64,000 nucleotides of DNA. Origin: Chitinophaga sp. 180180018-3. Lineage in GTDB: Bacteria; Bacteroidota; Bacteroidia; Chitinophagales; Chitinophagaceae. The notes beneath the pieces were generated by a model, which saw nothing but the letters and a program-made list of their open reading frames with translations, did no database searches and was not told the DNA's origin. Where the stretch lies: positions 6,658,501-6,722,500 of the forward strand of contig NZ_CP140772.1 in NCBI RefSeq assembly GCF_037893185.1, given 5' to 3'. Shown here piece after piece: positions 1 to 64,000 of the stretch. Position numbers and translations under genes: made by a program. The first letter of the stretch is position 1. Every line of letters begins with the position of its first letter.

Positions 1-287
1 AAAGGTAATACGCAGGATATCAAAAAAACACGGGATTTCCGGCAATTGTATCAATGAACAGGGATGAACAATCCAAATTTTCATGAATGAAGTAAACCGG
101 AGTATTAGTCACCGGGTAACCTGCCGGCAGATTTGCGGCTGTCATCCACACTGCCAGCTCACCCGATACAGCGACTGAAACCGGCTGCATTTTTGCGTAT
201 AATCTGTTTTCAGTTAAACTCCGCTCTTCATTTACTGTCTAATAATTGACTGAAAAATAGCGGTATTGAAGAGAAGATTACCACTTA

Positions 288-1160
288 ATGTTAAGAAAAA
301 TGAAAAACAGATTTTATATACTGTTTGTGCTGATAGGCCTCCTGGGCACAGTTACAGTTGACAGTGCATACGCTCAGCGGGTGCACGCCGGAGGTGGAGG
401 AGGCCATTACAGTGGTGGTGGTGGCGGCCGCGTCAGCAGTGGTAGTTCTCACTTTGGAGGCAGTGGCCGCGTATATGCAGCCCCCCGCATGTCTTCTCCC
501 AGAGTAGTGGCCCCGGTAAACAGAGGTTATTACTATCATGGTTACCCTAGCGGACGCGTTTACTACGGACGTCCCTGGTACAGATACAGACATTACTACC
601 ACCCATACTACTACCCTCCACTGGGATTTTATGTTTCTACCCTTCCTTTCGGTTATTTCTCATTGGGTGCAGCCTTTGGTCCAATGTACTATTATGGCGG
701 TACCTACTATGAATCTACCGGCGACGACAGGGGTTACAAAGTAGTAGAAGCACCCATTGGAGCTGCCATACCGGATCTGCCGGAGGGAGCACAGGAAGTA
801 CAGGTGAACGGTAATACTTATTACGAGCTCAATGGTACTTATTACCAGGAAAGCATGACCGATAACGGCAGACGTTATGTTGTGGTTGGGAAAAATGGCA
901 AAATAGGTGACCAAACCGTGACAATTCCGGATAATCAGGGAAATCCTTCCAATAATCCCAACGCTGGTAATAATCCTGGAACAAATGTTCCGGAATCTGA
1001 CAACCTCCTTTCCAAACTGCCGGATAATTGCCGCACCGTGAACATCAACGGACAGCAATATTACTTATCTCCGGATGGAATGTATTATCAGTCTGTGCTG
1101 AACAGCGATAATACGGTTGCCGGGTACAAGGTAGTTGGTAAAATGAACGCTGATAATTAA
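288..1160 (+). CDS. Secreted Gly/Tyr-rich protein, DUF6515-like
   Basis: A 290-residue exported protein of unknown function. A signal peptide (hydrophobic residues about 8-24, ending near SAYAQ) is followed by a low-complexity Gly/Ser/His stretch (about 34-60) and a Tyr/Pro/Arg-rich segment (about 80-112). Two similar C-terminal modules, roughly residues 160-205 and 240-288, each contain a V-N-G-x-x-Y-Y element and end in a G-Y/R-x-V-V-G-K-like strand. This architecture resembles the DUF6515 family of Bacteroidota envelope proteins. Translation could start at Met1 or at Met5 (position 300); both keep the signal peptide. It is a single gene followed by a strong hairpin. No enzymatic motif is visible. 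Confidence 0.75.
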   Translation: MLRKMKNRFYILFVLIGLLGTVTVDSAYAQRVHAGGGGGHYSGGGGGRVSSGSSHFGGSGRVYAAPRMSSPRVVAPVNRGYYYHGYPSGRVYYGRPWYRYRHYYHPYYYPPLGFYVSTLPFGYFSLGAAFGPMYYYGGTYYESTGDDRGYKVVEAPIGAAIPDLPEGAQEVQVNGNTYYELNGTYYQESMTDNGRRYVVVGKNGKIGDQTVTIPDNQGNPSNNPNAGNNPGTNVPESDNLLSKLPDNCRTVNINGQQYYLSPDGMYYQSVLNSDNTVAGYKVVGKMNADN

Positions 1161-1193
1161 GTCTCCTTAGTAGTATTCAGTTAGCGCATACGC

Positions 1194-1231
1194 AAAAAAA
1201 CGGTCTGCTTCCTTAAAAGCAGACCGTTTTT
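1194..1231. terminator. Bidirectional intrinsic terminator
   Basis: A perfect hairpin with 10-bp G/C-containing arms (1201-1210 and 1217-1226) and a 6-nt loop is flanked by an A-run on the left and a T-run on the right. It therefore has a U-tract in both directions. It lies between the convergent genes ending at 1160 and 1249 and can serve both. Confidence 0.85.
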
Positions 1232-1248
1232 GATTTCAGGCATCTCTG

Positions 1249-2907
1249 TTACCAGCTGCTGCTGGCGCCGCCGCCACCCGAAGAACCACCTCCCCAGTCA
1301 GAAGAGGAGGAAGAGGAGTCAGATGAAAACGACGAGCTCGAAGAAGAACTTCCGGAAGAAGAGCTGGAGATCTTCGGAATGGTAAACATATAATCGTGCT
1401 TGTATTTACAGGCGGCACATTCATATTCCTTCACGCCCCATCCTTCAGACGATGTGGTGGCTCTTTGTTTTGTAATGGCTTTATAGCATTTATAAGTAAT
1501 GTGATTACAGGATGGGCACTCGGCCATAGAAGTGCGAACATTGGCGTAATCGAGCACAGTGTGTGTATGACAGGAGTTACACTGCCATACATCATAATCC
1601 ACTGAATGCAGCTGTTCTTCTATTACCTGTGCCTTATCGAGATAACGGTTATCTGTTGCTTCATCGAGTTTTTCCATGGTTGCCGAACAGTTCGGGCACT
1701 GATAGGGATCGTTCCGGAGATGTTCCAGCCGGTTTTTCAATGCGGCCAGCCATAACCAGAGATAAGGTAAAGGGAAGATATAGCGGGCAGGCGCGATATC
1801 CCGCTGCACGATCGCCAGTTTCCCCCATTTCCCGTGGCGATCGCTGTTCTTCAGCATTATGGCTGCGCGGGCCGCAATAATGAGGATGGCAATGTGAATG
1901 AACAATACCCAAACCAGGTAGTATATCAATGATACCATCAGAATACCAACATCCATATGCCGTTGTATTGCCAGGAAACCGATAACAGCCCAGGCGCCCA
2001 GGTTGAGCAGGATCATGCCTGTAATACCGGGGTGCAGGAATTCGTTCGGCAGATCGTTTATGGTAGCAGGCGATTCATCTTTGCTCTTCTTTTTGAGTTT
2101 TTTACCGAAGAAAATATTCATCATGACTGCTGTAATAAACAGCCATACCAGGATTGTCCAGAAAGAAATATTGCCGCTGAAGCTATTGGAAGCATTATTG
2201 CTGAATTGCTGAGGTGCCGAAGCAGTAGTGGCACTTTCGGGGATGGCGGCTTCCTCTTCCCGGGCGGAATCTGCCATTTCCGTGATGGCTGCGGCAGGCG
2301 GGGCCACTGTTACCGGATTGAGTGCTACCAGGGAAGTATCCAATGCAGGCTGGTCGGGCAATTGATCGTAGGCATAGTTGCCATTATTAAACAGGGAAGC
2401 CACAGATTTTATTCCTTCGATAAAACCCGCATCATAGTCGTGTTGTTTGATATGCGGGATCATGTAATCCTGTTGTATGCGAAAGCAGATGACATCCGGC
2501 AGATCTGCCTCCAGGCCATAGCCTGTTTCAAATTCCAGCTTACGGGCATCTTCCACCATCAATATCACGAGGCCGTTATTCTTTGCCTTATCGCCCGGCT
2601 TCCAGTAATTGAACAGCCGGTGCACAAAATCGCGGGTATCATTTTGTCCGATGCTGTGCAGGACTACTACTGCTACCTGGGCCTTGCCGGAACGATCCAG
2701 TTCCGCCAGCTGCTGATTCAGCTGGCTCACGGTTTCGTCGGAGATCAGGTGATCAGGATTGCTGACGTAGCCACCACCGTTTTTCTTGGGGTCGGGCACA
2801 TTCTCCACACCAAACGATTGCTGCCGGGTATCATGACAGGATAACCAAAAAGCAGACAGCAATAAGAGGAACAAACTTCTGTTTAAAACGTGTATAAGAT
2901 GCTTCAT
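1249..2907 (-). CDS. TPM-domain membrane lipoprotein with zinc-ribbon-like cysteines and Ser/Gly tail
   Basis: A 552-residue protein that starts with a lipoprotein signal (lipobox LSC, Cys24). A TPM domain (YgcG/TPM_phosphatase fold, about residues 45-195) contains the family-typical segments NNGLVILMVEDARKLEFE and TGYGLE. An Ala/Pro/Ser linker leads to about three membrane helices (roughly 248-268, 293-315, 323-350). The C-terminal part has four CxxC-type pairs (CPNC, CNSC, CPSC, CAAC; about 395-500), suggesting metal-binding ribbons, and ends in a Ser run followed by a Gly-rich tail. TPM proteins are membrane-associated; roles in membrane-protein assembly or repair and phosphatase activity have been proposed for some members. 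The function here is not predictable. It is divergent from the gene at 2980. Confidence 0.8.
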   Translation of the reverse strand: MKHLIHVLNRSLFLLLLSAFWLSCHDTRQQSFGVENVPDPKKNGGGYVSNPDHLISDETVSQLNQQLAELDRSGKAQVAVVVLHSIGQNDTRDFVHRLFNYWKPGDKAKNNGLVILMVEDARKLEFETGYGLEADLPDVICFRIQQDYMIPHIKQHDYDAGFIEGIKSVASLFNNGNYAYDQLPDQPALDTSLVALNPVTVAPPAAAITEMADSAREEEAAIPESATTASAPQQFSNNASNSFSGNISFWTILVWLFITAVMMNIFFGKKLKKKSKDESPATINDLPNEFLHPGITGMILLNLGAWAVIGFLAIQRHMDVGILMVSLIYYLVWVLFIHIAILIIAARAAIMLKNSDRHGKWGKLAIVQRDIAPARYIFPLPYLWLWLAALKNRLEHLRNDPYQCPNCSATMEKLDEATDNRYLDKAQVIEEQLHSVDYDVWQCNSCHTHTVLDYANVRTSMAECPSCNHITYKCYKAITKQRATTSSEGWGVKEYECAACKYKHDYMFTIPKISSSSSGSSSSSSSFSSDSSSSSSDWGGGSSGGGGASSSW

Positions 2908-2979
2908 TGGCGGAATTCTGTCTCCCGAAGATATACTTATTTAACTTTTTCTTTAACAGGAAAGCGGTATTTTACCCTT

Positions 2980-3495
2980 ATGAAGCCCATACTGGTCATA
3001 GTATTATGCTGTTCTACCACCTGCATTTTTGCGCAGGCCCCGAAAACTGATACCTCCATTAAGCCGCCTATACAACTGAAACCCGTACATATCATAGAAT
3101 ATCACTTCTTCAGGGATTCAGTGGCATTCAGAGAGGAGTATGCCAGGGAGATCACTTTCCGCCGTCACAAATGGTATGAAGTGTACCAGGGGCTCAGCCT
3201 GAATATCCATAACCTTTACCAGGTAATGCAGTTTAAAAATAACCGGAAGAAAGTGGCTTTCAGAAAGATGTTGCTGGCAAAGGAAGAAGAGATGTATGTC
3301 ACCCGGAATTATACTCCATCACTGGTTAACAAAGTGACTAAGCTGGATGGCGACAGCCTGCAGCTCTTCATGCGATATTATCAGCCGGAATATTCTTTCT
3401 TTAAAACGGCATCTGATTACGACATCTATCTTGATATCAGACAACATTACCAGGAGTTTCTCAAAAAGCGGGATAGTTTGCCGGGGCATCCGTAA
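2980..3495 (+). CDS. Secreted protein of unknown function
   Basis: A 171-residue protein with a clean signal peptide (LVIVLCCSTTCIFAQA, cleavage after about residue 20). The frame is open further upstream (to 2890), but the Met at 2980 is directly followed by the signal peptide, so it is chosen as the start. The mature part is rich in Tyr, Arg and Lys, predicted mostly helical, with no Cys pair or catalytic motif. I do not recognise a family. It stands alone between a divergent TPM gene and another secreted protein. Confidence 0.6.
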   Translation: MKPILVIVLCCSTTCIFAQAPKTDTSIKPPIQLKPVHIIEYHFFRDSVAFREEYAREITFRRHKWYEVYQGLSLNIHNLYQVMQFKNNRKKVAFRKMLLAKEEEMYVTRNYTPSLVNKVTKLDGDSLQLFMRYYQPEYSFFKTASDYDIYLDIRQHYQEFLKKRDSLPGHP

Positions 3496-3656
3496 ATGTG
3501 ATTTCTTTGCACTGCGTGCATTTAAAATACTATATTTCCATATCTGTACGTTTTACTGGTTCAGACTCTTATTGGTGGCTCTGATAAAGATTGCCTAAAT
3601 TAGTGATCCTAAACCAGCTAAAGCTGTTAGTTTTTCAGATTTTCAATATAGCACAC

Positions 3657-4751
3657 ATGAAAAGGTTTTTCATACTGGTGGCCTTCTTCGTTCCGGTTTT
3701 ACTATCTGCCCAAACGAAGCTCAGTCAAAATATCATCGACGATTTTTCGAACCGGGTGGCCGCCCATTATCAATTGCCCCACGATTCCATTACCGGCTAT
3801 ATCGCCGAGCAGCTGACCCGCAGTGGTAATGCCGGGCTGGATATAGATTCCACCATTTTTGACCTGAAGAAGGATCCTGTTGCATTTGATGCAGCGCTGA
3901 AATACCTGTACCAATACAGCGATTGTAACCGTCAGCGTTTTATTACAAATCTGCGCAGCATGAACCTGCAAACCAACAGTGTATTCCCGATCGCAACTTA
4001 CACGGCCAATAAGTATAAGAACGATACCAAAGCATTACTGGACGATAAAAAGGACTTCCTGGCTACCTACGCAGGACCGGTGACCGGAAAAAAGCCACCG
4101 GCTACTATTGCAGAAGTAGCTGCAGCCAACAATGCTGCCGCCAATGCACCGGCTACCACAGGCAGCGCTACCGGCAACACTCCGGCGGAAAGTGGCAGCA
4201 CTACCGCTGCGAACCCCGAAGCACCTGCTGCGGATACCCGCAACTGGGAGGTACGCCCGCTGTTCCAGGTTCGTACGCCTGAACAGCTGGTTGAAATGTA
4301 TGGCGCAACCAACGTTACCCAGCACGATGCCATCAACCTCTCCGGCCAGAAAGACGGGGAAGCCTACCTCATCTATCCGGATACCGACAACGAGTTAGAA
4401 GTGCAATTTGACGGCGAAAACGGAAATATCGTAACATTTTCCCACTACCCTTCCAAATGGAAATCGCCTTATGGCATCAAAGCCGGCGATCCATTAGACA
4501 AGCTCAATAAGGTAAATGGCCGTCCTTTTAAGCTGAATGCTTTTGAATGGACCAATGGCGGACAGGTTACCAGCTGGAATGGTGGCGCCCTTGACGGCAA
4601 AAACGTCATCATTGTGCTGAAAGCCAATAATACCGGCGATCCCAAACAATACGACCAGGTAACCGGCGATAAAAGCCTCCGCTCTGACCTGCCTGTCCTG
4701 AAAAAACTGGACATAATTATTGAATCCATCGCATTTAAGGGGGCAAATTAA
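3657..4751 (+). CDS. Secreted protein with Ala/Thr/Pro linker, unknown function
   Basis: A 364-residue exported protein. The frame is open from 3591, but the Met at 3657 begins a typical signal peptide (MKRFFILVAFFVPVLLSAQ), so that start is preferred. Two parts are visible: an N-terminal helical region (about 20-130) and a C-terminal region (about 195-360), joined by a linker of about 50 residues rich in Ala, Thr, Asn and Pro. The C-terminal half has alternating hydrophobic and charged residues, a DTDNELEVQFD stretch and several G-D turns, suggesting a beta-rich fold. No known domain is recognised. It is probably periplasmic or surface-exposed. Confidence 0.6.
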   Translation: MKRFFILVAFFVPVLLSAQTKLSQNIIDDFSNRVAAHYQLPHDSITGYIAEQLTRSGNAGLDIDSTIFDLKKDPVAFDAALKYLYQYSDCNRQRFITNLRSMNLQTNSVFPIATYTANKYKNDTKALLDDKKDFLATYAGPVTGKKPPATIAEVAAANNAAANAPATTGSATGNTPAESGSTTAANPEAPAADTRNWEVRPLFQVRTPEQLVEMYGATNVTQHDAINLSGQKDGEAYLIYPDTDNELEVQFDGENGNIVTFSHYPSKWKSPYGIKAGDPLDKLNKVNGRPFKLNAFEWTNGGQVTSWNGGALDGKNVIIVLKANNTGDPKQYDQVTGDKSLRSDLPVLKKLDIIIESIAFKGAN

Positions 4752-4796
4752 CAGCCGGGTATTGTAGTTTTCAATCCTGCTGATTATCTTGTTCTA

Positions 4797-5261
4797 ATGA
4801 AAAAGCTGTTATTAACCGGCGGCCTGTTTTTGCTGGCCTTTATTGGTATTTCCACTAACATGAACGGTCAAACGAAGAAATATCCATCGCTGAACCATAT
4901 GGCCCTATATGTCGTGAATCTGGAGCGAAGCACTGTTTTCTACCGCGATATAGTTGGTCTGGAACCGATGGATGAGCCATTTAAAGATGGCAGGCACAGT
5001 TGGTTTAAGGTAGGTTCGCATAGCCAGGTACATATTATTTCCGGAGCTGCTGCTGCCGTGGCACACGACAAAAACACGCACCTCTGCTTCAGCGTTCCAT
5101 CCATGAGCGAATTCGTACCGGTATTGAAGAAAAATAACATCCCTTTTGAAGACTGGCCAGGCAAAGCCGGCTCCATTAATAAACGGGTAGATGGCGTACA
5201 GCAGATCTATTTCAAGGATCCGGATGGGTATTGGATAGAGATTAATGACGATAAATATTAG
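4797..5261 (+). CDS. Secreted VOC/glyoxalase-fold protein
   Basis: A 154-residue protein of the vicinal oxygen chelate superfamily. After a signal peptide (about 1-24) comes one complete VOC module: an opening strand with a metal-ligand His (LNHMALYVVNLE), the F-Y-R-D-I-V-G-L element, a second His in THLCFSV, and a closing strand with a ligand Glu (PDGYWIEIND). These match the metal-binding positions of glyoxalase/bleomycin-resistance/dioxygenase proteins. Most members are cytoplasmic, so the export signal is unusual and points to a periplasmic enzyme of unknown substrate. The spacing from the preceding gene is 45 bp, so co-transcription is possible. Confidence 0.85.
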   Translation: MKKLLLTGGLFLLAFIGISTNMNGQTKKYPSLNHMALYVVNLERSTVFYRDIVGLEPMDEPFKDGRHSWFKVGSHSQVHIISGAAAAVAHDKNTHLCFSVPSMSEFVPVLKKNNIPFEDWPGKAGSINKRVDGVQQIYFKDPDGYWIEINDDKY

Positions 5262-5294
5262 CGTTAGTCTTTTTGTAGTCGACCGTCTTGCCCC

Positions 5295-5606
5295 CCTACT
5301 TTCGCTGGCTTCATTGGTTTTTCCAGACCAAAGTTTGATGCTTATTTCACTCCCTGTATAGAAATAGGATGGCGGCTCCGTCAGGAAGCATGGAATTATA
5401 GGTTTGCCACTGAAGGTGCGAAGCGTTGCCTTCAATTTGGCTTCGACGTATTACATTTACCGGAAGTCTATTCTTTTACATCAGCACTCAACAAACGCTC
5501 TGAAAATGTCATGCAAAAGATCGGCATGCAAAAGGAAGGAGAATTTGAACACCCCGGAATTGAGGTGGGGCACAGGTTGAGGAGACATGTACTCTACAAA
5601 TTATGA
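5295..5606 (+). pseudogene. N-terminally truncated GNAT acetyltransferase remnant
   Basis: The + frame ending at the TGA of 5604-5606 encodes an uninterrupted C-terminal part of a RimJ/RimL-type GNAT N-acetyltransferase. Recognisable family segments are FTPCIEIGWRL, ATEGAKRCL, EVYSFTSALNKRSENVMQKI, GMQKEGEFEHP and a final LRRHVLYKL. The family normally has about 70 further residues before the point where similarity begins (about 5295), and there is no ATG in frame ahead of it. The missing part seems to have been lost next to the VOC gene stop at 5261. No frameshift is seen in what remains. Confidence 0.75.
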
Positions 5607-5667
5607 AACAGTGATTTTACTGATCACAGCAGCTGGGAGCTATTGATTTTTTCCTTAAATTCATAGT

Positions 5668-6297
5668 ATGTCATTACTGCTGAATGTTCCTGTTTCGGAA
5701 AGAGAATCTGCTGCGTCTAAAGGCGCGTTATGGGATAACATTGCCCAGGCATGGTATTTACCGGAAAACCAGTACGACAGGCTGATGGAAGTAGACAAAT
5801 GGATTCCGGGAAAAAACCCTGCGATTATTTTACCCAGTGAAATTACGGTTGTACATGCGCACCGCGTTTGCTGGAAATGCGGGCATCCCAATCGTGTTAT
5901 TGCGCTGGCGGGGAATTATTTTTTTGAGAAAGATATGAATGAACGCGACGAATCCGTGTGGCTGGCACAGGACTTCTTCACCTTATTTCAGCAGGTGACC
6001 CTTATTTCCGAGAACCTGCAGGATTTTCTGAAAGATAATTATCCTCATTTCAGGCAGGGCAGGTTGCCGGATAAGTCGGGGCAATACTGGCTCAACCATT
6101 GCGAATCCTGTAACGGCATACAGGGCGACTGGTTTTTATTCGAAGAAAACGGGAGTGTGTTCAATCCTGTTAACAAAGATGCAGCCACGCTGCTACTGAT
6201 CAAAAACTATCATCTGAAATACGCGCCGATGATAGATGCGGTATATACCCTGGGCGATCACCTGAGGATTATCAATGAATTTGCAGAGAGAACATAG
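5668..6297 (+). CDS. DUF5710-domain protein with a Cys4 zinc-binding candidate
   Basis: A 209-residue cytoplasmic protein. The first 35 residues (LNVPVSERESAASKGALWD, then W-Y-L-P) match the small DUF5710 module often found in DNA-related and mobile-element proteins. A CxxC (Cys68, Cys71, in VCWKCGHPN) pairs with a second CxxC (Cys145, Cys148, in NHCESCNG), which could form one zinc site around a helical insertion. No catalytic motif is visible. It lies just upstream of, and converges on, the YhdJ-like methyltransferase, 16 bp apart. Confidence 0.65.
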   Translation: MSLLLNVPVSERESAASKGALWDNIAQAWYLPENQYDRLMEVDKWIPGKNPAIILPSEITVVHAHRVCWKCGHPNRVIALAGNYFFEKDMNERDESVWLAQDFFTLFQQVTLISENLQDFLKDNYPHFRQGRLPDKSGQYWLNHCESCNGIQGDWFLFEENGSVFNPVNKDAATLLLIKNYHLKYAPMIDAVYTLGDHLRIINEFAERT

Positions 6298-6313
6298 CGG
6301 TATGCCAGGGGGT

Positions 6314-7141
6314 TCATACTGCCCTGCGCCGGAATGAACGGCTGGCGCGCTGTAACTTCTCTCCATTGTATTCTTCTGCCAGCTGCAATCTTCTTAATCC
6401 TATCTTCACATATTCTTCCTGGCGTTCGATACCGATACAATTGCGCCCCAGTTCTTTAGCGACTGCGCAGGTGGTGAATGTACCGGAAAAAGGATCCAGG
6501 ACCCAATCGCCGGGGCGGGAACTAGCCCTGATAATGCGTTCCAGCAATGCCTCCGGTTTCTGGCTGGGATGATTTTCATATTCGTTCATACGATAACGTA
6601 CCCGCGCAAAGTCCCATACATTACCGGGAACTTTCTCGGCATTGTATACGGCGGGCGCTGTTTTCCGGTAATCGATCAGCTTGCGCCGGGCTCCTGTTTT
6701 GGCTTCCACTAAAATATCAGCTGCATTGAAGGTGTAGTTGGTCTTATCTTTTACACCATACAGAATGGGTTCATACATAGAACCGAAGTATTTCCTGGCC
6801 TGTACACCGGAGCTGTCGTAGCTCCATACAATGCGCGAAAGAATATGTATTTTATTTCTCAGGTAGATATCAAAATAGGGCATGAACTGTGTGGCGGTCA
6901 TCACATAGAAACTACCACCCGGCGAGAGTTTCTGCAGGCAAAGATCTAACCACTGGTAGCACCATTGCAGGTATTCATCTTCCGATTCCCATTTCTCAAT
7001 ATCTCCGCTAAAATTTTTACCAATATTGTAAGGAGGATCAGCAAAGATCAAATCAACACTACCATCCGGAATCAGGGTTTGCAATGCCTGCAGGGCATCA
7101 CCGTGGATAATCTTATGGTTGTTTGTGCCGAGTAAGTTCAT
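6314..7141 (-). CDS. yhdJ: Adenine-specific DNA methyltransferase, YhdJ-like
   Basis: A 275-residue SAM-dependent DNA N6-adenine methyltransferase. The catalytic motif DPPY lies at residues 35-38 (FADPPYNIGKNF) and the SAM-binding motif follows near residue 220 (DPFSGTFTTCAVA). This is the beta-class order (motif IV before motif I). The length, the NPSQKP-like segment HPSQKPEALLERI and the overall sequence fit the YhdJ family, which in Escherichia coli methylates ATGCAT. No restriction endonuclease is next to it, so it is an orphan methyltransferase. A long inverted repeat sits between it and the upstream DUF3817 gene. The gene symbol rests on family resemblance only. Confidence 0.85.
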   Translation of the reverse strand: MNLLGTNNHKIIHGDALQALQTLIPDGSVDLIFADPPYNIGKNFSGDIEKWESEDEYLQWCYQWLDLCLQKLSPGGSFYVMTATQFMPYFDIYLRNKIHILSRIVWSYDSSGVQARKYFGSMYEPILYGVKDKTNYTFNAADILVEAKTGARRKLIDYRKTAPAVYNAEKVPGNVWDFARVRYRMNEYENHPSQKPEALLERIIRASSRPGDWVLDPFSGTFTTCAVAKELGRNCIGIERQEEYVKIGLRRLQLAEEYNGEKLQRASRSFRRRAV

Positions 7142-7157
7142 CAGATGCTAATTTAAA

Positions 7158-7272
7158 GAATTAGGGATTAGGAATGAAGAATGAAGAAACAGCGCGAAGA
7201 CCTTTCGGAAAATAATTTATTTGCTGAGGTCTTCGCGCGGTTTCTTCATTCTTCATTCCTAATTCCTAATTC
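7158..7272. repeat. Long imperfect inverted repeat (46-nt arms)
   Basis: Arms 7158-7203 and 7227-7272 are reverse complements with only two mismatches over 46 nt, around a 23-nt A+T-rich loop (7204-7226). The outer halves contain short tandem variants of GAATTAG/GAATGAA-like heptads; the inner halves are G+C-rich (GCGCGAAGACCT). The right arm includes the stop codon of the DUF3817 gene (7259) and the left arm ends 16 bp before the methyltransferase start. It could be a dispersed repeat or REP-like hairpin element, or an mRNA stability or termination hairpin. Confidence 0.85.
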
Positions 7273-7567
7273 TCCTCAAAATATGCTTATCAATGTAAAA
7301 ACTCCCAAATGGTATTACGCAGGCCAGCAGTACCTTCCAGGTGGTGGTACTGAATTTCCACCTGTAGGCGACGCCAGCACTTAGCGTGTTGAAGATGAAG
7401 AGCAGGAAAAGTGCGCCGTGAATGGGCCCCATCAGGCGCACCATGTGAGGGTTTCCGGAAAAGTATTTGAGGGGCACCGCTATGAAAAGCAGTACCAGCA
7501 ATGAGATTCCTTCGAGGATACCGATCAGGCGGAGGCGACCGATCTGCGTTTTAAATAATTGCAGCAT
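7259..7567 (-). CDS. DUF3817 family integral membrane protein
   Basis: A 102-residue membrane protein with three to four predicted helices. The segments RLIGILEGISLLVLLF, PHMVRLMGPIHGALFLLF and PFGSFYIDK are characteristic of the DUF3817 family (YdzA-like), which has no assigned function. It follows the membrane gene at 7585-8049 by 17 bp and probably forms an operon with it. The palindromic site ahead of that gene suggests TetR control. Its last codons lie inside the long inverted repeat. Confidence 0.85.
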   Translation of the reverse strand: MLQLFKTQIGRLRLIGILEGISLLVLLFIAVPLKYFSGNPHMVRLMGPIHGALFLLFIFNTLSAGVAYRWKFSTTTWKVLLACVIPFGSFYIDKHILRRIRN

Positions 7568-7584
7568 GGTGATGTATTTTAAGT

Positions 7585-8049
7585 TTAGTAAATGCGGATA
7601 TAAGGCCGATGTGCAAAGGGAGAAAACGGCCAGGGAATGGCCAGCAGGATCATCAGTAGTGCAGCCGCAAACCAGTAAAGCATTATGCGGTATTTCTGCC
7701 GGTCGATGGCGGCGCGTTTACCGGCAGCAGACCCAATAGTGATCATGATCACCGCCAGCAACATCAGGGCAATATGCAGGTATTTGAAGAAAGATATTTC
7801 CCTCACCACCGCCGGATTATCAATAGCAGCCGGCGATAGTTTTACTATCGGGCTTTGGAAGTAAAGAATCATTCCGATGGTAAGTTGCAGATGCGCTAAG
7901 GTGGCCGTCCAATGACGGATACGATTAGCCGCCCCCGTGAACGGGCGCATACGGAAATATCCTCTCGCAGCGGTATAAATGGCATAGAACAGGCTTAGCA
8001 ACACCAGCCAGCGGGTGGCCGAGTGCAGCCATAAAAGTACGGCATACAT
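7585..8049 (-). CDS. Four-helix integral membrane protein, unknown function
   Basis: A 154-residue protein with about four hydrophobic helices (roughly 4-25, 45-65, 88-108, 120-142). Several His residues are placed at helix borders (LHSATRW, HWTATLAHLQLT, YLHIAL), reminiscent of small cytochrome b-like or DoxX/YphA-like membrane proteins, but no heme-binding pattern can be confirmed. It heads a two-gene unit with the DUF3817 gene. A 14-bp perfect palindrome lies 5 bp upstream of its ATG, and the tetR gene directly upstream carries a similar site, so TetR-type repression is likely. Confidence 0.7.
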   Translation of the reverse strand: MYAVLLWLHSATRWLVLLSLFYAIYTAARGYFRMRPFTGAANRIRHWTATLAHLQLTIGMILYFQSPIVKLSPAAIDNPAVVREISFFKYLHIALMLLAVIMITIGSAAGKRAAIDRQKYRIMLYWFAAALLMILLAIPWPFSPFAHRPYIRIY

Positions 8050-8054
8050 AAAAA

Positions 8055-8068
8055 ATACTAATTAGTAT
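8055..8068. promoter_or_regulatory. Putative TetR operator 1
   Basis: The 14-bp perfect palindrome ATACTAATTAGTAT ends 5 bp before the ATG (8049) of the membrane-protein operon and lies between it and the tetR stop codon. The same half-sites (ATACTA/TAGTAT) recur just upstream of tetR itself, which makes it a likely binding site of that regulator. Confidence 0.65.
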
Positions 8069-8086
8069 GTTTTTGAATAAAAAAAT

Positions 8087-8677
8087 TTACTTCAGCTTTT
8101 GCAGGTAAGTTTCGAATTCCTGCAGATAGGTTTTATAACAGCTTTTACCAAATACTTTCCCCATGTTGCGGATCCCTCCGTAGCCGGAGGTGATGAACAA
8201 TGCCGCCTGTTGCGGGGAGATATGTTTCCCCACACGCCCCTTCCGCTGTCCTTTTTCCAGCACGGCCTGAATATGCTCCTGCCATTGCAGCACCAGCTGC
8301 AGGAGCGCCTTTCTGAAATCTTCATTCACGGGCGACATCTCATCAATCAGGTTAATAGCCGGACATCCGTGTTCCACCTGGAAAAACGGATCTTTCAACA
8401 GCAGGTGTTTCATCATCTGATAAATGGCATCCAGGGGATCACCCGCTTCCAGCAATGGCCTGATCAAAGCGGCATACATGCCGGGATACACGACTTCTTT
8501 GATCATTGCCAACCCCATTTCATCTTTGGATTTGAAATGATAATAAAAAGCACCTTTCGTCACTTGTGTAGTGGCAATTATATCATCGATGCTGGTGGCC
8601 TGATAACCTTTTTTATAAATCAGCTCGAACGATCGCTGTAATATCATCAGCCGGGTAGAGGCTGCCTTGTTCGACAT
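8087..8677 (-). CDS. TetR/AcrR family transcriptional regulator
   Basis: A 196-residue regulator. The N-terminal TetR helix-turn-helix (about 8-55) is clear: ILQRSFELIYKKGYQATSID is followed by IIATTQVTKGAFYYHFKSKD. The C-terminal ligand domain (about 75-190) resembles TetR_C families found in YcdC/AcrR-like repressors, with a PAINLIDEMS segment. It lies directly upstream of, and on the same strand as, two membrane-protein genes. Matching palindromes precede both tetR and that operon, suggesting autoregulation plus repression of the neighbours. The inducer cannot be predicted. Confidence 0.92.
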   Translation of the reverse strand: MSNKAASTRLMILQRSFELIYKKGYQATSIDDIIATTQVTKGAFYYHFKSKDEMGLAMIKEVVYPGMYAALIRPLLEAGDPLDAIYQMMKHLLLKDPFFQVEHGCPAINLIDEMSPVNEDFRKALLQLVLQWQEHIQAVLEKGQRKGRVGKHISPQQAALFITSGYGGIRNMGKVFGKSCYKTYLQEFETYLQKLK

Positions 8678-8680
8678 AAA

Positions 8681-8694
8681 ATACTAAGTAGTAT
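8681..8694. promoter_or_regulatory. Putative TetR operator 2 (autoregulatory)
   Basis: ATACTAAGTAGTAT repeats the half-sites of the palindrome at 8055-8068 and differs from it only at one central position. It starts 3 bp upstream of the tetR ATG and lies just downstream of the -7 element at 8701-8708, so a bound repressor would cover the transcription start. Confidence 0.65.
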
Positions 8695-8700
8695 GTTTTG

Positions 8701-8729
8701 CAAACATAGGTAAAATAGTCATTATCAAA
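8701..8729 (-). promoter_or_regulatory. Bacteroidota-type promoter of tetR
   Basis: On the minus strand a -7 box TATGTTTG (8701-8708, TAnnTTTG consensus) is preceded, after 17 bp, by a -33 TTTG (8726-8729). This gives a very short leader before the ATG at 8677 and puts operator 2 over the expected start site. Confidence 0.7.
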
Positions 8730-8763
8730 AATTGTTTTTGTGGATAACGGGAGAAGAGAAATG

Positions 8764-10125
8764 CTATCGTAGTGCTCCCAATGTGAAGAAATCGAAACTT
8801 CCGCCTGTGCCGGCGGTTTTCCCATATCCGCGGATCACGTTCCTGATCCGTGCGGCGGTAGTGGTATCTGCATAGTCCATCATTTCCACCAGTATGAACC
8901 GGCGTTTGCCCTGATCCTGCTTATTCAGGTTAAGCACCGCATGGGCAGTGGATCCGGAGCCGGCAAAGCAGTCGAGGATGATGGCATCTTCATCAGGTGG
9001 TACAACATAACTGATCAGTTTTTGTAATAATACGGTGGGTTTCTTTCCGCTTCTGAAATCCACTCCGCCTTCATGCCTGATGTTGCCAAAATCTTCTGCA
9101 TAGTTTTCAAAGTTGGGAACTGGTACCGTTTTTTCCTTTGCTGTAGTACCGGTTATATCGTTCGGCACTCCCTGGTAATACATCCCTTTTGTAGCGCCGG
9201 CGCGCTTAGGCCCTGTAAAATACCGGAAAGGATATTGATCGTTGCCCAGGCCCCAAACCTTATACAAAGTGCCCAGGCCATCGTGGTGCTGTCTGCCACT
9301 CAGGTAGTCCCGGAAAAAACGGCCGGAAGAATTACCGTCCAGTATCTTTCCCGTAGCCCATATGGGTTTCAGATGATCTGCAGAAGGAGTTTCCTGAATA
9401 ATTTCGTAATCATTTTTCCGGAAGATATCTACTTCCTTATCGCCCAGCCTGATCCGGTCGGGCCTGCCTTTTTCGATTATCCGTGTGTTGAATTTCGACA
9501 GGTCGTAATACTGTCTTTCTCTGAGCAGCCTCGTAGAAGGTTGTTTCTTGTATACATACACTACTTCCATCAGCTTTTGTACGTCCCTGTCTTCCACCAG
9601 GGTTTTGCCGGCAAAGCGCACCTGCAGGTACAATGGCGCAATGAGGTTAGAAGCACCAAATATCTCATCACAAACCAGTTTCAGGTTAGCCTGTTCATGA
9701 TCATCTATCGATATAAAAATAACGCCATCATCGGCCAGCAGCTGATGCAACAGTTTAAGCCGGGGATACATCATGCAGAGCCATTTATCGTGCCGGCTCA
9801 GATCCGTTCCTTCCTTCCCCACTATCTGATGCAGCCATTGGCTGATCAGGGGATGATTGACATTATCGTTATACACCCAACTTTCGTTGCCGCTATTGTA
9901 AGGAGGATCTATATAAATGCACCTGATCCGGCCTTCGTATTCCGGCAGCAGGCTTTTCAGCGCTTCGAGGTTATCGCCGTATATAATTTTGTTACCACTG
10001 TGTACAGGCGTATCCGTCTGCCCTTCTTCCGCAGAGAAACCGTACCTGTGCTCGAGTGTACGGCAGGGCACTTCCAGGTGATGGTCGACAACCTTGTCTT
10101 TTCCTGTCCAGTTTAGTGTAGGCAT
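8764..10125 (-). CDS. Type III Mod-like site-specific DNA methyltransferase
   Basis: A 453-residue N6-adenine methyltransferase. The start (MPTLNWTGKDKVVDHH) matches the conserved N-terminus of Mod proteins. The catalytic motif is DPPY at 73-76 (YIDPPYNSGNESWVYND) and the SAM motif is DCFAGSGSTAHAV near residue 390, the beta-class order. The variable middle (about 190-310) should hold the target-recognition domain. It ends at FDFFTLGALR, close to where many stand-alone Mod-like enzymes end. No res-type helicase/nuclease is adjacent, so it may be an orphan or regulatory methyltransferase. The target sequence cannot be read from the protein. Confidence 0.88.
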   Translation of the reverse strand: MPTLNWTGKDKVVDHHLEVPCRTLEHRYGFSAEEGQTDTPVHSGNKIIYGDNLEALKSLLPEYEGRIRCIYIDPPYNSGNESWVYNDNVNHPLISQWLHQIVGKEGTDLSRHDKWLCMMYPRLKLLHQLLADDGVIFISIDDHEQANLKLVCDEIFGASNLIAPLYLQVRFAGKTLVEDRDVQKLMEVVYVYKKQPSTRLLRERQYYDLSKFNTRIIEKGRPDRIRLGDKEVDIFRKNDYEIIQETPSADHLKPIWATGKILDGNSSGRFFRDYLSGRQHHDGLGTLYKVWGLGNDQYPFRYFTGPKRAGATKGMYYQGVPNDITGTTAKEKTVPVPNFENYAEDFGNIRHEGGVDFRSGKKPTVLLQKLISYVVPPDEDAIILDCFAGSGSTAHAVLNLNKQDQGKRRFILVEMMDYADTTTAARIRNVIRGYGKTAGTGGSFDFFTLGALR

Positions 10126-10221
10126 ATTTGCTCTTTTTTGCCTGACTCTTGTCCATGGAATTAAGATGAGTACAAAGACTCACGACAAGTATACACAAAA
10201 AAAGACAAGTTGCGCCACCTA

Positions 10222-11661
10222 TTATTCCACCATCACATCCTTCGTAGCAGATACGAGTTTTTTGCAGGGATTATTGATAAACATATCCAGGAAATTAGCA
10301 CCATGGCCGCCCAGCGAGGGCACATGGCCCTGGTTGTGAATCAGCAGTAGCTGGCTGTTGGGCAGGTACCGTTTAATCAGCCGGTTGTAAAAAGGGCGAC
10401 ACCAGGGATCTGCATCACCGGTGAAAATCAATGCCGGCACATTCGAATACACCGGTTCTTTTTCCCCGGCAGGCTCCCTTTTTACATTCCAGCAATCGCA
10501 TTTCGTGGTATCGGGGTCGTTGAATGTAAAATCCGCGAGCCAGGGTACCAGTTCGTTCTGTTTCCGGATCAGCTGTTTGCTGGCAAAGGCAATCTGCTCA
10601 GAGCAATAGACCGAATACCTCATGCCCAGCGCGATGCGTTGATTACCGGCAAAGGCTGCATCCACCACTTCTTTCACATAAGGGGCATGCTGGCCGTTGA
10701 TGATCTGGTACATCACAAACGGCACCGTTTTCAGGGATCTGCCGTTCATCCTGTCCAGCAGCGCATCCATTAATTCGTTTTTACCATACCGGATGGTGAA
10801 GGTATCCTGACTGTTATTCTCCGAATAGCGGAAGGAGAACATTTTGCCGGTAATGGATGTAAAGTACTGGTGGAACTTTTCACGAAGCCCTGTGTATATA
10901 GGGTTACTCGTGGAATCAGTCTCGCAGTTATCGAACACCTGGTTGAATGCCTCATTCATATTGAGCAGGGCATGCTCTTCATAGTTGACGTATCCCGGAA
11001 GTGGTGAGTTCAACAGCAGCAGCGACACGGCTTCCGGGTGGTGGCGGGCTACGGAAAGCATCAACCCGCCACTGTACGACATGCCTATCAGCATCAGCGA
11101 ATCGAGGTGTAGTGCTTTGCGCAGATCGTTGATATCTGCTGCGCTTTCGAGTGTGGTATAGGACGACAAATCAATTCCCTGTGCGGCCAGCCGTTTCCGG
11201 CAACGCTTTATTGCTTCCAGTTCCAGACTATCTTTCGGGAGGTTTTCCCGGTAAGCTTTTCGTACAGCCGTGGTTGTTTCCGGGCAATCCAGGCAGGGAA
11301 TGGCTCCTTTTACGCCACGCTGGCTGAATATAATGAAGCCTCCGTATCGCAGCAGCTCCGAGCCGGCGCCGATGCTGTCGAAGTTGGCGATAGTGCTGTA
11401 GCCCGGGCCGCCGGTAGTCATGAGCGCGATATGTTTCACGGAATCTGCTTCTGCCTTCCTGACGAAAACAAATGGTATCCTGACAACGGGACCGGCCGGC
11501 CGCCGGCGGTTTTCAGGCACTACCAGGTAACCGCTTTTTGTAATCAGCTCCGGAGCCGTTCTTACCGGAGATGGCATTGGTTCGATCCTGGGCTGATAGC
11601 CCTGTGCCCTTGCAACAAGCACAGCGAATAATGCACCCAGGTATATCAAAACAATTCTCAT
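10222..11661 (-). CDS. Secreted alpha/beta hydrolase, S33 prolyl-aminopeptidase-like
   Basis: A 479-residue exported hydrolase (signal peptide about 1-20, ending VARAQ). The oxyanion-hole segment TTGGPGYST (about 82-90) corresponds to HGGPG of the family. The nucleophile elbow is GMSYSGG with Ser195; its fifth position is Ser rather than the usual Gly. An acid residue probably lies in FTGDADPWC and the catalytic His in NQGHVPSLGGHG, within a C-terminal TAP-like part. Tripeptidyl/prolyl aminopeptidases and related exported hydrolases share this layout. It is 59 bp downstream of an AraC gene on the same strand, possibly one transcript. Confidence 0.85.
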   Translation of the reverse strand: MRIVLIYLGALFAVLVARAQGYQPRIEPMPSPVRTAPELITKSGYLVVPENRRRPAGPVVRIPFVFVRKAEADSVKHIALMTTGGPGYSTIANFDSIGAGSELLRYGGFIIFSQRGVKGAIPCLDCPETTTAVRKAYRENLPKDSLELEAIKRCRKRLAAQGIDLSSYTTLESAADINDLRKALHLDSLMLIGMSYSGGLMLSVARHHPEAVSLLLLNSPLPGYVNYEEHALLNMNEAFNQVFDNCETDSTSNPIYTGLREKFHQYFTSITGKMFSFRYSENNSQDTFTIRYGKNELMDALLDRMNGRSLKTVPFVMYQIINGQHAPYVKEVVDAAFAGNQRIALGMRYSVYCSEQIAFASKQLIRKQNELVPWLADFTFNDPDTTKCDCWNVKREPAGEKEPVYSNVPALIFTGDADPWCRPFYNRLIKRYLPNSQLLLIHNQGHVPSLGGHGANFLDMFINNPCKKLVSATKDVMVE

Positions 11662-11720
11662 ACTGATTTTATTGCAAAGTAAACTCCGGCCGGGGTTTTC
11701 CGAAAGTAAAAATCGGACAA

Positions 11721-12536
11721 TCAGCGGTGGAGATAACTGGAGAAATGCTGCCCCGTGAAGTTCAGCACATCTTTATAAAAATGACTTCTGTCGTAATAAC
11801 CATAGTCATGCGGAGAAAAACTGGCGGCATTTTTCGTATAGCCAGTTAATGCAGTACGGGCGCGGGTAATACCCAGATACTTCTTAGGGCTGGTTCCTAT
11901 AATTTTCGTGAAATACCTGTACAGGCTTTTATCTGTCAGATACAGTTGCCTGGCCAGTTCTCCGTTACCAGCCTCCATACCGGAACCGGCAAAAGCATCG
12001 ATGGTACGATGGATACATTGCAGATAGTAGTTATCTTTTTTCTGCTGCACTTCCAGCTTTTCGTGAAACAGGCTCTCGAATAGATTTATCCGGTCGGCCA
12101 TGCTGGCGGCATTCCTTAATTTCCTGACCATACCGGCGGGAATGATATCCTGTAGCGGAACTACATTGCTGCCAATACGGGTTTGGCTGATACCGAAAAT
12201 AGTTTCAAAACCACCCGGATGGAATTTTACCGTGAAAATATTGTCGCTGGGCAGATTTTTTCGCTCCACGATTTCATTTCTCAGCAGCAGGATATCAGTT
12301 TGCTCGTCTATATGTAATTGTTTCCGCCCGTTCGCCAGCAGGTAGGGCGTTCCGAGGTTGATCCAGATGGTAGGAGTATAGCTCGGAAAAAGCTTCACCG
12401 TAAAGGTTTCGCTTTGAATAAGCCGGTGGGTTTCATCGAGAGAGGTTTCTGAGAAAAATTCAACATACGGGTGCAGGGCGCCTGCCGGCGTCTGAAATTT
12501 GTATAGCTGCCTGATATTGTCAAAAATTTCGATCAT
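11721..12536 (-). CDS. AraC family transcriptional regulator
   Basis: A 271-residue regulator. The N-terminal half (about 1-150) resembles the DUF6597-type sensor domain of Bacteroidota AraC proteins (PAGALHPYVEFF and NIFTVKFHPGGFETIFG). The C-terminal AraC double helix-turn-helix (about 180-268) includes LARQLYLTDKSLYRYFTKII, GTSPKKYLGITRARTAL and a final YYDRSHFYKDVLNFTGQHF. It is followed by the S33 hydrolase on the same strand and is divergent from the DUF4262 gene, with 122 bp between their starts. Confidence 0.9.
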   Translation of the reverse strand: MIEIFDNIRQLYKFQTPAGALHPYVEFFSETSLDETHRLIQSETFTVKLFPSYTPTIWINLGTPYLLANGRKQLHIDEQTDILLLRNEIVERKNLPSDNIFTVKFHPGGFETIFGISQTRIGSNVVPLQDIIPAGMVRKLRNAASMADRINLFESLFHEKLEVQQKKDNYYLQCIHRTIDAFAGSGMEAGNGELARQLYLTDKSLYRYFTKIIGTSPKKYLGITRARTALTGYTKNAASFSPHDYGYYDRSHFYKDVLNFTGQHFSSYLHR

Positions 12537-12658
12537 GGTCGTTCAGATTCCCGGACAGGAAGATATAAAATTATTGGCAGTGAGCCCTGGGTTGGTGTAT
12601 AGGTGGGATTTGGTGAAGAGGAACGGAAAAAATACCTTGCTGTAAATTTGTTTCTTAT

Positions 12659-13393
12659 ATGGCCCAGGACGATTGCCGGCACGAATCTGCCTCTCACGCG
12701 GAGATTCAGCAGAAAATTGATCAGTATGGCTGTTTTATTACCGTTGTGCCTCCCGATGGCCACCTGCCAGGTTTCGCATATACAACGGGATTATACCAGC
12801 AATTCAGACATCCTGAAATTATCTGCTATGGCTTCTCCCCTGGTACAGCCGGCTCTGTGCTAAACGATGCCTGCGGTCTCATAAAAAATGGGCAGGTATT
12901 GACGCCAGGCCGCCATTACGATGAGTTCCTGAAAAACTACCCGGTACAGTTTATACCTGTAGAACACGTTTTTTACCGGGATCATTTCGGAGTAACGATG
13001 GATTTCTATGGCAATGATGCGTTTCCGGTTCTTCAGATGGTGTGGCCCGACAGACAATCGTTCTTTCCCTGGGACACTGAGTTTGATGCGAGCGTGAAAT
13101 TTGAACAACCACTACTGGACAGGAATACTGATTTCAGGTTTTTTGAAGAAAGAAATGTGGCCGTATTCACAACATCGGAAGTATTAGAAGGAGCACCCAT
13201 CTTATATGTTTATCATGATGAAGAAGGAGACTGGCAATTTCACAGTGAAGCAGAGCCCAATATGGATCACGCCAAAGTAGTGAGCCTGGATTCTATGGTT
13301 AAAAAAGATCCCACCCTCAACGAGCTTTATGATCTGACGTACGGGCATAGCGCCTGGCGAGCAACGCCCGATTCTCCATGGGAACGGGATTGA
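12659..13393 (+). CDS. DUF4262 protein with a fused C-terminal domain
   Basis: A 244-residue cytoplasmic protein. Residues about 10-150 match DUF4262 (an opening QQKIDQYGCFITVV, then GFAYTTGLYQQFRHPEIICYG and PVLQMVWPD near residue 125). A second part (about 165-240) has the segments GAPILYVYHDEEGDWQFH and DAKVVSL-like HAKVVSLDSMVKKDPTLNEL, then a Trp-rich end (SAWRATPDSPW). That pattern occurs as a separate small domain in other bacterial proteins. No function is established for either part. Confidence 0.85.
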   Translation: MAQDDCRHESASHAEIQQKIDQYGCFITVVPPDGHLPGFAYTTGLYQQFRHPEIICYGFSPGTAGSVLNDACGLIKNGQVLTPGRHYDEFLKNYPVQFIPVEHVFYRDHFGVTMDFYGNDAFPVLQMVWPDRQSFFPWDTEFDASVKFEQPLLDRNTDFRFFEERNVAVFTTSEVLEGAPILYVYHDEEGDWQFHSEAEPNMDHAKVVSLDSMVKKDPTLNELYDLTYGHSAWRATPDSPWERD

Positions 13394-13472
13394 TGATCAG
13401 CAACAGAGAAATTCCGTATATTTCCTATGTCATCTACCCTACAAGATAAATTCATAGCAAGTTGCGGAAAGC

Positions 13473-14540
13473 ATGAACATCGGCCAGCAAATATTATTTC
13501 TCATCAGTGCCCTGGGCGGCCTTAACGGCATTTTACTCAGCCTGTATCTTTTTTTCAGGAAAAAGAGTCGGTCGGTCCCAATGTTCTTCCTGGCAGTGTC
13601 GCTATTAGCGATCAGTATCCGGGTCACCAAATCTGTCATTTATTACTTCAATCCTCATCTGCCTAAGATTTACCTGCAGATAGGATTATCGGCCTGCTTT
13701 TTTATTGGCCCCGGTCTGTATTATTTTTTCAGATCCGTGCAACAGCAACGTACCAACATCCCCTCCTCCTGGAAATGGACGTTGGGTGCGCTACTGGTAA
13801 TCGTGCTCCTGCCGGGGCTGATCATTCCCTATCAGCAATATCCTGAAACCTGGCGACGTATAGGAGTATACCTTATTTATTTTGAATGGATGGCCTGCCT
13901 TATTGCGGCGGGTGTTGTTTTAAGAAACATTTTAAGCGCTGCGCAGCCCGGGATGTCGAAGGTTACCGGAAGATTCCTGCTATTGATATATGCCGGTAAT
14001 TGCCTCGTATTTGCAGCCTATATGCTGGCATTATTCAGCCATGTCAGGTGGAATTATATTGCCGGAGGGGTGTGCTTTTCACTGGTATTGTATCTGACCA
14101 TCTTCTTTGTACTATACGGCGCCAGGGTAGAACATATACTGCAGGGTGAAGAACCCGCGAGGCCGGAGAAGCGGAAACTGGCTGATAACGATGCGCAGGC
14201 CTGGTTATCGAAACTGGAAAAGGTGATAGCCGCCGAACAATTATACAAAGATCCCAATCTGAAACTGAACGACCTCGCAGCAAAAATAAACATCACCGGA
14301 CATCAGTTGTCGCAGTTACTGAACGAATACCTGGGCAAAAGCTTCTCTACATTCGTCAATGAATACCGGATAAACGAAGCATGCAAACTAATCACTACCC
14401 ATCATCATCTTACCTTCGAAGCTATCGGATACGAGGTAGGCTATAACTCCAAGTCAACCTTTTATGCTGCTTTCCGGAAGATAAAAGACATGACACCTGC
14501 GCTTTTCAAAGAAAACATCCCAAAAACCAGCACTATATAA
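13473..14540 (+). CDS. Membrane-bound AraC family regulator
   Basis: A 355-residue protein with about seven hydrophobic helices in the first 215 residues (for example FLISALGGLNGILLSLYLFF, VLLPGLIIPY and VCFSLVLYLTIFFVL). A cytoplasmic AraC DNA-binding domain follows (about 255-350): LKLNDLAAKINITGHQLSQL, then EYLGKSFSTFVNEYRINEA and FEAIGYEVGYNSKSTFYAAF. This 7TM-AraC layout is common in Bacteroidota, where the membrane part probably senses a signal. The outer-membrane barrel gene starts about 120 bp downstream on the same strand and is a plausible target. Confidence 0.9.
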   Translation: MNIGQQILFLISALGGLNGILLSLYLFFRKKSRSVPMFFLAVSLLAISIRVTKSVIYYFNPHLPKIYLQIGLSACFFIGPGLYYFFRSVQQQRTNIPSSWKWTLGALLVIVLLPGLIIPYQQYPETWRRIGVYLIYFEWMACLIAAGVVLRNILSAAQPGMSKVTGRFLLLIYAGNCLVFAAYMLALFSHVRWNYIAGGVCFSLVLYLTIFFVLYGARVEHILQGEEPARPEKRKLADNDAQAWLSKLEKVIAAEQLYKDPNLKLNDLAAKINITGHQLSQLLNEYLGKSFSTFVNEYRINEACKLITTHHHLTFEAIGYEVGYNSKSTFYAAFRKIKDMTPALFKENIPKTSTI

Positions 14541-14661
14541 CAACCTGTTTACCAAGTCTTCATAGTCCTGATTTATAATTCCGTACTACTGATTTCATAA
14601 AACCAGACCTGCCGGGTTCGCCTGGTGGTTAGGTTTGCCCGGAAAACATGCAGTAATACGG

Positions 14662-17049
14662 ATGATGATAAGATTAATATTATTGACTGGCCTGCTGGTA
14701 TCGACGGGCCCCCAAATCAGCAGTGCCCAGATATCTGTACGGGGAAAGGTGGTGGATAGTGTTTATGGCCAGGGGATCGGCTATGCTACAGTAAGTCTGC
14801 TAACGCGTAACGACTCCGCCATGGTTCGCGGGCAGCTTACTGATACAGTCGGTACTTTCCTGCTGACGGGTATTTCTCCGGGCAGATATATCCTCCAGAT
14901 CAGCTCCGTTGGATATAGGAAGCGGTACCTGCCTGTCTTCCTACAAACAACAACAGATGCAGGCATTATCAGACTTACGGCCAATACCAGCCAGCTTACC
15001 GGTATTCAGGTCAGTGGCAGCCGGCCGGCTTTCCGGAGGGAAGATGATAAACTTGTGCTGAACATTTCGGGCAACAAACTATTTGCAACAGCCGCAAATG
15101 GCTACGATATCCTGAAAAAAATACCCGGCCTGCAGGTAAACGGCGATGGCACCCTCCTGCTCAACGGCCGCACTACACCTGTGATTTTCGTAAATGGGAA
15201 GCAATTACAGATGAGCCCTGAAGAACAGCAACAATTCCTTTCCAGCCTTTCTCCCGATATGTTAAGCTCCATTGAAGTGATTAATACACCTTCTTCCCGC
15301 TATGATGGTGAGTTCAAAGCCATCCTGGATATCAGGCTGAAACAGGATCCCCGCATGGGCTGGAAAGGAGCTATCAGCACTAACCTGCAGCAAAACGCCT
15401 ATACGTTGTCCGACAACAATCTGATGATCACCTACCGGGCGGGAAAAATGGTATATACGGCACGGATGGGCTACACCGGGGGCGACAGGATACGCCGGTA
15501 TCATGCGTTACAGCATCTTGCCAATACAGACATACTCACTACCAATACCCGGACGCTGACAGGCAACAATAACCTCATTTTCCAGGCCGGGGCCGATTAC
15601 AACATTGCTCCGGATCAGCGCATTTCCCTGCTACTGCGGGGCGCCCGCCTCGACCGGAACATACGCTCATTCAATACCCTCGATGCAACGGATGCCACCG
15701 TACAAAAAGCAATGATGAATACGTATACGGATAATCGATCCAATCCACTGCAACATAGCTATGCCGCCAACCTGGATTATTCCGGCAAATGGAAAAAAAC
15801 ACAACTGGATCTGCTAACTTCTTATGTGAATATCAGCAACCGCCAGGATGAAGACATTCAGACACATAATGCCCCGGATCAGCAGCTATTGACCTACTGG
15901 CTGACCAATCTGAACAACGATATCACGATTCGCACCGCGCAGGCGGATGTTAGTATCAACGCGGGAAAAGCAACGCTTTTGATGGGAGGCAGATTTGCTT
16001 TTACCACCACTTCCAACAAACTGCGTTATGATACGCTCGATACCCCGCAACACTTTGTAACCGACAGCAGCCGCACCAATAACTTTCTTTATAATGAATA
16101 TACCGGAGCAGCCTACATCTCTTACAGTAGCAGTTTTAAAAAGCTGAATTATAACCTGAGTCTGCGAACGGAATATACTCATACCAATGCCAATTCATTT
16201 ACCAAAAATGCCGTAACAGAAAGAAACTATCTGAAGTGGTTGCCAGGCATTAGTGTTACCTATGCTTTCAATAAAAATCAGCAGCTGAATGTAGCCTACA
16301 GCCGGCGGCTGACCAGGCCTACCTTTACCCAGCTCAACCCGTTCCGGTTTTATAACAGTCCGCTTAACTACTACGTAGGTAATCCTGATCTGAAAGCTGC
16401 AACTACCGACATGCTGGCCGTTTCCTATACCTATAAAAATCTGATGGTAACTGTAAATGCAGGAAGGGAATGGGACGCCATGGTAAGGTACCCGGAATAC
16501 GATAGCATCACCAATGTGCTGGAATACCTGGGAAAGAACATTCCATTTAACGATTTCGCTGGCGTACAAGTCAGTTTTCCTTTGACTGTTACCAAATGGT
16601 GGCGTATGAATCACCAGGTGAATGGTTACTATAAAAAAGAGCAGATGCCTTATCACCAGGCTACTTACAGGATACCGGTAACGGAGTACGACTTCAGCGG
16701 CAGCCAGGTGTTTACGTTACCGGCAAAGTATACTTTCGAAATATATTATGCCTATCATTCCAGGGGCGGGAATAGTCTTTATAAATCCATGTCGCTGGGC
16801 AATGTAGACCTGAGCCTGCAGAAACAATGGATGAACGGGAAATTGAATACACGTATCAATTACTACGATATTTTCGATACCTACCGTGTTCTGTATATTT
16901 TCCGGGAGAAGCAAATCATCAATAACCAGCTCTCTCATTGGTTTGGCAACAGGAAGTTTGCGCTGACTGTAGCGTATAATTTCGGAAGATCTACTCACAA
17001 GGCCATGCAGGAAAAGAAGAATGAAGAAGAAAACAGGGTTGGTTTATAA
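14662..17049 (+). CDS. Outer-membrane beta-barrel protein (TonB-dependent receptor-like)
   Basis: A 795-residue protein. The frame is open from a TTG at 14635, but the ATG at 14662 (second ATG at 14665) begins the signal peptide and is chosen. A carboxypeptidase-regulatory-like beta-sandwich comes first (about 27-110: SVRGKVVDSVYGQGIGYATV, FLLTGISPGRYILQIS). A plug-like region follows (KKIPGLQVNGDGTLLLNGRT, SIEVINTPSSRYDGE), then a barrel of the outer-membrane beta-barrel family type (about 250-790) with typical TRPTFTQLNPF and NYYVGNPDLKAATTD segments. No SusD partner is present, so the ligand is unknown. It is preceded by a membrane AraC regulator. Confidence 0.88.
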   Translation: MMIRLILLTGLLVSTGPQISSAQISVRGKVVDSVYGQGIGYATVSLLTRNDSAMVRGQLTDTVGTFLLTGISPGRYILQISSVGYRKRYLPVFLQTTTDAGIIRLTANTSQLTGIQVSGSRPAFRREDDKLVLNISGNKLFATAANGYDILKKIPGLQVNGDGTLLLNGRTTPVIFVNGKQLQMSPEEQQQFLSSLSPDMLSSIEVINTPSSRYDGEFKAILDIRLKQDPRMGWKGAISTNLQQNAYTLSDNNLMITYRAGKMVYTARMGYTGGDRIRRYHALQHLANTDILTTNTRTLTGNNNLIFQAGADYNIAPDQRISLLLRGARLDRNIRSFNTLDATDATVQKAMMNTYTDNRSNPLQHSYAANLDYSGKWKKTQLDLLTSYVNISNRQDEDIQTHNAPDQQLLTYWLTNLNNDITIRTAQADVSINAGKATLLMGGRFAFTTTSNKLRYDTLDTPQHFVTDSSRTNNFLYNEYTGAAYISYSSSFKKLNYNLSLRTEYTHTNANSFTKNAVTERNYLKWLPGISVTYAFNKNQQLNVAYSRRLTRPTFTQLNPFRFYNSPLNYYVGNPDLKAATTDMLAVSYTYKNLMVTVNAGREWDAMVRYPEYDSITNVLEYLGKNIPFNDFAGVQVSFPLTVTKWWRMNHQVNGYYKKEQMPYHQATYRIPVTEYDFSGSQVFTLPAKYTFEIYYAYHSRGGNSLYKSMSLGNVDLSLQKQWMNGKLNTRINYYDIFDTYRVLYIFREKQIINNQLSHWFGNRKFALTVAYNFGRSTHKAMQEKKNEEENRVGL

Positions 17050-17050
17050 A

Positions 17051-17069
17051 CCGGCCCTTAGCGGGCCGG
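17051..17069. terminator. Hairpin between convergent genes
   Basis: Seven-bp G/C-only arms (17051-17057 and 17063-17069) around a 5-nt loop lie directly after the stop of the barrel gene and before the convergent SDR stop at 17088. The T-run is weak, so termination is likely but not certain. Confidence 0.5.
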
Positions 17070-17087
17070 CTATGTATTCCACTTGTA

Positions 17088-17843
17088 TTATCTTGTAGTA
17101 TAACCACCGTTGGCGAAGATGGTTTGCCCGGTGATCCACCATCCGTCGGTTACGAGAAATAGTACTAATGGTACGATGTCTTCTATTTTGGTTAGGCCAC
17201 CTAATGCAGAAGCAGATTTGTGATAGGCCACTGAGTCGGGTGTTTCAGCCGGGTAGAAGAACGGCGTATCCATTGGGCCGGGAGCCACTGCGGTAACCGA
17301 AATACCTCTTCCGCCGTATTCTTTTGCCGCAGAACGGGTGAAGTGTTCTACCGGAGCTTTAGCACCGGCATAAGTGGAATAGAGGCCCGTAAACGCAGCC
17401 AGCAGGGAAGTTACGATCGTACAGATTTTGCCGTCATCGTTCATTTGCCGGCCCGCTTCCTGCAGGAAGAAATAAGCGGCTTTTGAATTGATGTCGAACA
17501 TGCTGTCGTATTCCGCTTCTGTAGTATCGCCAAATGGCTTCTTCAGCACTTTACCTACTGTGTTGATGGCAATATCGACACCACCATATTTACTTTTTGC
17601 GTCAGCAAAAAGCTTTACCACATTCTGTACTTTGGTAAGATCTCCCTGGGTGATGTAGGCTTCTCCGCCGGCAGCTTTGATATCTGCTAATGTTTGCTCA
17701 GCATCTGCTTTGGTAGCGTCTGAATTGTAGTGAATAACTACTTTGGCGCCGCCCGCTGCTAATGCGCGACTGATAAGGCCTCCCAAATTTTTACCGCCTC
17801 CTGCCACCACGGCAACTTTTCCTTTTAAATCATTCCTGGACAT
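17088..17843 (-). CDS. SDR family oxidoreductase
   Basis: A 251-residue NAD(P)-dependent short-chain dehydrogenase/reductase. The cofactor-binding start is LKGKVAVVAGGGKNLGG, a slightly unusual Gly-rich loop. An NxxG-like INTVGKVLKKPF segment, the catalytic YxxxK (YAGAKAPVEHF) with an upstream Ser, and VTAVAPGPMDTPFF follow. The frame extends to 17882, but the Met at 17843 begins the normal SDR N-terminus and is used here. The gene lies 99 bp downstream of a short AraC-type regulator on the same strand. The substrate is not predictable. Confidence 0.9.
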   Translation of the reverse strand: MSRNDLKGKVAVVAGGGKNLGGLISRALAAGGAKVVIHYNSDATKADAEQTLADIKAAGGEAYITQGDLTKVQNVVKLFADAKSKYGGVDIAINTVGKVLKKPFGDTTEAEYDSMFDINSKAAYFFLQEAGRQMNDDGKICTIVTSLLAAFTGLYSTYAGAKAPVEHFTRSAAKEYGGRGISVTAVAPGPMDTPFFYPAETPDSVAYHKSASALGGLTKIEDIVPLVLFLVTDGWWITGQTIFANGGYTTR

Positions 17844-17942
17844 AACAAAAATGGTTTTCAAATTGGTGAATAATGATGTCACAAATTTGCAGTGTTACGT
17901 CAAAGAAAGTGTGGTGAACTTTTCGGAACTTTTCCGGGTTGG

Positions 17943-18314
17943 CTATTTTTTTATTCTTTCCCTGTACTGGCCGGGGGTTTCTTTTAATTTTCTTTTAAAG
18001 AATTTGGAAAAGTTGGAGGGGTCATACGTTAATATCCTTGCAATTTCTGCGATCGGCAACTCTGTTTCTGCCAACATTTTCTTTGCTTCTATCAAAATTT
18101 TTTCATCATAAAAATAACAGGGAGCGTACCCTTTAGTGAGTTTGATGGTATCGCTTAAATGTTGGGGAGAGATATACATAGCGCGGGCAATCTCTGACAG
18201 TTCAAGCATTTTCACGACTCTTCCTTCTACTATATCATGCAGATGTTTATTCAAGATTTCAAAGTAAGCGTCTGTTATTTCATCGTTCCTTGAGTATTTA
18301 ACCGATTTGCTCAT
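17943..18314 (-). CDS. Short AraC family regulator (HTH domain only)
   Basis: A 123-residue protein consisting almost only of an AraC-type DNA-binding domain. The first helix-turn-helix contains LSEIARAMYISPQHLSDTIK and the second LPIAEIARILTYDPSNFSKF, ending KETPGQYRERI. There is no ligand-binding domain, so activity may depend on expression level or on a partner. It probably controls the SDR gene just downstream on the same strand; such regulator-SDR pairs are common in Bacteroidota. Confidence 0.85.
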   Translation of the reverse strand: MSKSVKYSRNDEITDAYFEILNKHLHDIVEGRVVKMLELSEIARAMYISPQHLSDTIKLTKGYAPCYFYDEKILIEAKKMLAETELPIAEIARILTYDPSNFSKFFKRKLKETPGQYRERIKK

Positions 18315-18429
18315 ATGTATGTTAATAGATAGATTAACAAAATAGTTGGTTTTTTGCTGCGGGAAAATACGGATAACGGAAGTTAAATAAAAGTATCAAG
18401 ATAAAAAAATTGAGATAAGGATTCCTTAT

Positions 18430-18954
18430 TTATATAAGTACTTTCAATTCTTTATAATCATTGATGCAGGTTATATTTGGGAGATGAGCCAGATTTCTAT
18501 TTGCAATACAGACAAATCGGATATCAAGCTCCCGGGTGGCTATATAATCCCATCTCCCATCACCAACATAGACAATGGAGTCTGGGAAGAGATGCTGTTG
18601 ATAGTATTCATCCATCCTGTCAATGGTATTACGAATAATGTTTGCACGAGAAATGGCATCCTGGGCAAAAGATGCAGCAATACTTCCGCTGATATCAATA
18701 CCAGCGCAATTGAGTTTAAAAAGCGCTGATTCGCGCCATCGACCAGTCGCCAGCCCTACGCCCCACTCATTGATTGTTCGCAGTTCCTTAAATATCCGGC
18801 CAGCTTTTGGCATTTCATAAAACCCGGCAGGATGCCGGCGACAGGCGTTGTTCAGCAAATCACAGAAGTGGGCAATAAACTCATCCCGTTCCTGCGTTGT
18901 AACAGGCGTCAGTGCCTGAAAAGTTTGGGGAAGCTTCTCAATACAACTTAATGA
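18430..18954 (-). pseudogene. HAD-family phosphatase lacking its N-terminus
   Basis: The open frame runs from an in-frame stop at 18955-18957 to the stop at 18430 and contains no good ATG; only TTG at 18858 could start it. The product carries HAD motif II (GVGLATGRWRESAL) and motif IV (SIVYVGDGRWDYIA) plus part of a helical cap (about IEKLPQTFQALTP onward). The nucleophile motif I (DxDxT) that should precede this is absent. It appears to be an N-terminally deleted, inactive phosphatase. The divergent metallophosphoesterase starts 30 bp away, so the deletion end lies at that junction. Confidence 0.7.
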
Positions 18955-18983
18955 TTATCTTAATAGAAAATAATTATTAATAC

Positions 18984-19700
18984 ATGATTTTAATAGGAGA
19001 TCTTCATGGCGGATATCCGGAGATACTGTCACGGATCCGGAAATTTAAGATGGCATCTACAGCGCTCATTCAGGTTGGAGATTGGGGATTAGGATTTCAG
19101 CCTGTAGACGACGATCTGAGAGTACTCCGGCAAACAGATGATTTTTTAGGCAGTCAACACAACATGCTGTATATCATACGCGGTAACCACGATAATAAGT
19201 GGTTCTGGGATAACCGCGATGATTTCCATCTTCAAAACATACGACTGGTAAAGGATTACGAGTACCTGACAATAGAAGACAGTAAAATACTGTTTGCGGG
19301 TGGCGGCATTTCCATCGACAGGATCAACCGTACACAGGGAAAAGATTATTGGCCTGATGAGGAAATCGTCTGGGATGCCGCCGCGTTGAAAGGCGCCTGT
19401 GAGGCAGGCATAGATATTATGGTATCGCACATTGCTCCGCGGGAGGCATGGCCTTATACCTACGATCCGTTGGTGCAACATTTCGCCAGCAGAGAATTGG
19501 CGGCAGGAAGGAATCTGACAGCAGCACTGGAAGATGAACGGAAAGTGATGAGTGAAATATTCCGCGATATAAAGGAAGCTGGCTGCCATACCTGGTATTA
19601 TGGCCACTATCATGCTTCCCAGGTGGAAGAAAAAGAAGGGATCACCTTCCGTTGCCTGGGTATTGGCGAGATGTATGACGCTGGTAACGTGAAAATATAA
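18984..19700 (+). CDS. Calcineurin-like metallophosphoesterase
   Basis: A 238-residue cytoplasmic phosphoesterase with the full set of dinuclear-metal motifs: GDLHG (residues 5-9), GDWG, GNHDNKW, VSHIAP and GHYHAS. These are the signatures of the calcineurin-like superfamily, which hydrolyses phosphomonoesters, phosphodiesters or nucleotides. No signal peptide is present. It is not obviously in an operon; a truncated HAD phosphatase is divergent from it. The substrate is unknown. Confidence 0.92.
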   Translation: MILIGDLHGGYPEILSRIRKFKMASTALIQVGDWGLGFQPVDDDLRVLRQTDDFLGSQHNMLYIIRGNHDNKWFWDNRDDFHLQNIRLVKDYEYLTIEDSKILFAGGGISIDRINRTQGKDYWPDEEIVWDAAALKGACEAGIDIMVSHIAPREAWPYTYDPLVQHFASRELAAGRNLTAALEDERKVMSEIFRDIKEAGCHTWYYGHYHASQVEEKEGITFRCLGIGEMYDAGNVKI

Positions 19701-19824
19701 AAGGGGGGATTTTATCACTATGCCAGATTTCGATAAAATAACTGTAATTTTCATATGAATTAGACCCGAAACCATATCATTATTACACCCAAGCTCCTTT
19801 TCATTTGAATAAAGAAATAAACAT

Positions 19825-20556
19825 ATGAAAAAGCTTCGTTCAGTTATTTTATTACTGTCTGGATTTTTCTTTTTTTTATCAGCAAAGGGGCAGGATGCGG
19901 CCTCCATTATGCTGAATCAGCAAATGAACAACCAGGCAGGACTAATAAATATCCAGCAAATGCAACGTTCCTTCGATGCACAAAACGAAGCCGGCAAACG
20001 GGCTGCTACATCCGGAAACAGCCGCCTGCCGGAAACCAATGCATGGAAGGTAGATCATGCCCCTCTCATCTCCCGTAAACTCCGTACACAGTACATCGCT
20101 AACATTGCTACATCCAATGGGCAGGAAGTAGCAGGAAAAACAGATAAATTTTTCGGAGATATTCAGACCACATTCGGAAAAATGACCGCTCCTTTCGGCC
20201 TGCATCAAAATAATTATGTAGATGTGGTAACGGCTTACCTGGTAGTCATGTGGATGTCGGTAAACAGGCAAACACAGGTACCATCTATAGCAAATGTACA
20301 GGCAGTGCGCAGGCAGTGCCAGCATAGCCTGAGTTCCGGTAAAGTTAGCAGACCAACTGCACAACAACTACAGCTGGCGGCTGAAACCTTCATGTACCAG
20401 GCTTGTTCGGCAGTGGCCATGAGAGAGCAGGCTGTTCGCGATGCTAACCCAAAACTGCTTGACAAACTAGCTACTCAGGCATCCGCCATACTTTCGAAAG
20501 AGCATATTTATCTGAATAATGTAGCGCTCACCAACAATGGATTTACCAAAAAATAA
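19825..20556 (+). CDS. Secreted protein, DUF6683-like
   Basis: A 243-residue exported protein (signal peptide about 1-22, ending SAKGQ). The segment around residues 110-150 (GKMTAPFGLHQNNYVDVVTA, then YLVVMWMS) matches the core of DUF6683 family proteins, in which a GL-x3-N-x-AD-like element precedes a conserved Y-x-V-x-W helix. The rest is predicted helical and rich in Gln and Ala. No catalytic residues are evident. It is a single gene ended by a long perfect palindrome shared with the convergent dinB gene. Confidence 0.6.
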   Translation: MKKLRSVILLLSGFFFFLSAKGQDAASIMLNQQMNNQAGLINIQQMQRSFDAQNEAGKRAATSGNSRLPETNAWKVDHAPLISRKLRTQYIANIATSNGQEVAGKTDKFFGDIQTTFGKMTAPFGLHQNNYVDVVTAYLVVMWMSVNRQTQVPSIANVQAVRRQCQHSLSSGKVSRPTAQQLQLAAETFMYQACSAVAMREQAVRDANPKLLDKLATQASAILSKEHIYLNNVALTNNGFTKK

Positions 20557-20557
20557 A

Positions 20558-20599
20558 ATCACAAGGCCACTGAAAGCATGCTTTCAGTGGCCTTGTGAT
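20558..20599. terminator. Perfect 42-nt palindrome between convergent genes
   Basis: Arms of 21 nt (20558-20578 and 20579-20599) are exact reverse complements. The palindrome fills almost the whole 51-bp space between the gene ending at 20556 and the dinB stop at 20608. There is no T-run, but its position and strength suggest a bidirectional terminator or 3'-end protecting hairpin. Confidence 0.7.
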
Positions 20600-20607
20600 C
20601 AGGGCTT

Positions 20608-21015
20608 TCAATAGCCATACTCCGGAGGAGTGATGCCACAGCAACGCAGATACACCGTTGCCTGTCCTCTGTGATGCGTGATATGATCGATAGTAGCGTG
20701 AAATCCGTTCACTGCTTTTTCATCCAGCGTAATTTCTCCGATACTTTCCTGAAGCATATCAAAATTATCCGACAGATATTTCCGGGTGGCCGATGCGCTT
20801 TTCGTTACTGCCGGCGGATCCCAAGGGGTAGCTGTTTGCTGGACGTAATTCTCTTTCCACCATATTATACCATAGCCAATATGATGCATCAGCTCATTGA
20901 AGCTCCAACTTTCGGGCGCCGGTTTGAAATGATATTTATCGGCAGGCATAGCCCCGGCCACATTCAGTGTATAATTCCGGGCATTCTCGAGGGTAGCTAA
21001 TAATTGCTTTTTCAT
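20608..21015 (-). CDS. DinB family protein
   Basis: A 135-residue four-helix-bundle protein of the DinB/YfiT superfamily. Three His at the expected metal-binding positions are visible: NELMHHIGYGIIWW near residue 43 and ATIDHITHHRGQATVYLR near residue 110. Members include thiol-transferases and stress-induced proteins; the specific role is unknown. The frame opens at a TTG (21024), but the ATG at 21015 is preferred. A TAGTTTTG element resembling a -7 box lies about 20 bp upstream. The adjacent AraC gene is on the same strand. Confidence 0.85.
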   Translation of the reverse strand: MKKQLLATLENARNYTLNVAGAMPADKYHFKPAPESWSFNELMHHIGYGIIWWKENYVQQTATPWDPPAVTKSASATRKYLSDNFDMLQESIGEITLDEKAVNGFHATIDHITHHRGQATVYLRCCGITPPEYGY

Positions 21016-21082
21016 AATGTTCAATTTGATAAAGCAAAACTAGGATGCCACGCAACGGAAGATTTAAGGAAAATTGCTTTTT

Positions 21083-21922
21083 TTAACGTCTTACCTGCGA
21101 CGGAGATTTTCCATATTGTTTCTTGTAGGCAGCAGAGAAATGTTCCAGGCTGTTGAAGCCTGTATCAAAAGCAATACCGGTAACCGGCTGACTGGTATGC
21201 CGCAGCTGCAGATCGGCCTGTTTCAGTCGTACCTGAACAAGGTAGCCATAAGGCCCAAAGCCGGTAATTTGTTTAAATAGACGATTGAAATGGAAGGGGC
21301 TCATATACCCATGATCAGCCAGTTGTTGCAGGGAGATGTCATCAGACAGGTGATCACTGATGAAATCTTTTACAGCACTGATCACAGGAAGATAATTTTT
21401 CTTTTGCTTCATGCTGAGCAATGGCAGCGGTTTGCGTTCTGCACCTCCCGATACCACCAGCACAAACAATTCCATCATCAGCTGTTCCGCCCATAGACGT
21501 GGAAAGCGGGATTGCTGCAACAGTGCGAAGATCCTGTGATGCAGGAACTCCATATCAGGCGTTGCTTTTATGAGGATAGACTGTAAGTCGGGGTTCTTCA
21601 GAAACCAGTTGATACCAGCTGCCTGTTCTTCCAGCTGAGCAATGCTTTCAGCGGGGAAAGAAAAAATAGTGCACTGATCAGGCATGTCATGTACATGCGC
21701 CACCTGGTGTTCATATCCTGGTTTGCAGACAAGGAAAAGACCGTTGTAAGCATCCAGGTCGTTACGAAAAACTTTAAACACAAAATTTCCGCTGCGGATA
21801 TAAGCAATAGAAAAGGTTTCCTGATACTCTTTACCAGACAATTTGCATTGCTGACACTGGCAGAGGAAATTATGTACCGTGCAAATGGAGGAGTTATATA
21901 GTTGTTGAATGATCGCTTCCAT
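21083..21922 (-). CDS. AraC family transcriptional regulator
   Basis: A 279-residue regulator with an N-terminal cupin-like sensor part (about 25-150) and a C-terminal AraC double helix-turn-helix (about 180-278): SLQQLADHGYMSPFHFNRLF, then GFGPYGYLVQVRLKQA and IAFDTGFNSLEHFSAAYK. The N-terminus has a cysteine cluster (CTVHNFLCQCQQCK), possibly redox- or metal-sensitive, seen in some AraC regulators of this type. It lies 67 bp upstream of dinB on the same strand and may control it. Confidence 0.9.
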   Translation of the reverse strand: MEAIIQQLYNSSICTVHNFLCQCQQCKLSGKEYQETFSIAYIRSGNFVFKVFRNDLDAYNGLFLVCKPGYEHQVAHVHDMPDQCTIFSFPAESIAQLEEQAAGINWFLKNPDLQSILIKATPDMEFLHHRIFALLQQSRFPRLWAEQLMMELFVLVVSGGAERKPLPLLSMKQKKNYLPVISAVKDFISDHLSDDISLQQLADHGYMSPFHFNRLFKQITGFGPYGYLVQVRLKQADLQLRHTSQPVTGIAFDTGFNSLEHFSAAYKKQYGKSPSQVRR

Positions 21923-22151
21923 TTTACCGGTTTTTATGTTGACATTCAGGGAGGTGTTGTTTAATAAAACGGGCTTCAGACTGGCTTTCAGGCGAAGCAG
22001 GCTGCGCCTGTTGCGGGAGCCGGACTGGCGTTACAAATATAGAGAAAATAGATACACTATGGAGGCGACAGAAGGTATTGACACTGGATTAGGTATTCTA
22101 TACCGTTAACCGTGATCCGGGAAAACTTAACGATTTGTCAGTCGTTTTTTA

Positions 22152-22841
22152 CTACCAGTTTTCAAACTGAGTTCCCTTTAACCAATAATCATGAAAGAAC
22201 AGCATATTATTGATCTCTTTTTTCCTGAGCAGGAACTCTTTGGAACCTACCTGGCCATTGGTTCTATCTTCCGTTAGTTGCTTTAACTCCAGTTTCTTTA
22301 TTTGCCGTTTTTTTACATGCTCATAGTGCTCTTTTGTTTTTTCTTTCTCCTCCAAATATGCTTTATCTGACAGATAAGGATTATCCTGAAGTTGTACTTT
22401 ATTGAGGGAACATCCGTTTCTTTCTTTATAAGGAATAGTCTGGCCAAACTGGAACGATGGCGTTTGGCGTATGTACTGTTCAAAGCCTTCACAGGTAAAG
22501 GCCATCTCTCCACGCTGAGTAACAATGATCCAGATTATTTTATCTTCCATTATTTGTTTTTCGATGTAGTCAATTTCAAAAACATCTTCCATTAGCACAT
22601 CAAAATCAAATGAAGCAATCACTGCTTTTTTAAACACCAAAGTAGCCGGCGCCACCCAAAATGTAAAAGGTAATCCTTCCACGTCTGGCTGATTCCATTT
22701 GAATATATAATCGATATCAAATTCCAGATCTTCTCCCAAGGCCATTTTATAGATCTGGGAATCGTGCCAGCCCATTAGTTCAAAGTCCATATCTGTCCAG
22801 AGGCTTTTTTCTAATTCATAGGGCATATCTTCTCCATTCAT
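22152..22841 (-). CDS. Hypothetical cytoplasmic protein
   Basis: A 229-residue protein that I cannot assign. It is acidic in the first half, with alternating hydrophobic/charged strands (GWHDSQIYKMALGEDLEFDI) and several Trp, and ends in a Lys/Glu-rich helical stretch (about 160-215, likely coiled coil) and a Trp-containing tail. No signal peptide or membrane helix is present. Start candidates are Met1 and Met6 (22826). It stands between the AraC and RhuM-Doc genes with A+T-rich spacers on both sides, so it may be accessory. Confidence 0.55.
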   Translation of the reverse strand: MNGEDMPYELEKSLWTDMDFELMGWHDSQIYKMALGEDLEFDIDYIFKWNQPDVEGLPFTFWVAPATLVFKKAVIASFDFDVLMEDVFEIDYIEKQIMEDKIIWIIVTQRGEMAFTCEGFEQYIRQTPSFQFGQTIPYKERNGCSLNKVQLQDNPYLSDKAYLEEKEKTKEHYEHVKKRQIKKLELKQLTEDRTNGQVGSKEFLLRKKEINNMLFFHDYWLKGTQFENW

Positions 22842-23055
22842 AATAATTGCTCTTTAAGCAAAAGGCATGATAATTTTAATCAGCTGTTATTCACTACCAA
22901 TTATTTACACTTTTCTTTATGAATTTAGCTGTTTATAGTTCGATACCAAAATAAAAAAATCCTATCCTGGAAACGAATTAACATCCAAAGGCATATCTAT
23001 AAGTGCCCTCATGCCCACTTTAATGAGGTAGATGCAGCAGCTCAATAAGATAGGT

Positions 23056-24033
23056 TCAGTTCTTCAGATTAATCAAATTCACCACCACCTTCACCATCAC
23101 TTCCTTCTCATCCGGCTTAGACTCTGCAATCATCAGCGTCAAAGCCACTAACGCATTATCAGCAATCTTTTTTGAGCCATTCGAATGATATAGAATATTA
23201 TTCCTATCCAGAAACCAAACAAACAAAAACGCCGCAATACGTTTATTCCCATCAGAAAAGGAATGGTTCTTCGTAACAAAATATAGTAAGTTAGCTGCTT
23301 TCTCCTCTACACTGGGATATAGGAATTGTCCACCGAACGTTTGATATATAGCCGCCAGTGACCCTTGAAAAGATTCATCTTTTTCATTTCCAAACAAACT
23401 GCTTCCACCGAATTTGTCGCGGAGCCCTTTGATTGCGTCCATTGCGGAATGATAGGTAACCTCAAACAGATTCTCAGGAGTGGTCGATTCTATTTGAAGC
23501 ACCTGGTGATCATATTGATCCAGCACATCTAAGGCGTAGGTATAATCAGTGATCACTTTCAGCAAACCTGTTGCTTCGTCTGTATTCAAAGCCTGGCTCT
23601 CCATCACGTTTCCCAGGAGCTTTACGGTTTGTTTCAACTCATCTAATTTTCGTGCCTGTTCCCGCAAACGTCTCTGATCGATAGTATATCCTTTGATCAG
23701 ATAATCTTTCAATACTTTATTTGCCCAGATGCGAAATTGAGTTCCCCGTGGAGATTTAACCCGATAGCCCACAGAAATCACCACATCCAGGTTATAGAAA
23801 TTAACCGGCTTCTTAGCAAATTCGGAAATTCCGAATTTCTTCATAGTTAGCTCCTGATCAATTTCTTTTTCTTTATATATATTATTAATATGTTCATTAA
23901 TAGTGGACTTTGCCTTTTGGAACAGAAGGCCCATCTGATCTTGAGTAAGCCAAACAGTGTCATTTTCCAACTTAACATCAATTCGTAAATCACCTTCTGA
24001 ATGCTCGTATATGAGTATTTGATCGTCTTGCAT
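23056..24033 (-). CDS. RhuM family protein fused to a Doc/Fic domain
   Basis: A 325-residue two-domain protein. Residues about 1-150 are a RhuM/virulence-protein domain (TVWLTQDQMGLLFQKAKSTI, VISVGYRVKSPRGTQFRIWA, then LKDYLIKGYTID), thought to be DNA- or phage-related. A helical linker leads to a Fic/Doc domain (about 185-310) with the active-site motif HSFSDGNKR starting near His257. The Lys after GN is typical of Doc-type proteins, which phosphorylate elongation factor Tu, rather than of AMP-transferring Fic proteins (G-x-R). No small antitoxin gene adjoins it. The TTG at 24054 is rejected in favour of the ATG at 24033. Confidence 0.88.
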   Translation of the reverse strand: MQDDQILIYEHSEGDLRIDVKLENDTVWLTQDQMGLLFQKAKSTINEHINNIYKEKEIDQELTMKKFGISEFAKKPVNFYNLDVVISVGYRVKSPRGTQFRIWANKVLKDYLIKGYTIDQRRLREQARKLDELKQTVKLLGNVMESQALNTDEATGLLKVITDYTYALDVLDQYDHQVLQIESTTPENLFEVTYHSAMDAIKGLRDKFGGSSLFGNEKDESFQGSLAAIYQTFGGQFLYPSVEEKAANLLYFVTKNHSFSDGNKRIAAFLFVWFLDRNNILYHSNGSKKIADNALVALTLMIAESKPDEKEVMVKVVVNLINLKN

Positions 24034-24339
24034 ATGGTTAAAAATTTGATGCAAAATTCATGGAATACAAATCCCGACCTGTTAATCCTTTGCTTATAAA
24101 AAACGATTAACACTATTACCCAATGAAGCGTCTCAATACAGCCAACATTTTTTCCCGAAAATGTAATTTTAGGCAGTACCTTCCTTCTCCTAAAATCTTA
24201 AAGCGTCAAACAAAGAGATATACACTTTTTGGGGAATATGATTATAAAATTTCCCGGGAGGTGATGGAAATTGTTGTAATATTCCCGCCGGAATTTTACC
24301 AGCATAACTTATTAGCCAAAATTATCTTTACAAACATCT

Positions 24340-25689
24340 ATGGATGAAATAAGGGACAGACGACATATAAAGGAAATTATCAGCGAATATGCTACCCGCT
24401 TTGTTGCCTGGGGCCCGCCGGAAACCTGGGATTTGGATCAATTCAAGACATTGGAAAACATGATCCTCGAATCTACAGATATAACGGTTAATGCAAATAC
24501 GCTTAAGCGATTCTTTCAACAGCGCACGGGCAATCCTCAGCTGGCTACCAGGGATGCGCTGTGCCGTTTTTTAGGATATGCAGGGTATACTGATTTCGTC
24601 ATCAAAAAAACCCGGGTAGAGGACGCTGTTAATAGTTCAGTTGAGTCAGAGGAAGAAGAAGAAGAAGCAGAAGACAAACAAAATGTTCCTATCATCTCAT
24701 CAGCGCCTGCCAGGGCTCAAAAATCAAACCGCATATATATCTATCTGCTGGCAGCTCTTTTACTGATTGTAAGCTCCTACCTTTTGTATATATTGAAGTT
24801 GAAAGATTTATACACAAATTATCTGTTGTCCAAAATAGAATTTGTTGTTTCAAAATCCAAAGGCGCCAATCCCCTGACAGTAACGTTTTCGTATAACATC
24901 CCATCTCCCCTGCTAAAGGATATCAAATTGGTATATGAAGAAGCCAATGGCGATACTGCAGAGAAACGACTCACCAGAGATGTTGGAAAGGTAAACGCTA
25001 CCTATATCTATGAAGGAGACGGATATTGTCACCTGCAATATAATGGCCATACTATCAAAACCATCACCCTGGAAAACCGTAAGCCGGGCTGGTCTGTTTA
25101 TACACGCAACGAGCGGAAGGGCATTTTCAGGACGTTACCTATCAGTCAGGCCTACAATAAGGAAGGATACGCAAGTCTGCCGCTGGATAGTGTGGTAGCA
25201 GAAGCACGTCCAGGGCATTTATTTGTAAGTTATGTTTACTATAAAGAAAAACTCACGGATGGCGATAACTTCCTGTTGGAAGCCAGAGTTCGTAACTCCG
25301 CCAAAGACTTTGCCATTCCACGTTCCGACGTGATGATGTACATTCTGTCCGATACCGGAATGCATGGTTTTTCTTTAAATGAGGCAGGTTATGCATATAT
25401 AAAATTCATCAGTGGTGAAAAGAGTATCAAGGGAGACGAATATAATCTGAGCAAATTCAACTTCGACGCTTCTGCATGGCATGTTATGGCTATCAGGGTG
25501 GAGAATAAAAAATCAACCTTTTATCTGGATGGTCAGAAGATCTATCATATAGATTATTCTCAGGCCATAGGCACAGCCAATGAATTGATTTTAAGATTCA
25601 AAGGCTGTGGTGCGGTGGATTATGTAAAGCTTAAGAAGCTCGACGGGCAGACAGTTTATGAACAGGATTTCGATAAAAAAATCGAATAA
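24340..25689 (+). CDS. Single-pass membrane protein: HTH-like cytoplasmic domain, PKD-like and lectin-like periplasmic domains
   Basis: A 449-residue protein in three parts. The N-terminal ~85 residues (WDLDQFKTLENMILE, then VNANTLKRFFQQRT and DALCRFLGYAGYTDF) resemble a Bacteroidota-specific domain that looks like a DNA-binding helix-turn-helix. An acidic linker (Glu run, about 106-116) and one membrane helix (about 131-152) follow. Outside, a PKD-like strand set (SKSKGANPLTVTFSYNI) and a concanavalin-like sandwich (about 300-445; YLDGQKIYHIDYSQA) suggest glycan binding. Its stop is only 4 bp from the convergent GH105 stop, at the end of the polysaccharide locus. A role as the locus sensor/regulator is an inference. 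Confidence 0.65.
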   Translation: MDEIRDRRHIKEIISEYATRFVAWGPPETWDLDQFKTLENMILESTDITVNANTLKRFFQQRTGNPQLATRDALCRFLGYAGYTDFVIKKTRVEDAVNSSVESEEEEEEAEDKQNVPIISSAPARAQKSNRIYIYLLAALLLIVSSYLLYILKLKDLYTNYLLSKIEFVVSKSKGANPLTVTFSYNIPSPLLKDIKLVYEEANGDTAEKRLTRDVGKVNATYIYEGDGYCHLQYNGHTIKTITLENRKPGWSVYTRNERKGIFRTLPISQAYNKEGYASLPLDSVVAEARPGHLFVSYVYYKEKLTDGDNFLLEARVRNSAKDFAIPRSDVMMYILSDTGMHGFSLNEAGYAYIKFISGEKSIKGDEYNLSKFNFDASAWHVMAIRVENKKSTFYLDGQKIYHIDYSQAIGTANELILRFKGCGAVDYVKLKKLDGQTVYEQDFDKKIE

Positions 25690-25693
25690 CATA

Positions 25694-27520
25694 TCATTTT
25701 TTCCTGTACTGATCCAACATTTTCTGTACTTCAATACCTGCGAAGATGACGGCAAAAGATCCATGTGTGTCGTTGTCATAAAATGGTCTTGTCATGTAAT
25801 AGTTCACATCTTCGGAGCACATCGTACCAACACATATCTTATGCACAGTGCCATCGTCTTCTATTTCAGCGGCGATCGCTCTCCATCCTTTTTCTACAAT
25901 GGGAGTAAATTTTTTCCTATCTAACCACCCTAGTCTCACACCTCTTGCCATCGCCATGGTGAATATGGCGGTACCGGAAACTTCTACGGGAGAATCATCG
26001 CGGTTGATGACGTTATGCCAATAACCATCCCAGCTTTGATAACGGATTAATGAGTTAGCAAAATCCTGGTAGAGGTGCAGAATTGCTTTATATTTTGGAT
26101 GATCGGGCGGCAATGCCATCAATACTTCTGTCATTGCCCAGATGCCCCAACCGTTAGCGCGCGACCAATAAGGTAATTTCACCTGTGGCCGGCGGGAATA
26201 GTTGGCATGCATGAAAAGCCGTGCATCCTTATCCCATACATGTTTGGTAAAATCCAGTATCTGACTGGCAGCATCATCAAAAAACAGTTTCCGTTGTTCC
26301 GGGTCGCTGGTATAAAGCCCTGCCTGCATTAGAAAAGGAATACCCATAAACATATCATCTACCCATACGGTATATTCTTCCGGCGTAGTACGGGTATAGT
26401 TGGTGTAGCCCGGGCTTCTTATCTGTCCTGACCGGGCATAGTCCATCATTTTATCAATATATGTTTTATAGATGGATTTATTCCTGAAATCCTTCTCTTT
26501 ACGCAGCCGATAGATCAGGGGCATAGAAGGGGCTAATGTAAAATCCAGCAACCTGGAATTGATGACCATTGCATTAGCTGAATTATAGGCTCTAAGGTTA
26601 TTTACCTGGTAGTCTACGAAAGGCATCCCGTTCATCTGGAAATCACAGAAATTCACCGCCCATTGATTGTATTGCTTTTCGCCAGTCAGTTCACTCAGCT
26701 GCTCCATCGCCCATGCCACTCCCCCATTATGATAATTCCATTGATAGGTAGTTCCCCACGCCCGGGCGCCTATCACATCTCCCAATACCTCCGGCTTAGG
26801 AACCGTCCAGGTTACCGGCGCCAAAAGCCCCGCATACATAGCACCAAACCGGAACTCTTTCTCCGGCATTTGTATGGTACCTATCCCCGGCGTAAAAGGC
26901 CCGCAGATAAGCCAGTTACTCAAAGCAGCCACACTACTGTCTACATACTTTACTCCTTTTAACCCAATTTCAGGATACTCCCGCGTTACATTCGATACAG
27001 CATCATGCTCACTGGGCGGCTGCAGGAATACACACCATTCTTTTCCGCTGGTGGCCGACTTTATCAGCAAATCATTGTTCCCTTTTCTCAATTGCACGCG
27101 AAAGGAATCTGTCATCGCCATACTCCTTTCATCTCTTGCTATAGCAATATCCCTGTTACTATTTTTTTCATAAACCAGCTTTCCATTGCACCAAATCCTG
27201 CAGGCATCATTATGTGCTATTTCAATAGTAAAACCTGTATCTCTCAATACGGTTAATTGTGTATAGGCATAGGCCACGGCTTCTTTTCCTTTACCCAATG
27301 TTTTCCCAAAATCAACAAAGCTCAAACCACTGAAACGTTGATGACGCGCCGGAAACACCAGCTGATAGGCAAATGGCGTTTCACGTATCAGTTTATCTCC
27401 TATCTTTTTTATCTTATCAACGGGATGCAGGACTTCTACAGCCGACTGCGCCATGCCACTGCTCACCACCAAAAGAACAAACAATAGCGTACTTGTATAT
27501 TTCTTCATCATGATTTTCAT
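25694..27520 (-). CDS. Glycoside hydrolase family 105 (unsaturated rhamnogalacturonyl hydrolase type)
   Basis: A 608-residue exported enzyme (signal peptide ending SSGMAQ; possible starts at 27520, 27511 and 27508). An N-terminal beta-sandwich (about 30-200) is followed by a six-hairpin barrel (about 230-605) of the GH88/GH105 type. Typical segments are WVDDMFMGIPFLMQAGLY, which holds the likely catalytic Asp, and YWSRANGWGIWAMTEVL. Family members hydrolyse 4,5-unsaturated uronic acids left by polysaccharide lyases. It is the last gene of the susC-susD-GH27-GH105 operon and starts 1 bp after the GH27 stop. No lyase is present in the locus. Confidence 0.88.
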   Translation of the reverse strand: MKIMMKKYTSTLLFVLLVVSSGMAQSAVEVLHPVDKIKKIGDKLIRETPFAYQLVFPARHQRFSGLSFVDFGKTLGKGKEAVAYAYTQLTVLRDTGFTIEIAHNDACRIWCNGKLVYEKNSNRDIAIARDERSMAMTDSFRVQLRKGNNDLLIKSATSGKEWCVFLQPPSEHDAVSNVTREYPEIGLKGVKYVDSSVAALSNWLICGPFTPGIGTIQMPEKEFRFGAMYAGLLAPVTWTVPKPEVLGDVIGARAWGTTYQWNYHNGGVAWAMEQLSELTGEKQYNQWAVNFCDFQMNGMPFVDYQVNNLRAYNSANAMVINSRLLDFTLAPSMPLIYRLRKEKDFRNKSIYKTYIDKMMDYARSGQIRSPGYTNYTRTTPEEYTVWVDDMFMGIPFLMQAGLYTSDPEQRKLFFDDAASQILDFTKHVWDKDARLFMHANYSRRPQVKLPYWSRANGWGIWAMTEVLMALPPDHPKYKAILHLYQDFANSLIRYQSWDGYWHNVINRDDSPVEVSGTAIFTMAMARGVRLGWLDRKKFTPIVEKGWRAIAAEIEDDGTVHKICVGTMCSEDVNYYMTRPFYDNDTHGSFAVIFAGIEVQKMLDQYRKK

Positions 27521-27521
27521 T

Positions 27522-29477
27522 TTAGCCGGCTGGTTTCATTTTTAAAAACAACACGCCGTGAGAGGGCACCTGGGATGAATAGCTATTGTTAGCTACCCCT
27601 TCCTCCCTTTGCAGCCATAGATTCCGTATTTTCTGCGGGCCCTTTATAGCCAGCTGATTCCATTGAACAGTCAACTCCTGCCTGTTATCCGACAGATTAA
27701 ACAACCCTACAGCGATAGCACCATCGCTTAATTGCTTAGCCCAGATTTCAATTTTCTTATCCCTGTCAGCAACAATCCTTTTCCCCTGTATACCAGCAGG
27801 ATCCTGATCTACAGCAATCACTTCATTATTCGTTAGCAGGCGTAATGTGAAGGAGTCTACCTGCTTTAAATCGCATCCGATCAATAACGGCGCTGCCAAT
27901 ATGCTCCAGAGTGTAACATGGGTATACTGTTCGTCAGGCGACAGGTTGGTAGCATGAATATCCTTTCCCCAGCCTACTTTTCCCACCACCAGCATATCAG
28001 GATCGTTCCAGCTTCCGGGCCTGGCATATGGTTGCCATTTATCCTGCAGGAATCCGATCGTGGTCATACTGCACCACGAGTCATGAATATCGCCGGTGGT
28101 ACGCCTGGCATTGGTCAAACGGCTCCAGTCTTCCGCCAGCTCAAATGGAGCCGCATTGGAGATGCTGTACACAATATCCCTTCCTGACTGACGCAGCAGG
28201 TACGTGAGCTCTGCCGTGTGTGCAATATCATTGGTCACCCAATCATATTTCACGTAATCAAAACCCCATTCCGCCCATTGCTCCACATCATTTTTCACAA
28301 AAGAGAAGACACCATACCTGCGGGATGGATTCATCACTTTTCCATCGCGGGTATCAGCTCCTCCGCCAATAAAACCGGCATAGGTTTGTACCCAGGGCGA
28401 CGAGTAAATACCAATCCTGATTCCCTTGCTGTGCACATAATCTACCAATGCCTTCATATCAGGGAAGTTGGCATTTGGCATAATGGCATTGAACTTTCCC
28501 CCTCGCTGCCCCTGCCACCCATCGTCAATATTAATATAGGCATATCCGTAATTGATCAATCCAAGATCCACCATGGCATCCGCCATCTCTCTTATCTTCC
28601 TGTCATTAATGTCGGCACCAAACACATTCCAGCTGTTCCATCCCATCGGTGGCGTAAGTGCGACTTTCTCACCAATGGTTATCACCAGTTCTTTCGTATC
28701 AGTTCCATAGCTGTTTTGCGCGGTAACCACCACCTTATATGTTCCGTTCTTCCCGGGTTGTCCTGTGATAATGCCGGTTTTGCTGTCTATGGCTAGTCCT
28801 TCAGGCAAGCCGATGGCCTTTATGGTAACAGGCCGTTCGCCGGATACCGGAACGGTGAACAGGAAAGGATTTCCAGCACGGGCGCCATAAACGTACGGTG
28901 CATTGATGACAGGATTTTTTGACGGAGCGGGTGTTGTTATATAGGCTTTCTCTCTTACCCGCTTTATTGAAACCGGATCAGTGCCTGCTACATCAAAACA
29001 GGCTTCTACCCAATCGGCGCGGTCTCCCACGGTGCCGTCGCCGGTGTGATCTACAGATAAAATCAGTGACCGGATGCCCTTTGTGGATACAGCCACCTGT
29101 TTGGCCTTTTCTTTTGCATGCATGATACCGCTCCTCCAGAGGATACGGCCATCTCCTATAACAATAAATTCGGCGCTGGCCTGTTTGGCTTCATATTCCG
29201 GCGGGGAGTCGTCGAGGCCTGCACGGGCTTTGAATGAAATGGTTTTTCCGTCGAGTGCAATCCTGAATACACTTTCAGCATGTGTGCCCACCCCTCTGTC
29301 GAATCGCTCCCCTGCAATCAACAGGGGAGTTCTCCACATCGACTGGTTAGCCATAGCTTTCCCTGCCGACTGATCTACATTAGATAAATCCAGCTGATCC
29401 AGCCATACCACATGAGTGGCAGGTTTATAACCCGAAAAGAGGGTAGCCAGCAGGATGGCCACTATCATCGTACGCAT
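27522..29477 (-). CDS. Glycoside hydrolase family 27 alpha-galactosidase with NPCBM domain
   Basis: A 651-residue exported enzyme. After the signal peptide come an NPCBM domain (about 20-165; FDRGVGTHAESVFRIAL), a putative-Ig segment (about 200-270; GLPEGLAIDSKTGIITGQPG) and a GH27 barrel (about 275-570) opening with PPMGWNSWNVFG. The nucleophile Asp is in YVKYDW and the acid/base Asp in TTGDIHDSW. A C-terminal beta-domain closes it. GH27 enzymes are alpha-galactosidases or beta-L-arabinopyranosidases. It sits 1 bp after the susD stop, in the middle of the operon, and probably trims galactose or arabinopyranose side chains of a plant-type polysaccharide. Confidence 0.93.
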   Translation of the reverse strand: MRTMIVAILLATLFSGYKPATHVVWLDQLDLSNVDQSAGKAMANQSMWRTPLLIAGERFDRGVGTHAESVFRIALDGKTISFKARAGLDDSPPEYEAKQASAEFIVIGDGRILWRSGIMHAKEKAKQVAVSTKGIRSLILSVDHTGDGTVGDRADWVEACFDVAGTDPVSIKRVREKAYITTPAPSKNPVINAPYVYGARAGNPFLFTVPVSGERPVTIKAIGLPEGLAIDSKTGIITGQPGKNGTYKVVVTAQNSYGTDTKELVITIGEKVALTPPMGWNSWNVFGADINDRKIREMADAMVDLGLINYGYAYINIDDGWQGQRGGKFNAIMPNANFPDMKALVDYVHSKGIRIGIYSSPWVQTYAGFIGGGADTRDGKVMNPSRRYGVFSFVKNDVEQWAEWGFDYVKYDWVTNDIAHTAELTYLLRQSGRDIVYSISNAAPFELAEDWSRLTNARRTTGDIHDSWCSMTTIGFLQDKWQPYARPGSWNDPDMLVVGKVGWGKDIHATNLSPDEQYTHVTLWSILAAPLLIGCDLKQVDSFTLRLLTNNEVIAVDQDPAGIQGKRIVADRDKKIEIWAKQLSDGAIAVGLFNLSDNRQELTVQWNQLAIKGPQKIRNLWLQREEGVANNSYSSQVPSHGVLFLKMKPAG

Positions 29478-29478
29478 A

Positions 29479-31362
29479 CTAATAGCCTTTATTCTGAACG
29501 CAATTGATATTCCTGTCTAATTCTGTCTGATAAATCGGAAGCGCATACTGGTTGTCTGTATTCCAGGTGATAGCACCGGCCCTGCTTTTCTCATATACTT
29601 TGGCTTCGTTAGCTCCCAGGGCCCATCTTCTTACATTGAACCACCATTTTGCTTCCCCGAATGTTTCGGCCCACATTTCATAATACAGGGCATTTAAAGC
29701 CAGCTGGTCCTGGAAAGCAGCGTCGGTACCATTGGGATGGAGTGCCGCTTTGGTGATCTTTGAACTGGAAGCAATAATTGTATAATCTACATTGGATTGA
29801 CCCGGAAAATCCCAGGCCCTGCGGTGTACCCTGTTAAGGTAATCTAACGCCTGAGGATCATTATTATTGCCGCTCAATTTCCAATAACATTCTGCCAGGT
29901 TCAGGTAAACTTCAGGCAAACGGGTAAAATAAAAATCTGCGCCATGCATTCGAGGATTCTGACTTGCCTGCACATCATACAAATTGAATTTCCGGAGGCT
30001 CCATCCATGTTTGATAACACCTGCACTCTGCGGTGTGTTCAGTTGATATTCTGTTTCGGTGCCTGCACCATAGGGCAAGACAGCCACTTTCGCGGTATTG
30101 TTCATAACAGAATCTACCCAGGGCTGATAAGCACACACCCATAAACGTGGATCAGGATCTACGGCATAGCGCTTCAGCGTTTTCATATGCATACATGAAT
30201 CAACATAGGAAGCTTCCACAGTACGGCCAGGAGTACCCAGGTTTTTCATCACAGGATAATAATTCTGCGGAAATCCAAAACGACCAAGATTCCGGTCGTG
30301 CATAAACATATTGCCGTAACCCGGAGTTGCTCCGCCAGGCGCACCATTGTCGTAAAACGGCGTAAAAATCAGGCTCACTGCGGAAGCTGTCGATGGTCCT
30401 GCCATTGCATTATCGCCGGATCTGACGATCGTAATCTGATGCAACGCTTCTGTATTGTTATTTTCTGTGTAAGCATATTGAGGATTACCATTCCACATAT
30501 TGTAATAATCCGGAAAACTCATTAACGATTTTCCCGCATGCTGCACAATATCCAGGAATATATCGCGGGCTTCGGCCCAACGTTCTTCGTACATCAGGGC
30601 TCGCCCCAGTAAGGCTTCAGCAGCATAATAATCAATACGGCCTTTATCGGCACCTGCCCAGGTTTTCTTAGTACCTGAAGGATCTGTTAAAAGTGCTGTC
30701 GAGTTTTTCAGATCAGCGATGATATAATCCCAGCATTGCTTTACAGTGCTACGCCGGCGCATTTCATCCAGCCGGTCGCCAATCCTGATGTCTGAGGTGA
30801 ACAGAATAACGCCGGGGTTTTGATTGTCCCCATTTCCTTTCACCACTACCTCCTGTGCATATAAGTTCATCAGGAAGAAGTAATGCCATGCGCGCAGATA
30901 ATATGCTTCTCCCAGTTTGTATCTTAATGCCAGCGTATCGGCGGCCGACAAACTACTGCCCTTCCTTTGCCTGAAGTTGGGAACAATCTGGTCGATAAAT
31001 GTTCTGGCCTGTTGTACACCTCTGTACAATCCGCGCCACTGAGCGCCGGCATAACCATTTGCTGCATTTATATGAAGCGTCTGTAATTCGTTCCAGTCGC
31101 TGGTTCCCAGCCAGGCCACATCTCCCGTATGATCTATATTATAAAAGAACCTTCCCAGGTTGGTAAAGCCAAACAGCTCAACGCTGTGGACATTGGCGTA
31201 GGGAGAATTAAGAAAGTAATCTACCTGGGCCATCGTCTCCGGAAAGATATCAGGATTTAATACGTTGTTTGGCTTGGATTCATCTACAAAATTCTTCTTA
31301 CATCCCAGCAGCGATATACTTAAACCAAGGATGAAGGAAAGCTTTATTATGTTGAGTTTCAT
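29479..31362 (-). CDS. SusD/RagB family outer-membrane lipoprotein
   Basis: A 627-residue surface lipoprotein (lipobox LLGC, Cys21, followed by KK). The tetratricopeptide-like helical core is recognisable from GAQWRGLYRGVQQARTFIDQ, LGEAYYLRAWHYFFLMNLYA and EALLGRALMYEERWAEARDI. The C-terminal FTRLPEVYLNLAECYWKL and EMWAETFGEAKWWFNVRRWA segments are standard for SusD proteins. It captures glycans for the SusC transporter encoded 30 bp upstream, forming a lid over the barrel. Its length is near the upper family range. Confidence 0.95.
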   Translation of the reverse strand: MKLNIIKLSFILGLSISLLGCKKNFVDESKPNNVLNPDIFPETMAQVDYFLNSPYANVHSVELFGFTNLGRFFYNIDHTGDVAWLGTSDWNELQTLHINAANGYAGAQWRGLYRGVQQARTFIDQIVPNFRQRKGSSLSAADTLALRYKLGEAYYLRAWHYFFLMNLYAQEVVVKGNGDNQNPGVILFTSDIRIGDRLDEMRRRSTVKQCWDYIIADLKNSTALLTDPSGTKKTWAGADKGRIDYYAAEALLGRALMYEERWAEARDIFLDIVQHAGKSLMSFPDYYNMWNGNPQYAYTENNNTEALHQITIVRSGDNAMAGPSTASAVSLIFTPFYDNGAPGGATPGYGNMFMHDRNLGRFGFPQNYYPVMKNLGTPGRTVEASYVDSCMHMKTLKRYAVDPDPRLWVCAYQPWVDSVMNNTAKVAVLPYGAGTETEYQLNTPQSAGVIKHGWSLRKFNLYDVQASQNPRMHGADFYFTRLPEVYLNLAECYWKLSGNNNDPQALDYLNRVHRRAWDFPGQSNVDYTIIASSSKITKAALHPNGTDAAFQDQLALNALYYEMWAETFGEAKWWFNVRRWALGANEAKVYEKSRAGAITWNTDNQYALPIYQTELDRNINCVQNKGY

Positions 31363-31392
31363 TAATCGTAATTTTTTGCTTAAAAGAATGGA

Positions 31393-34300
31393 TTAGAATC
31401 CGAATTCAATGCCGAATGAATGAATCCTGGTTTTAGGATATACTTCTGCTGAAATAATCCCCTGTGCAAGTGCACCTGAATTGGCGCCGGCAAAACCAAC
31501 TTCAGGATCTACATTCTTTACTTTCGTTATCAAAAATAAATTCTGACCACTGTAATAAACCCTGAGCTGCCTTATTTTCAGGCGGTTTAACATCTTTTCA
31601 GGCAGGTTGTAACCAATCTGTAAATTCTGCAGTCGCAGGAAGGATCCTTTCTGTATGTGATAGTCGGAGATTCGCTTATAGTTTCCATTGGGATCATACT
31701 GAAACGCATTATTACTCAGGTATCCCCATCTGGGTTGCCCGGTAAGGCCATTACCATACATGAAGGAACTGTTGAATACCTTTGATGTTGTGTTGAAGTC
31801 GTTATAAATACTATTATAGTATCCACTCATACCATTGTAAACATCGTTGCCATACACACCATTGAAGAAGCACGCCAGGTCAAAATTCCGGTAAGTAAGA
31901 CCGATATTAAATCCGTAGGTCATTTTCGGCAACGGATTACCAATGATAGTTCTGTCTTTATCATTGATCACCCCATCTCCATTCAGATCTTCATACCAAA
32001 TATCACCGGGCCCTGATCCGGCTACATTCCAATAGGCATTACCACCTGCCTGTGCTTTGGCATTCAGTTCATCCATTGTTTTCTGGTCCGGTATCAGGCC
32101 TTTTGTTTTAAATCCATAGAACTGGGAAATGGGTGAATTCAGCTGTGTACGGGTAACGATACCAGACCAGTATTCCCCTGCGGAACCGGCGTCTATAGGC
32201 AAACTTTCTCCGCCGAATGACAATATTTTATTGCGATTGAAGGCAACATTAAATCCAACATTTACACCGAGCTTTCCAAAATTTTCCTGGTAGCTGGCGG
32301 TGAATTCCAGTCCTTTGTTTCTCATTTTTCCCAGATTCATATCCAGCACATAGGAGTCTGAAGAAGAGTGCCCGTTGCTCATGCCGGTGCTGGGGGGCAG
32401 GCTGCGCTGATACAGCATGTCTTTGGTATCCCGGATGTAATAATCCACCGTCAGGTTCAATTTATTATTAAGCAGGCCAACGTCTACGCCCACATTGGAG
32501 GTGGTAACGGTTTCCCAGTGAATGTTGGGATTGGCTACACGCCCTACTCCCCAACCGCTCACAGCGCCGGTTCCGGGTAACTCATTGAATTGGGTTTTGT
32601 CGTAGTTGGCGAGTGATGGAATATAAACATAACTGCCTACGCCGTCGTTACCCAAACTTCCATATGAAACTCTCAGTTTAAGATCTGATAAGGCTTTGAA
32701 CCTGTTCTTCAGAAATCCTTCTTCGGTCAGTCTCCAGCCCGCTGCTGCAGAGGGGAAATTTCCTTTCCGGTAATTTGGTCCAAAACGGTCGCTTATATCC
32801 TGGCGAAGGTTGGCTTCCAGAAAATATTTATTCTTATAGGCATAGTTAATCTTTCCAAAATAGCTGAGCATACGTGAAATGCCATAATCCATCTCAGACG
32901 AGCGTCCGCTGGTATTGCCGGGTACATTGCTCAACGCGGAGGATTCAGCAAAGCCCACCGGAAAGGCATCAGAAATAACCGGTACAGAATAGGCAGAATT
33001 AACGGCATAGATCGATCCGGCTAATGTATCTGAAGATGATTTTCTTCCTTCCATCCCAGCCAGCAATTTAAACTCATGGTCACCGATCTTTTTGTCGTAC
33101 GATGCAACGATGTTCCCTACATAAGCCATTATTAAGCTGCTTTGCTTCCGTAGATTATCCTGCGGCTGATTAGATTGGCCTGATACATACCACTTCGCCT
33201 CAAATTGACGGGCCATGGTGGTTACGAAGTCACCTCCGCCGGTAGCGCGTACATGCAGACCCGTGATCGGTTCAACATCTATGTACATATTACCCTCCGC
33301 TTCCAGTGAATTGTATCTTCTGTTGGTGGTATTCACATAGGCGGCCCAGTTACCTCCGTTGTAATTACCGGCTGATGGCAGTCCTCCCCAGGAGCCATCG
33401 TCATTCTTTGGCCGCATCATCGGAGAAGATCGGAAAGGCAACGCATAGGCATTTGCCTGGTTACCGGTTATCACCGGCGGGTTATCGGCATATGAATACA
33501 GGTTCAGCCTTTCGCCCACCTTTATTTTCTTACCCAGGTCGTAATCGCTGTTGACCCGTAAGCTGTATCGCTCCGACCAGGAATTAATCACAATACCATC
33601 CGCACGCCTGTAGCCGGCAGAGATATAATAGTTCTGCTTAGGGCCGCCGCCGCTGAGTGAAACGTTATAGTTCTGTTCCTTTCCGGTACGATACAAATAA
33701 TCGACCCAGTTGGTATTTACTGATTCATCCCAATTGGTAGCTGATGGAACAATGGCTGCCCAGGCTTTTTTATAATCTTTTGTTCCTAATAATTTAGGGA
33801 GATAGGTACCTTGACTGAACCCCTGATTCAACGAAATATCCACATTCATTCTTTCTTTCCGGGAACCTTTCCTGGTGGTAACAAGAATCACCCCACCTGC
33901 AGCACGGGCTCCATAGATAGCGGCAGAGGAGGCATCGCGGAGCACCTGAATATTTTCAATATCCCGCGGATTCAAATTAAAACCGGTATTACCAATGGCG
34001 GGTACGCCATCAACAACATACAGTGGCGACATACCGCGGATATTTCCCACTCCCCGGATTACAATAGCTCCGGTTGACCGCGGATCACCACTGGCGTTGG
34101 TTACCTGCACACCGGCTGCGCGCCCCTGTAGCATGTTACCAATACCGGTAACCGCCATTTTAGAGATGTCCTTTGTGTTGATGGATGACACCGCACCTAA
34201 GAGGTTGGCCTTTTTCTGCGCGCTATACCCGATCACCACTACATCCTGCAGCTGCTTTGATGAGGAGGTTAATACTATCCTGAGCGCAGCACTGCCCTTC

Positions 34301-34569
34301 CCAACGGCAACATTATAATCTGTAAATCCTACGCTGCGGATGGTCAGGCTGGATGGAGACCTGGTTAGTTTAATGGAAAACTGTCCACTGGCGTCGGTGG
34401 CTACTCCGTTTGTGGTGCCATCTTCAATTACCGTGGCGCCAGGAACTGGTTCGCTTTGCTCGGAAACAACCATTCCTTTTACGACAATGGTTTGTGCCCC
34501 GGACTCCTGCGCCCTGGCAAAAAGTGCCAACAGGAGCAATACAATACTAAAGAATGAGTGCAGTTTCAT
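31393..34569 (-). CDS. SusC/RagA family TonB-linked outer-membrane transporter
   Basis: A 1058-residue importer of oligosaccharides across the outer membrane, energised by TonB-ExbBD. The frame extends to 34662, but the Met at 34569 begins a normal signal peptide (MKLHSFFSIVLLLLALFARA) and is chosen; Met at 34635 is an alternative. A CarboxypepD_reg domain (about 30-105, VVKGMVVSEQSEPVPGATV) precedes the plug (GIGNMLQGRAAGVQVTNASG, IVIRGVGNIRGMSPLYVVDG) and the 22-strand barrel (about 240-1058) ending in Phe (SFGIEFGF). It is the first gene of the susC-susD-GH27-GH105 operon. Confidence 0.95.
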   Translation of the reverse strand: MKLHSFFSIVLLLLALFARAQESGAQTIVVKGMVVSEQSEPVPGATVIEDGTTNGVATDASGQFSIKLTRSPSSLTIRSVGFTDYNVAVGKGSAALRIVLTSSSKQLQDVVVIGYSAQKKANLLGAVSSINTKDISKMAVTGIGNMLQGRAAGVQVTNASGDPRSTGAIVIRGVGNIRGMSPLYVVDGVPAIGNTGFNLNPRDIENIQVLRDASSAAIYGARAAGGVILVTTRKGSRKERMNVDISLNQGFSQGTYLPKLLGTKDYKKAWAAIVPSATNWDESVNTNWVDYLYRTGKEQNYNVSLSGGGPKQNYYISAGYRRADGIVINSWSERYSLRVNSDYDLGKKIKVGERLNLYSYADNPPVITGNQANAYALPFRSSPMMRPKNDDGSWGGLPSAGNYNGGNWAAYVNTTNRRYNSLEAEGNMYIDVEPITGLHVRATGGGDFVTTMARQFEAKWYVSGQSNQPQDNLRKQSSLIMAYVGNIVASYDKKIGDHEFKLLAGMEGRKSSSDTLAGSIYAVNSAYSVPVISDAFPVGFAESSALSNVPGNTSGRSSEMDYGISRMLSYFGKINYAYKNKYFLEANLRQDISDRFGPNYRKGNFPSAAAGWRLTEEGFLKNRFKALSDLKLRVSYGSLGNDGVGSYVYIPSLANYDKTQFNELPGTGAVSGWGVGRVANPNIHWETVTTSNVGVDVGLLNNKLNLTVDYYIRDTKDMLYQRSLPPSTGMSNGHSSSDSYVLDMNLGKMRNKGLEFTASYQENFGKLGVNVGFNVAFNRNKILSFGGESLPIDAGSAGEYWSGIVTRTQLNSPISQFYGFKTKGLIPDQKTMDELNAKAQAGGNAYWNVAGSGPGDIWYEDLNGDGVINDKDRTIIGNPLPKMTYGFNIGLTYRNFDLACFFNGVYGNDVYNGMSGYYNSIYNDFNTTSKVFNSSFMYGNGLTGQPRWGYLSNNAFQYDPNGNYKRISDYHIQKGSFLRLQNLQIGYNLPEKMLNRLKIRQLRVYYSGQNLFLITKVKNVDPEVGFAGANSGALAQGIISAEVYPKTRIHSFGIEFGF

Positions 34570-35065
34570 TTGTGGAAAAGTAATTCCATAAGTGAGTGAC
34601 AGCCGTTTTAAACAGCTCACATTTATGTTTTTCATATACGTAGAAATTGAAACGAACGACACTGAATCGTCGCGGCCAAAAATATCACCACGTCATATGC
34701 TAATGCAAAACAAACTGCTCAAAAAACAGGAACAAACTGCGATCAAAACACGATCAAAATTACAACACATTATAATTCAATAAATTATAAATAAACAATA
34801 CATCAGAGGAAGCAACTACTGATGGCCGGAAATTACCTGGTTGAGGGCGTCTGTGAGGATAGATTTTCTGCCGGGTGGTGTCTTTACAAAAAGAAAAAAA
34901 GAGGAGAATAGTTGTTATTTCACGAAGCAGCCAGGATTAATTAATGATATGTTCATTTTAAGATTGCACCCACTACCGTATTTTAATTCCTGTTAGCATG
35001 TATTAAATTCACGACGCAATTCCGGGATAGATTCTCAGACAACATCTAAATAACTACTAAAATAT
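34570..35065. other. Intergenic region between susC operon and divergent YncE/phosphoesterase gene
   Basis: About 500 bp, A+T-rich. It contains the susC promoter at 34677-34709 and a pair of short A+T palindromic stretches around 34770-34800. Apart from these I see no RNA gene, repeat or clear operator. The + strand gene at 35066 must be transcribed from its right part, but no convincing TAnnTTTG box is visible there. Confidence 0.5.
34677..34709 (-). promoter_or_regulatory. Bacteroidota-type promoter of the polysaccharide operon
   Basis: On the minus strand a -7 element TATTTTTG (34677-34684, TAnnTTTG) is preceded, after 21 bp, by a -33 TTTG (34706-34709). The start site would lie near 34670, about 100 nt before the susC ATG. 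No second strong candidate is seen in the intergenic region. Confidence 0.6.
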
Positions 35066-37660
35066 ATGAAGACGGGACAGCATTTTTTTCTAAAGAATAT
35101 TTTGGGCTGCCTTTTATTGGTTGCCCAAAGTATGCAGGCACAGATAATATCAAATAGTCCGGAACCCCGAAAAGACATCAGGAAACCTGTAGATACCACC
35201 TGGAAGCAGTTGCTGGCAGGAGACAAACTGTTACCAAATGGTCAGTTACTGAATCCGGCAGGACAAAGCCTCAATTTAACAAAGGGCGCCAGGGTGTTGA
35301 ACCTGGAATTTGCGCATCAACAGCATCTACTTATTGCAAAAACCAACAGGCGGTTGTCTTTTATTAATGCAAAAGATTTTCAATCACTTGGCGACTTCGA
35401 TTATCTTGATAAGGAATCAGGGTCTATGAATGGCCTGGCAGTAGATGACAATGATTCTACTATTTATTTTACCGGGCTGCAAAAGAATTTATATGTAGGC
35501 AATGTTAGCAGCTCAGGAACATTTACGCTGACGAAGAAAATCAATCTGTCGGCTAATAATAAAAATACCAACCCATTGGGTATTGGATTGTGCCAGAATA
35601 ACATTGCCTTTGTGGCCCTGGCTATCACCAACGAAATTGCGGTTGTGGACCTCTCAAAAGGCAAAGTATTAAGCACTATTCCGGTGGGTGTTTGTCCGTA
35701 TGCAGTCACCATCAGTAAAGATAAAAAGCTGGCGTTTGTGAGCAATTTCGGCGGCCCACACGCTCAAAAAGGAGATAGAACGGAAAAATCGGCCGGAACC
35801 GAGGTCGCGGTGGATGAGCGATCAGTGGCATTGCGCGGCTCTGTTACTGTCATTGATGTGATGTCGAGAAAAAAAATCGCAGAGGTGGCTACCCGCATCC
35901 ATCCCGAATCTATGGTTTTATCGCCCGATGGTAAATTACTTTATGTAACTGATGATAGCGGAGATGGTATTAGCGTGATAGATGTAAAGACCTTAAAAAT
36001 CGTACATACCATTAATACCAAGCCGGATCCGTCTCTCCCCTATGGTAGTCTGACAACTGCACTGGCATTCAGCTCCGACGGAAAAACGCTGCTGGCTGCC
36101 AATGCCGGCAACAATTCCATTGCGCTCATTGACCCGGCACACCCCGGGAAAGCCCCTCATGGCTTTATTGCAGCAGGTGGCTTTCCGGGAACGATAGGCA
36201 TTTCCGGGAATAATTTATTCATCGGAAACGTGACCGCTTTGAAAGGAGAAATCCAAAAAGTGGCGCTTCCCCGCAACCAGGCTGAAACAGACAACTATAC
36301 TGCAGAAGCCAGGAAAGGATTTCATTTTATAGAATTGCTGAGAGCACAGGCCGTGGCCGGTTCAGGCGCTAAGCCTAAACCCATCCCTGATCATCTTGGG
36401 GAACCATCTTCTATAAAACATGTAGTATATATTATTAAAGAGAATAAAAAATTTGACCAGGTGCTGGGTGACTTTGGAAAAGGTAACTGTGATCCCAAAC
36501 TGGTGGAATTTGGAAAAGAGACGACACCCAACACGCACGAACTGGCTAAACAATTTGTGCTGCTGGACAATTACTATTGTAATGGCGTTAATTCGAGCGA
36601 TGGCCACCAGTGGGCTATCCAGGGGATTACTACCCCCTACCACGAAAAAGATTTCTGGAACGGACACTGTGCTTATGATTTCGGAACAGATCCGCTGTCG
36701 TACGCAGGCTGTGGTTTCATCTGGAATCACCTGCTGCGTAAGGGCATTTCATTCCGGAATTTCGGAGAAACAGATCTTGCCGAAATAACCAGGGGAAAAA
36801 CCTGGACTGATGTTTATAACTCCTGGAAAAATAAAAATGATTCTGCCCGGTATCAGTGCTCCTACGCCATGAAAAGCGTGGAAAAGTACAGCGATCTCCG
36901 CTTCCCGGGCTGGAACATGAATATTACAGACCAGGTCAGGGCCGATGCCTTTATCACTGCGTTGAAAGAATATGAAGCAGCAGGTAACCTGCCTGAATTT
37001 ATCATCGTTTATCTGCCTAATGACCACACCAGTGGGTATAGTGAGGAAACACCCACTCCCCGCGCTTATGTTACAGACAATGATTGGGCAACAGGCAGGG
37101 TGGTAGAAGCGCTTTCGAAAAGTTCGTTCTGGAAGGACATGGCCATCTTCATCAATGAAGATGATCCTCAAAGCGGTACCGACCATGTGGATGGGCACCG
37201 TTCCATATGCATGGTAGCAGGGCCTTATGTAAAGCGCGATACCATCATCAGTAATTTCTACAATCAATCATCCGTACTGCATACCATTTGCCGGATATTC
37301 GGCGTACAGCCGATGAACCAATTGGTGGCAACAGCTCCGTTAATGACGGCATGTTTTCAGCAGTCGCCTGATTATACCGCCTATAATTGTCTGACGCCAA
37401 CGATTGCCATTAATGAGATGAATCCACGCAAAGACATGATCAAAAGTAAAACCACCGCCAGGCTGGCACCAGCAACACAGAAAATGGATTTCTCCAAACC
37501 GGATCTTATTGATAAAGATGCTTTGTTATTCAGTGAATATGTATGGTCTACCATACATGGCGACAAACCCTTTCCCAAAGAGTATTTCGGCGCGCATCAA
37601 AAGGGCTTGAAAGCCCTGGGCCTGAAAGTAGACGCTGAAGCGGAGGAAGATAACGACTAA
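35066..37660 (+). CDS. YncE-like beta-propeller fused to an alkaline phosphatase-superfamily phosphoesterase
   Basis: An 864-residue exported protein (signal peptide ending SMQAQ). Residues about 60-415 are a seven-bladed YncE-type propeller with repeated G-x-x-x-V-x-D/V-I-D strands (KLLYVTDDSGDGISVIDVKT, KTLLAANAGNNSIALIDP). Residues about 435-790 are a PF04185-type phosphoesterase: YIIKENKKFDQVLGDFGKGN, NSSDGHQWAIQG, PNDHTSG and a metal-site-like FINEDDPQSGTDHVDGHRS. Such fusions are widespread in Bacteroidota; related phosphoesterases include phospholipase C and acid phosphatases. It is divergent from the polysaccharide operon and ended by a strong hairpin. Confidence 0.88.
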   Translation: MKTGQHFFLKNILGCLLLVAQSMQAQIISNSPEPRKDIRKPVDTTWKQLLAGDKLLPNGQLLNPAGQSLNLTKGARVLNLEFAHQQHLLIAKTNRRLSFINAKDFQSLGDFDYLDKESGSMNGLAVDDNDSTIYFTGLQKNLYVGNVSSSGTFTLTKKINLSANNKNTNPLGIGLCQNNIAFVALAITNEIAVVDLSKGKVLSTIPVGVCPYAVTISKDKKLAFVSNFGGPHAQKGDRTEKSAGTEVAVDERSVALRGSVTVIDVMSRKKIAEVATRIHPESMVLSPDGKLLYVTDDSGDGISVIDVKTLKIVHTINTKPDPSLPYGSLTTALAFSSDGKTLLAANAGNNSIALIDPAHPGKAPHGFIAAGGFPGTIGISGNNLFIGNVTALKGEIQKVALPRNQAETDNYTAEARKGFHFIELLRAQAVAGSGAKPKPIPDHLGEPSSIKHVVYIIKENKKFDQVLGDFGKGNCDPKLVEFGKETTPNTHELAKQFVLLDNYYCNGVNSSDGHQWAIQGITTPYHEKDFWNGHCAYDFGTDPLSYAGCGFIWNHLLRKGISFRNFGETDLAEITRGKTWTDVYNSWKNKNDSARYQCSYAMKSVEKYSDLRFPGWNMNITDQVRADAFITALKEYEAAGNLPEFIIVYLPNDHTSGYSEETPTPRAYVTDNDWATGRVVEALSKSSFWKDMAIFINEDDPQSGTDHVDGHRSICMVAGPYVKRDTIISNFYNQSSVLHTICRIFGVQPMNQLVATAPLMTACFQQSPDYTAYNCLTPTIAINEMNPRKDMIKSKTTARLAPATQKMDFSKPDLIDKDALLFSEYVWSTIHGDKPFPKEYFGAHQKGLKALGLKVDAEAEEDND

Positions 37661-37669
37661 AAAACTAAT

Positions 37670-37708
37670 GGTATCCCGTCCTGAAAATGTTTTTCAGGAC
37701 GGGATACC
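37670..37708. terminator. Strong hairpin between convergent genes
   Basis: Arms of 18 nt (37670-37687 and 37691-37708) pair perfectly around a 3-nt loop, with A4/T4 at the inner end of the stem. It lies between the stops at 37660 and 37711 and probably serves both strands. Confidence 0.75.
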
Positions 37709-37710
37709 AC

Positions 37711-38127
37711 TTATTTCAGTATGATCATTATATAGGAAAGAATAAAACAAGCCCAGGCCACGCAAAGCATTACCATCACAACGCTGAGCCAGTACTTCCA
37801 CGCTACCCACACATAAAACCCCACTATCAGTATCGTTAACAGGAGTAAAAACTGGCTGGACCTCAAAAAAGTAAAACTGTTCAGCGCCAGATAAAAATTT
37901 GCGATCCCGATAAAAGCAGTGCCACTGCTATGTGTGGCATTGAATCCTATCCATGATTTCCACAGCATTAGTTTTTCTGAGATTTTTAGCGAAACCTCTT
38001 TCATTTCGCTGATCAGTTTTTCATCGCGCGGGAACAATTTATTGGTCCACAGCGTAGCACGGAGGTGAGAAAGCCCCATCAGTCCAATAATGGCCGAACC
38101 TGCCTCCCAGAGATATTGAGCTATCAT
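37711..38127 (-). CDS. Four-helix membrane protein of unknown function
   Basis: A 138-residue protein with about four hydrophobic segments (roughly 7-22, 60-80, 88-108, 112-136). A short charged loop (RDEKLISEMKEVSLKISEK) is followed by a conserved-looking GFNATHSSGTAFIGIANF stretch, with a possible family-defining NxTHSxG motif. I do not assign a family. The gene follows the methyltransferase stop by only 3 bp on the same strand and is almost certainly co-transcribed with it. Confidence 0.65.
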   Translation of the reverse strand: MIAQYLWEAGSAIIGLMGLSHLRATLWTNKLFPRDEKLISEMKEVSLKISEKLMLWKSWIGFNATHSSGTAFIGIANFYLALNSFTFLRSSQFLLLLTILIVGFYVWVAWKYWLSVVMVMLCVAWACFILSYIMIILK

Positions 38128-38130
38128 AAA

Positions 38131-38823
38131 TTATCCTATTTTCTGTCCGTAAATAAACAACACGCTTCCTATCCGGTAACTTCGCACCTGCAATTGTTCA
38201 CTATCAAATAGCGATAGGTTTTGCTGTTCAGACCATACTTCCCCGAATTCACGAATCAGCCGAAACAGCGACATAAAAACACGGCCGATCATTTGCTCAC
38301 CTGTCATGGTATAGCAATAGAACCTTCCTCCTTTTTTTAATACGCGCAGGATTTCATTTACAAAATCCTGCTTGTTATCAAAAAGGTGAATGGTACCGAA
38401 GCTACAAATGGTGTCAAAGTGATTATCGGGGAAAGGTAGTTCAAAGGCATTGCCCTGTAATAAGCGGATGTTAGGAGGTATGGTGTTTCCTCCCTCCAGG
38501 AGCCTGAACCTGGCGATCTTCAGCATTTCAAACGACCTGTCGAAAAGTGTGCAGTGATTACTGGTAGTGCGATACAACATAGCTGTTTGCGCCAGGCCAC
38601 CACAGCCGATATCCAGCACGGTTCCCGGTGAATGCAGGATGGCCTCGGCAGCGAATTTTATCAGTTCATTCCTGCTGCAGTTCCAGATGATCCGGTTGAA
38701 AGCCTCAGTTCCGACAAGGCGTTCGTAGTACTTCGCCTTGTTATCATATCTTGCTCCCCTGATATTTTCCAGAGATGAATAAATGCCCTGGTCTATCTCT
38801 CTAAATTTGTCTGAGTAGCTCAT
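38131..38823 (-). CDS. Class I SAM-dependent methyltransferase
   Basis: A 230-residue methyltransferase. Motif I is TVLDIGCGGLAQTAML, followed by an acidic strand end (LFDRSFEML) and motif IV-like HFDTICSFGTIHLF, then EILRVLKKGGRFYCYT, as in the Methyltransf_11 group. The substrate is unknown. The frame extends to a TTG at 38844, but the ATG at 38823 gives a normal start and is used. It is the first gene of a two-gene unit with the membrane protein and is divergent from nothing close by; the Crp-type regulator lies 59 bp upstream on the same strand. Confidence 0.9.
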   Translation of the reverse strand: MSYSDKFREIDQGIYSSLENIRGARYDNKAKYYERLVGTEAFNRIIWNCSRNELIKFAAEAILHSPGTVLDIGCGGLAQTAMLYRTTSNHCTLFDRSFEMLKIARFRLLEGGNTIPPNIRLLQGNAFELPFPDNHFDTICSFGTIHLFDNKQDFVNEILRVLKKGGRFYCYTMTGEQMIGRVFMSLFRLIREFGEVWSEQQNLSLFDSEQLQVRSYRIGSVLFIYGQKIG

Positions 38824-38882
38824 TTTGCATGCTGTTCTCTGCAAAATTAACGGACAAATCTTTTCGGGTAAATGAACCTGGG

Positions 38883-39452
38883 TTAAGAAATGCGTTTCCG
38901 GATCCTGCTCAGCGCCTGGGGAGTAACCCCGATATAAGAAGCCAGATATTTCAAAGGCACCTGCTGTAATAAGTGGGGGGCTTTATTCAGCAGATCAAGG
39001 TAGCGCTCTTCAGCAGATTTCAGGAGGAAAGATAGTTCTCTTTCTGATTTTAGTAAAAGTAGTTGTTCCGTAGCCAGCCGGCCTATTCTTTCCACGATGC
39101 TCAACCGTTGATACATTTCCTGCAGATCATCATAATGCATGCGCCAGATACAAGTTTCAGCAAGGGTTTCTCCATAACACATTGATGGTTTACGCGTATA
39201 AAAAGAGCTGAAGACGCTCATAAACCAGCCTTCAAATGAAAAGCCAATGGTGGTTTCGTTGCCTTCCTTATTTTCTACATAAAAACGTAATAATCCGCTA
39301 TCAACAAAGCTCAGATAGTTTTCTGTTTCTCCGGCTTTCAGATAGAAGGTTTTAGCAGGGTAGATTTTTTGTTCGAAGCGTGAGGAGAAAAGGAGCCAGT
39401 CTTCGTTGGAGATATTGACTTGTTTCTGGAGGAATTGATGCATTTGAAGCAT
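38883..39452 (-). CDS. Crp/Fnr family transcriptional regulator
   Basis: A 189-residue regulator with a cyclic-nucleotide-binding-like beta-roll (about 20-110; FYLKAGETENYLSFVDSGLL, RFYVENKEGNETTIGF) and a helical region (about 115-150). A C-terminal helix-turn-helix follows (VPLKYLASYIGVTPQALSRI). The nucleotide-binding Arg/Glu of true CAP proteins is not evident, as usual in Bacteroidota members. It lies upstream of, and in the same direction as, the methyltransferase/membrane protein pair, its most likely target. Confidence 0.9.
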   Translation of the reverse strand: MLQMHQFLQKQVNISNEDWLLFSSRFEQKIYPAKTFYLKAGETENYLSFVDSGLLRFYVENKEGNETTIGFSFEGWFMSVFSSFYTRKPSMCYGETLAETCIWRMHYDDLQEMYQRLSIVERIGRLATEQLLLLKSERELSFLLKSAEERYLDLLNKAPHLLQQVPLKYLASYIGVTPQALSRIRKRIS

Positions 39453-39541
39453 GGTTCACCATTTTTATACCTGAGGATGTACGCTGAGAAGTAATTAAAT
39501 TCTCTGCTCGTATAACGACGACAGGGATGATAATTATATAT

Positions 39542-40417
39542 TTATAGCGCACCTGATTCCCAATTTGACCAATGATTATTAGCTTCCAGATTCGGTTTCC
39601 AAAAAGTCGTATCACGGGTCACCAGAACTTTAGCGATAAGTTGATACGTTTCCTGATTACCTGGCAAAGTACTTCTATCGTAGAAACTAACAAAATGAAA
39701 TTTATCAAGTGTCATGATCTTATGCATATCCTTGGGTATATGCTGCTTAATTTCATCTTCGGTAGCATTTACTAATTCGGGGTTTGTATCGCTAAAAAAT
39801 CTGACAATATCATCATAACCAATTAATTTCCGGGGGTTGTGATATTCTCTCGGCTTAATGCCCAAAGCTAAATATTTTGCTATATCGTGGTCGATTGGAA
39901 CTTTCCGGCCATGGATGCTCAAGTCGGTTGCGGTTGGGCTAATCAATTCAAAATCATCCATATCCTTGCCATCCTTATTTCTTATTCTCTCATACTCTTC
40001 TGATGAGATTAATTCAATCCTGCTGGAGTTTGTAATGTAACTTCTTTCAGGATATTTGTGAACCGGGTAATCAATACAATTCCCTACATAATTAAGTTCG
40101 ATTTCTGCGTCACCTCCGCGGTTCTGATAGCCACACTTTTCAAAGACAATAGCCCATCTTGTGGTATCCGCATATAAATGAATCCGGCTACTTGCCGTTA
40201 CACAATAACCATGCTCCAGGTCAAGAAAAAAATTATATTTGATGTCCTCTACATTCCCAATCGGATAGTCACTGGCAGGTCTTCCTTCAAATGCCAGGTC
40301 AAGTTTATTGAGAATTTCCTTTTCTGAGAAGCTCATTTTATTATCAGATTTAAAGCCGCCTTGTCTGAATTGACAGGATATTAACAGCAATGCTATAGCA
40401 ATTAGGAATATCCGCAT
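39542..40417 (-). CDS. Lipoprotein, DUF7003-like
   Basis: A 291-residue lipoprotein (lipobox LISC, Cys15). The mature protein has LDLEHGYCVTASSRIHLYAD followed by RWAIVFEKCGYQNRGGDAEI and a GN-C motif. These match the pattern of DUF7003 proteins, in which an L-D-x-G-Y strand precedes an RW-x-x-V-x-E strand and a GYxxRGG loop. No catalytic role is known. It is a single gene with flanking A+T-rich spacers, pointing the same way as its neighbours. Confidence 0.6.
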   Translation of the reverse strand: MRIFLIAIALLLISCQFRQGGFKSDNKMSFSEKEILNKLDLAFEGRPASDYPIGNVEDIKYNFFLDLEHGYCVTASSRIHLYADTTRWAIVFEKCGYQNRGGDAEIELNYVGNCIDYPVHKYPERSYITNSSRIELISSEEYERIRNKDGKDMDDFELISPTATDLSIHGRKVPIDHDIAKYLALGIKPREYHNPRKLIGYDDIVRFFSDTNPELVNATEDEIKQHIPKDMHKIMTLDKFHFVSFYDRSTLPGNQETYQLIAKVLVTRDTTFWKPNLEANNHWSNWESGAL

Positions 40418-40587
40418 ATTTAAAGATAAATTAAACGGATTAGAAAGAACAATATACTACCTACGCAATTTGTTTAGAGACCCGGCTCGCCATAATAATA
40501 AAATATTGGAATCAATTTCAGGATTTTTACCGATGACAACACTTCCGTGAATTTGATCACAAACACCCATCTTTTCCTGTACACCTT

Positions 40588-41595
40588 TTACTTTAAATAA
40601 TAAGGCCCCACATTGGGATTCGGAATAATCCGCACAACTGCTTCCCCGGGACCTCCCTCCAAAATAATTCTGTCTGAACCCAGATTGTAATAAAAGGCTT
40701 TCTTCTTCGTTGAAACGTTAATATCTGAATAGGACCAGTAGGCAACGAAGAAATTTACTACCGCGCGCTGTGTGCCAGTGATCACAACATTTTTGGTAAC
40801 ATTCTTTACCGGGTCGATAGTAGCTGTTACTTTCAGTGTAGGACGGTCGGCCTCATCACAACCACTGCAAGGTCCTTTTAGTACCACTTTGCTGAGTTTA
40901 CCCGTCATTGTTGCGCCTGTAGGAACCCAGCCACGATCTTGCAGAAATAAATAGATTTCATTCAGCCAGAAAGGATGGGTATTGCTAAATAATACCAGAT
41001 GCTTATGGAGACTTTTGTATCGCATAGAATACTGTCCGTTATATTCCGGAACAGAATTACTCATTGTCAGCACAGTGGCAGAGTCTGACCCATCAATAAT
41101 ACCCGCACTTCGCTTTGCCCGTTCCGCCAGGCTATCCTGAATATGCTTGTTACGCAGATCTATAACTTCCTTACACCTGGTGTAAAAGGCCAGTTCATCC
41201 TGATAGGGTTTAACACTAAAACTGGTATCTGTTAACCGCTCCAGGGTCTGCAGTTTTTCTTTCGTTTCATCCAATGATCCAAGCGTATGCTCCTGCCGTT
41301 CAATTTTGTTAAGGAGGCTATCCAGGCTCATTTCCAACTTTCCGACGGCCTCTGTGAAGCCATAAAAGTTGGGGTTTTTCGCGATGTTGTTTAATACCTT
41401 GTAGTCTACGCGCATAAAATACAGGGTATCGTTACCGAACACCTCATGGTACCATTTGATCCCGTCCTTTAGTTTACTACGCACACGCTTTGCCTGGGCT
41501 TTATCCCAACTATTATTTCCTGTTTGGGCAAAAGAGAGTGTCGGGGTTAGTAATATGCCAGCAACCAGCAGTATTCCATTCAGTAGGCGATTCAT
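40588..41595 (-). CDS. Secreted protein with coiled-coil segment, unknown function
   Basis: A 335-residue exported protein (signal peptide ending LSFAQ). Residues about 85-125 form a predicted coiled coil (LDSLLNKIERQEHTLGSLDE). The C-terminal part (about 200-335) is beta-rich with a CSGC pair (GPCSGCDEADRP) and ends in a strand-like VVRIIPNPNVGPYYLK. No family is recognised. A TAAGTTTG element at 41635-41642 lies about 40 bp upstream of the ATG and probably drives it. Confidence 0.6.
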   Translation of the reverse strand: MNRLLNGILLVAGILLTPTLSFAQTGNNSWDKAQAKRVRSKLKDGIKWYHEVFGNDTLYFMRVDYKVLNNIAKNPNFYGFTEAVGKLEMSLDSLLNKIERQEHTLGSLDETKEKLQTLERLTDTSFSVKPYQDELAFYTRCKEVIDLRNKHIQDSLAERAKRSAGIIDGSDSATVLTMSNSVPEYNGQYSMRYKSLHKHLVLFSNTHPFWLNEIYLFLQDRGWVPTGATMTGKLSKVVLKGPCSGCDEADRPTLKVTATIDPVKNVTKNVVITGTQRAVVNFFVAYWSYSDINVSTKKKAFYYNLGSDRIILEGGPGEAVVRIIPNPNVGPYYLK

Positions 41596-41634
41596 ATTTT
41601 TTGTCTGTTGTACAGTCTATAAGTATAAACAATG

Positions 41635-41642
41635 CAAACTTA
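41635..41642 (-). promoter_or_regulatory. Candidate -7 promoter element
   Basis: TAAGTTTG on the minus strand fits the TAnnTTTG consensus and lies 40 bp before the ATG at 41595. No convincing -33 TTG is seen at the usual distance, so this is only a partial promoter call. The rest of the 302-bp spacer holds only the hairpin at 41771-41800. Confidence 0.4.
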
Positions 41643-41770
41643 ATTTGCCGAAAGTTCTCTATACTAAAAGTATAAAACTCGTTAAAAATAATAAAAACTC
41701 CTGTCAGCTTTTTTGTTTCTGTAAAAACATGTTCAATTTTCACTCTGGAGCGACCCCGGAGTACCCAAAA

Positions 41771-41800
41771 CAATAAAGCCGCCCTATGGCGGCCTTATTG
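41771..41800 (-). terminator. Hairpin downstream of the second susD gene
   Basis: Arms of 13 nt (41771-41783 and 41788-41800) pair with one mismatch around a 4-nt loop, about 100 bp beyond the susD stop at 41898. It probably ends the susC-susD transcript. Confidence 0.65.
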
Positions 41801-41897
41801 CTGTCTTTATGTTGTTATAAATCGCTGGCAACCTGCCAGAAGTTCCTGTTATACGCTCATTCTATTCCTGAAATGTCTTCTTTTATACATTTCATCC

Positions 41898-43877
41898 CTA
41901 TTCCAATGTATTCTTCCATTTGGTAGTACGGCCGGTAAACCATACAGGAAGATCCGGATTGTTAGAAGGACTAATAATGGACCAACCTTCCGGATCGGCA
42001 GCCTGAACGCTACTTGGATAAGTCATTCTTTCTTTCCACTTGAATATTTCATACATGGAAGCCGGATTGGTACCCAGGTATTTAATTAACCTGCGGGCAG
42101 CGGTATAAGGCACTTCAAAGTTCACCATATTGTAATGCAGTTGAAGCTGATTGAAAATTGCCTGAACCTGCTGCGTACTTGACATGGCATCAAATTTCTG
42201 CGCTGCATTCTCTGCATAAACACTTGCATTATATTCCATTGCAGGCTTGGCATTGATTCTTGAATCATCCATGGTTGTTGGCATGGCCGGCAACGTTGTC
42301 TTGGAATATTGATTTGAGTTATTCAGTTCATACCAATATTTGCAGGATAAGATAATTGCATTCTTGTAGTGATCGCGGGCAGCACCATTCAGCTGACCGA
42401 AACCTCTTACTGCTGCTTCAGCCAGTGAAAGCTCGGTTTCAACTGCATGGATGGTTGGATATTTTAGTGCAAAGTTGAATTGCGGGCGAATATTGTACTC
42501 AGCAACCAGGTTGCTGGCGGTACCTACGTTCCCATCATGGTCATCGCCATTGGCAAAGGCACTGCGAAGTGCATTTAGCAGGAATGACTCTCGTTTACTC
42601 AGATCTGCTTTTGACGCTGCATCCAATTGGATTGACTTACCTACGCCATAATAAAAGGTTGTTTTTGAAATATCGGTCAAAATAGGATCGTTAATGTATA
42701 AGCCACGCAAAACCTGATTTAAATAACTATTTGGATCCTTATTGCCATCCCATTTTGTATCAAGCCCCAGGTATCTGCCACTCCAGTCAGGGGCGAAGAT
42801 ATAAGCAACACGTGGGTCAACAGTGCCATTCAATAAACCTGTTGCGGAATTATCGCCGCTAAAATAGGATAACGTTTGTCCGTTTACCACTTTAGTGCCA
42901 ATGGTTGGCTGACAATACATCACGTCTTGCAGGAATTTTTTCCCGGCACGGCAATCATCCCCTCTTTCCCTGAAAGCACGTGTAATACCTAATTCATTAC
43001 AAATACGATTCAGTGCAATAACAGCTATGTCGGCTACACCAGCCACGTCGTTATAGTCTGACAGTAAAGGTTTGCCTTGCAAGTCGGTAAGTACCTGTCT
43101 TGTCAGCGTAGGCAACACTTCGCTTACGTTCATGGCGCAACGCAATCTTAATGAATTAACATACTTACGCCATTTCTGGATATTTCCTCCAAAAAGGATA
43201 TCCTGTTGGTTGAATGCTGCCTGCTGGGTAGGAGTCAGCGTTATAGTTGACAATGCGTCGTCGGCAGCTTTGAAATCACTGATTATTTTCGGATAGATAT
43301 CTGATTGGCCCAGGTATTTTGCTTTAACACCATCAAGTCCGCCTGCCGATCCTGTTTCTATGTATGGAACCTTATCGTACATGTCGGTTGCTCTCTGGTA
43401 AGCATAACCTTTTAAAACATGCATTAAGGTGATGTACAGGCTATCTAAATTGGTCCGTTTAGCTTGTGGTGTGTTATTGTATTCACGTTGTGCCCAGAGT
43501 ATGGGCGTAATCCATTGCGTATTAACGAAGTTAAAAACAGATTCGTTAAAACCGCCTGTGCCCCAGTCATGCTCAACATCTTTGAGCGCATAAGGAGCCC
43601 CCTCAGTAGAGATGTTATAAGACTGGATAGCATTCGCCATAACCCTCTCTCCACTTCTCACCTGGTGGTAAACGGAACCATAATCACCACTCAGGAAGAA
43701 TCCCTGGGTTAGCTGAGAGGTGAAGAATCCGGAGATAACACTTACACCTGACTTATCAGCCATGTCTTTCGAATATCCATCAGGATTCTGGTATAAATCC
43801 TCCAGCTTCTTCTTACATGCTACAGAAGACAGTAACAACGTAAGTACGAAAAATGATTTTAATTTGATGTATTTCAT
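41898..43877 (-). CDS. SusD/RagB family lipoprotein (SusD_2 type)
   Basis: A 659-residue surface lipoprotein (lipobox SVAC, Cys21, followed by KKK). It has the alternative SusD architecture: YQNPDGYSKDMADKSG near the mature N-terminus, DLYITLMHVLKGYAYQRATD-like helices about 160-185, and a C-terminal segment with AARRLIKYLGTNPASMYEIF and RMTYPSSVQAADPEGWS. That variant resembles the SusD_2 subfamily (PF12771). It is translated from the same transcript as the SusC gene 11 bp upstream. No enzyme genes follow, so the ligand cannot be inferred. Confidence 0.92.
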   Translation of the reverse strand: MKYIKLKSFFVLTLLLSSVACKKKLEDLYQNPDGYSKDMADKSGVSVISGFFTSQLTQGFFLSGDYGSVYHQVRSGERVMANAIQSYNISTEGAPYALKDVEHDWGTGGFNESVFNFVNTQWITPILWAQREYNNTPQAKRTNLDSLYITLMHVLKGYAYQRATDMYDKVPYIETGSAGGLDGVKAKYLGQSDIYPKIISDFKAADDALSTITLTPTQQAAFNQQDILFGGNIQKWRKYVNSLRLRCAMNVSEVLPTLTRQVLTDLQGKPLLSDYNDVAGVADIAVIALNRICNELGITRAFRERGDDCRAGKKFLQDVMYCQPTIGTKVVNGQTLSYFSGDNSATGLLNGTVDPRVAYIFAPDWSGRYLGLDTKWDGNKDPNSYLNQVLRGLYINDPILTDISKTTFYYGVGKSIQLDAASKADLSKRESFLLNALRSAFANGDDHDGNVGTASNLVAEYNIRPQFNFALKYPTIHAVETELSLAEAAVRGFGQLNGAARDHYKNAIILSCKYWYELNNSNQYSKTTLPAMPTTMDDSRINAKPAMEYNASVYAENAAQKFDAMSSTQQVQAIFNQLQLHYNMVNFEVPYTAARRLIKYLGTNPASMYEIFKWKERMTYPSSVQAADPEGWSIISPSNNPDLPVWFTGRTTKWKNTLE

Positions 43878-43888
43878 CTTAGTTGTTT

Positions 43889-46800
43889 TTAGAATTTAGT
43901 TTTGATAGAAATACCTATTGAACGCTGTGCGGGTAATGCAGTTGTTCCATAGGAACCTACGCCCCATCCTGTTCCGTTAGTTGATTCAGGTACTGAATTT
44001 GGCGCCGCTTTGTAGAGGTAAGCCACATTGTTCGCAAAAACTGATATGCTCAGACTACTCATGCGGATCTTGTGAGAAATATTTGAACTCAACGTATAAT
44101 CGATGGCCAGATTACGCAGTGCTACGTAATCGCTTTTAAAGATCCTGTCTTCAGGGAAGAAGCCATTTGAAAAATAAGAATCGTAATAATAATTATCAGC
44201 AGAAACCACTTTGGTATTCGGTTTACCGTCAGTGCCCACACCATTCAATATCACACCGTCGTGAAAGGTTGGTCCGCCATTAGGATTATTACCTGCCACT
44301 TTCTTGGAATTCGCATCTAAATAATAAGCAACTCCACCATGTGCTTCATCTCTATACTTCAATGTTTCGTTTAACGCACCGGCAGCCATCATATAAGTTT
44401 CTGAACCTGACAGGAAAGTAGCGCCAAACTGGTAATCTATATTTGCAATGAGACGTACATTCTTATAGGCAAAAGAAGTGAAAAATCCTCCCGTTACATC
44501 AGGAATTGTTTTGCCGATCAACTTTGCTGTACTCTTATAATCATAAGCTGATCCGGCAGCATTCACCACTCGTTTTCCATTGTTTGGATCACTTGGATTA
44601 TTTGGATTATTGTAAGTATAGGTCGACTTAGTCAGGTAAATCTGACCATATTCCTGGCCCACGTTAGCCACCGTATTTACTGCACCGAAAGAATTCCATA
44701 ACGTGAGAGATTGCAATTTGCCATCCAGTTTTTCAACAGTAGTTTTACCATGTGCAAACATCAGATTCACATCCCACTCAAAATCTTTCGTTAAAACTGG
44801 TTTTGTTTTAATAGCCAGCTCCCATCCTTTGTTCATAACGTTACCTGCGTTCATGCGAACATTTTTAACGCCCATTCCCGGAGGTGCAGCTACCGCCATG
44901 ATCTGGTCGTAGATATTGGATCTGTAATAAGAGAAGTCCACACCAATTCTTTTGTTTTCGAGCAGGTAAGTTTCAAAACCTACTTCGAATTCACGTTTAC
45001 GCTCAGGTTTTAAGTTTGGCTGACCATTGGCATCCATTGGAGGAAGATCAGATGGAGGAGTAAGCACATAGCCACCGCCGGTTTGAGAAGTAGAATAGTT
45101 CACGTTGCTGAAATAACGTGGACCCGGACGACCCACATCGGCCCATGATGCCCTTACTTTGGCATAATTAAACACTGCTGGCAATTTAAAGCTTTCGCTT
45201 AAGATCCACGCTGCACTTATACCAGGATAGAAATAATGATTATACCCCGGAGGCAAAATAGATGACCAGTCTTGTCTTCCCTGAGCTTCAATGTATACCT
45301 GGTTTCTCCACGCCAACTGGGCTGACCCAATTAAACTGTATAATAAATCCTGTCCGTTTGTAAACTGGTACTGAGGTTGTACTCCTAATGGTAAGTTATT
45401 AAATGAGAAATAGTTAGGGATAACAAGCTGTCCATAACCATTCACAGATGCACCTTTTCCTTCTGTATAATTCTTTCTGATTACGCCACCCACAAAACCA
45501 GATAAATCAAAATCAGCATTTATTTTGGTATTGAAGTTCAGCATACCCTGCCCGTAGGTAGTCTTGTAGGTATTCGTTACATCGCTGTACATGAAACCAC
45601 TATTAGGCCCTAATAACTGGGGATCCAGCAATTTACCTTTATACTCATTCCTCTCCGTACTGTAATCCAGACCGCCCATTAATGTGGCACTAAATATATT
45701 GGTGAGTTTTATATCAGCAGATAAAGATTGGATATTATGCAATCTTGTAAATATAGACTGATTCTCGAGCTGATCCCAGAGAAAACCTACAACTCCTTTC
45801 CGGCCATTAGAGATTAAGTTTCTCAGGCTTGGGTTGGCAAAGTAATTATATCCATCAGGTGTCAGCAAATGCGACTTTAACAAGCCTACATTGATATCAG
45901 AGCTAAATGCTCCAATCTCAGCCTGCTGACCTTCTCCGTTCATGGTACTCAGGTTGGCGGCATTCAGGTTTTTGGAAATAAAAAAGTTGCCGGTATATTT
46001 AAGGGTGATGTTATTGTTTAACTTGTAAGATGAGTTAAGGCTAAACGTATTTTTGTCAAACCTTGACCCTGGCCTGATGGGGGTCATATTTGTATTAGTG
46101 TATGAAAAACGGATCTGTCCCTGATCATTACCGCCACTTAAAGCCACATTGGTGGTGTTTTGATGCCCTGTTTGGTAAAGATCATTATAGATATTTTTGG
46201 TTTGTGCCACCCATGGTCTTTCTACACCATCCCACCACAGCACTTTTACACTCGGGTCGAATTTTGGTCCAAATGCCTGTGCGCCAGTACCATCGCCTAA
46301 TGTAGTGGCCAGTGCTCTTTTTCCATTCGCATCAAGATAATATCCCTGAGCATCGTTTCTGGAGTTGCTGGGGCTGGAACCTGTTCCATATTCATTTTGC
46401 AATTTAGGCAGAAATGCCGCGCGATCCCATGAAGTGGTAAAAGACGCTGCTACTCCCAATCCTTTCCCTTTGGTACCGCTTTTGGTGGTAATCAACAGCA
46501 CCCCATTGGCACCTTCACTACCGTATAATACTGATGCTTTAGCCCCTTTCAAAATTTCCATAGAAGCAATGTCGTCAGGGTTGATATCGTTAATACCAGT
46601 TCCATTATCACGATCCGTAGCCCCGAAGCCCATTTTCGTATTCTGGTCGTGAATAGGCACCCCATCTACTACAATCAGTGGACGTGTCGATGAATTTTCA
46701 TCAAAAGACACCGCATTACGAATATTGATTTTCATACCAGCGGAAGGACCGGCTGCCGTGGCTGCCACCTGTACCCCAGGTGCAGCGCCATAGAGGGCCT

Positions 46801-47224
46801 GTAAAGGATTGGAGGGTGTACCGCTGACCATAATCCGGTCTGCATCAATTTTGGACACTGCGTAACCTAACGCTTTAGATTGTTTTTTGATGCCCAGCGC
46901 AGTAACCACCACTTCTTCAGCACTCCGAACATCGGAGATTAGTGTTATCTGCATAGAAGATGTGGCCAGCACTTCTTTGGTTAAAAATCCTACATAAGAA
47001 ATAACCAGTTTTGCATCTGGTTTTACATTGATGGTAAAACTACCACCCTTGCCGGTCGGCACCCAGTTGGATGTGCCTTTTTCACTCACGGTAGCTCCTT
47101 CAAGACCATTGCCGGTGGTGTCCTTGATGGTGCCTGAAACCGTCATTTTCCCCTGCCCATAGGCAAATATGCTTCCTATACAAAAGAGCATAAAAAGCAA
47201 CAGACATCTTTTGGTTGACTGCAT
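43889..47224 (-). CDS. SusC/RagA family TonB-linked outer-membrane transporter
   Basis: An 1111-residue transporter. The signal peptide ends near IFAYGQ. A CarboxypepD_reg domain (about 25-105, VSGTIKDTTGNGLEGATV) precedes the plug (NPLQALYGAAPGVQVAATAA, NIRNAVSFDENSSTRPLIVV, then IASMEILKGAKASVLYGSEG) and the barrel up to the C-terminal SIGISIKTKF. It pairs with the SusD gene 11 bp downstream. The plug variant with ALGIKKQSKALGYAVSKI is typical of SusC proteins paired with SusD_2-type partners. Regulation is not evident from neighbours; a 1-kb A+T-rich leader region lies upstream. Confidence 0.95.
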   Translation of the reverse strand: MQSTKRCLLLFMLFCIGSIFAYGQGKMTVSGTIKDTTGNGLEGATVSEKGTSNWVPTGKGGSFTINVKPDAKLVISYVGFLTKEVLATSSMQITLISDVRSAEEVVVTALGIKKQSKALGYAVSKIDADRIMVSGTPSNPLQALYGAAPGVQVAATAAGPSAGMKINIRNAVSFDENSSTRPLIVVDGVPIHDQNTKMGFGATDRDNGTGINDINPDDIASMEILKGAKASVLYGSEGANGVLLITTKSGTKGKGLGVAASFTTSWDRAAFLPKLQNEYGTGSSPSNSRNDAQGYYLDANGKRALATTLGDGTGAQAFGPKFDPSVKVLWWDGVERPWVAQTKNIYNDLYQTGHQNTTNVALSGGNDQGQIRFSYTNTNMTPIRPGSRFDKNTFSLNSSYKLNNNITLKYTGNFFISKNLNAANLSTMNGEGQQAEIGAFSSDINVGLLKSHLLTPDGYNYFANPSLRNLISNGRKGVVGFLWDQLENQSIFTRLHNIQSLSADIKLTNIFSATLMGGLDYSTERNEYKGKLLDPQLLGPNSGFMYSDVTNTYKTTYGQGMLNFNTKINADFDLSGFVGGVIRKNYTEGKGASVNGYGQLVIPNYFSFNNLPLGVQPQYQFTNGQDLLYSLIGSAQLAWRNQVYIEAQGRQDWSSILPPGYNHYFYPGISAAWILSESFKLPAVFNYAKVRASWADVGRPGPRYFSNVNYSTSQTGGGYVLTPPSDLPPMDANGQPNLKPERKREFEVGFETYLLENKRIGVDFSYYRSNIYDQIMAVAAPPGMGVKNVRMNAGNVMNKGWELAIKTKPVLTKDFEWDVNLMFAHGKTTVEKLDGKLQSLTLWNSFGAVNTVANVGQEYGQIYLTKSTYTYNNPNNPSDPNNGKRVVNAAGSAYDYKSTAKLIGKTIPDVTGGFFTSFAYKNVRLIANIDYQFGATFLSGSETYMMAAGALNETLKYRDEAHGGVAYYLDANSKKVAGNNPNGGPTFHDGVILNGVGTDGKPNTKVVSADNYYYDSYFSNGFFPEDRIFKSDYVALRNLAIDYTLSSNISHKIRMSSLSISVFANNVAYLYKAAPNSVPESTNGTGWGVGSYGTTALPAQRSIGISIKTKF

Positions 47225-48261
47225 CGTTTTTTAATTTTTAAAATTGAATAGAACCGATTTGGTATAGTATTACGAATGGAAATATTATTAACCATTTAGC
47301 ATTTAATACAAAACGACTGAGATATACTTCTGCTCTGACTTGTAGCCATCATTAATATTTTTTTCAAACATGATTTCAGTGCCATAATCTGTAAAGTAGT
47401 ACCCCACTCTTCCGGGCAATTTTAATTGATGGAAGGATTTATACAGGTACCATTTTATGCGTTCAGTACTTACTTTTAGCTCATGCTTTTTTGCAAAGCA
47501 GTAGCTATTGCGCTAGTTAACAGCACAAAACATGGAATACTTAAAATGGAATTAAAGTGTCCTCCCCTCCAGGAACATCATTTATCACCGGTGCTACCGG
47601 ATGATAGAAACATTTTTAACGTTCATACGCTTATGACTAACAAGTGATTGATAAAAACGCTGGCTATTAAGTGAACTTTTTGGTTGAGTGCTCAAATGGA
47701 TAAAAGAAATCTTTAGTGGTTGCTATTGATTGTGGTTGAATTTAAAGTTTAGGAATAAATGTTGTAAATAGATCTGCTCTGGACAAATATGCTAAATAGT
47801 ATAGTTAAACGTTTTAGCTACCTGTTAAATAAAAAACATCTCACTTCCCCTTTTGCCCCAATGCTCTTCTCGTTATATTCCAAACCTAGATAAACTTTTT
47901 CATGCGGCACAATTTTTTAACATTTTTTTTCAAGATAAGTTAATATAGAATTATTATTAATCAAAATAAGATCATCAATACAATCAGTCATCCGCCCTGG
48001 TAAGTAAAATTTAACAGCGTTTCGGAAATATTTCTGTTAAATCAGGAGAATAATCCGGGAAGACAGGATATAAGGCGACTGCCAGGGCCCAATGGGATTG
48101 GATATAACACCACAATATCAGCTGTATAAGGTCAAAAAAGGATCTTTTCTATCTATAACAATATTTTTTCTATATAACTGAATACGTTAACTTAATATAA
48201 TACGAAAAAGCATTGGTATCTATTTCAAGGAGAAGTTTTTTTATATAAGAAAATCAGAATT
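47225..48261. other. A+T-rich intergenic region, about 1 kb
   Basis: No reading frame of convincing length, tRNA, or strong hairpin is seen. The left end must hold the susC promoter; a weak candidate (TTTTG, 21 bp, TAATATTT on the minus strand) lies near 47290-47320 but departs from the consensus. Divergent transcription to the PEP mutase-family gene at 48262 starts near the right end. Decayed coding sequence or a regulatory RNA are possible but unsupported. Confidence 0.5.
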
Positions 48262-49131
48262 ATGATATCAAATATTCAAAAAGAAAAGGCTGAAAAATTT
48301 CTGAAATTTCATCATGACGAAGAAATGTTGGTGCTGTTAAATTCATGGGATATCGGAAGTTCCAGGTTAATTGAGGCATGCGGCTATAAAGCCATTGCAA
48401 CAACCAGCATGGGGATGGCTGCAGCGCTGGGCTATCCTGATTGCCAGATAATGCAATTGTCAGAGCTGCTTGAAATTGTAAAAGGAATTGTAAACGCAGT
48501 AAAAGCTCCGGTAACGGTGGATATAGAAGCGGGGTATGGAAACAATCTGGATGAAATAATTGATTCGGTTAAAAAGATAATTGCTACAGGCATTGTTGGA
48601 ATAAATATCGAAGACAGTATTAATTTAAGTCCGACGTTAATTGACGAGATAGAATTTTGTGAAAGAATAGCGGCTATCCGTTCCTTGTCAGACTCACTCG
48701 GCTTTCATTTAGTCATTAATGCAAGAACAGACTCCTTCTATACTTCCTCCGGCTCTCCTAAAGAAAAATTATCGGAATCAATAAGGCGGGGTAACAAATA
48801 CCGGGAAGCTGGGGCAGACTGCATATTTGTTCAACCTGTATGGGAAAAAGCAACGATTGCTACATTAGTGAAGGAGATTAATGCTCCTATTAATATTCTT
48901 TCAAATCCTACCATTGCCGATGGGATACCTCCCTCTATTCATGAATTACAGGATATGGGCGTTGCGAGATTAAGCCTGGGTTCAAGTTTGATGAAAGCCA
49001 CCCTGGCCTTGATTAAAAAAGTAGCGGATGAAATATCCACTCAGGGAACCAGTAGTATTTTATTGGAGGCAATGACACCGGTTAGTGAAACGAAGTTGGC
49101 TTATATGATGGCGACAGGGTTGGGGAAATAA
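48262..49131 (+). CDS. Isocitrate lyase/PEP mutase family protein
   Basis: A 289-residue TIM-barrel enzyme of the isocitrate lyase/phosphoenolpyruvate mutase superfamily. Typical segments are LVLLNSWDIGSSRLIEACGY, ATTSMGMAAALGY, VTVDIEAGYG (metal-binding Asp/Glu region), GINIED and LVINARTDSFY. The family includes 2-methylisocitrate lyase, oxaloacetate decarboxylase and PEP mutase. The short form without a Cys-rich KKCGH loop is closest to generic family members of unknown substrate. No phosphonate genes are nearby. It is a single gene that ends 6 bp before the mnmE-like repeat at 49137. Confidence 0.9.
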   Translation: MISNIQKEKAEKFLKFHHDEEMLVLLNSWDIGSSRLIEACGYKAIATTSMGMAAALGYPDCQIMQLSELLEIVKGIVNAVKAPVTVDIEAGYGNNLDEIIDSVKKIIATGIVGINIEDSINLSPTLIDEIEFCERIAAIRSLSDSLGFHLVINARTDSFYTSSGSPKEKLSESIRRGNKYREAGADCIFVQPVWEKATIATLVKEINAPINILSNPTIADGIPPSIHELQDMGVARLSLGSSLMKATLALIKKVADEISTQGTSSILLEAMTPVSETKLAYMMATGLGK

Positions 49132-49136
49132 TGAGG

Positions 49137-49154
49137 TTACTTCCCGATACAGAA
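49137..49154 (-). other. Candidate attachment site, distal copy (att)
   Basis: On the minus strand this reads TTCTGTATCGGGAAGTAA, an 18-bp near-copy of the last codons of mnmE at 53962-53979 (16 of 18 identical, with a 14-bp exact core TGTATCGGGAAGTA). Translated, it is again a C-I-G-K-stop end. It closely resembles the trmE attachment site of SGI1-type genomic islands and marks the far end of the 4.8-kb insert. Confidence 0.7.
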
Positions 49155-49260
49155 AAATAAACACGTTGATTATCAATAATCTATATAACAAGAGGGACAG
49201 AAATTCAAGGGAATTAGTAGTAGATAGGTATCGGAAAATATCAGCGGGGGCTATTCTTCC

Positions 49261-50166
49261 TTAAGAGCTAACTTCAAGCTTATATCCTTTGCCACGAATA
49301 ACAACAATGGAAATATTGGGATCAGATTCCAGTTTTTTTCTGAGTTTTGATATGAACATATCAAGACTGCGGCCTACTATAACACCTTTATCTTCCCATA
49401 TCTCTTTTTGTAGCCTGCTTCTCTCTATTGTCTCGTTAGGAGAAGATGCGAAGATGTGCAACACACGGGTTTCAGTTTCGGTGAGATCAATGGTCTCTCC
49501 ATTTATTATGAGCTTACGATTTTTTTCATCGAACAACATTGAGCCTAAAGTGACCACACCAGTAGTGACTACACTAGTACTCTGATCATCAGGTAAAATC
49601 CGACGCGGTTTGGCAGACCTAAAAAATATAAAACCAACAAATGCTAAAAATGACAGGCTGCCCAAAATATATCCACTCTTTGCTGTATTTATTGCTGCCG
49701 GTTTAAATTTAATGTTGATCATGTAACATCCTTTGGGTTGCACTCTTCCCCTACAAGCTATAATATCATTCCTTTTATTGTTGGATATAGCGTATCCATA
49801 GGCTATACTGGAGTTGCTACAGTTCAGCACATTAACAACATAATCACTTGCGAAGGGGTCTTTGGCCAACAAACGCCGGGTAGTATTCATCAGCGAGTCC
49901 GGTTGAAAAGTAAGCTCATTCTCAAAGCTGATCTGGTATTCATTTTCGGCGATCTTTTTTACCGGAAGAACCCTTGATTTACTGTCGCCCGACTGCGTGA
50001 GGAGCTCATCTCCTATCTTCCGAAGCAAAACTTCCCTCCTGGCAATATCAAAGTCGTCACTGCCGGTCATAATGAAAGTCACGCATGTTACAGAGATCAA
50101 CAGGAGTAGTACCAATCCCCACAGGTATTTGCGTTTTCCGGAAAGTAGATTTCGACTGTAAAACAT
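49261..50166 (-). CDS. Membrane-anchored winged-helix regulator with periplasmic domain
   Basis: A 301-residue protein with a first membrane helix (about 14-34), a periplasmic domain (about 35-162) and a second helix (about 163-182). A cytoplasmic OmpR/PhoB-type winged helix closes it (about 205-300; IDLTETETRVLHIFASSPNE, then LDMFISKLRKKLESDP and VIRGKGYKL). ToxR/CadC proteins have the winged helix at the N-terminus with one membrane helix; here the order is reversed and there are two helices. The periplasmic part has a Cys pair (LNCSNSS and IACRGRVQPKGCY). It is divergent from the secreted-protein and propeller genes, its probable targets. Confidence 0.85.
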   Translation of the reverse strand: MFYSRNLLSGKRKYLWGLVLLLLISVTCVTFIMTGSDDFDIARREVLLRKIGDELLTQSGDSKSRVLPVKKIAENEYQISFENELTFQPDSLMNTTRRLLAKDPFASDYVVNVLNCSNSSIAYGYAISNNKRNDIIACRGRVQPKGCYMINIKFKPAAINTAKSGYILGSLSFLAFVGFIFFRSAKPRRILPDDQSTSVVTTGVVTLGSMLFDEKNRKLIINGETIDLTETETRVLHIFASSPNETIERSRLQKEIWEDKGVIVGRSLDMFISKLRKKLESDPNISIVVIRGKGYKLEVSS

Positions 50167-50241
50167 ACCATTTTACGATTTATTTACAAAGGTTACATTT
50201 TTATTTACAATCCAAATTCCTCCGGCTGGAATATATCAAAG

Positions 50242-50249
50242 TACTTTTG
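50242..50249 (+). promoter_or_regulatory. Candidate -7 promoter element
   Basis: TACTTTTG fits TAnnTTTG and lies about 80 bp before the chosen ATG at 50328. The -33 region has no clear TTG. It would drive the secreted-protein/propeller pair and lies close to the start of the divergent regulator gene, a good place for autoregulation. Confidence 0.4.
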
Positions 50250-50327
50250 TCGCACCAGCTTTGAAAGGATATGAAAAATAAAAAAAATGTCTTTTACGAA
50301 TCCATATCACTTAAATCAACAATAAAT

Positions 50328-50867
50328 ATGAAAAAAATTATCTATGCGTCGATCTTACCGCTGGTGGTGGTAAGCGGACTAATATTCGCTAATCGCGACA
50401 TTAAAAATGAAACTGCTAAAAGGCCAACCCCAAAACCGCTTACTGCTGCTGAAAGGGAAGCCGAAATGAAAAAATGGGAGGCTACCCCTGAAGGTATAAA
50501 GTACAAAAAATGGGTAGCTTCTCCCGAAGGTCAAAAGGTGTTTGCCGCTGCTGCTAAATTAAGGAAGAACATTAATGATTATACCAATATGGAGGCTGTT
50601 GTAACCTCTCTTTCTCTTCCGCCAGGGTCAAGATTAGGTTTCGGTGTGATGGCCAGGATCAATGGTGATGATTATATTGTAAAATTTGAGCCGGAAAAGT
50701 CTCAACTTGAGCAATTGCATAGCCTGAAAGTTAATGACAAAATAATCATAAGAAGCCATAACGTATCGCACGCCCCCAAGTATTCATACCCGATAATATC
50801 GGGCGAATATGTAGAACGGGATAGTAAAGTAATTTTTCAACGTGTCCCTCGCAAAGGCGCTTGCTAA
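50328..50867 (+). CDS. Small secreted protein with a duplicated TPEG/SPEG motif
   Basis: A 179-residue exported protein. The frame is open from 50271, but the Met at 50328 begins the signal peptide (MKKIIYASILPLVVVSGLIF) and is preferred. After a Pro/Lys/Thr-rich start, two tandem units KWEATPEGIKYKKW and WVASPEGQKV form a small helical repeat (about 45-75). A beta-rich C-terminal part follows (about 85-175; LGFGVMARINGDDYIVKFEP, NDKIIIRSHNVSHAP). No family is recognised. The propeller lipoprotein follows 11 bp later on the same strand, so the two are co-transcribed, divergent from the membrane regulator. Confidence 0.6.
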   Translation: MKKIIYASILPLVVVSGLIFANRDIKNETAKRPTPKPLTAAEREAEMKKWEATPEGIKYKKWVASPEGQKVFAAAAKLRKNINDYTNMEAVVTSLSLPPGSRLGFGVMARINGDDYIVKFEPEKSQLEQLHSLKVNDKIIIRSHNVSHAPKYSYPIISGEYVERDSKVIFQRVPRKGAC

Positions 50868-50878
50868 GCAAAGAAATT

Positions 50879-51904
50879 ATGAGATACCCACGCATTTACA
50901 CCTTGTTCCTGATGCTTGTCTTTCACACTTCCTGCGGACAAAACCGAACAAACGCACCACAAGATGATTTCAGTAAAGAGCACAATGGCTACTCCGAGTC
51001 TCAACTTAAAGAATTGGCTACCTCCAAGGTGCCCATGAGTCAGGTTCGGCATGTAAAGCAAGACAGAAACGGAGACATTTTGATTACTGCATCATGGGGT
51101 GGTGCTTTTCGCTACGATGGAAAATCGTTTACTAATCTCACAAGTAGTAAAATAGGTGCGCGCAGGTTCTGGGATGTTCTGGAAGATCAACACGGAAACC
51201 TTTGGTTAGCTTCCACTGATTCCGGGGTTTATCATTACAATGGGAAAACCTTTCAACATTTTACAACCAGCGAGGGACTTGCCAGCAATCTGGTTATGTG
51301 TATTTATGAAGATAGCGCCGGCATTATTTGGTTCGGCGGAGCTGGATTAACCCGCTACGATGGAAAATCTTTTCAAAATTTTACAACAAAAGACGGACTG
51401 CCCAATAATGATATTAGGGCTATCATGGAAGACAAAACCGGGAAATTATGGATTGCCACAGGGGACGGGCCTTGTTTTTATGATGGAAAAACATTTACCG
51501 TTTTAAAGAACAAAGATGGCAAATCGTTTAAGAACGTTTGGTCAATAATCGAAGATAAAAAAGGAAGCATTTGGTTTGGCGACGTTGCTGGTCTTTGGCG
51601 CTATGACGGCGGCACCTTTACTAAGGTGTCGCAGAGGTGGGCTTATGCAATAATCGAAGATAAAAAAGGAAACATCTGGACTACTGGTGCAGTAAATTCG
51701 AATGCCTGGGCACTTTCACGTTATGATGCAAAGTCCTTGTACAATAAAATGCCCACTGTAACAGAAATTACGTCAGGACCACCAGCTTTTTTGGGACTTT
51801 TGGAAGCTAACGATGGAAGTATTTGGTTTGGATCTGGAGGTGGCGTGTATCGTTACGATGGAAAGACCATCACGGACTTTAAAAGTGCAGCCGGTCAAAA
51901 ATAA
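50879..51904 (+). CDS. Two-component-regulator propeller lipoprotein (sensor propeller without kinase)
   Basis: A 341-residue lipoprotein (lipobox HTSC, Cys19). The frame reaches a TTG at 50861, but the ATG at 50879 gives the lipoprotein signal. Seven repeats of the Reg_prop type follow, each with a core like AIMEDKTGKLWIATGDG and an R-Y-D-G-K-S/T-F strand (FRYDGKSF, YHYNGKTF, TRYDGKSF, FYDGKTF, WRYDGGTF, SRYDAKSL, YRYDGKT). They make one closed seven-bladed propeller. In hybrid two-component systems two such propellers form the periplasmic sensor of a kinase; here no kinase domain is attached. It ends at a strong hairpin. Confidence 0.88.
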   Translation: MRYPRIYTLFLMLVFHTSCGQNRTNAPQDDFSKEHNGYSESQLKELATSKVPMSQVRHVKQDRNGDILITASWGGAFRYDGKSFTNLTSSKIGARRFWDVLEDQHGNLWLASTDSGVYHYNGKTFQHFTTSEGLASNLVMCIYEDSAGIIWFGGAGLTRYDGKSFQNFTTKDGLPNNDIRAIMEDKTGKLWIATGDGPCFYDGKTFTVLKNKDGKSFKNVWSIIEDKKGSIWFGDVAGLWRYDGGTFTKVSQRWAYAIIEDKKGNIWTTGAVNSNAWALSRYDAKSLYNKMPTVTEITSGPPAFLGLLEANDGSIWFGSGGGVYRYDGKTITDFKSAAGQK

Positions 51905-51945
51905 AGTGTATTGCTGATTTTGAAGGTCAAAATCAGCAATACACT
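51905..51945 (+). terminator. Intrinsic-type terminator hairpin
   Basis: Arms of 17 nt (51905-51921 and 51929-51945) pair perfectly around a 7-nt loop, starting immediately after the propeller gene's stop codon and followed by a T-rich tract. It separates the propeller transcript from the serine hydrolase gene. Confidence 0.8.
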
Positions 51946-52057
51946 CATTTATATTTCTTTTTATAACTCGCTTATAAGGAGAAACAACACCGTTGCGTAC
52001 GTTTAATATAATCTTATGTACAAAGGATTCTTTACACCACTTTTTTAATATATCACT

Positions 52058-53539
52058 ATGGCCAAACACACAAAAGCCTTTATAACATTTTTTTCATCTC
52101 TATTCTTTTGTATCCTAACAAGCAATCTATCTGCACAAAACAATACAAGCTATTCTAAAGAGGTACAGGCAAAAATCAAAAAGTTTGAAAACAATTTAGG
52201 TTTATGGGTGCAAATAGGGAATCAGCAATTTTCACTTGCCGACAGAATGAAAAGTAATCATGTAAACGGAGTAAGCATTGCATTGATAAAAGATTATAAA
52301 ATTGAGTGGGCAAAAGGATATGGTTGGGCAGATAGTGCAGAACAGCGGCCAGTTACAACAAATACATTATTTCAAGCAGGTTCAATTAGTAAATCATTAA
52401 ACGGGGTTGGTATTTTAAAATTAGTACAGGAAGGAAAATTGAACCTTGATTCAGATATTAATATTTATTTAAAATCATGGAAATTTCCTTATGACTCTCT
52501 ATCAAAAGGGAAAAAAATAACGATAGCAAATCTGTTAAGTCATACAGCAGGATTAACAGTACACGGATTTGACGGTTATGAAAAAGGAGATACCATACCT
52601 GCACTGATACAAATTTTAAATGGTGAAATGCCGGCCAACAGTAAAGCGATTCGGTCAATGTATGAGCCTTCTCTTAAATCTGAATATTCAGGTGGAGGAA
52701 CAACCATATCGCAGTTAATATTACAAGATGTAACAGGGCAACGGTACGATACATACATGTGGAACAACGTATTAAACCCAATGGAAATGAGTAATAGCTT
52801 TTATACCCAACCGCCGCCTATGGATAAAGAAAATTTACTAGCAACAGGTTATTATAATGATGGGAAAGAAGTGAAGGGGAAGTATCATATTTATCCCGAA
52901 CAAGCTGCTGCGGGCCTATGGACAAACCCTACAGATCTAGCTAAATATATTATAGAAACACAACTATCCTTACAAGGAAAAAGCAATAATGTACTTTCCC
53001 CAGAAACAACCAGGCTTAGATTGACCCCTTATATTGATAACTCAGCAGCATTAGGAGTGTTTATTATTAAAAAGGGAAATGAAAAATATTTTAACCATGA
53101 TGGCTCCGATGAAGGCTTTGTGGCTACATACTACGGCAGCATGGAAAATGGGAACGGAGCAGTAGTAATGGCAAATACCGATAATGGAAGCCTGTTAAGC
53201 GAAATAGTCAATTCCCTGGCTTCTGTTTATAACTGGAAAGATTTTTATACTCCGAAAATTAAAAAGGTTGTTACCGTAAATAACGAAATATTGAAATCGT
53301 ACGTAGGAAACTACAAACTACATAGAGATACACTTAATGTTACTCTTGAAAAAGAAGATTTGGTGATAAGGTTGAACAGTAAAACGAAATACAAAATTTA
53401 TTTTACTTCTGATACTGATTTTTTTATGCTGGAAATAGCTGGATCGGAACAAAGATTTACAAAAGACAAAAACCAAAAGATAAATGGCTTTGAGATTAAT
53501 GATAATGGTTATAAAATGCAAGCTGTGAAAATAGAATAA
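52058..53539 (+). CDS. Secreted serine hydrolase, beta-lactamase/class C penicillin-binding-protein family
   Basis: A 493-residue exported protein (signal peptide ending SNLSAQ). The catalytic SxxK is S109-I-S-K112 (QAGSISKSLNG). A tyrosine motif is present as EYSGGG (Y-S-G instead of Y-x-N), and the third motif region is HDGSDEGF near residue 350. A C-terminal domain (about 405-490) resembles the lipocalin-like or DUF3471-type tail often found in these hydrolases. Members are peptidases, esterases or D-aminopeptidases rather than resistance enzymes; the substrate is unknown. The gene is clearly A+T-rich and lies inside the mnmE-bounded segment. Confidence 0.88.
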   Translation: MAKHTKAFITFFSSLFFCILTSNLSAQNNTSYSKEVQAKIKKFENNLGLWVQIGNQQFSLADRMKSNHVNGVSIALIKDYKIEWAKGYGWADSAEQRPVTTNTLFQAGSISKSLNGVGILKLVQEGKLNLDSDINIYLKSWKFPYDSLSKGKKITIANLLSHTAGLTVHGFDGYEKGDTIPALIQILNGEMPANSKAIRSMYEPSLKSEYSGGGTTISQLILQDVTGQRYDTYMWNNVLNPMEMSNSFYTQPPPMDKENLLATGYYNDGKEVKGKYHIYPEQAAAGLWTNPTDLAKYIIETQLSLQGKSNNVLSPETTRLRLTPYIDNSAALGVFIIKKGNEKYFNHDGSDEGFVATYYGSMENGNGAVVMANTDNGSLLSEIVNSLASVYNWKDFYTPKIKKVVTVNNEILKSYVGNYKLHRDTLNVTLEKEDLVIRLNSKTKYKIYFTSDTDFFMLEIAGSEQRFTKDKNQKINGFEINDNGYKMQAVKIE

Positions 53540-53961
53540 CTAAGCCACCGCCAACATCGGTTCGTCATACGTCATTGTAAAAACGAACCTTCAGCAAAAA
53601 TTTTCAGTTTTTTGCCCAGCGAACTTTAACCAAAACAACAGCTTTTCGGCATATTACAAAAATAAACACAAAGCTAGTGCGCAATCAATGTGTATAAGAA
53701 ATAGCACGGTTCGTCGTAACTATAATTGAAATAACGCAATCACTAAACCCTTGGGGGATTTTAAAGTTAATGATGGAAGTATTGGACTAATAAGGGATAG
53801 TATAACCGATTCTCTCTCAAGAACTGATTATTCGTCCCTCTGGATGTTTTGAAAATCAATGATCTAGAGGGACAAAATTGAAACAAAATAGGGGGCATTT
53901 TTTTAATTATTATTCACCAAATATGTGTATGACTGATTTTCATATACTTAAACACACGAAG
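53540..53961. other. A+T-rich intergenic region at the mnmE-proximal island end
   Basis: No gene is seen. Features: a short inverted repeat GTCCCTCT/AGAGGGAC (53834-53841 and 53866-53873) and two copies of CGGTTCGTC (about 53559 and 53709). The AGAGGGAC copy together with its following bases is repeated inside the other end of the insert at 49191. These may be recombinase arm sites or remnants of a lost integration module. Confidence 0.5.
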
Positions 53962-53979
53962 CTACTTCCCGATACAAAA
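53962..53979 (-). other. Candidate attachment site within the mnmE 3' end (att)
   Basis: The last six codons of mnmE including its stop, read on the minus strand as TTTTGTATCGGGAAGTAG, are nearly repeated at 49137-49154. The 3' end of trmE/mnmE encodes the conserved C-I/L/V-G-K end and is the known integration site of SGI1-related islands, which restore the gene end on insertion. Confidence 0.7.
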
Positions 53980-55344
53980 CTTACTAAATATATAATCCAA
54001 CCTATCCTCATTCGTCACCTCTCCCGTTATTTCACCTAAATAATGCAAACAAAGCCTGATATCAAGCGCCAATAAATCCCCCGGCAAACCATTATCCATC
54101 CCCTGTTTCACATCCTGCAGTGATTTCAACACCTCCTGCAGCGCAGCATGATGACGGGCATTTGTAACAATAGTATCCTCCGTATTAACATCTCCCGCTA
54201 TCACTTTACTTACCAGCGTATCCTTCAGCTCCTGAATATGCGCGTGATTCCGGGCAGAGATCAACAATATCCCCGGTACTCCTGCGAATTTACTGCGTAC
54301 TGCATCTTCTCCGGTAACATCAATCTTATTACCTACCAGCAGGTAATTCACATGCTCTGCTTCGAAAGCAGCAATCTGTTTACGTATATCCGACTCCGTT
54401 AGTTCATTCACATCAAACAAATAAACCACTACTCCTGCTTCACGGATTTTCTCCATTGTCTTCTGTACGCCGATACTCTCAATCGTATCAACGCTTTCCC
54501 GGATGCCCGCCGTATCTATCAGACGAAACAAGATACCATCGATGTTCAGTACTTCTTCAATAGTGTCGCGGGTAGTACCCGCTATATCGCTTACAATGGC
54601 CCTGTTTTCATTCAATAAGGTATTCAGCAGGGTTGACTTCCCCGCGTTCGGTTTCCCGACTATAGCGGTATTTACACCGTTTTTAATGACGTTTCCCATA
54701 CGGAATGAATCGATCAGATGTCGAACCACGCCGGAAGCACTCGAAACGAGATCGTAAAAACGGGTTCTATCCGCAAACTCCACATCTTCCTGACTAAAAT
54801 CCAGTTCCAGTTCAATCAGTGCGGAAAAGGTGATCAGTTGTTCGCGCAGGGCATGCAGCTCTTTCGAAAAACCACCCCGCATTTGCTGCATGGCAGTCTG
54901 ATGGGAAGCAGCGGAATTACTGGCGATAAGATCTGCAACAGATTCTGCCTGGGTAAGGTCCAGTTTCCCGTTCAGGAAGGCACGCTGGGTGAACTCGCCG
55001 GGTTTAGCCAGGCGGGCGCCGGCCCTGATGGTAGCATCTATGATCTGTTGTTGAATATATGGTGAACCATGGCAGGATATTTCTATAACATCTTCTCCGG
55101 TATAAGAGCGTGGCCCTTTGTAGAGGCTCACTACTACTTCATCTATCACCTGTTCATCAGCTACAATGCTCCCGAAATGAAGCGTATGACTGGGCTGTTG
55201 GGTCAGGTCTTTTGCGGGGAACAGGCTGTTGCAGATGGTATAGGCCTCCGGACCACTTAACCTGATAACAGCTATAGCCCCAAGTCCCGGAGCAGTTGCC
55301 ACTGCTACTATCGTATCATCGAATCCTGTTAGTTTACCCAGCAT
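53962..55344 (-). CDS. mnmE: tRNA uridine-5-carboxymethylaminomethyl modification GTPase MnmE (TrmE)
   Basis: A 460-residue GTPase that, with MnmG, installs the cmnm5/nm5 group on the wobble uridine of certain tRNAs. An N-terminal tetrahydrofolate-binding domain (about 1-120) with GPRSYTGEDVIEISCHGS is followed by a helical domain interrupted by the G domain. G motifs: GKPNAGKSTLLN near residue 230, DTAGIRES, NKID and SARN. The C-terminus ends FCIGK, containing the conserved Cys. Full family length. A TAAATTTG element 21 bp upstream of the ATG may be its -7 box. Its 3' end doubles as a probable island integration site. Confidence 0.97.
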   Translation of the reverse strand: MLGKLTGFDDTIVAVATAPGLGAIAVIRLSGPEAYTICNSLFPAKDLTQQPSHTLHFGSIVADEQVIDEVVVSLYKGPRSYTGEDVIEISCHGSPYIQQQIIDATIRAGARLAKPGEFTQRAFLNGKLDLTQAESVADLIASNSAASHQTAMQQMRGGFSKELHALREQLITFSALIELELDFSQEDVEFADRTRFYDLVSSASGVVRHLIDSFRMGNVIKNGVNTAIVGKPNAGKSTLLNTLLNENRAIVSDIAGTTRDTIEEVLNIDGILFRLIDTAGIRESVDTIESIGVQKTMEKIREAGVVVYLFDVNELTESDIRKQIAAFEAEHVNYLLVGNKIDVTGEDAVRSKFAGVPGILLISARNHAHIQELKDTLVSKVIAGDVNTEDTIVTNARHHAALQEVLKSLQDVKQGMDNGLPGDLLALDIRLCLHYLGEITGEVTNEDRLDYIFSKFCIGK

Positions 55345-55400
55345 ATGTCTGATTTATGAAGCCACAAATTTACACACAACTTTTGGCTATCAGACATAAA

Positions 55401-55433
55401 AAAGATCCCGTTCCGGAATGGAACGGGATCTTT
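55401..55433 (-). terminator. Terminator of the exbB-exbD-exbD-tonB operon
   Basis: Perfect 14-bp arms (55401-55414 and 55420-55433) around a 5-nt loop lie 23 bp beyond the tonB stop. Read on the minus strand they are followed by a T-run, as expected for an intrinsic terminator. Confidence 0.85.
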
Positions 55434-55455
55434 CAATATGATCATTAACACAGTA

Positions 55456-56292
55456 CTACTCTTGCAGTGTAAAGCGAATCGGGAGGTTGAACTGTACAGA
55501 AACCTGACGGCCGTTTTGCTTACCAGGTTTCCACTTAGGCATGGTTCTCACCACGCGAACAGCTTCTTCTTCCAGCCCGCCACCTTTTGCAGCGCCTACT
55601 GTTTTAACATCTTTAATGTTTCCTTCAGAGTCTACTACGAACTGAACGAACACTGTACCAGAGATACCATTTTCCTGTGCAACACGCGGATAATGGATGT
55701 TTTTGCTCAGGTATTTGGCCAGTGCTTCCTCTCCACCAGGGAAGGTAGGAGGTTGTTCCACGAATGTAAAGATCTCTTCTTTTGGCGGTGCAGGAGGAGG
55801 TCCTACTACACCTGTACCTTTACTGTCTTCCAGCAGTCCCGGATCAACCCCGTTAGGATCACCTTCCTGGGTCTTGGTGCTGATGGCTTTGTCTTTAATA
55901 TCCTCGTGTTTCGGAGGTTCCTCATCTGGTGGTACCTCATTATCCTTTTTGATAACCGGAGGAGTAAACTGTACTGACGGTTTTACTGGTGGTGGTGGTG
56001 CAGGAGGAGGTGGTGGTGGAGGTGGTGTTTTCGGATCATCCGGTAACTTCACATCCTCCATCTTAATTTCCTGGATCACGGGCTTCTTAACGTTTTCTCC
56101 CTCAGAAGCCTTCACCCACTGTGTGATCATGTACGCTAAGAAGAATACAACAAACAGTGACACGGTACCCATAATCGCGTTCCGTACACGTTTATCATAT
56201 TGTCTCCGCAGATCATACGCCCCATATTCCTTGTTCCTGCCGTCAAACAGGATATCAAGAAAATCGGACTTTAAGATTTTAGAAGAATCCAT
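55456..56292 (-). CDS. tonB: TonB family energy-transducing protein
   Basis: A 278-residue protein that couples the inner-membrane proton motive force to outer-membrane receptors. A cytoplasmic N-terminus with YGAYDLRRQYDKRVRNAI (typical for Bacteroidota TonB) precedes one membrane helix (about 43-62). A periplasmic linker with a long Pro run (about 88-105) leads to the C-terminal TonB domain (about 185-278): PGGEEALAKYLSKNIHYPRV, GISGTVFVQFVVDSEGNIKD and RVVRTMPKWKPGKQNGRQVS. It is the last gene of exbB-exbD-exbD-tonB and presumably powers the SusC-type transporters, including the two in this window. Confidence 0.95.
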   Translation of the reverse strand: MDSSKILKSDFLDILFDGRNKEYGAYDLRRQYDKRVRNAIMGTVSLFVVFFLAYMITQWVKASEGENVKKPVIQEIKMEDVKLPDDPKTPPPPPPPPAPPPPVKPSVQFTPPVIKKDNEVPPDEEPPKHEDIKDKAISTKTQEGDPNGVDPGLLEDSKGTGVVGPPPAPPKEEIFTFVEQPPTFPGGEEALAKYLSKNIHYPRVAQENGISGTVFVQFVVDSEGNIKDVKTVGAAKGGGLEEEAVRVVRTMPKWKPGKQNGRQVSVQFNLPIRFTLQE

Positions 56293-56338
56293 TGTTGTTT
56301 TTTTATGATGGATGCAAAAAATTATTTATTCCACAAGA

Positions 56339-56926
56339 CTATTTAACACCGTTAGCAACTTCTGTACTCTGGATCCATTTCTTATCCTGGTCGCCAATAT
56401 CTACGGTTGCATAACGCTGAATCCTGTTGATTGCCATTTCGTCGAGGATATCCACGAAGTTTTTGTAACTGGCATCATCATCAGCCTTTATAATTATTAC
56501 TACGTCTTCTGGTTCACCTTTTGCATTTCTCAGTTTAGCAACTTCATCCCTTTTCTTAATGATCTCATCTCTGATACCTCCCTTGTTAGCAAAAGTAGTT
56601 GCTTTAAAGAAGTCCGGATTTGCAGATGCATTAGGATCCTGTGCTAAACCTTCGTAATAATATACACGATCTTTTTTCCCGAGAAGAATGGTCAGAGCGG
56701 TACTTTCTTTTACCTTATTCTGTTCTTCCTGCTTCTCGGTATCTTTTGGCATGATCAAGTCCATTGTTTTGGGCTTGGACATTGTAGTGGTAAGCATGAA
56801 GAAGGTAATCAGGAGAAAACCCAAATCCACCATGGGTGTCATATCCACACGGGTAGACTGCTTCTTGGATTTCGTCCCACCATGTTTCTTTCCACCACCA
56901 CTACTGCTGGTATCCATTTCTGCCAT
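56339..56926 (-). CDS. exbD: ExbD/TolR family biopolymer transport protein (second copy)
   Basis: A 195-residue proton-channel partner of ExbB. The frame extends to a TTG at 56956, but the ATG at 56926 is preferred. A Ser/Gly/Lys-rich cytoplasmic start is followed by RVDMTPMVDLGFLLITFFML, with the conserved membrane Asp, then a periplasmic part (about 60-195) that includes a long insertion relative to E. coli ExbD. DVVIIIKADDDASYKNFVDI is the standard C-terminal ExbD element. It lies 63 bp after the first exbD and 46 bp before tonB. Confidence 0.92.
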   Translation of the reverse strand: MAEMDTSSSGGGKKHGGTKSKKQSTRVDMTPMVDLGFLLITFFMLTTTMSKPKTMDLIMPKDTEKQEEQNKVKESTALTILLGKKDRVYYYEGLAQDPNASANPDFFKATTFANKGGIRDEIIKKRDEVAKLRNAKGEPEDVVIIIKADDDASYKNFVDILDEMAINRIQRYATVDIGDQDKKWIQSTEVANGVK

Positions 56927-56989
56927 AGTAGCCAGTTTTTTTGATTTTTTAATCAACAGCCTTCCAGGTCAGGAAGTAGTCGCTGTCTT

Positions 56990-57643
56990 TTACTTTTTAG
57001 TAGCCTTCATTTCTTCCCAGGCTGCTGTTCCCACAGGAGGCTCTTCCAGGTTAGTTACCAGGTTGAGTTTCTGGATATGTTTCTTTTTGAAAGTATCCAG
57101 GATCTCCTTAATCTTAGGATAAGGTGTCTGGTTATCGGCTTTAATACAGTATTTCAGTTTGGAAACTGCTCCTTCCTGTGCTGCAATACCATAATCGATC
57201 CATGCACCTAATTCATTGTTAGCAGAATCGGTAGGAATCCCTTTGTCGAGGCCGGAAGCTTTGCGTTTATCTTCATTCAATGAGAGATATTGCTTCAGGT
57301 CTTTGATAGGAGCTCCAACGCTTGATCCTACAATGAAGTTTCTGATTTCTTTCTGGTCCAGTCCCAGTTTATACTGAGTGTTCAGATCTTCAATCAGTTT
57401 CTTTCTCTTAGTCTGGCCATCCATGCTGAAAAACACTCTGCCATCCTTATCCACTGTGAACAAAAGCACATCAGAATCAGGCAAAAGGGTGGTGTTAATA
57501 GAGGATGGGGTAACTACTGTTACCGGTTCATCCGGTTTGAACTTAGTTGCCAGCATAAAGAAAGTTAACAGCAGGAAAGCCACGTCACACATTGCTGTCA
57601 TGTCAATGTTCGTGCTTTTCCTTGGCATTTTAACTTTAGGCAT
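56990..57643 (-). CDS. exbD: ExbD/TolR family biopolymer transport protein (first copy)
   Basis: A 217-residue member. PRKSTNIDMTAMCDVAFLLL contains the conserved Asp and opens the single membrane helix (about 12-37). The periplasmic domain is longer than in Proteobacteria, with an insertion about 100-165 before the C-terminal LKYCIKADNQTPYPKIKEIL element. Two non-identical ExbD proteins downstream of ExbB are usual in Bacteroidota and probably form a heterodimeric stator part. It lies 69 bp after exbB. Confidence 0.92.
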   Translation of the reverse strand: MPKVKMPRKSTNIDMTAMCDVAFLLLTFFMLATKFKPDEPVTVVTPSSINTTLLPDSDVLLFTVDKDGRVFFSMDGQTKRKKLIEDLNTQYKLGLDQKEIRNFIVGSSVGAPIKDLKQYLSLNEDKRKASGLDKGIPTDSANNELGAWIDYGIAAQEGAVSKLKYCIKADNQTPYPKIKEILDTFKKKHIQKLNLVTNLEEPPVGTAAWEEMKATKK

Positions 57644-57712
57644 CTTTACTCTGTTTTATAGTTTACTTTAATTAGATTCAAAACCGCTTTGTTTCCACAA
57701 AAAAATCAAAGA

Positions 57713-58567
57713 TTATTTGTGGTTGGCAGCGAAGCTCTGTGTTAAAGTAAAACCAGATTCGTCAATAGCATAGGTGATGCCATCGATGTTAGTAGTAAAG
57801 TAGTTGTACATGATGATCGCGATAGCGGAAGTACCGATACCCAGAGCGGTGTTGATCAACGCTTCAGAGATACCACCTGCCAGCTGTGCAGAGTCTGGTG
57901 CACCACCGGTAGACATCGCAGCGAACGCGCGGATCATACCCAATACTGTACCGAACAGACCCAGCAGGGTTGCTACGGAAGCAATGGTAGACAGGAACAC
58001 CAGGTTCTTTTCCATCATCGGCAGTTCCAGTGCAGTTGTTTCTTCGATTTCGTTCTTGATAGTCAGGATCTTCTGCTCAGTATCCAGCTCAGTGTTGGAA
58101 ACCATTTCTTTGTACTTTTTCAGACCAGCTTTCAGTACGTTACCAACAGAACCTTTCTGTTTGTCGCACTCAGCCAGCGCTGCATCTATATTGCGGTTAG
58201 CCAGGTGGAACTGTACTTTACGAACCAGTTCAGAACCACTGAATTTACCTTTAGCTTTTGACAGGTACAGGAAACGCTCGATCACGAAAGTCAGACATAC
58301 CAGTAACACGGAAATCAGGATAGGTACAATCAGACCACCTTTGTACACAGTTGCAAACCATTTACCAATGCCAGATTCAACCGGGTGACCCTCAGGATTG
58401 TTACCCTGGAAGTTGGCTGGGTTACCTAATACAAAAAAGTAAAACAGAAATCCTATCACTAAGCAGATAGGTACAGCCAACGCCGCGAACAGGTTGGATG
58501 ACTTTTTAGGTTGATGAGAAGAAGCCTTAGCTGTAGCTGCAGTCACAGTTGTTTTAGTCTCAGCCAT
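57713..58567 (-). CDS. exbB: ExbB/TolQ/MotA family proton channel protein
   Basis: A 284-residue integral membrane protein with an extra N-terminal hydrophobic segment (about 28-48) followed by the three-helix ExbB core (about 76-98, 185-208, 232-255). The conserved segments are VSTLL/LLGLFGTVLGMIRAFAAM and GGISEALINTALGIGTSAIA. It forms the pentameric channel with ExbD that energises TonB. It is the first gene of the four-gene operon and is preceded by a well-matched promoter at 58682-58711. Confidence 0.95.
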   Translation of the reverse strand: MAETKTTVTAATAKASSHQPKKSSNLFAALAVPICLVIGFLFYFFVLGNPANFQGNNPEGHPVESGIGKWFATVYKGGLIVPILISVLLVCLTFVIERFLYLSKAKGKFSGSELVRKVQFHLANRNIDAALAECDKQKGSVGNVLKAGLKKYKEMVSNTELDTEQKILTIKNEIEETTALELPMMEKNLVFLSTIASVATLLGLFGTVLGMIRAFAAMSTGGAPDSAQLAGGISEALINTALGIGTSAIAIIMYNYFTTNIDGITYAIDESGFTLTQSFAANHK

Positions 58568-59307
58568 GTTGATTGAAATTTTAGTGTTAAAAATTAAACT
58601 ATTGTTTGTTAGAAGTTACTAATTAATTTTTTCAGTGGAATGCCCCTCAGCACTCAATTTACTGTTTTTAGCAGTGATTCGCAAAGTTATAAGGTTGGTC
58701 CAAAAAAACAAGTGCCGCCCGAAAAAACCCCCAAAAATTAACCTTCACGCGTAAAAGCCCCACCACAGGGCTTCTTAACTTGTTTTTCAGAGCAAACACT
58801 TACATAAGCGAATAAACCAATATTGCAGTTCTCACAACTGATTGTTACTGTCCAATTCTTGAAATTGCTTGATTTTTTTTCAAAGTTGGACGCACAATTT
58901 AAGAAAAAATTCAAATGTTCCAACAGAAATCTTACAATTCTGATAACTTATTTCATGCCGCTCCAGTCCACGCTTTCAGCCGACGCTAATTGCATTTAGC
59001 ATTGTAAGATATCATATTCTTTCGACAGATACACTGAAAATCAATACCGACGTGGAATTTATTATTCATCTGTGCTCCCCTCCATATGAAATTAATATAT
59101 GCTATAACAATAAATACTTACATAAAAAAGTTGCTCCCGCAACCAGTGTTCCCACGCTTTCCAGTCGGTTCCCGTTCTTTTTTTCCATTCCTATAGCCTT
59201 TGACGCGTTTATGGATTTTCCATATAAGTTAATACTTAATATACTTACTTGCAAAGGTTTTTAAAAAAACTACCACAAGTAATCAAGAACCAATTTATTA
59301 AACCGCA
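58568..59307. other. Intergenic region between divergent exbB operon and metalloprotease gene
   Basis: About 740 bp. The left part contains the exbB promoter (58682-58711). A short hairpin with A/G-rich arms lies near 58754-58772. A 10-bp perfect inverted repeat ATCTTACAAT/ATTGTAAGAT (58929-58938 and 59001-59010) encloses about 62 nt and could close a structured RNA or flank a regulator site. No convincing TAnnTTTG box is seen for the + strand metalloprotease gene; TATAGCCTTTG at about 59196 has one base too many. Confidence 0.5.
58682..58711 (-). promoter_or_regulatory. Bacteroidota-type promoter of exbB-exbD-exbD-tonB
   Basis: On the minus strand a TTG (58709-58711) is followed after 19 bp by TAACTTTG (58682-58689), matching TTG-N17-23-TAnnTTTG. 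The leader to the exbB ATG would be about 110 nt. Confidence 0.65.
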
Positions 59308-61869
59308 ATGAGCAATCCACATTACCACAAACTGATACTGGCCATGGCCGGTATGCTATGCCTCAGTACTGTAGCCCACAGCCCAGCCAGCGCACAACGG
59401 AAAAAAAATTCCGGCAATGCTGCGCCAACTACTCCTGCTCCCGCTAAAGATACTACCGGGAAAGGCCCGATGATCAAACCCGGTCCCAAACCTGGCCCGA
59501 AACCTTTTGCTGAAGTCATCACCGACAAAGCCAAAGCTGATTCCGGCCTGTTCAACATCTACAAACAGGACGATCGTTTCTTTTTCGAAATCCCCGATTC
59601 CCTCCTCGGCAGAGACATTCTTGTCGTAAACAGGATCTCCAAATCAGCCGCCGGGCTGCGCGCCATGATGTTGGGATTTAGCGGAGACATTATCAATCAG
59701 AATGTTATCCGCTTCGAAAAAGGCCCTAATAACCGCATCTTCTTAAAAGATATCTCCTATTCAGAAGTATCAAAGGACTCCACTCAGCCAATGTTCACTT
59801 CTGTAAGGAATTCTAACCTCCAGCCTATCGTTGCCGCTTTCGATGTGAAAGCCCTGTCTAAAAACGACAAAGGCACCATCATCGATATGACGGAGTATAT
59901 CAACAGCGATAACGAAATCCTTTTCTTCGATGCGCAAATCAAAGGTGCACTCAAACTGGGTGGCTTTCAACCGGATAAATCCTATGTCAGCGATGTGAAG
60001 TCTTATCCGATGAACACTGAAATCAAAACCGTGAAAACCTACGGTAAATCAGGCGGTCCCGCTGGCCCTGGCATGCCCCCGGCGCCCGGTGGCAACGCTA
60101 CCGTGGAACTGAACAGCTCCCTGGTATTACTTCCTGCAGTGCCTATGCAGCCGCGTTACTTCGATCCCCGTGTTGGCTACTTCACTACCAGTGTTACCGA
60201 TTTCGATGCTGATCCGCAGGGCGTTAAAAGATTGCAGATGATCACCCGCTGGCGCCTCGAGCCCAGGCCGGAGGATATGGAGAAATATAAACGCGGAGAA
60301 CTCGTGGAACCAGTTAAACCCATTGTGTTCTACATCGATCCCACTACGCCCGCCAAATGGCGTAAATACCTGATCATGGGTGTAAACGACTGGCAGACTG
60401 CATTTGAACAGGCTGGCTTCAAAAATGCCATCATCGCTAAAATGGCGCCTACTCCACAGGAAGATTCTACCTGGTCTATCGAAGATGCCAGGTTCTCTGC
60501 TATCGTATACAAACCCTCTGATGTGCCCAACGCCAGCGGCCCACACGTACACGATCCCCGGTCAGGCGAGATCATCGAAAGCCATATCAACTGGTACCAT
60601 AATGTAATGCGGCTGCTCCGCAACTGGTACTTCGTTCAGGCTTCTCCTAACGATCCCCGCGCCCGCAACATGCAGTTCAGCGATGAACTGATGGGAGAAC
60701 TGATCCGCTTCGTTTCTTCGCATGAAGTGGGTCATACACTCGGCCTCCGCCATAACTTCGGCTCCAGCTCTACCTATCCTGTAGAGAAACTCCGCGACAA
60801 AGAATGGGTAAAGAAAAATGGTCATGCTGCATCTATCATGGACTACGCCCGATTCAATTATGTTGCACAACCAGGCGATGGTATCAGCGGCGCGGATCTC
60901 TACCCACGCATTAACTACTACGATAAATGGGCTATCGAATGGGGCTACAAACTGCTGCCAGACGTTAAATCCGCTGAAGCAGAAACGCCTGTGCTGAATA
61001 AATGGACCGTAGAAAAACTGAAAGACAAAAAATACTGGTTCGGAACAGAAAGCAACCCTGACGATCCTCGTTCACAAAACGAAGACCTTGGCGACAATGC
61101 GATGGTTGCCAGTGCCTACGGCATTAAGAACCTTCAATATATCATGCCCAATCTCCTCGCATGGACCCGGGTTCCCAATGAAGGCTATGCTAACCTGGGA
61201 GAGCTTTACCGCGAGGTAGCCGGGCAATTCTCCCGCTACATGGGCCATGTGGCGAAGAATGTAGGTGGTATTTATGAAACTCCCAAAACCGTAGAACAGG
61301 CAGGCGCTGTGTATGAATATGTACCAAAAGCCATTCAAAAAGAAGCCATCCAATTCCTTAATAAACAACTATTCACTACTCCGAAATGGCTGGTTAACCA
61401 GGATCTCCTAAGCCGTATTGGCTCCGATGGACTAGCGCTCGTAGGCGCACAACAGGAACCGGTATTGGCGCGGCTGATGAGCGCCAATACGATCAACAAA
61501 CTGATCAAAACAGAAGCTGCCCAAGGCACCCAGGCATATAGTGCAAATGAAATGCTGAGCGATCTGAAAAAGTCTGTTTTTTCCGAAATCGCAGCCCATC
61601 AACCGGTGGATGCTTACCGCCGGAACCTGCAACGCTACTTTGTAGATCACCTCACCAGCCTGCTGACTCCCGCGGCTCCTGCCAATCCGATGATGATCGT
61701 CTATGGCGGTGCTGATCCAACCAAGTCTGACGCTGCGGCCATTGGTCGCGCACAACTGGTAGCACTGAGAACGGAGCTCAGGGCGGCAGCCGGAAGCGGA
61801 GACGCGATGACGCGCAGCCATGTGCAGGATCTCATTGCCCGCATCGGCAAGGCGCTCGATCCTAAATAA
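59308..61869 (+). CDS. Secreted zinc-dependent metalloprotease (DUF5117/DUF4953 type)
   Basis: An 853-residue exported metzincin-like protease. The signal peptide ends near SPASAQ and is followed by a Pro/Lys/Gly-rich stretch. A DUF5118-like segment (about 65-110) precedes a DUF5117-like beta-rich region (about 115-310, with IDMTEYINSDNEILFFDAQI). The catalytic DUF4953-type part (about 320-700) contains HEVGHTLGLRHNF, with zinc ligands His472, His476, His482 and catalytic Glu473. A C-terminal helical region closes the protein. Substrates of this family are unknown. It is a single gene with a strong terminator. Confidence 0.92.
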   Translation: MSNPHYHKLILAMAGMLCLSTVAHSPASAQRKKNSGNAAPTTPAPAKDTTGKGPMIKPGPKPGPKPFAEVITDKAKADSGLFNIYKQDDRFFFEIPDSLLGRDILVVNRISKSAAGLRAMMLGFSGDIINQNVIRFEKGPNNRIFLKDISYSEVSKDSTQPMFTSVRNSNLQPIVAAFDVKALSKNDKGTIIDMTEYINSDNEILFFDAQIKGALKLGGFQPDKSYVSDVKSYPMNTEIKTVKTYGKSGGPAGPGMPPAPGGNATVELNSSLVLLPAVPMQPRYFDPRVGYFTTSVTDFDADPQGVKRLQMITRWRLEPRPEDMEKYKRGELVEPVKPIVFYIDPTTPAKWRKYLIMGVNDWQTAFEQAGFKNAIIAKMAPTPQEDSTWSIEDARFSAIVYKPSDVPNASGPHVHDPRSGEIIESHINWYHNVMRLLRNWYFVQASPNDPRARNMQFSDELMGELIRFVSSHEVGHTLGLRHNFGSSSTYPVEKLRDKEWVKKNGHAASIMDYARFNYVAQPGDGISGADLYPRINYYDKWAIEWGYKLLPDVKSAEAETPVLNKWTVEKLKDKKYWFGTESNPDDPRSQNEDLGDNAMVASAYGIKNLQYIMPNLLAWTRVPNEGYANLGELYREVAGQFSRYMGHVAKNVGGIYETPKTVEQAGAVYEYVPKAIQKEAIQFLNKQLFTTPKWLVNQDLLSRIGSDGLALVGAQQEPVLARLMSANTINKLIKTEAAQGTQAYSANEMLSDLKKSVFSEIAAHQPVDAYRRNLQRYFVDHLTSLLTPAAPANPMMIVYGGADPTKSDAAAIGRAQLVALRTELRAAAGSGDAMTRSHVQDLIARIGKALDPK

Positions 61870-61887
61870 CTGGCAAGCATATACGAA

Positions 61888-61930
61888 AGAAAGCCTCCTT
61901 TGCCCTTTCTGGCTGCAAAGGAGGCTTTCT
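61888..61930 (+). terminator. Intrinsic-type terminator of the metalloprotease gene
   Basis: Perfect 16-bp arms (61888-61903 and 61915-61930) enclose an 11-nt loop, 18 bp after the stop codon. The T-run after the stem is short (CTT then mixed bases). Confidence 0.75.
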
Positions 61931-62011
61931 CTTATCCTCACATCAAATCCTCGTATTTATACCGGAAAATGCTTAATATCGCTACATTATTTACTTTAAG
62001 AAGCCTCAAAA

Positions 62012-63037
62012 GTGAAAGATCGGAACAATAAAATCACGATTTACGATATAGCTCAGCATCTTAATCTGTCGGCCTCCACGGTATCCCGCGCATTGCAGAA
62101 CAATCCGCTGATCAACCTGGAAACCCGGGAGAAGGTTCAGCAAGCCGCCACAGAAATGGGCTATGTGCCCAACTGGATCGCTTCCAGCTTACGCAAAAAG
62201 AGATCAAATATCCTCGGGCTGATCGTTCCCCGTACTTCCATGTATTTCCAAAGTACCGCGATCAGTGGTATTCAGCATGAAGCACATAAGTATGGATTCA
62301 GCATTGTAATCGGGCAATCTGATGAAACAGTAGCGATGGAAAAAGAACTGGTACATACCTTTTACTCTCTCCGGGTAGATGGCCTGCTGGCAGTTGCTTC
62401 CATGTTCACCACCAATATCGATCACTTTAACCCGTTTATCAAGAACAATATTCCATTGGTATTCTATGATCGCGTGCCTGCTGATTTCCAGGGATATACT
62501 ATCACGGGCGACGATTTCAGAGGTGGATTTCTGGCTACGGAACATCTTATTAAACAAGGTTGTAAACGCATCGCTCACTTTTCCGGTTTCCTTACCTGTA
62601 ATCTTTATCAACAACGACTGGCAGGTTATAAAGAAGCGCTCGCCCAATATAATATTCCATTCGATGAGCGCCTGGTGTCTATTCATGATCTCACGATGGA
62701 CTCCGCGACTACAGCAGCCCAGCAACTGTTTGATTCCGATGTGATACCTGATGGCATGTTTGCTGCGAATGACAGCTCTGCTGTATCATTTATCCGCGAA
62801 GCCAGAAACCGGAATATTGATGTTCCCGGGCAGATCAAGGTGGTTGGATATTCGAATGATTTGTCGTCCCGTATCATATCTCCCTCCTTAACTACTATCG
62901 AACAATCGGGTTATAACATGGGGCAGAAAGCTGTGGAAACAATTGTTCAGCTGATCAACCATGAAGAAAATGTGAAAGTGACTAAGAATTATGTTTTTCC
63001 GGTAGAATTAATAAAAAGGGAATCCACTACCGAATAG
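62012..63037 (+). CDS. LacI family transcriptional regulator
   Basis: A 341-residue repressor starting at GTG. The N-terminal LacI helix-turn-helix (about 7-55) is TIYDIAQHLNLSASTVSRAL followed by TREKVQQAATEMGYVPNWIA. A hinge and a periplasmic-binding-protein-like ligand domain (about 65-335) follow: LGLIVPRTSMYFQSTAISGI, DGLLAVASM and DGMFAANDSSAVSFI. Such regulators control sugar or nucleoside genes, but none is adjacent. It stands alone between the protease terminator and its own hairpin, with the rRNA operon beyond. Confidence 0.95.
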   Translation: MKDRNNKITIYDIAQHLNLSASTVSRALQNNPLINLETREKVQQAATEMGYVPNWIASSLRKKRSNILGLIVPRTSMYFQSTAISGIQHEAHKYGFSIVIGQSDETVAMEKELVHTFYSLRVDGLLAVASMFTTNIDHFNPFIKNNIPLVFYDRVPADFQGYTITGDDFRGGFLATEHLIKQGCKRIAHFSGFLTCNLYQQRLAGYKEALAQYNIPFDERLVSIHDLTMDSATTAAQQLFDSDVIPDGMFAANDSSAVSFIREARNRNIDVPGQIKVVGYSNDLSSRIISPSLTTIEQSGYNMGQKAVETIVQLINHEENVKVTKNYVFPVELIKRESTTE

Positions 63038-63158
63038 TCTTTATAAGATATCTCTGTACGATTACTAACAGTAGCGGCTATACGACAAATACAAATATTT
63101 TCAGTCCGCGATATTCAATATGAGGATAGCTGTGAGTATTGTAGTGCTAAATATTCAT

Positions 63159-63184
63159 AATCCGGGTTACTGCCCGGATTTTTT
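63159..63184 (+). terminator. Intrinsic terminator downstream of lacI-type gene
   Basis: Eight-bp G/C-rich arms (63159-63166 and 63173-63180) around a 6-nt loop are followed by a run of T's on the + strand, 120 bp beyond the stop at 63037. Confidence 0.8.
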
Positions 63185-63226
63185 ATTTATAGGTAGATAT
63201 GAAAAAACGGAGGATACTAAAAAACA

Positions 63227-63261
63227 AAAAAGCCCTGATGTATCAAAACACCAGGGCTTTT
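63227..63261 (-). terminator. Terminator of the rRNA operon
   Basis: Ten-bp arms (63227-63236 and 63252-63261) around a 15-nt loop lie about 10 bp beyond the 5S 3' end. On the minus strand the stem ends in a T-run. Confidence 0.85.
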
Positions 63262-63271
63262 CTTAATAAGT

Positions 63272-63383
<112 letters not shown>

Positions 63384-63475
63384 ATCTTTGTTTACTATTG
63401 CAGCAAACCCAATAAGATAGACATACCGGGAAAATTAAGTTGTATTCAGTGTTATCTTACGATAACGTAACATTA

Positions 63476-64000
<525 letters not shown>

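Follow-up and report, generated by a model that had tools for sequence, protein, structure and literature searches.

The mnmE locus and its neighbouring genes

The window analysed here is a stretch of 64,000 nucleotides on contig NZ_CP140772.1 of Chitinophaga sp. 180180018-3, a soil bacterium. It carries an intact mnmE gene, whose 3' end is followed by a 4.8-kb unit of four cargo genes lying between two copies of the mnmE terminus, here called att. The features are, with the basis of each assignment in brackets:

48262..49131, plus strand: PEP mutase/isocitrate lyase-family gene of the chromosomal flank, with 5 bp between its end and the distal att (Pfam)
49137..49154, minus strand: distal att copy, TTCTGTATCGGGAAGTAA (sequence and genome-wide pattern match)
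49155..49260: right arm of the unit, from the c14 stop to the distal att (conserved in G005, with partial matches in G012 and G020)
49261..50166, minus strand: cargo gene c14, encoding a regulator whose C-terminal DNA-binding domain is of OmpR type, Trans_reg_C (Pfam)
50271..50867, plus strand: cargo gene c11, small protein, divergent from the c14 regulator (open reading frame, no Pfam family)
50879..51904, plus strand: cargo propeller (Reg_prop) of the two-component-regulator type, lipoprotein-like by eye (Pfam)
51905..51945, plus strand: intrinsic-terminator-like perfect inverted repeat of 19 bp, downstream of the propeller gene (z -8.68)
52058..53539, plus strand: cargo serine hydrolase of beta-lactamase fold (PF00144), 493 aa (Pfam)
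53540..53961: left arm, including a hairpin of terminator-like form at ~53831-53876 (hairpin z -2.66)
53962..53979, minus strand: proximal att copy at the mnmE end, F-C-I-G-K-stop, TTTTGTATCGGGAAGTAG (sequence and genome-wide pattern match)
53962..55344, minus strand: mnmE (trmE), tRNA-modification GTPase of 460 aa, the intact target gene (MnmE_helical, TrmE_N, MMR_HSR1)

An initial annotation of this DNA had described an A+T-rich interval with four accessory genes. Open reading frames and Pfam matches confirm the four genes, and the interval between the att copies is indeed low in G+C (38.0% against 44.2% for the window). However, it is not extreme, as 1-kb stretches of the window vary with a standard deviation of 4.0 points.

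The cargo has the appearance of a single regulated unit, in which a regulator, c14, is divergent from a run of genes for probably exported proteins. The hydrophobic stretches of c14, judged by eye, make a membrane anchor likely, while c11 and, from its N-terminus, the serine hydrolase have the look of exported proteins. For c11, which has 4284 homologues and matched no family in Pfam or NCBIfam, a start at ~50328 appears likelier because many homologues are 179 aa long. The propeller gene is given from its first in-frame ATG (50879), the listed open reading frame beginning with TTG at 50861. Against the NCBIfam model for class C beta-lactamases, the hydrolase scores 75.1 bits, far under the cut-off of 415. 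None of the four proteins matched a PADLOC defence-system model, Pfam found neither an integrase domain nor a relaxase among them, and no tRNA gene was found between 47000 and 64000.

The direct repeat at the mnmE terminus

A second copy of the terminal 18 bp of mnmE is present on the minus strand at 49137-49154, with 16 of 18 positions identical. Both copies share the exact 14-mer TGTATCGGGAAGTA, and the distal one encodes C-I-G-K-stop. The repeat claimed by the initial annotation is hence real, and it is rare: the exact 14-mer occurs in the window at these two sites only (with up to two mismatches, 3 matches against a shuffled mean of 0.40), and the degenerate FCIGK-stop pattern TTYTGYATHGGNAARTAR has two matches in the 8.13-Mb genome—the two att copies, on the same strand and 4.8 kb apart—where a naive expectation is 0.045.

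Two trivial origins of the distal copy can be weighed at this point. It could be what is left of a decayed partial mnmE duplication, as its C-I-G-K-stop reading would allow; however, the similarity is confined to 22 nt, no longer mnmE homology was found, and like junctions recur at the edges of unrelated inserts (see below), which makes this origin very improbable. Alternatively, AT-rich DNA often contains short repeats, and the match could be accidental. Against this stand the two genome-wide matches and the recurrence of the same arrangement in relatives, and we regard chance as a negligible prospect.

This recurrence was assessed in 79 Chitinophaga genomes, which gave 78 mnmE loci including the window (G006 had no mnmE match at threshold); flanks of G034, G077 and G098 are shorter owing to contig ends. 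A second copy of the mnmE end lies downstream of mnmE in 14 of the 78 loci (window included), islands exceeding the stretch read—~19 kb for most loci—being missed. These loci hold 16 downstream copies, the window's included, all on the mnmE strand, whereas the controls gave no opposite-strand and no reversed-control match over the 78 loci. Thus, the earlier judgement that a chance 14-bp match is improbable is borne out. The exact 14-mer was observed downstream of mnmE 9 times (window included) for 0.007 expected from composition. The copies also differ by position in the third base of the 18-mer: 13 of the 16 distal copies have TTC, against 1 of the 14 proximal ones (Fisher p 5.6e-5), and TTT is found in 13 of the 14 proximal copies of genomes with a second copy. 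Strand exchange is accordingly predicted to take place 3' of this third base.

A second short direct repeat inside each end, AGAGGGACA at 49191 and 53866, had also been noted. It is probably no att feature: the copy at 53866 is one arm of the terminator-like hairpin, whose counterpart in G012 and G025 follows c11 directly on its 3' side, and the copy at 49191 is a lone 9-mer.

An mnmE-associated integrase family in relatives

The larger integrase islands bounded by the same repeats, which the initial annotation had predicted, are present in congeners, and the tyrosine recombinase expected beside mnmE was found in Chitinophaga and across Bacteroidota. Searching with one such mnmE-island tyrosine integrase gave 18 matches at E<=1e-30 (query included) in 17 of the 79 genomes; all 18 lie within ~12 kb of mnmE and 15 of them within 3 kb. 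In 72 of the best 80 Bacteroidota integrase loci—a set that includes at least 6 Chitinophaga genomes already counted—the mnmE C-terminus lies 253-2403 bp upstream in the same orientation. Integrase matches as a whole do not share this position: in 9 genomes, 5 of 88 lie near mnmE, and all five are of the mnmE-associated family. Besides Phage_integrase, the proteins carry Phage_int_SAM_5 (10 of 10) and Arm-DNA-bind_5 (9 of 10).

The unit in the window has no such gene. Neither an integrase gene nor a relic of the Bacteroidota mnmE family was detected inside it at E<=1e-4, confirming the earlier remark that no integrase is visible, and no family integrase lies near mnmE in the host genome (best profile match 2.6e-43, nearest ~380 kb off). 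The caution of the initial annotation is borne out by this, and the unit may be either decayed or trans-mobilised.

Occupancy of the site

Alignments of the window unit stop at offset 4841 against G005, 4844 against G012 and 4827 against G020, with att at 4826-4843; the piece at the right boundary of G012 is weak (E 2.7e-4). Judged by these alignments, the unit has a right boundary in common with all three relatives, and because the right-end homology stops at the distal att, the unit reads as an occupant of the site. In its sequence relationships it behaves as an occupant of the same mnmE site that the integrase islands use. Like flanks are likewise found behind different inserts: G012, with 1.9 kb of c11-c14, and G072, with a 12.1-kb integrase island, have flanks that are 92% identical from att onward. 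A common flank, 70-72% identical, also follows c11-c14 in G025, an integrase island in G093 (here beginning some tens of bases past att), and an integrase island plus propeller and c11 in G060.

A predicted empty site, with a single att and an adjacent PEP mutase gene, was not found in the 78 mnmE loci. The PEP mutase gene does lie downstream of mnmE in G090 and G099, separated from it by 9.3 and 12.8 kb of other DNA. With such DNA in front of PEP mutase and no clean empty site, at least one further rearrangement is therefore needed.

Five genomes (G000, G012, G020, G025 and G061) have the module c11-c14 on the 3' side of mnmE within ~5 kb—G020, G025 and G061 within 4 kb and without a recognisable distal att—and parts of it follow mnmE in four more (G005, G029, G060 and G080). 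Module parts adjoin integrase-island DNA in G005, G060, G061 and G080.

These neighbourhoods bear on the question of whether the unit is a functional but non-autonomous element, with attL, attR and the arm sites it needs, that is mobilised in trans by an mnmE-specific integrase supplied by a co-resident or incoming element. Consistent with this, the window and G012 share both ends—152 bp on the left, measured from where the terminal 18-mer begins (77% identity), and the att junction on the right—and neither has an integrase. Moreover, the module itself contains no family integrase at any of the nine mnmE loci named above, and an integrase island adjoins it in G060 and G080. However, among the 78 loci the left arm aligns only with integrase-less G012 and, through the hairpin, with G025; the host has no family integrase at mnmE, and the four genes include no relaxase. 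We consider a working element of this kind unlikely, while trans-mobilisation of the unit as such is possible.

Cargo genes outside the mnmE site

The proximity of c11-c14 to mnmE in five genomes, and of module parts in four more, could also mean that these genes have long been neighbours of mnmE on the chromosome, the distal repeat being a scar of another island instead of the boundary of the unit. An entering island, however, puts its distal att before the older neighbours, whereas in the window, G005 and G012 the att lies beyond c14, placed identically relative to the regulator gene. Also, c14 has matches in 62 of the 79 genomes (53 at >=64% identity) and adjoins mnmE in only 5. Its flanks are mostly unrelated at 17 other locations, which were sampled from 48 genomes (>=64% identity, none beside mnmE; counted by eye). 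Long-standing neighbourhood is hence quite improbable.

The module exceeds mnmE in nucleotide identity in all 8 pairs with the window. Such an excess is not specific to mnmE-linked transfer because off-site c14 copies show it as well—in 17 of 17 cases, four of them by <2 points—and the excess was no longer taken as a specific sign of horizontal transfer through mnmE. Standouts in identity to the window are a remnant in G005 (94% over 310 bp) and a hydrolase stretch in G020 (93% over 1611 bp). A single origin of mnmE-linked c14 was likewise not retained: the tree needs 3 changes, and 26 of 500 shuffles do as well.

Around the off-site c14 copies, the longest direct repeat stays at or below the shuffle maximum in 15 of 17 cases, with G024 (14 vs 11) and G067 (13 vs 12) above it, in a search that recovers the 14-mer of the window (vs 12) and misses the imperfect repeat of G012. 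No att-like core was found near the 17 copies at <=1 mismatch, and one at 2 (G002).

Origin of the unit and relation to known systems

Taken together, the 4.8-kb unit is probably an integrase-less, att-flanked, CIME-like genomic cassette at an mnmE 3'-end hotspot, and the earlier interpretation as an island-like insert is supported. A tyrosine recombinase of the mnmE-specific family would have joined an attP copy (TTCTGTATCGGGAAGTAA or a near variant) to the mnmE terminus on the chromosome, which would keep the MnmE reading frame and leave a second copy at the far end. We infer that such an integrase placed the unit, which either lost its integrase gene or arrived as a passenger of an integrase-bearing island by accretion, and which would now be immobile unless a helper arrives.

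SGI1 is a well-known Salmonella island, with a core of mpsAB, traGHN-like genes and IncC-responsive regulation. The SGI1 and MGIVchHai6 IMEs of Gammaproteobacteria are described as targeting the 3' end of trmE/mnmE (PMC8409611, PMC7449626), and tandem islands at the trmE site are described for this family (PMC7449626). The label SGI1-type, given to the repeats in the initial annotation, holds for the target—the mnmE 3' end with an 18-bp direct repeat—and the mnmE of E. coli MG1655 ends in TTCTGTATTGGTAAGTAA, 16 of 18 identical to the distal copy of the window. It does not extend to SGI1 int/xis and the core genes, which are absent: three of the four genes match other families and c11 none (Pfam, NCBIfam), no SGI1-type mobilisation genes being recognised among them. 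In addition, the Bacteroidota elements belong to another phylum, and their integrases carry Phage_int_SAM_5 and Arm-DNA-bind_5.

A closer likeness is to the CIME (cis-mobilisable element), for which the IME review PMC5704250 gives a definition: the unit retains attL and attR without integration or transfer genes, and remnants of the same module lie beside integrase islands at mnmE in G060 and G080. A CIME would also derive from an ICE or IME or be mobilisable by one; no integrase-bearing ancestor of the window cassette was found among the relatives examined. The canonical Bacteroidota IMEs named in that review—NBU1, NBU2, Tn4555 and Tn4399—are resembled by the mnmE island of G003, which carries an integrase, an HTH_17 excisionase-like gene, a Toprim primase, NikA/MobC and a MobA-type relaxase. 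The mnmE islands differ from them in targeting the mnmE 3' end, and the window unit in having no integrase, HTH_17, primase, NikA/MobC or relaxase genes. With the Bacteroidota mnmE-integrase elements the unit shares the target site and the att sequence, without the family integrase.

Among the matches listed for open-licence PMC papers, none describes an mnmE-targeting element in Bacteroidota, and the mnmE-docking integrase family of this phylum is apparently not previously described. The mnmE codons hit by SGI1 kin also serve an integrase family across Bacteroidota, where tandem stacking and an integrase-less cassette are seen as well. Tentatively, and with the odds somewhat against so broad a picture, Bacteroidota tyrosine integrases may have arrived, separately from the SGI1 lineage, at the conserved FCIGK-stop codons as their common dock, and this dock may also serve integrase-less cassettes—trans-recombined or carried on accreted islands—so that mnmE would be a shared cargo port. 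Should these integrases and SGI1 Int prove unrelated, this would amount to convergence on one gene tail. Mobile elements in Bacteroidota can be searched for with an easy marker, the FCIGK-stop repeats 3' of mnmE, and integration tools for Chitinophaga or Flavobacterium might use the mnmE 3' end as their site.

The terminal repeat and the unit that it bounds

The 18 bp that end mnmE, encoding the FCIGK-stop terminus of MnmE, recur on the far side of a 4.8-kb unit 3′ of the gene:

53962–55344, minus strand: mnmE, whose end reads TTTTGTATCGGGAAGTAG
49137–49154, minus strand: distal repeat copy, reading TTCTGTATCGGGAAGTAA

Both copies are identical at 16 of 18 positions and share an exact 14-mer—with no third copy within the 64-kb window—and a degenerate FCIGK-stop pattern matches the whole 8.13-Mb genome only at these two sites, on one strand, versus a naive expectation of 0.045 matches. 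The terminal repeat with a 14-bp core described in the initial annotation is borne out by these counts, as is its A+T-rich interval with four accessory genes: the GC content is 38.0% between the repeats versus 44.2% in the window, and the interval encodes an OmpR-type regulator (c14, 49261–50166, minus strand), a small protein (c11, 50271–50867, plus strand), a propeller protein, and a beta-lactamase-fold hydrolase. In agreement with the same annotation, neither an integrase nor an integrase relic was detected in the unit, and the genome carries no member of the mnmE-type integrase family at mnmE. The second short direct repeat proposed at 49191 and 53866 does exist as a 9-mer, but the copy at 53866 is one arm of a hairpin, whose counterpart lies directly 3′ of c11 in G012 and G025, two other Chitinophaga genomes. 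The cargo appears to constitute one circuit—c14 being divergent from c11–propeller–hydrolase, and the hairpin before mnmE closing it.

The short protein c11 has 4284 homologues and no Pfam family. The best 120 of these are 75 to 97% identical, including Parapedobacter at 83%, which is unusually high across orders for a hypothetical protein.

Second copies downstream of mnmE in Chitinophaga

From a sample of 79 Chitinophaga genomes, the region 3′ of mnmE (up to ~20 kb) was examined in 78, including that of the window. A second FCIGK-stop copy occurs in 14 of the 78 loci (16 copies, every one on the strand of mnmE), 4.8 kb (window) to 17.6 kb from the mnmE end, whereas the opposite strand and the reversed pattern gave no match over 1.46 Mb. 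The exact 14-mer was observed nine times across these loci versus 0.007 expected from composition. The third base of the 18-mer is polarized: of the 14 proximal copies, 13 have TTT, and of the 16 distal copies, 13 have TTC (p = 5.6e-5, for copies that are not independent given stacking and kinship), as expected if the elements carry a TTC attP and cross over to the right of that base.

An integrase family linked to mnmE

A tyrosine recombinase next to mnmE in relatives, named in the initial annotation as a point to check, is indeed present. Ten mnmE-adjacent integrases were scanned; all contain Phage_integrase and Phage_int_SAM_5 domains, and nine contain Arm-DNA-bind_5. With the integrase of Chitinophaga genome G003 as query, 18 matches at E ≤ 1e-30 were obtained in 17 of 79 genomes (its own match counted), all within ~12 kb of mnmE and 15 within 3 kb, as compared by eye. 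For PF00589 in nine genomes, 5 of 88 matches lie near mnmE, those being family members.

An alignment of the ten integrases was searched against GTDB genome contigs, and the best 80 loci—ranked by similarity to mnmE-adjacent integrases, at least six of them (L127, L128, L129, L132, L135, and L156) from Chitinophaga genomes counted already—were examined. They spread over Bacteroidota (Chitinophaga, Pedobacter, Flavobacterium, Chryseobacterium, Bacteroides, Porphyromonas, Dyadobacter, and others). In 72, the mnmE C-terminus lies 253 to 2403 bp upstream in the same orientation; two (L134 and L201) show FCIGK DNA close to the contig start, and the remaining six show neither. Because of this ranking and partial recounting, 109 evenly sampled Bacteroidota genomes were searched as well, yielding 15 matches at E ≤ 1e-50 in 13 genomes. 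Four of these (G144, G153, G154, and G157), all among the six best, lie 154 to 910 bp from mnmE by eye; for the other 11, no mnmE linkage was demonstrated, in G133 and G137 perhaps owing to an mnmE near the contig end. Hence, mnmE specificity is a property of the high-scoring family members, and the phylum-wide prevalence of mnmE-linked integrases is a few per cent.

Islands that target trmE are established in Gammaproteobacteria, tandem arrays included, according to passages of PMC8409611 and PMC7449626. The mnmE end of E. coli MG1655, TTCTGTATTGGTAAGTAA, matches the distal copy of the window at all but 2 of 18 positions; conservation of the MnmE C-terminus presumably accounts for this closeness. 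Among the matches listed in searches of open-licence papers, none described elements of Bacteroidota that target mnmE; the targets named in passages of two papers on mobile elements of this phylum are tRNA genes and a sequence of 13 bp (PMC2873492, PMC4755523).

Site occupancy and a possible route of entry

G012 and G072 have a common flank that starts at the att and is 92% identical over 1153 bp beyond. At mnmE, G012 bears c11–c14 (1.9 kb) flanked by the att sequences TTCTGTATCGGCAAGTAG and TTCTGTATTGAGGAAGTAA (the second is one base longer), and G072 a 12.1-kb integrase island—an example of the larger, repeat-bounded island that the initial annotation had envisaged. A second common flank (70–72%) is found in G025 (c11–c14), in G093 (integrase island), where it begins a few tens of bp after the att, and in G060, which has an integrase island, an att, and then propeller and c11. 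In G017, G019, G023, and G099, another left arm follows the distal att, that is, elements are stacked in tandem. When the unit of the window was aligned to six relatives, the alignment ended in the distal att (offsets 4826–4843) or at most one base off in three: G005 (4841), G012 (4844, a piece with E = 2.7e-4), and G020 (4827). In G025, G061, and the G080 remnant it stops short.

The likeliest origin of the cassette is site-specific recombination by an mnmE-type integrase, through which it either inserted at the end of mnmE or was brought there as a passenger; it would then have lost its own integrase or never had one. An integrase island lies between mnmE and remnants of the cargo module in G060 and G080, and left-arm sequence of integrase islands lies ahead of the module in G005 and G061. 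These arrangements are the accretion expected for cis-mobilizable elements, as defined in a passage of PMC5704250. A composite of island and module can move as one piece, and might have done so here.

Evidence against insertion through mnmE

The lack of an integrase or relic in the unit, and of a family member at mnmE in this genome, counts against the reading above. An empty site with PEP mutase beside mnmE, as anticipated in the initial annotation, did not turn up: none of the 78 mnmE loci is empty with the window's own flank. PEP mutase follows the distal att in the window and lies 9.3 kb from mnmE in G090 and 12.8 kb in G099; hence, the flank of the window is rearranged too. The intervening stretch of G090 bears an apparent sigma–FecR–SusC/D operon (by eye) and is also present in G004 (89% over 7.6 kb).

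Matches to c14 at E ≤ 1e-30 occur in 62 of 79 genomes, 53 of those at ≥64% identity, and 17 c14 loci away from mnmE (L109–L125) have mostly unrelated neighbours. The module therefore also moves by other routes. At these 17 loci, c14 is accompanied by c11, propeller, or hydrolase partners in varying combinations; its tail-to-tail neighbour in G062 and G076 is an rplT-like gene (by eye).

The nucleotide excess of the module over mnmE was considered as a sign of transfer via mnmE and discarded, as 17 of 17 c14 copies elsewhere show the same excess—smaller on average than at mnmE, with overlapping ranges. Two stretches depart from this non-specific pattern, namely the remnant in G005 and the G020 hydrolase stretch.

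Other elements and observations at mnmE

The 14.6-kb element of G003 (L061) encodes an integrase, HTH_17, a Toprim primase, NikA/MobC, and a relaxase, a canonical IME architecture. It also bears a pair resembling a RES-domain toxin and antitoxin (by eye), for whose 145-aa protein Pfam gave nothing. The 8.8-kb unit 3′ of mnmE in G099 (L072) carries an integrase, HTH_17, and a D5-like primase-helicase—the three proteins covered by the domain scan—with no relaxase noticed among the others, and may be a phage satellite or an element of plasmid-like type. In the 12.1-kb unit of G072 (L106), a Dam-like methylase and a large DGQHR/DndB-like protein (by eye) possibly form a defence module.

A 5S and LSU rRNA operon (63270–64000) lies ~8 kb upstream of mnmE in the window; in many draft genomes, mnmE lies some 6 to 14 kb from a contig end, probably because of this nearby operon.
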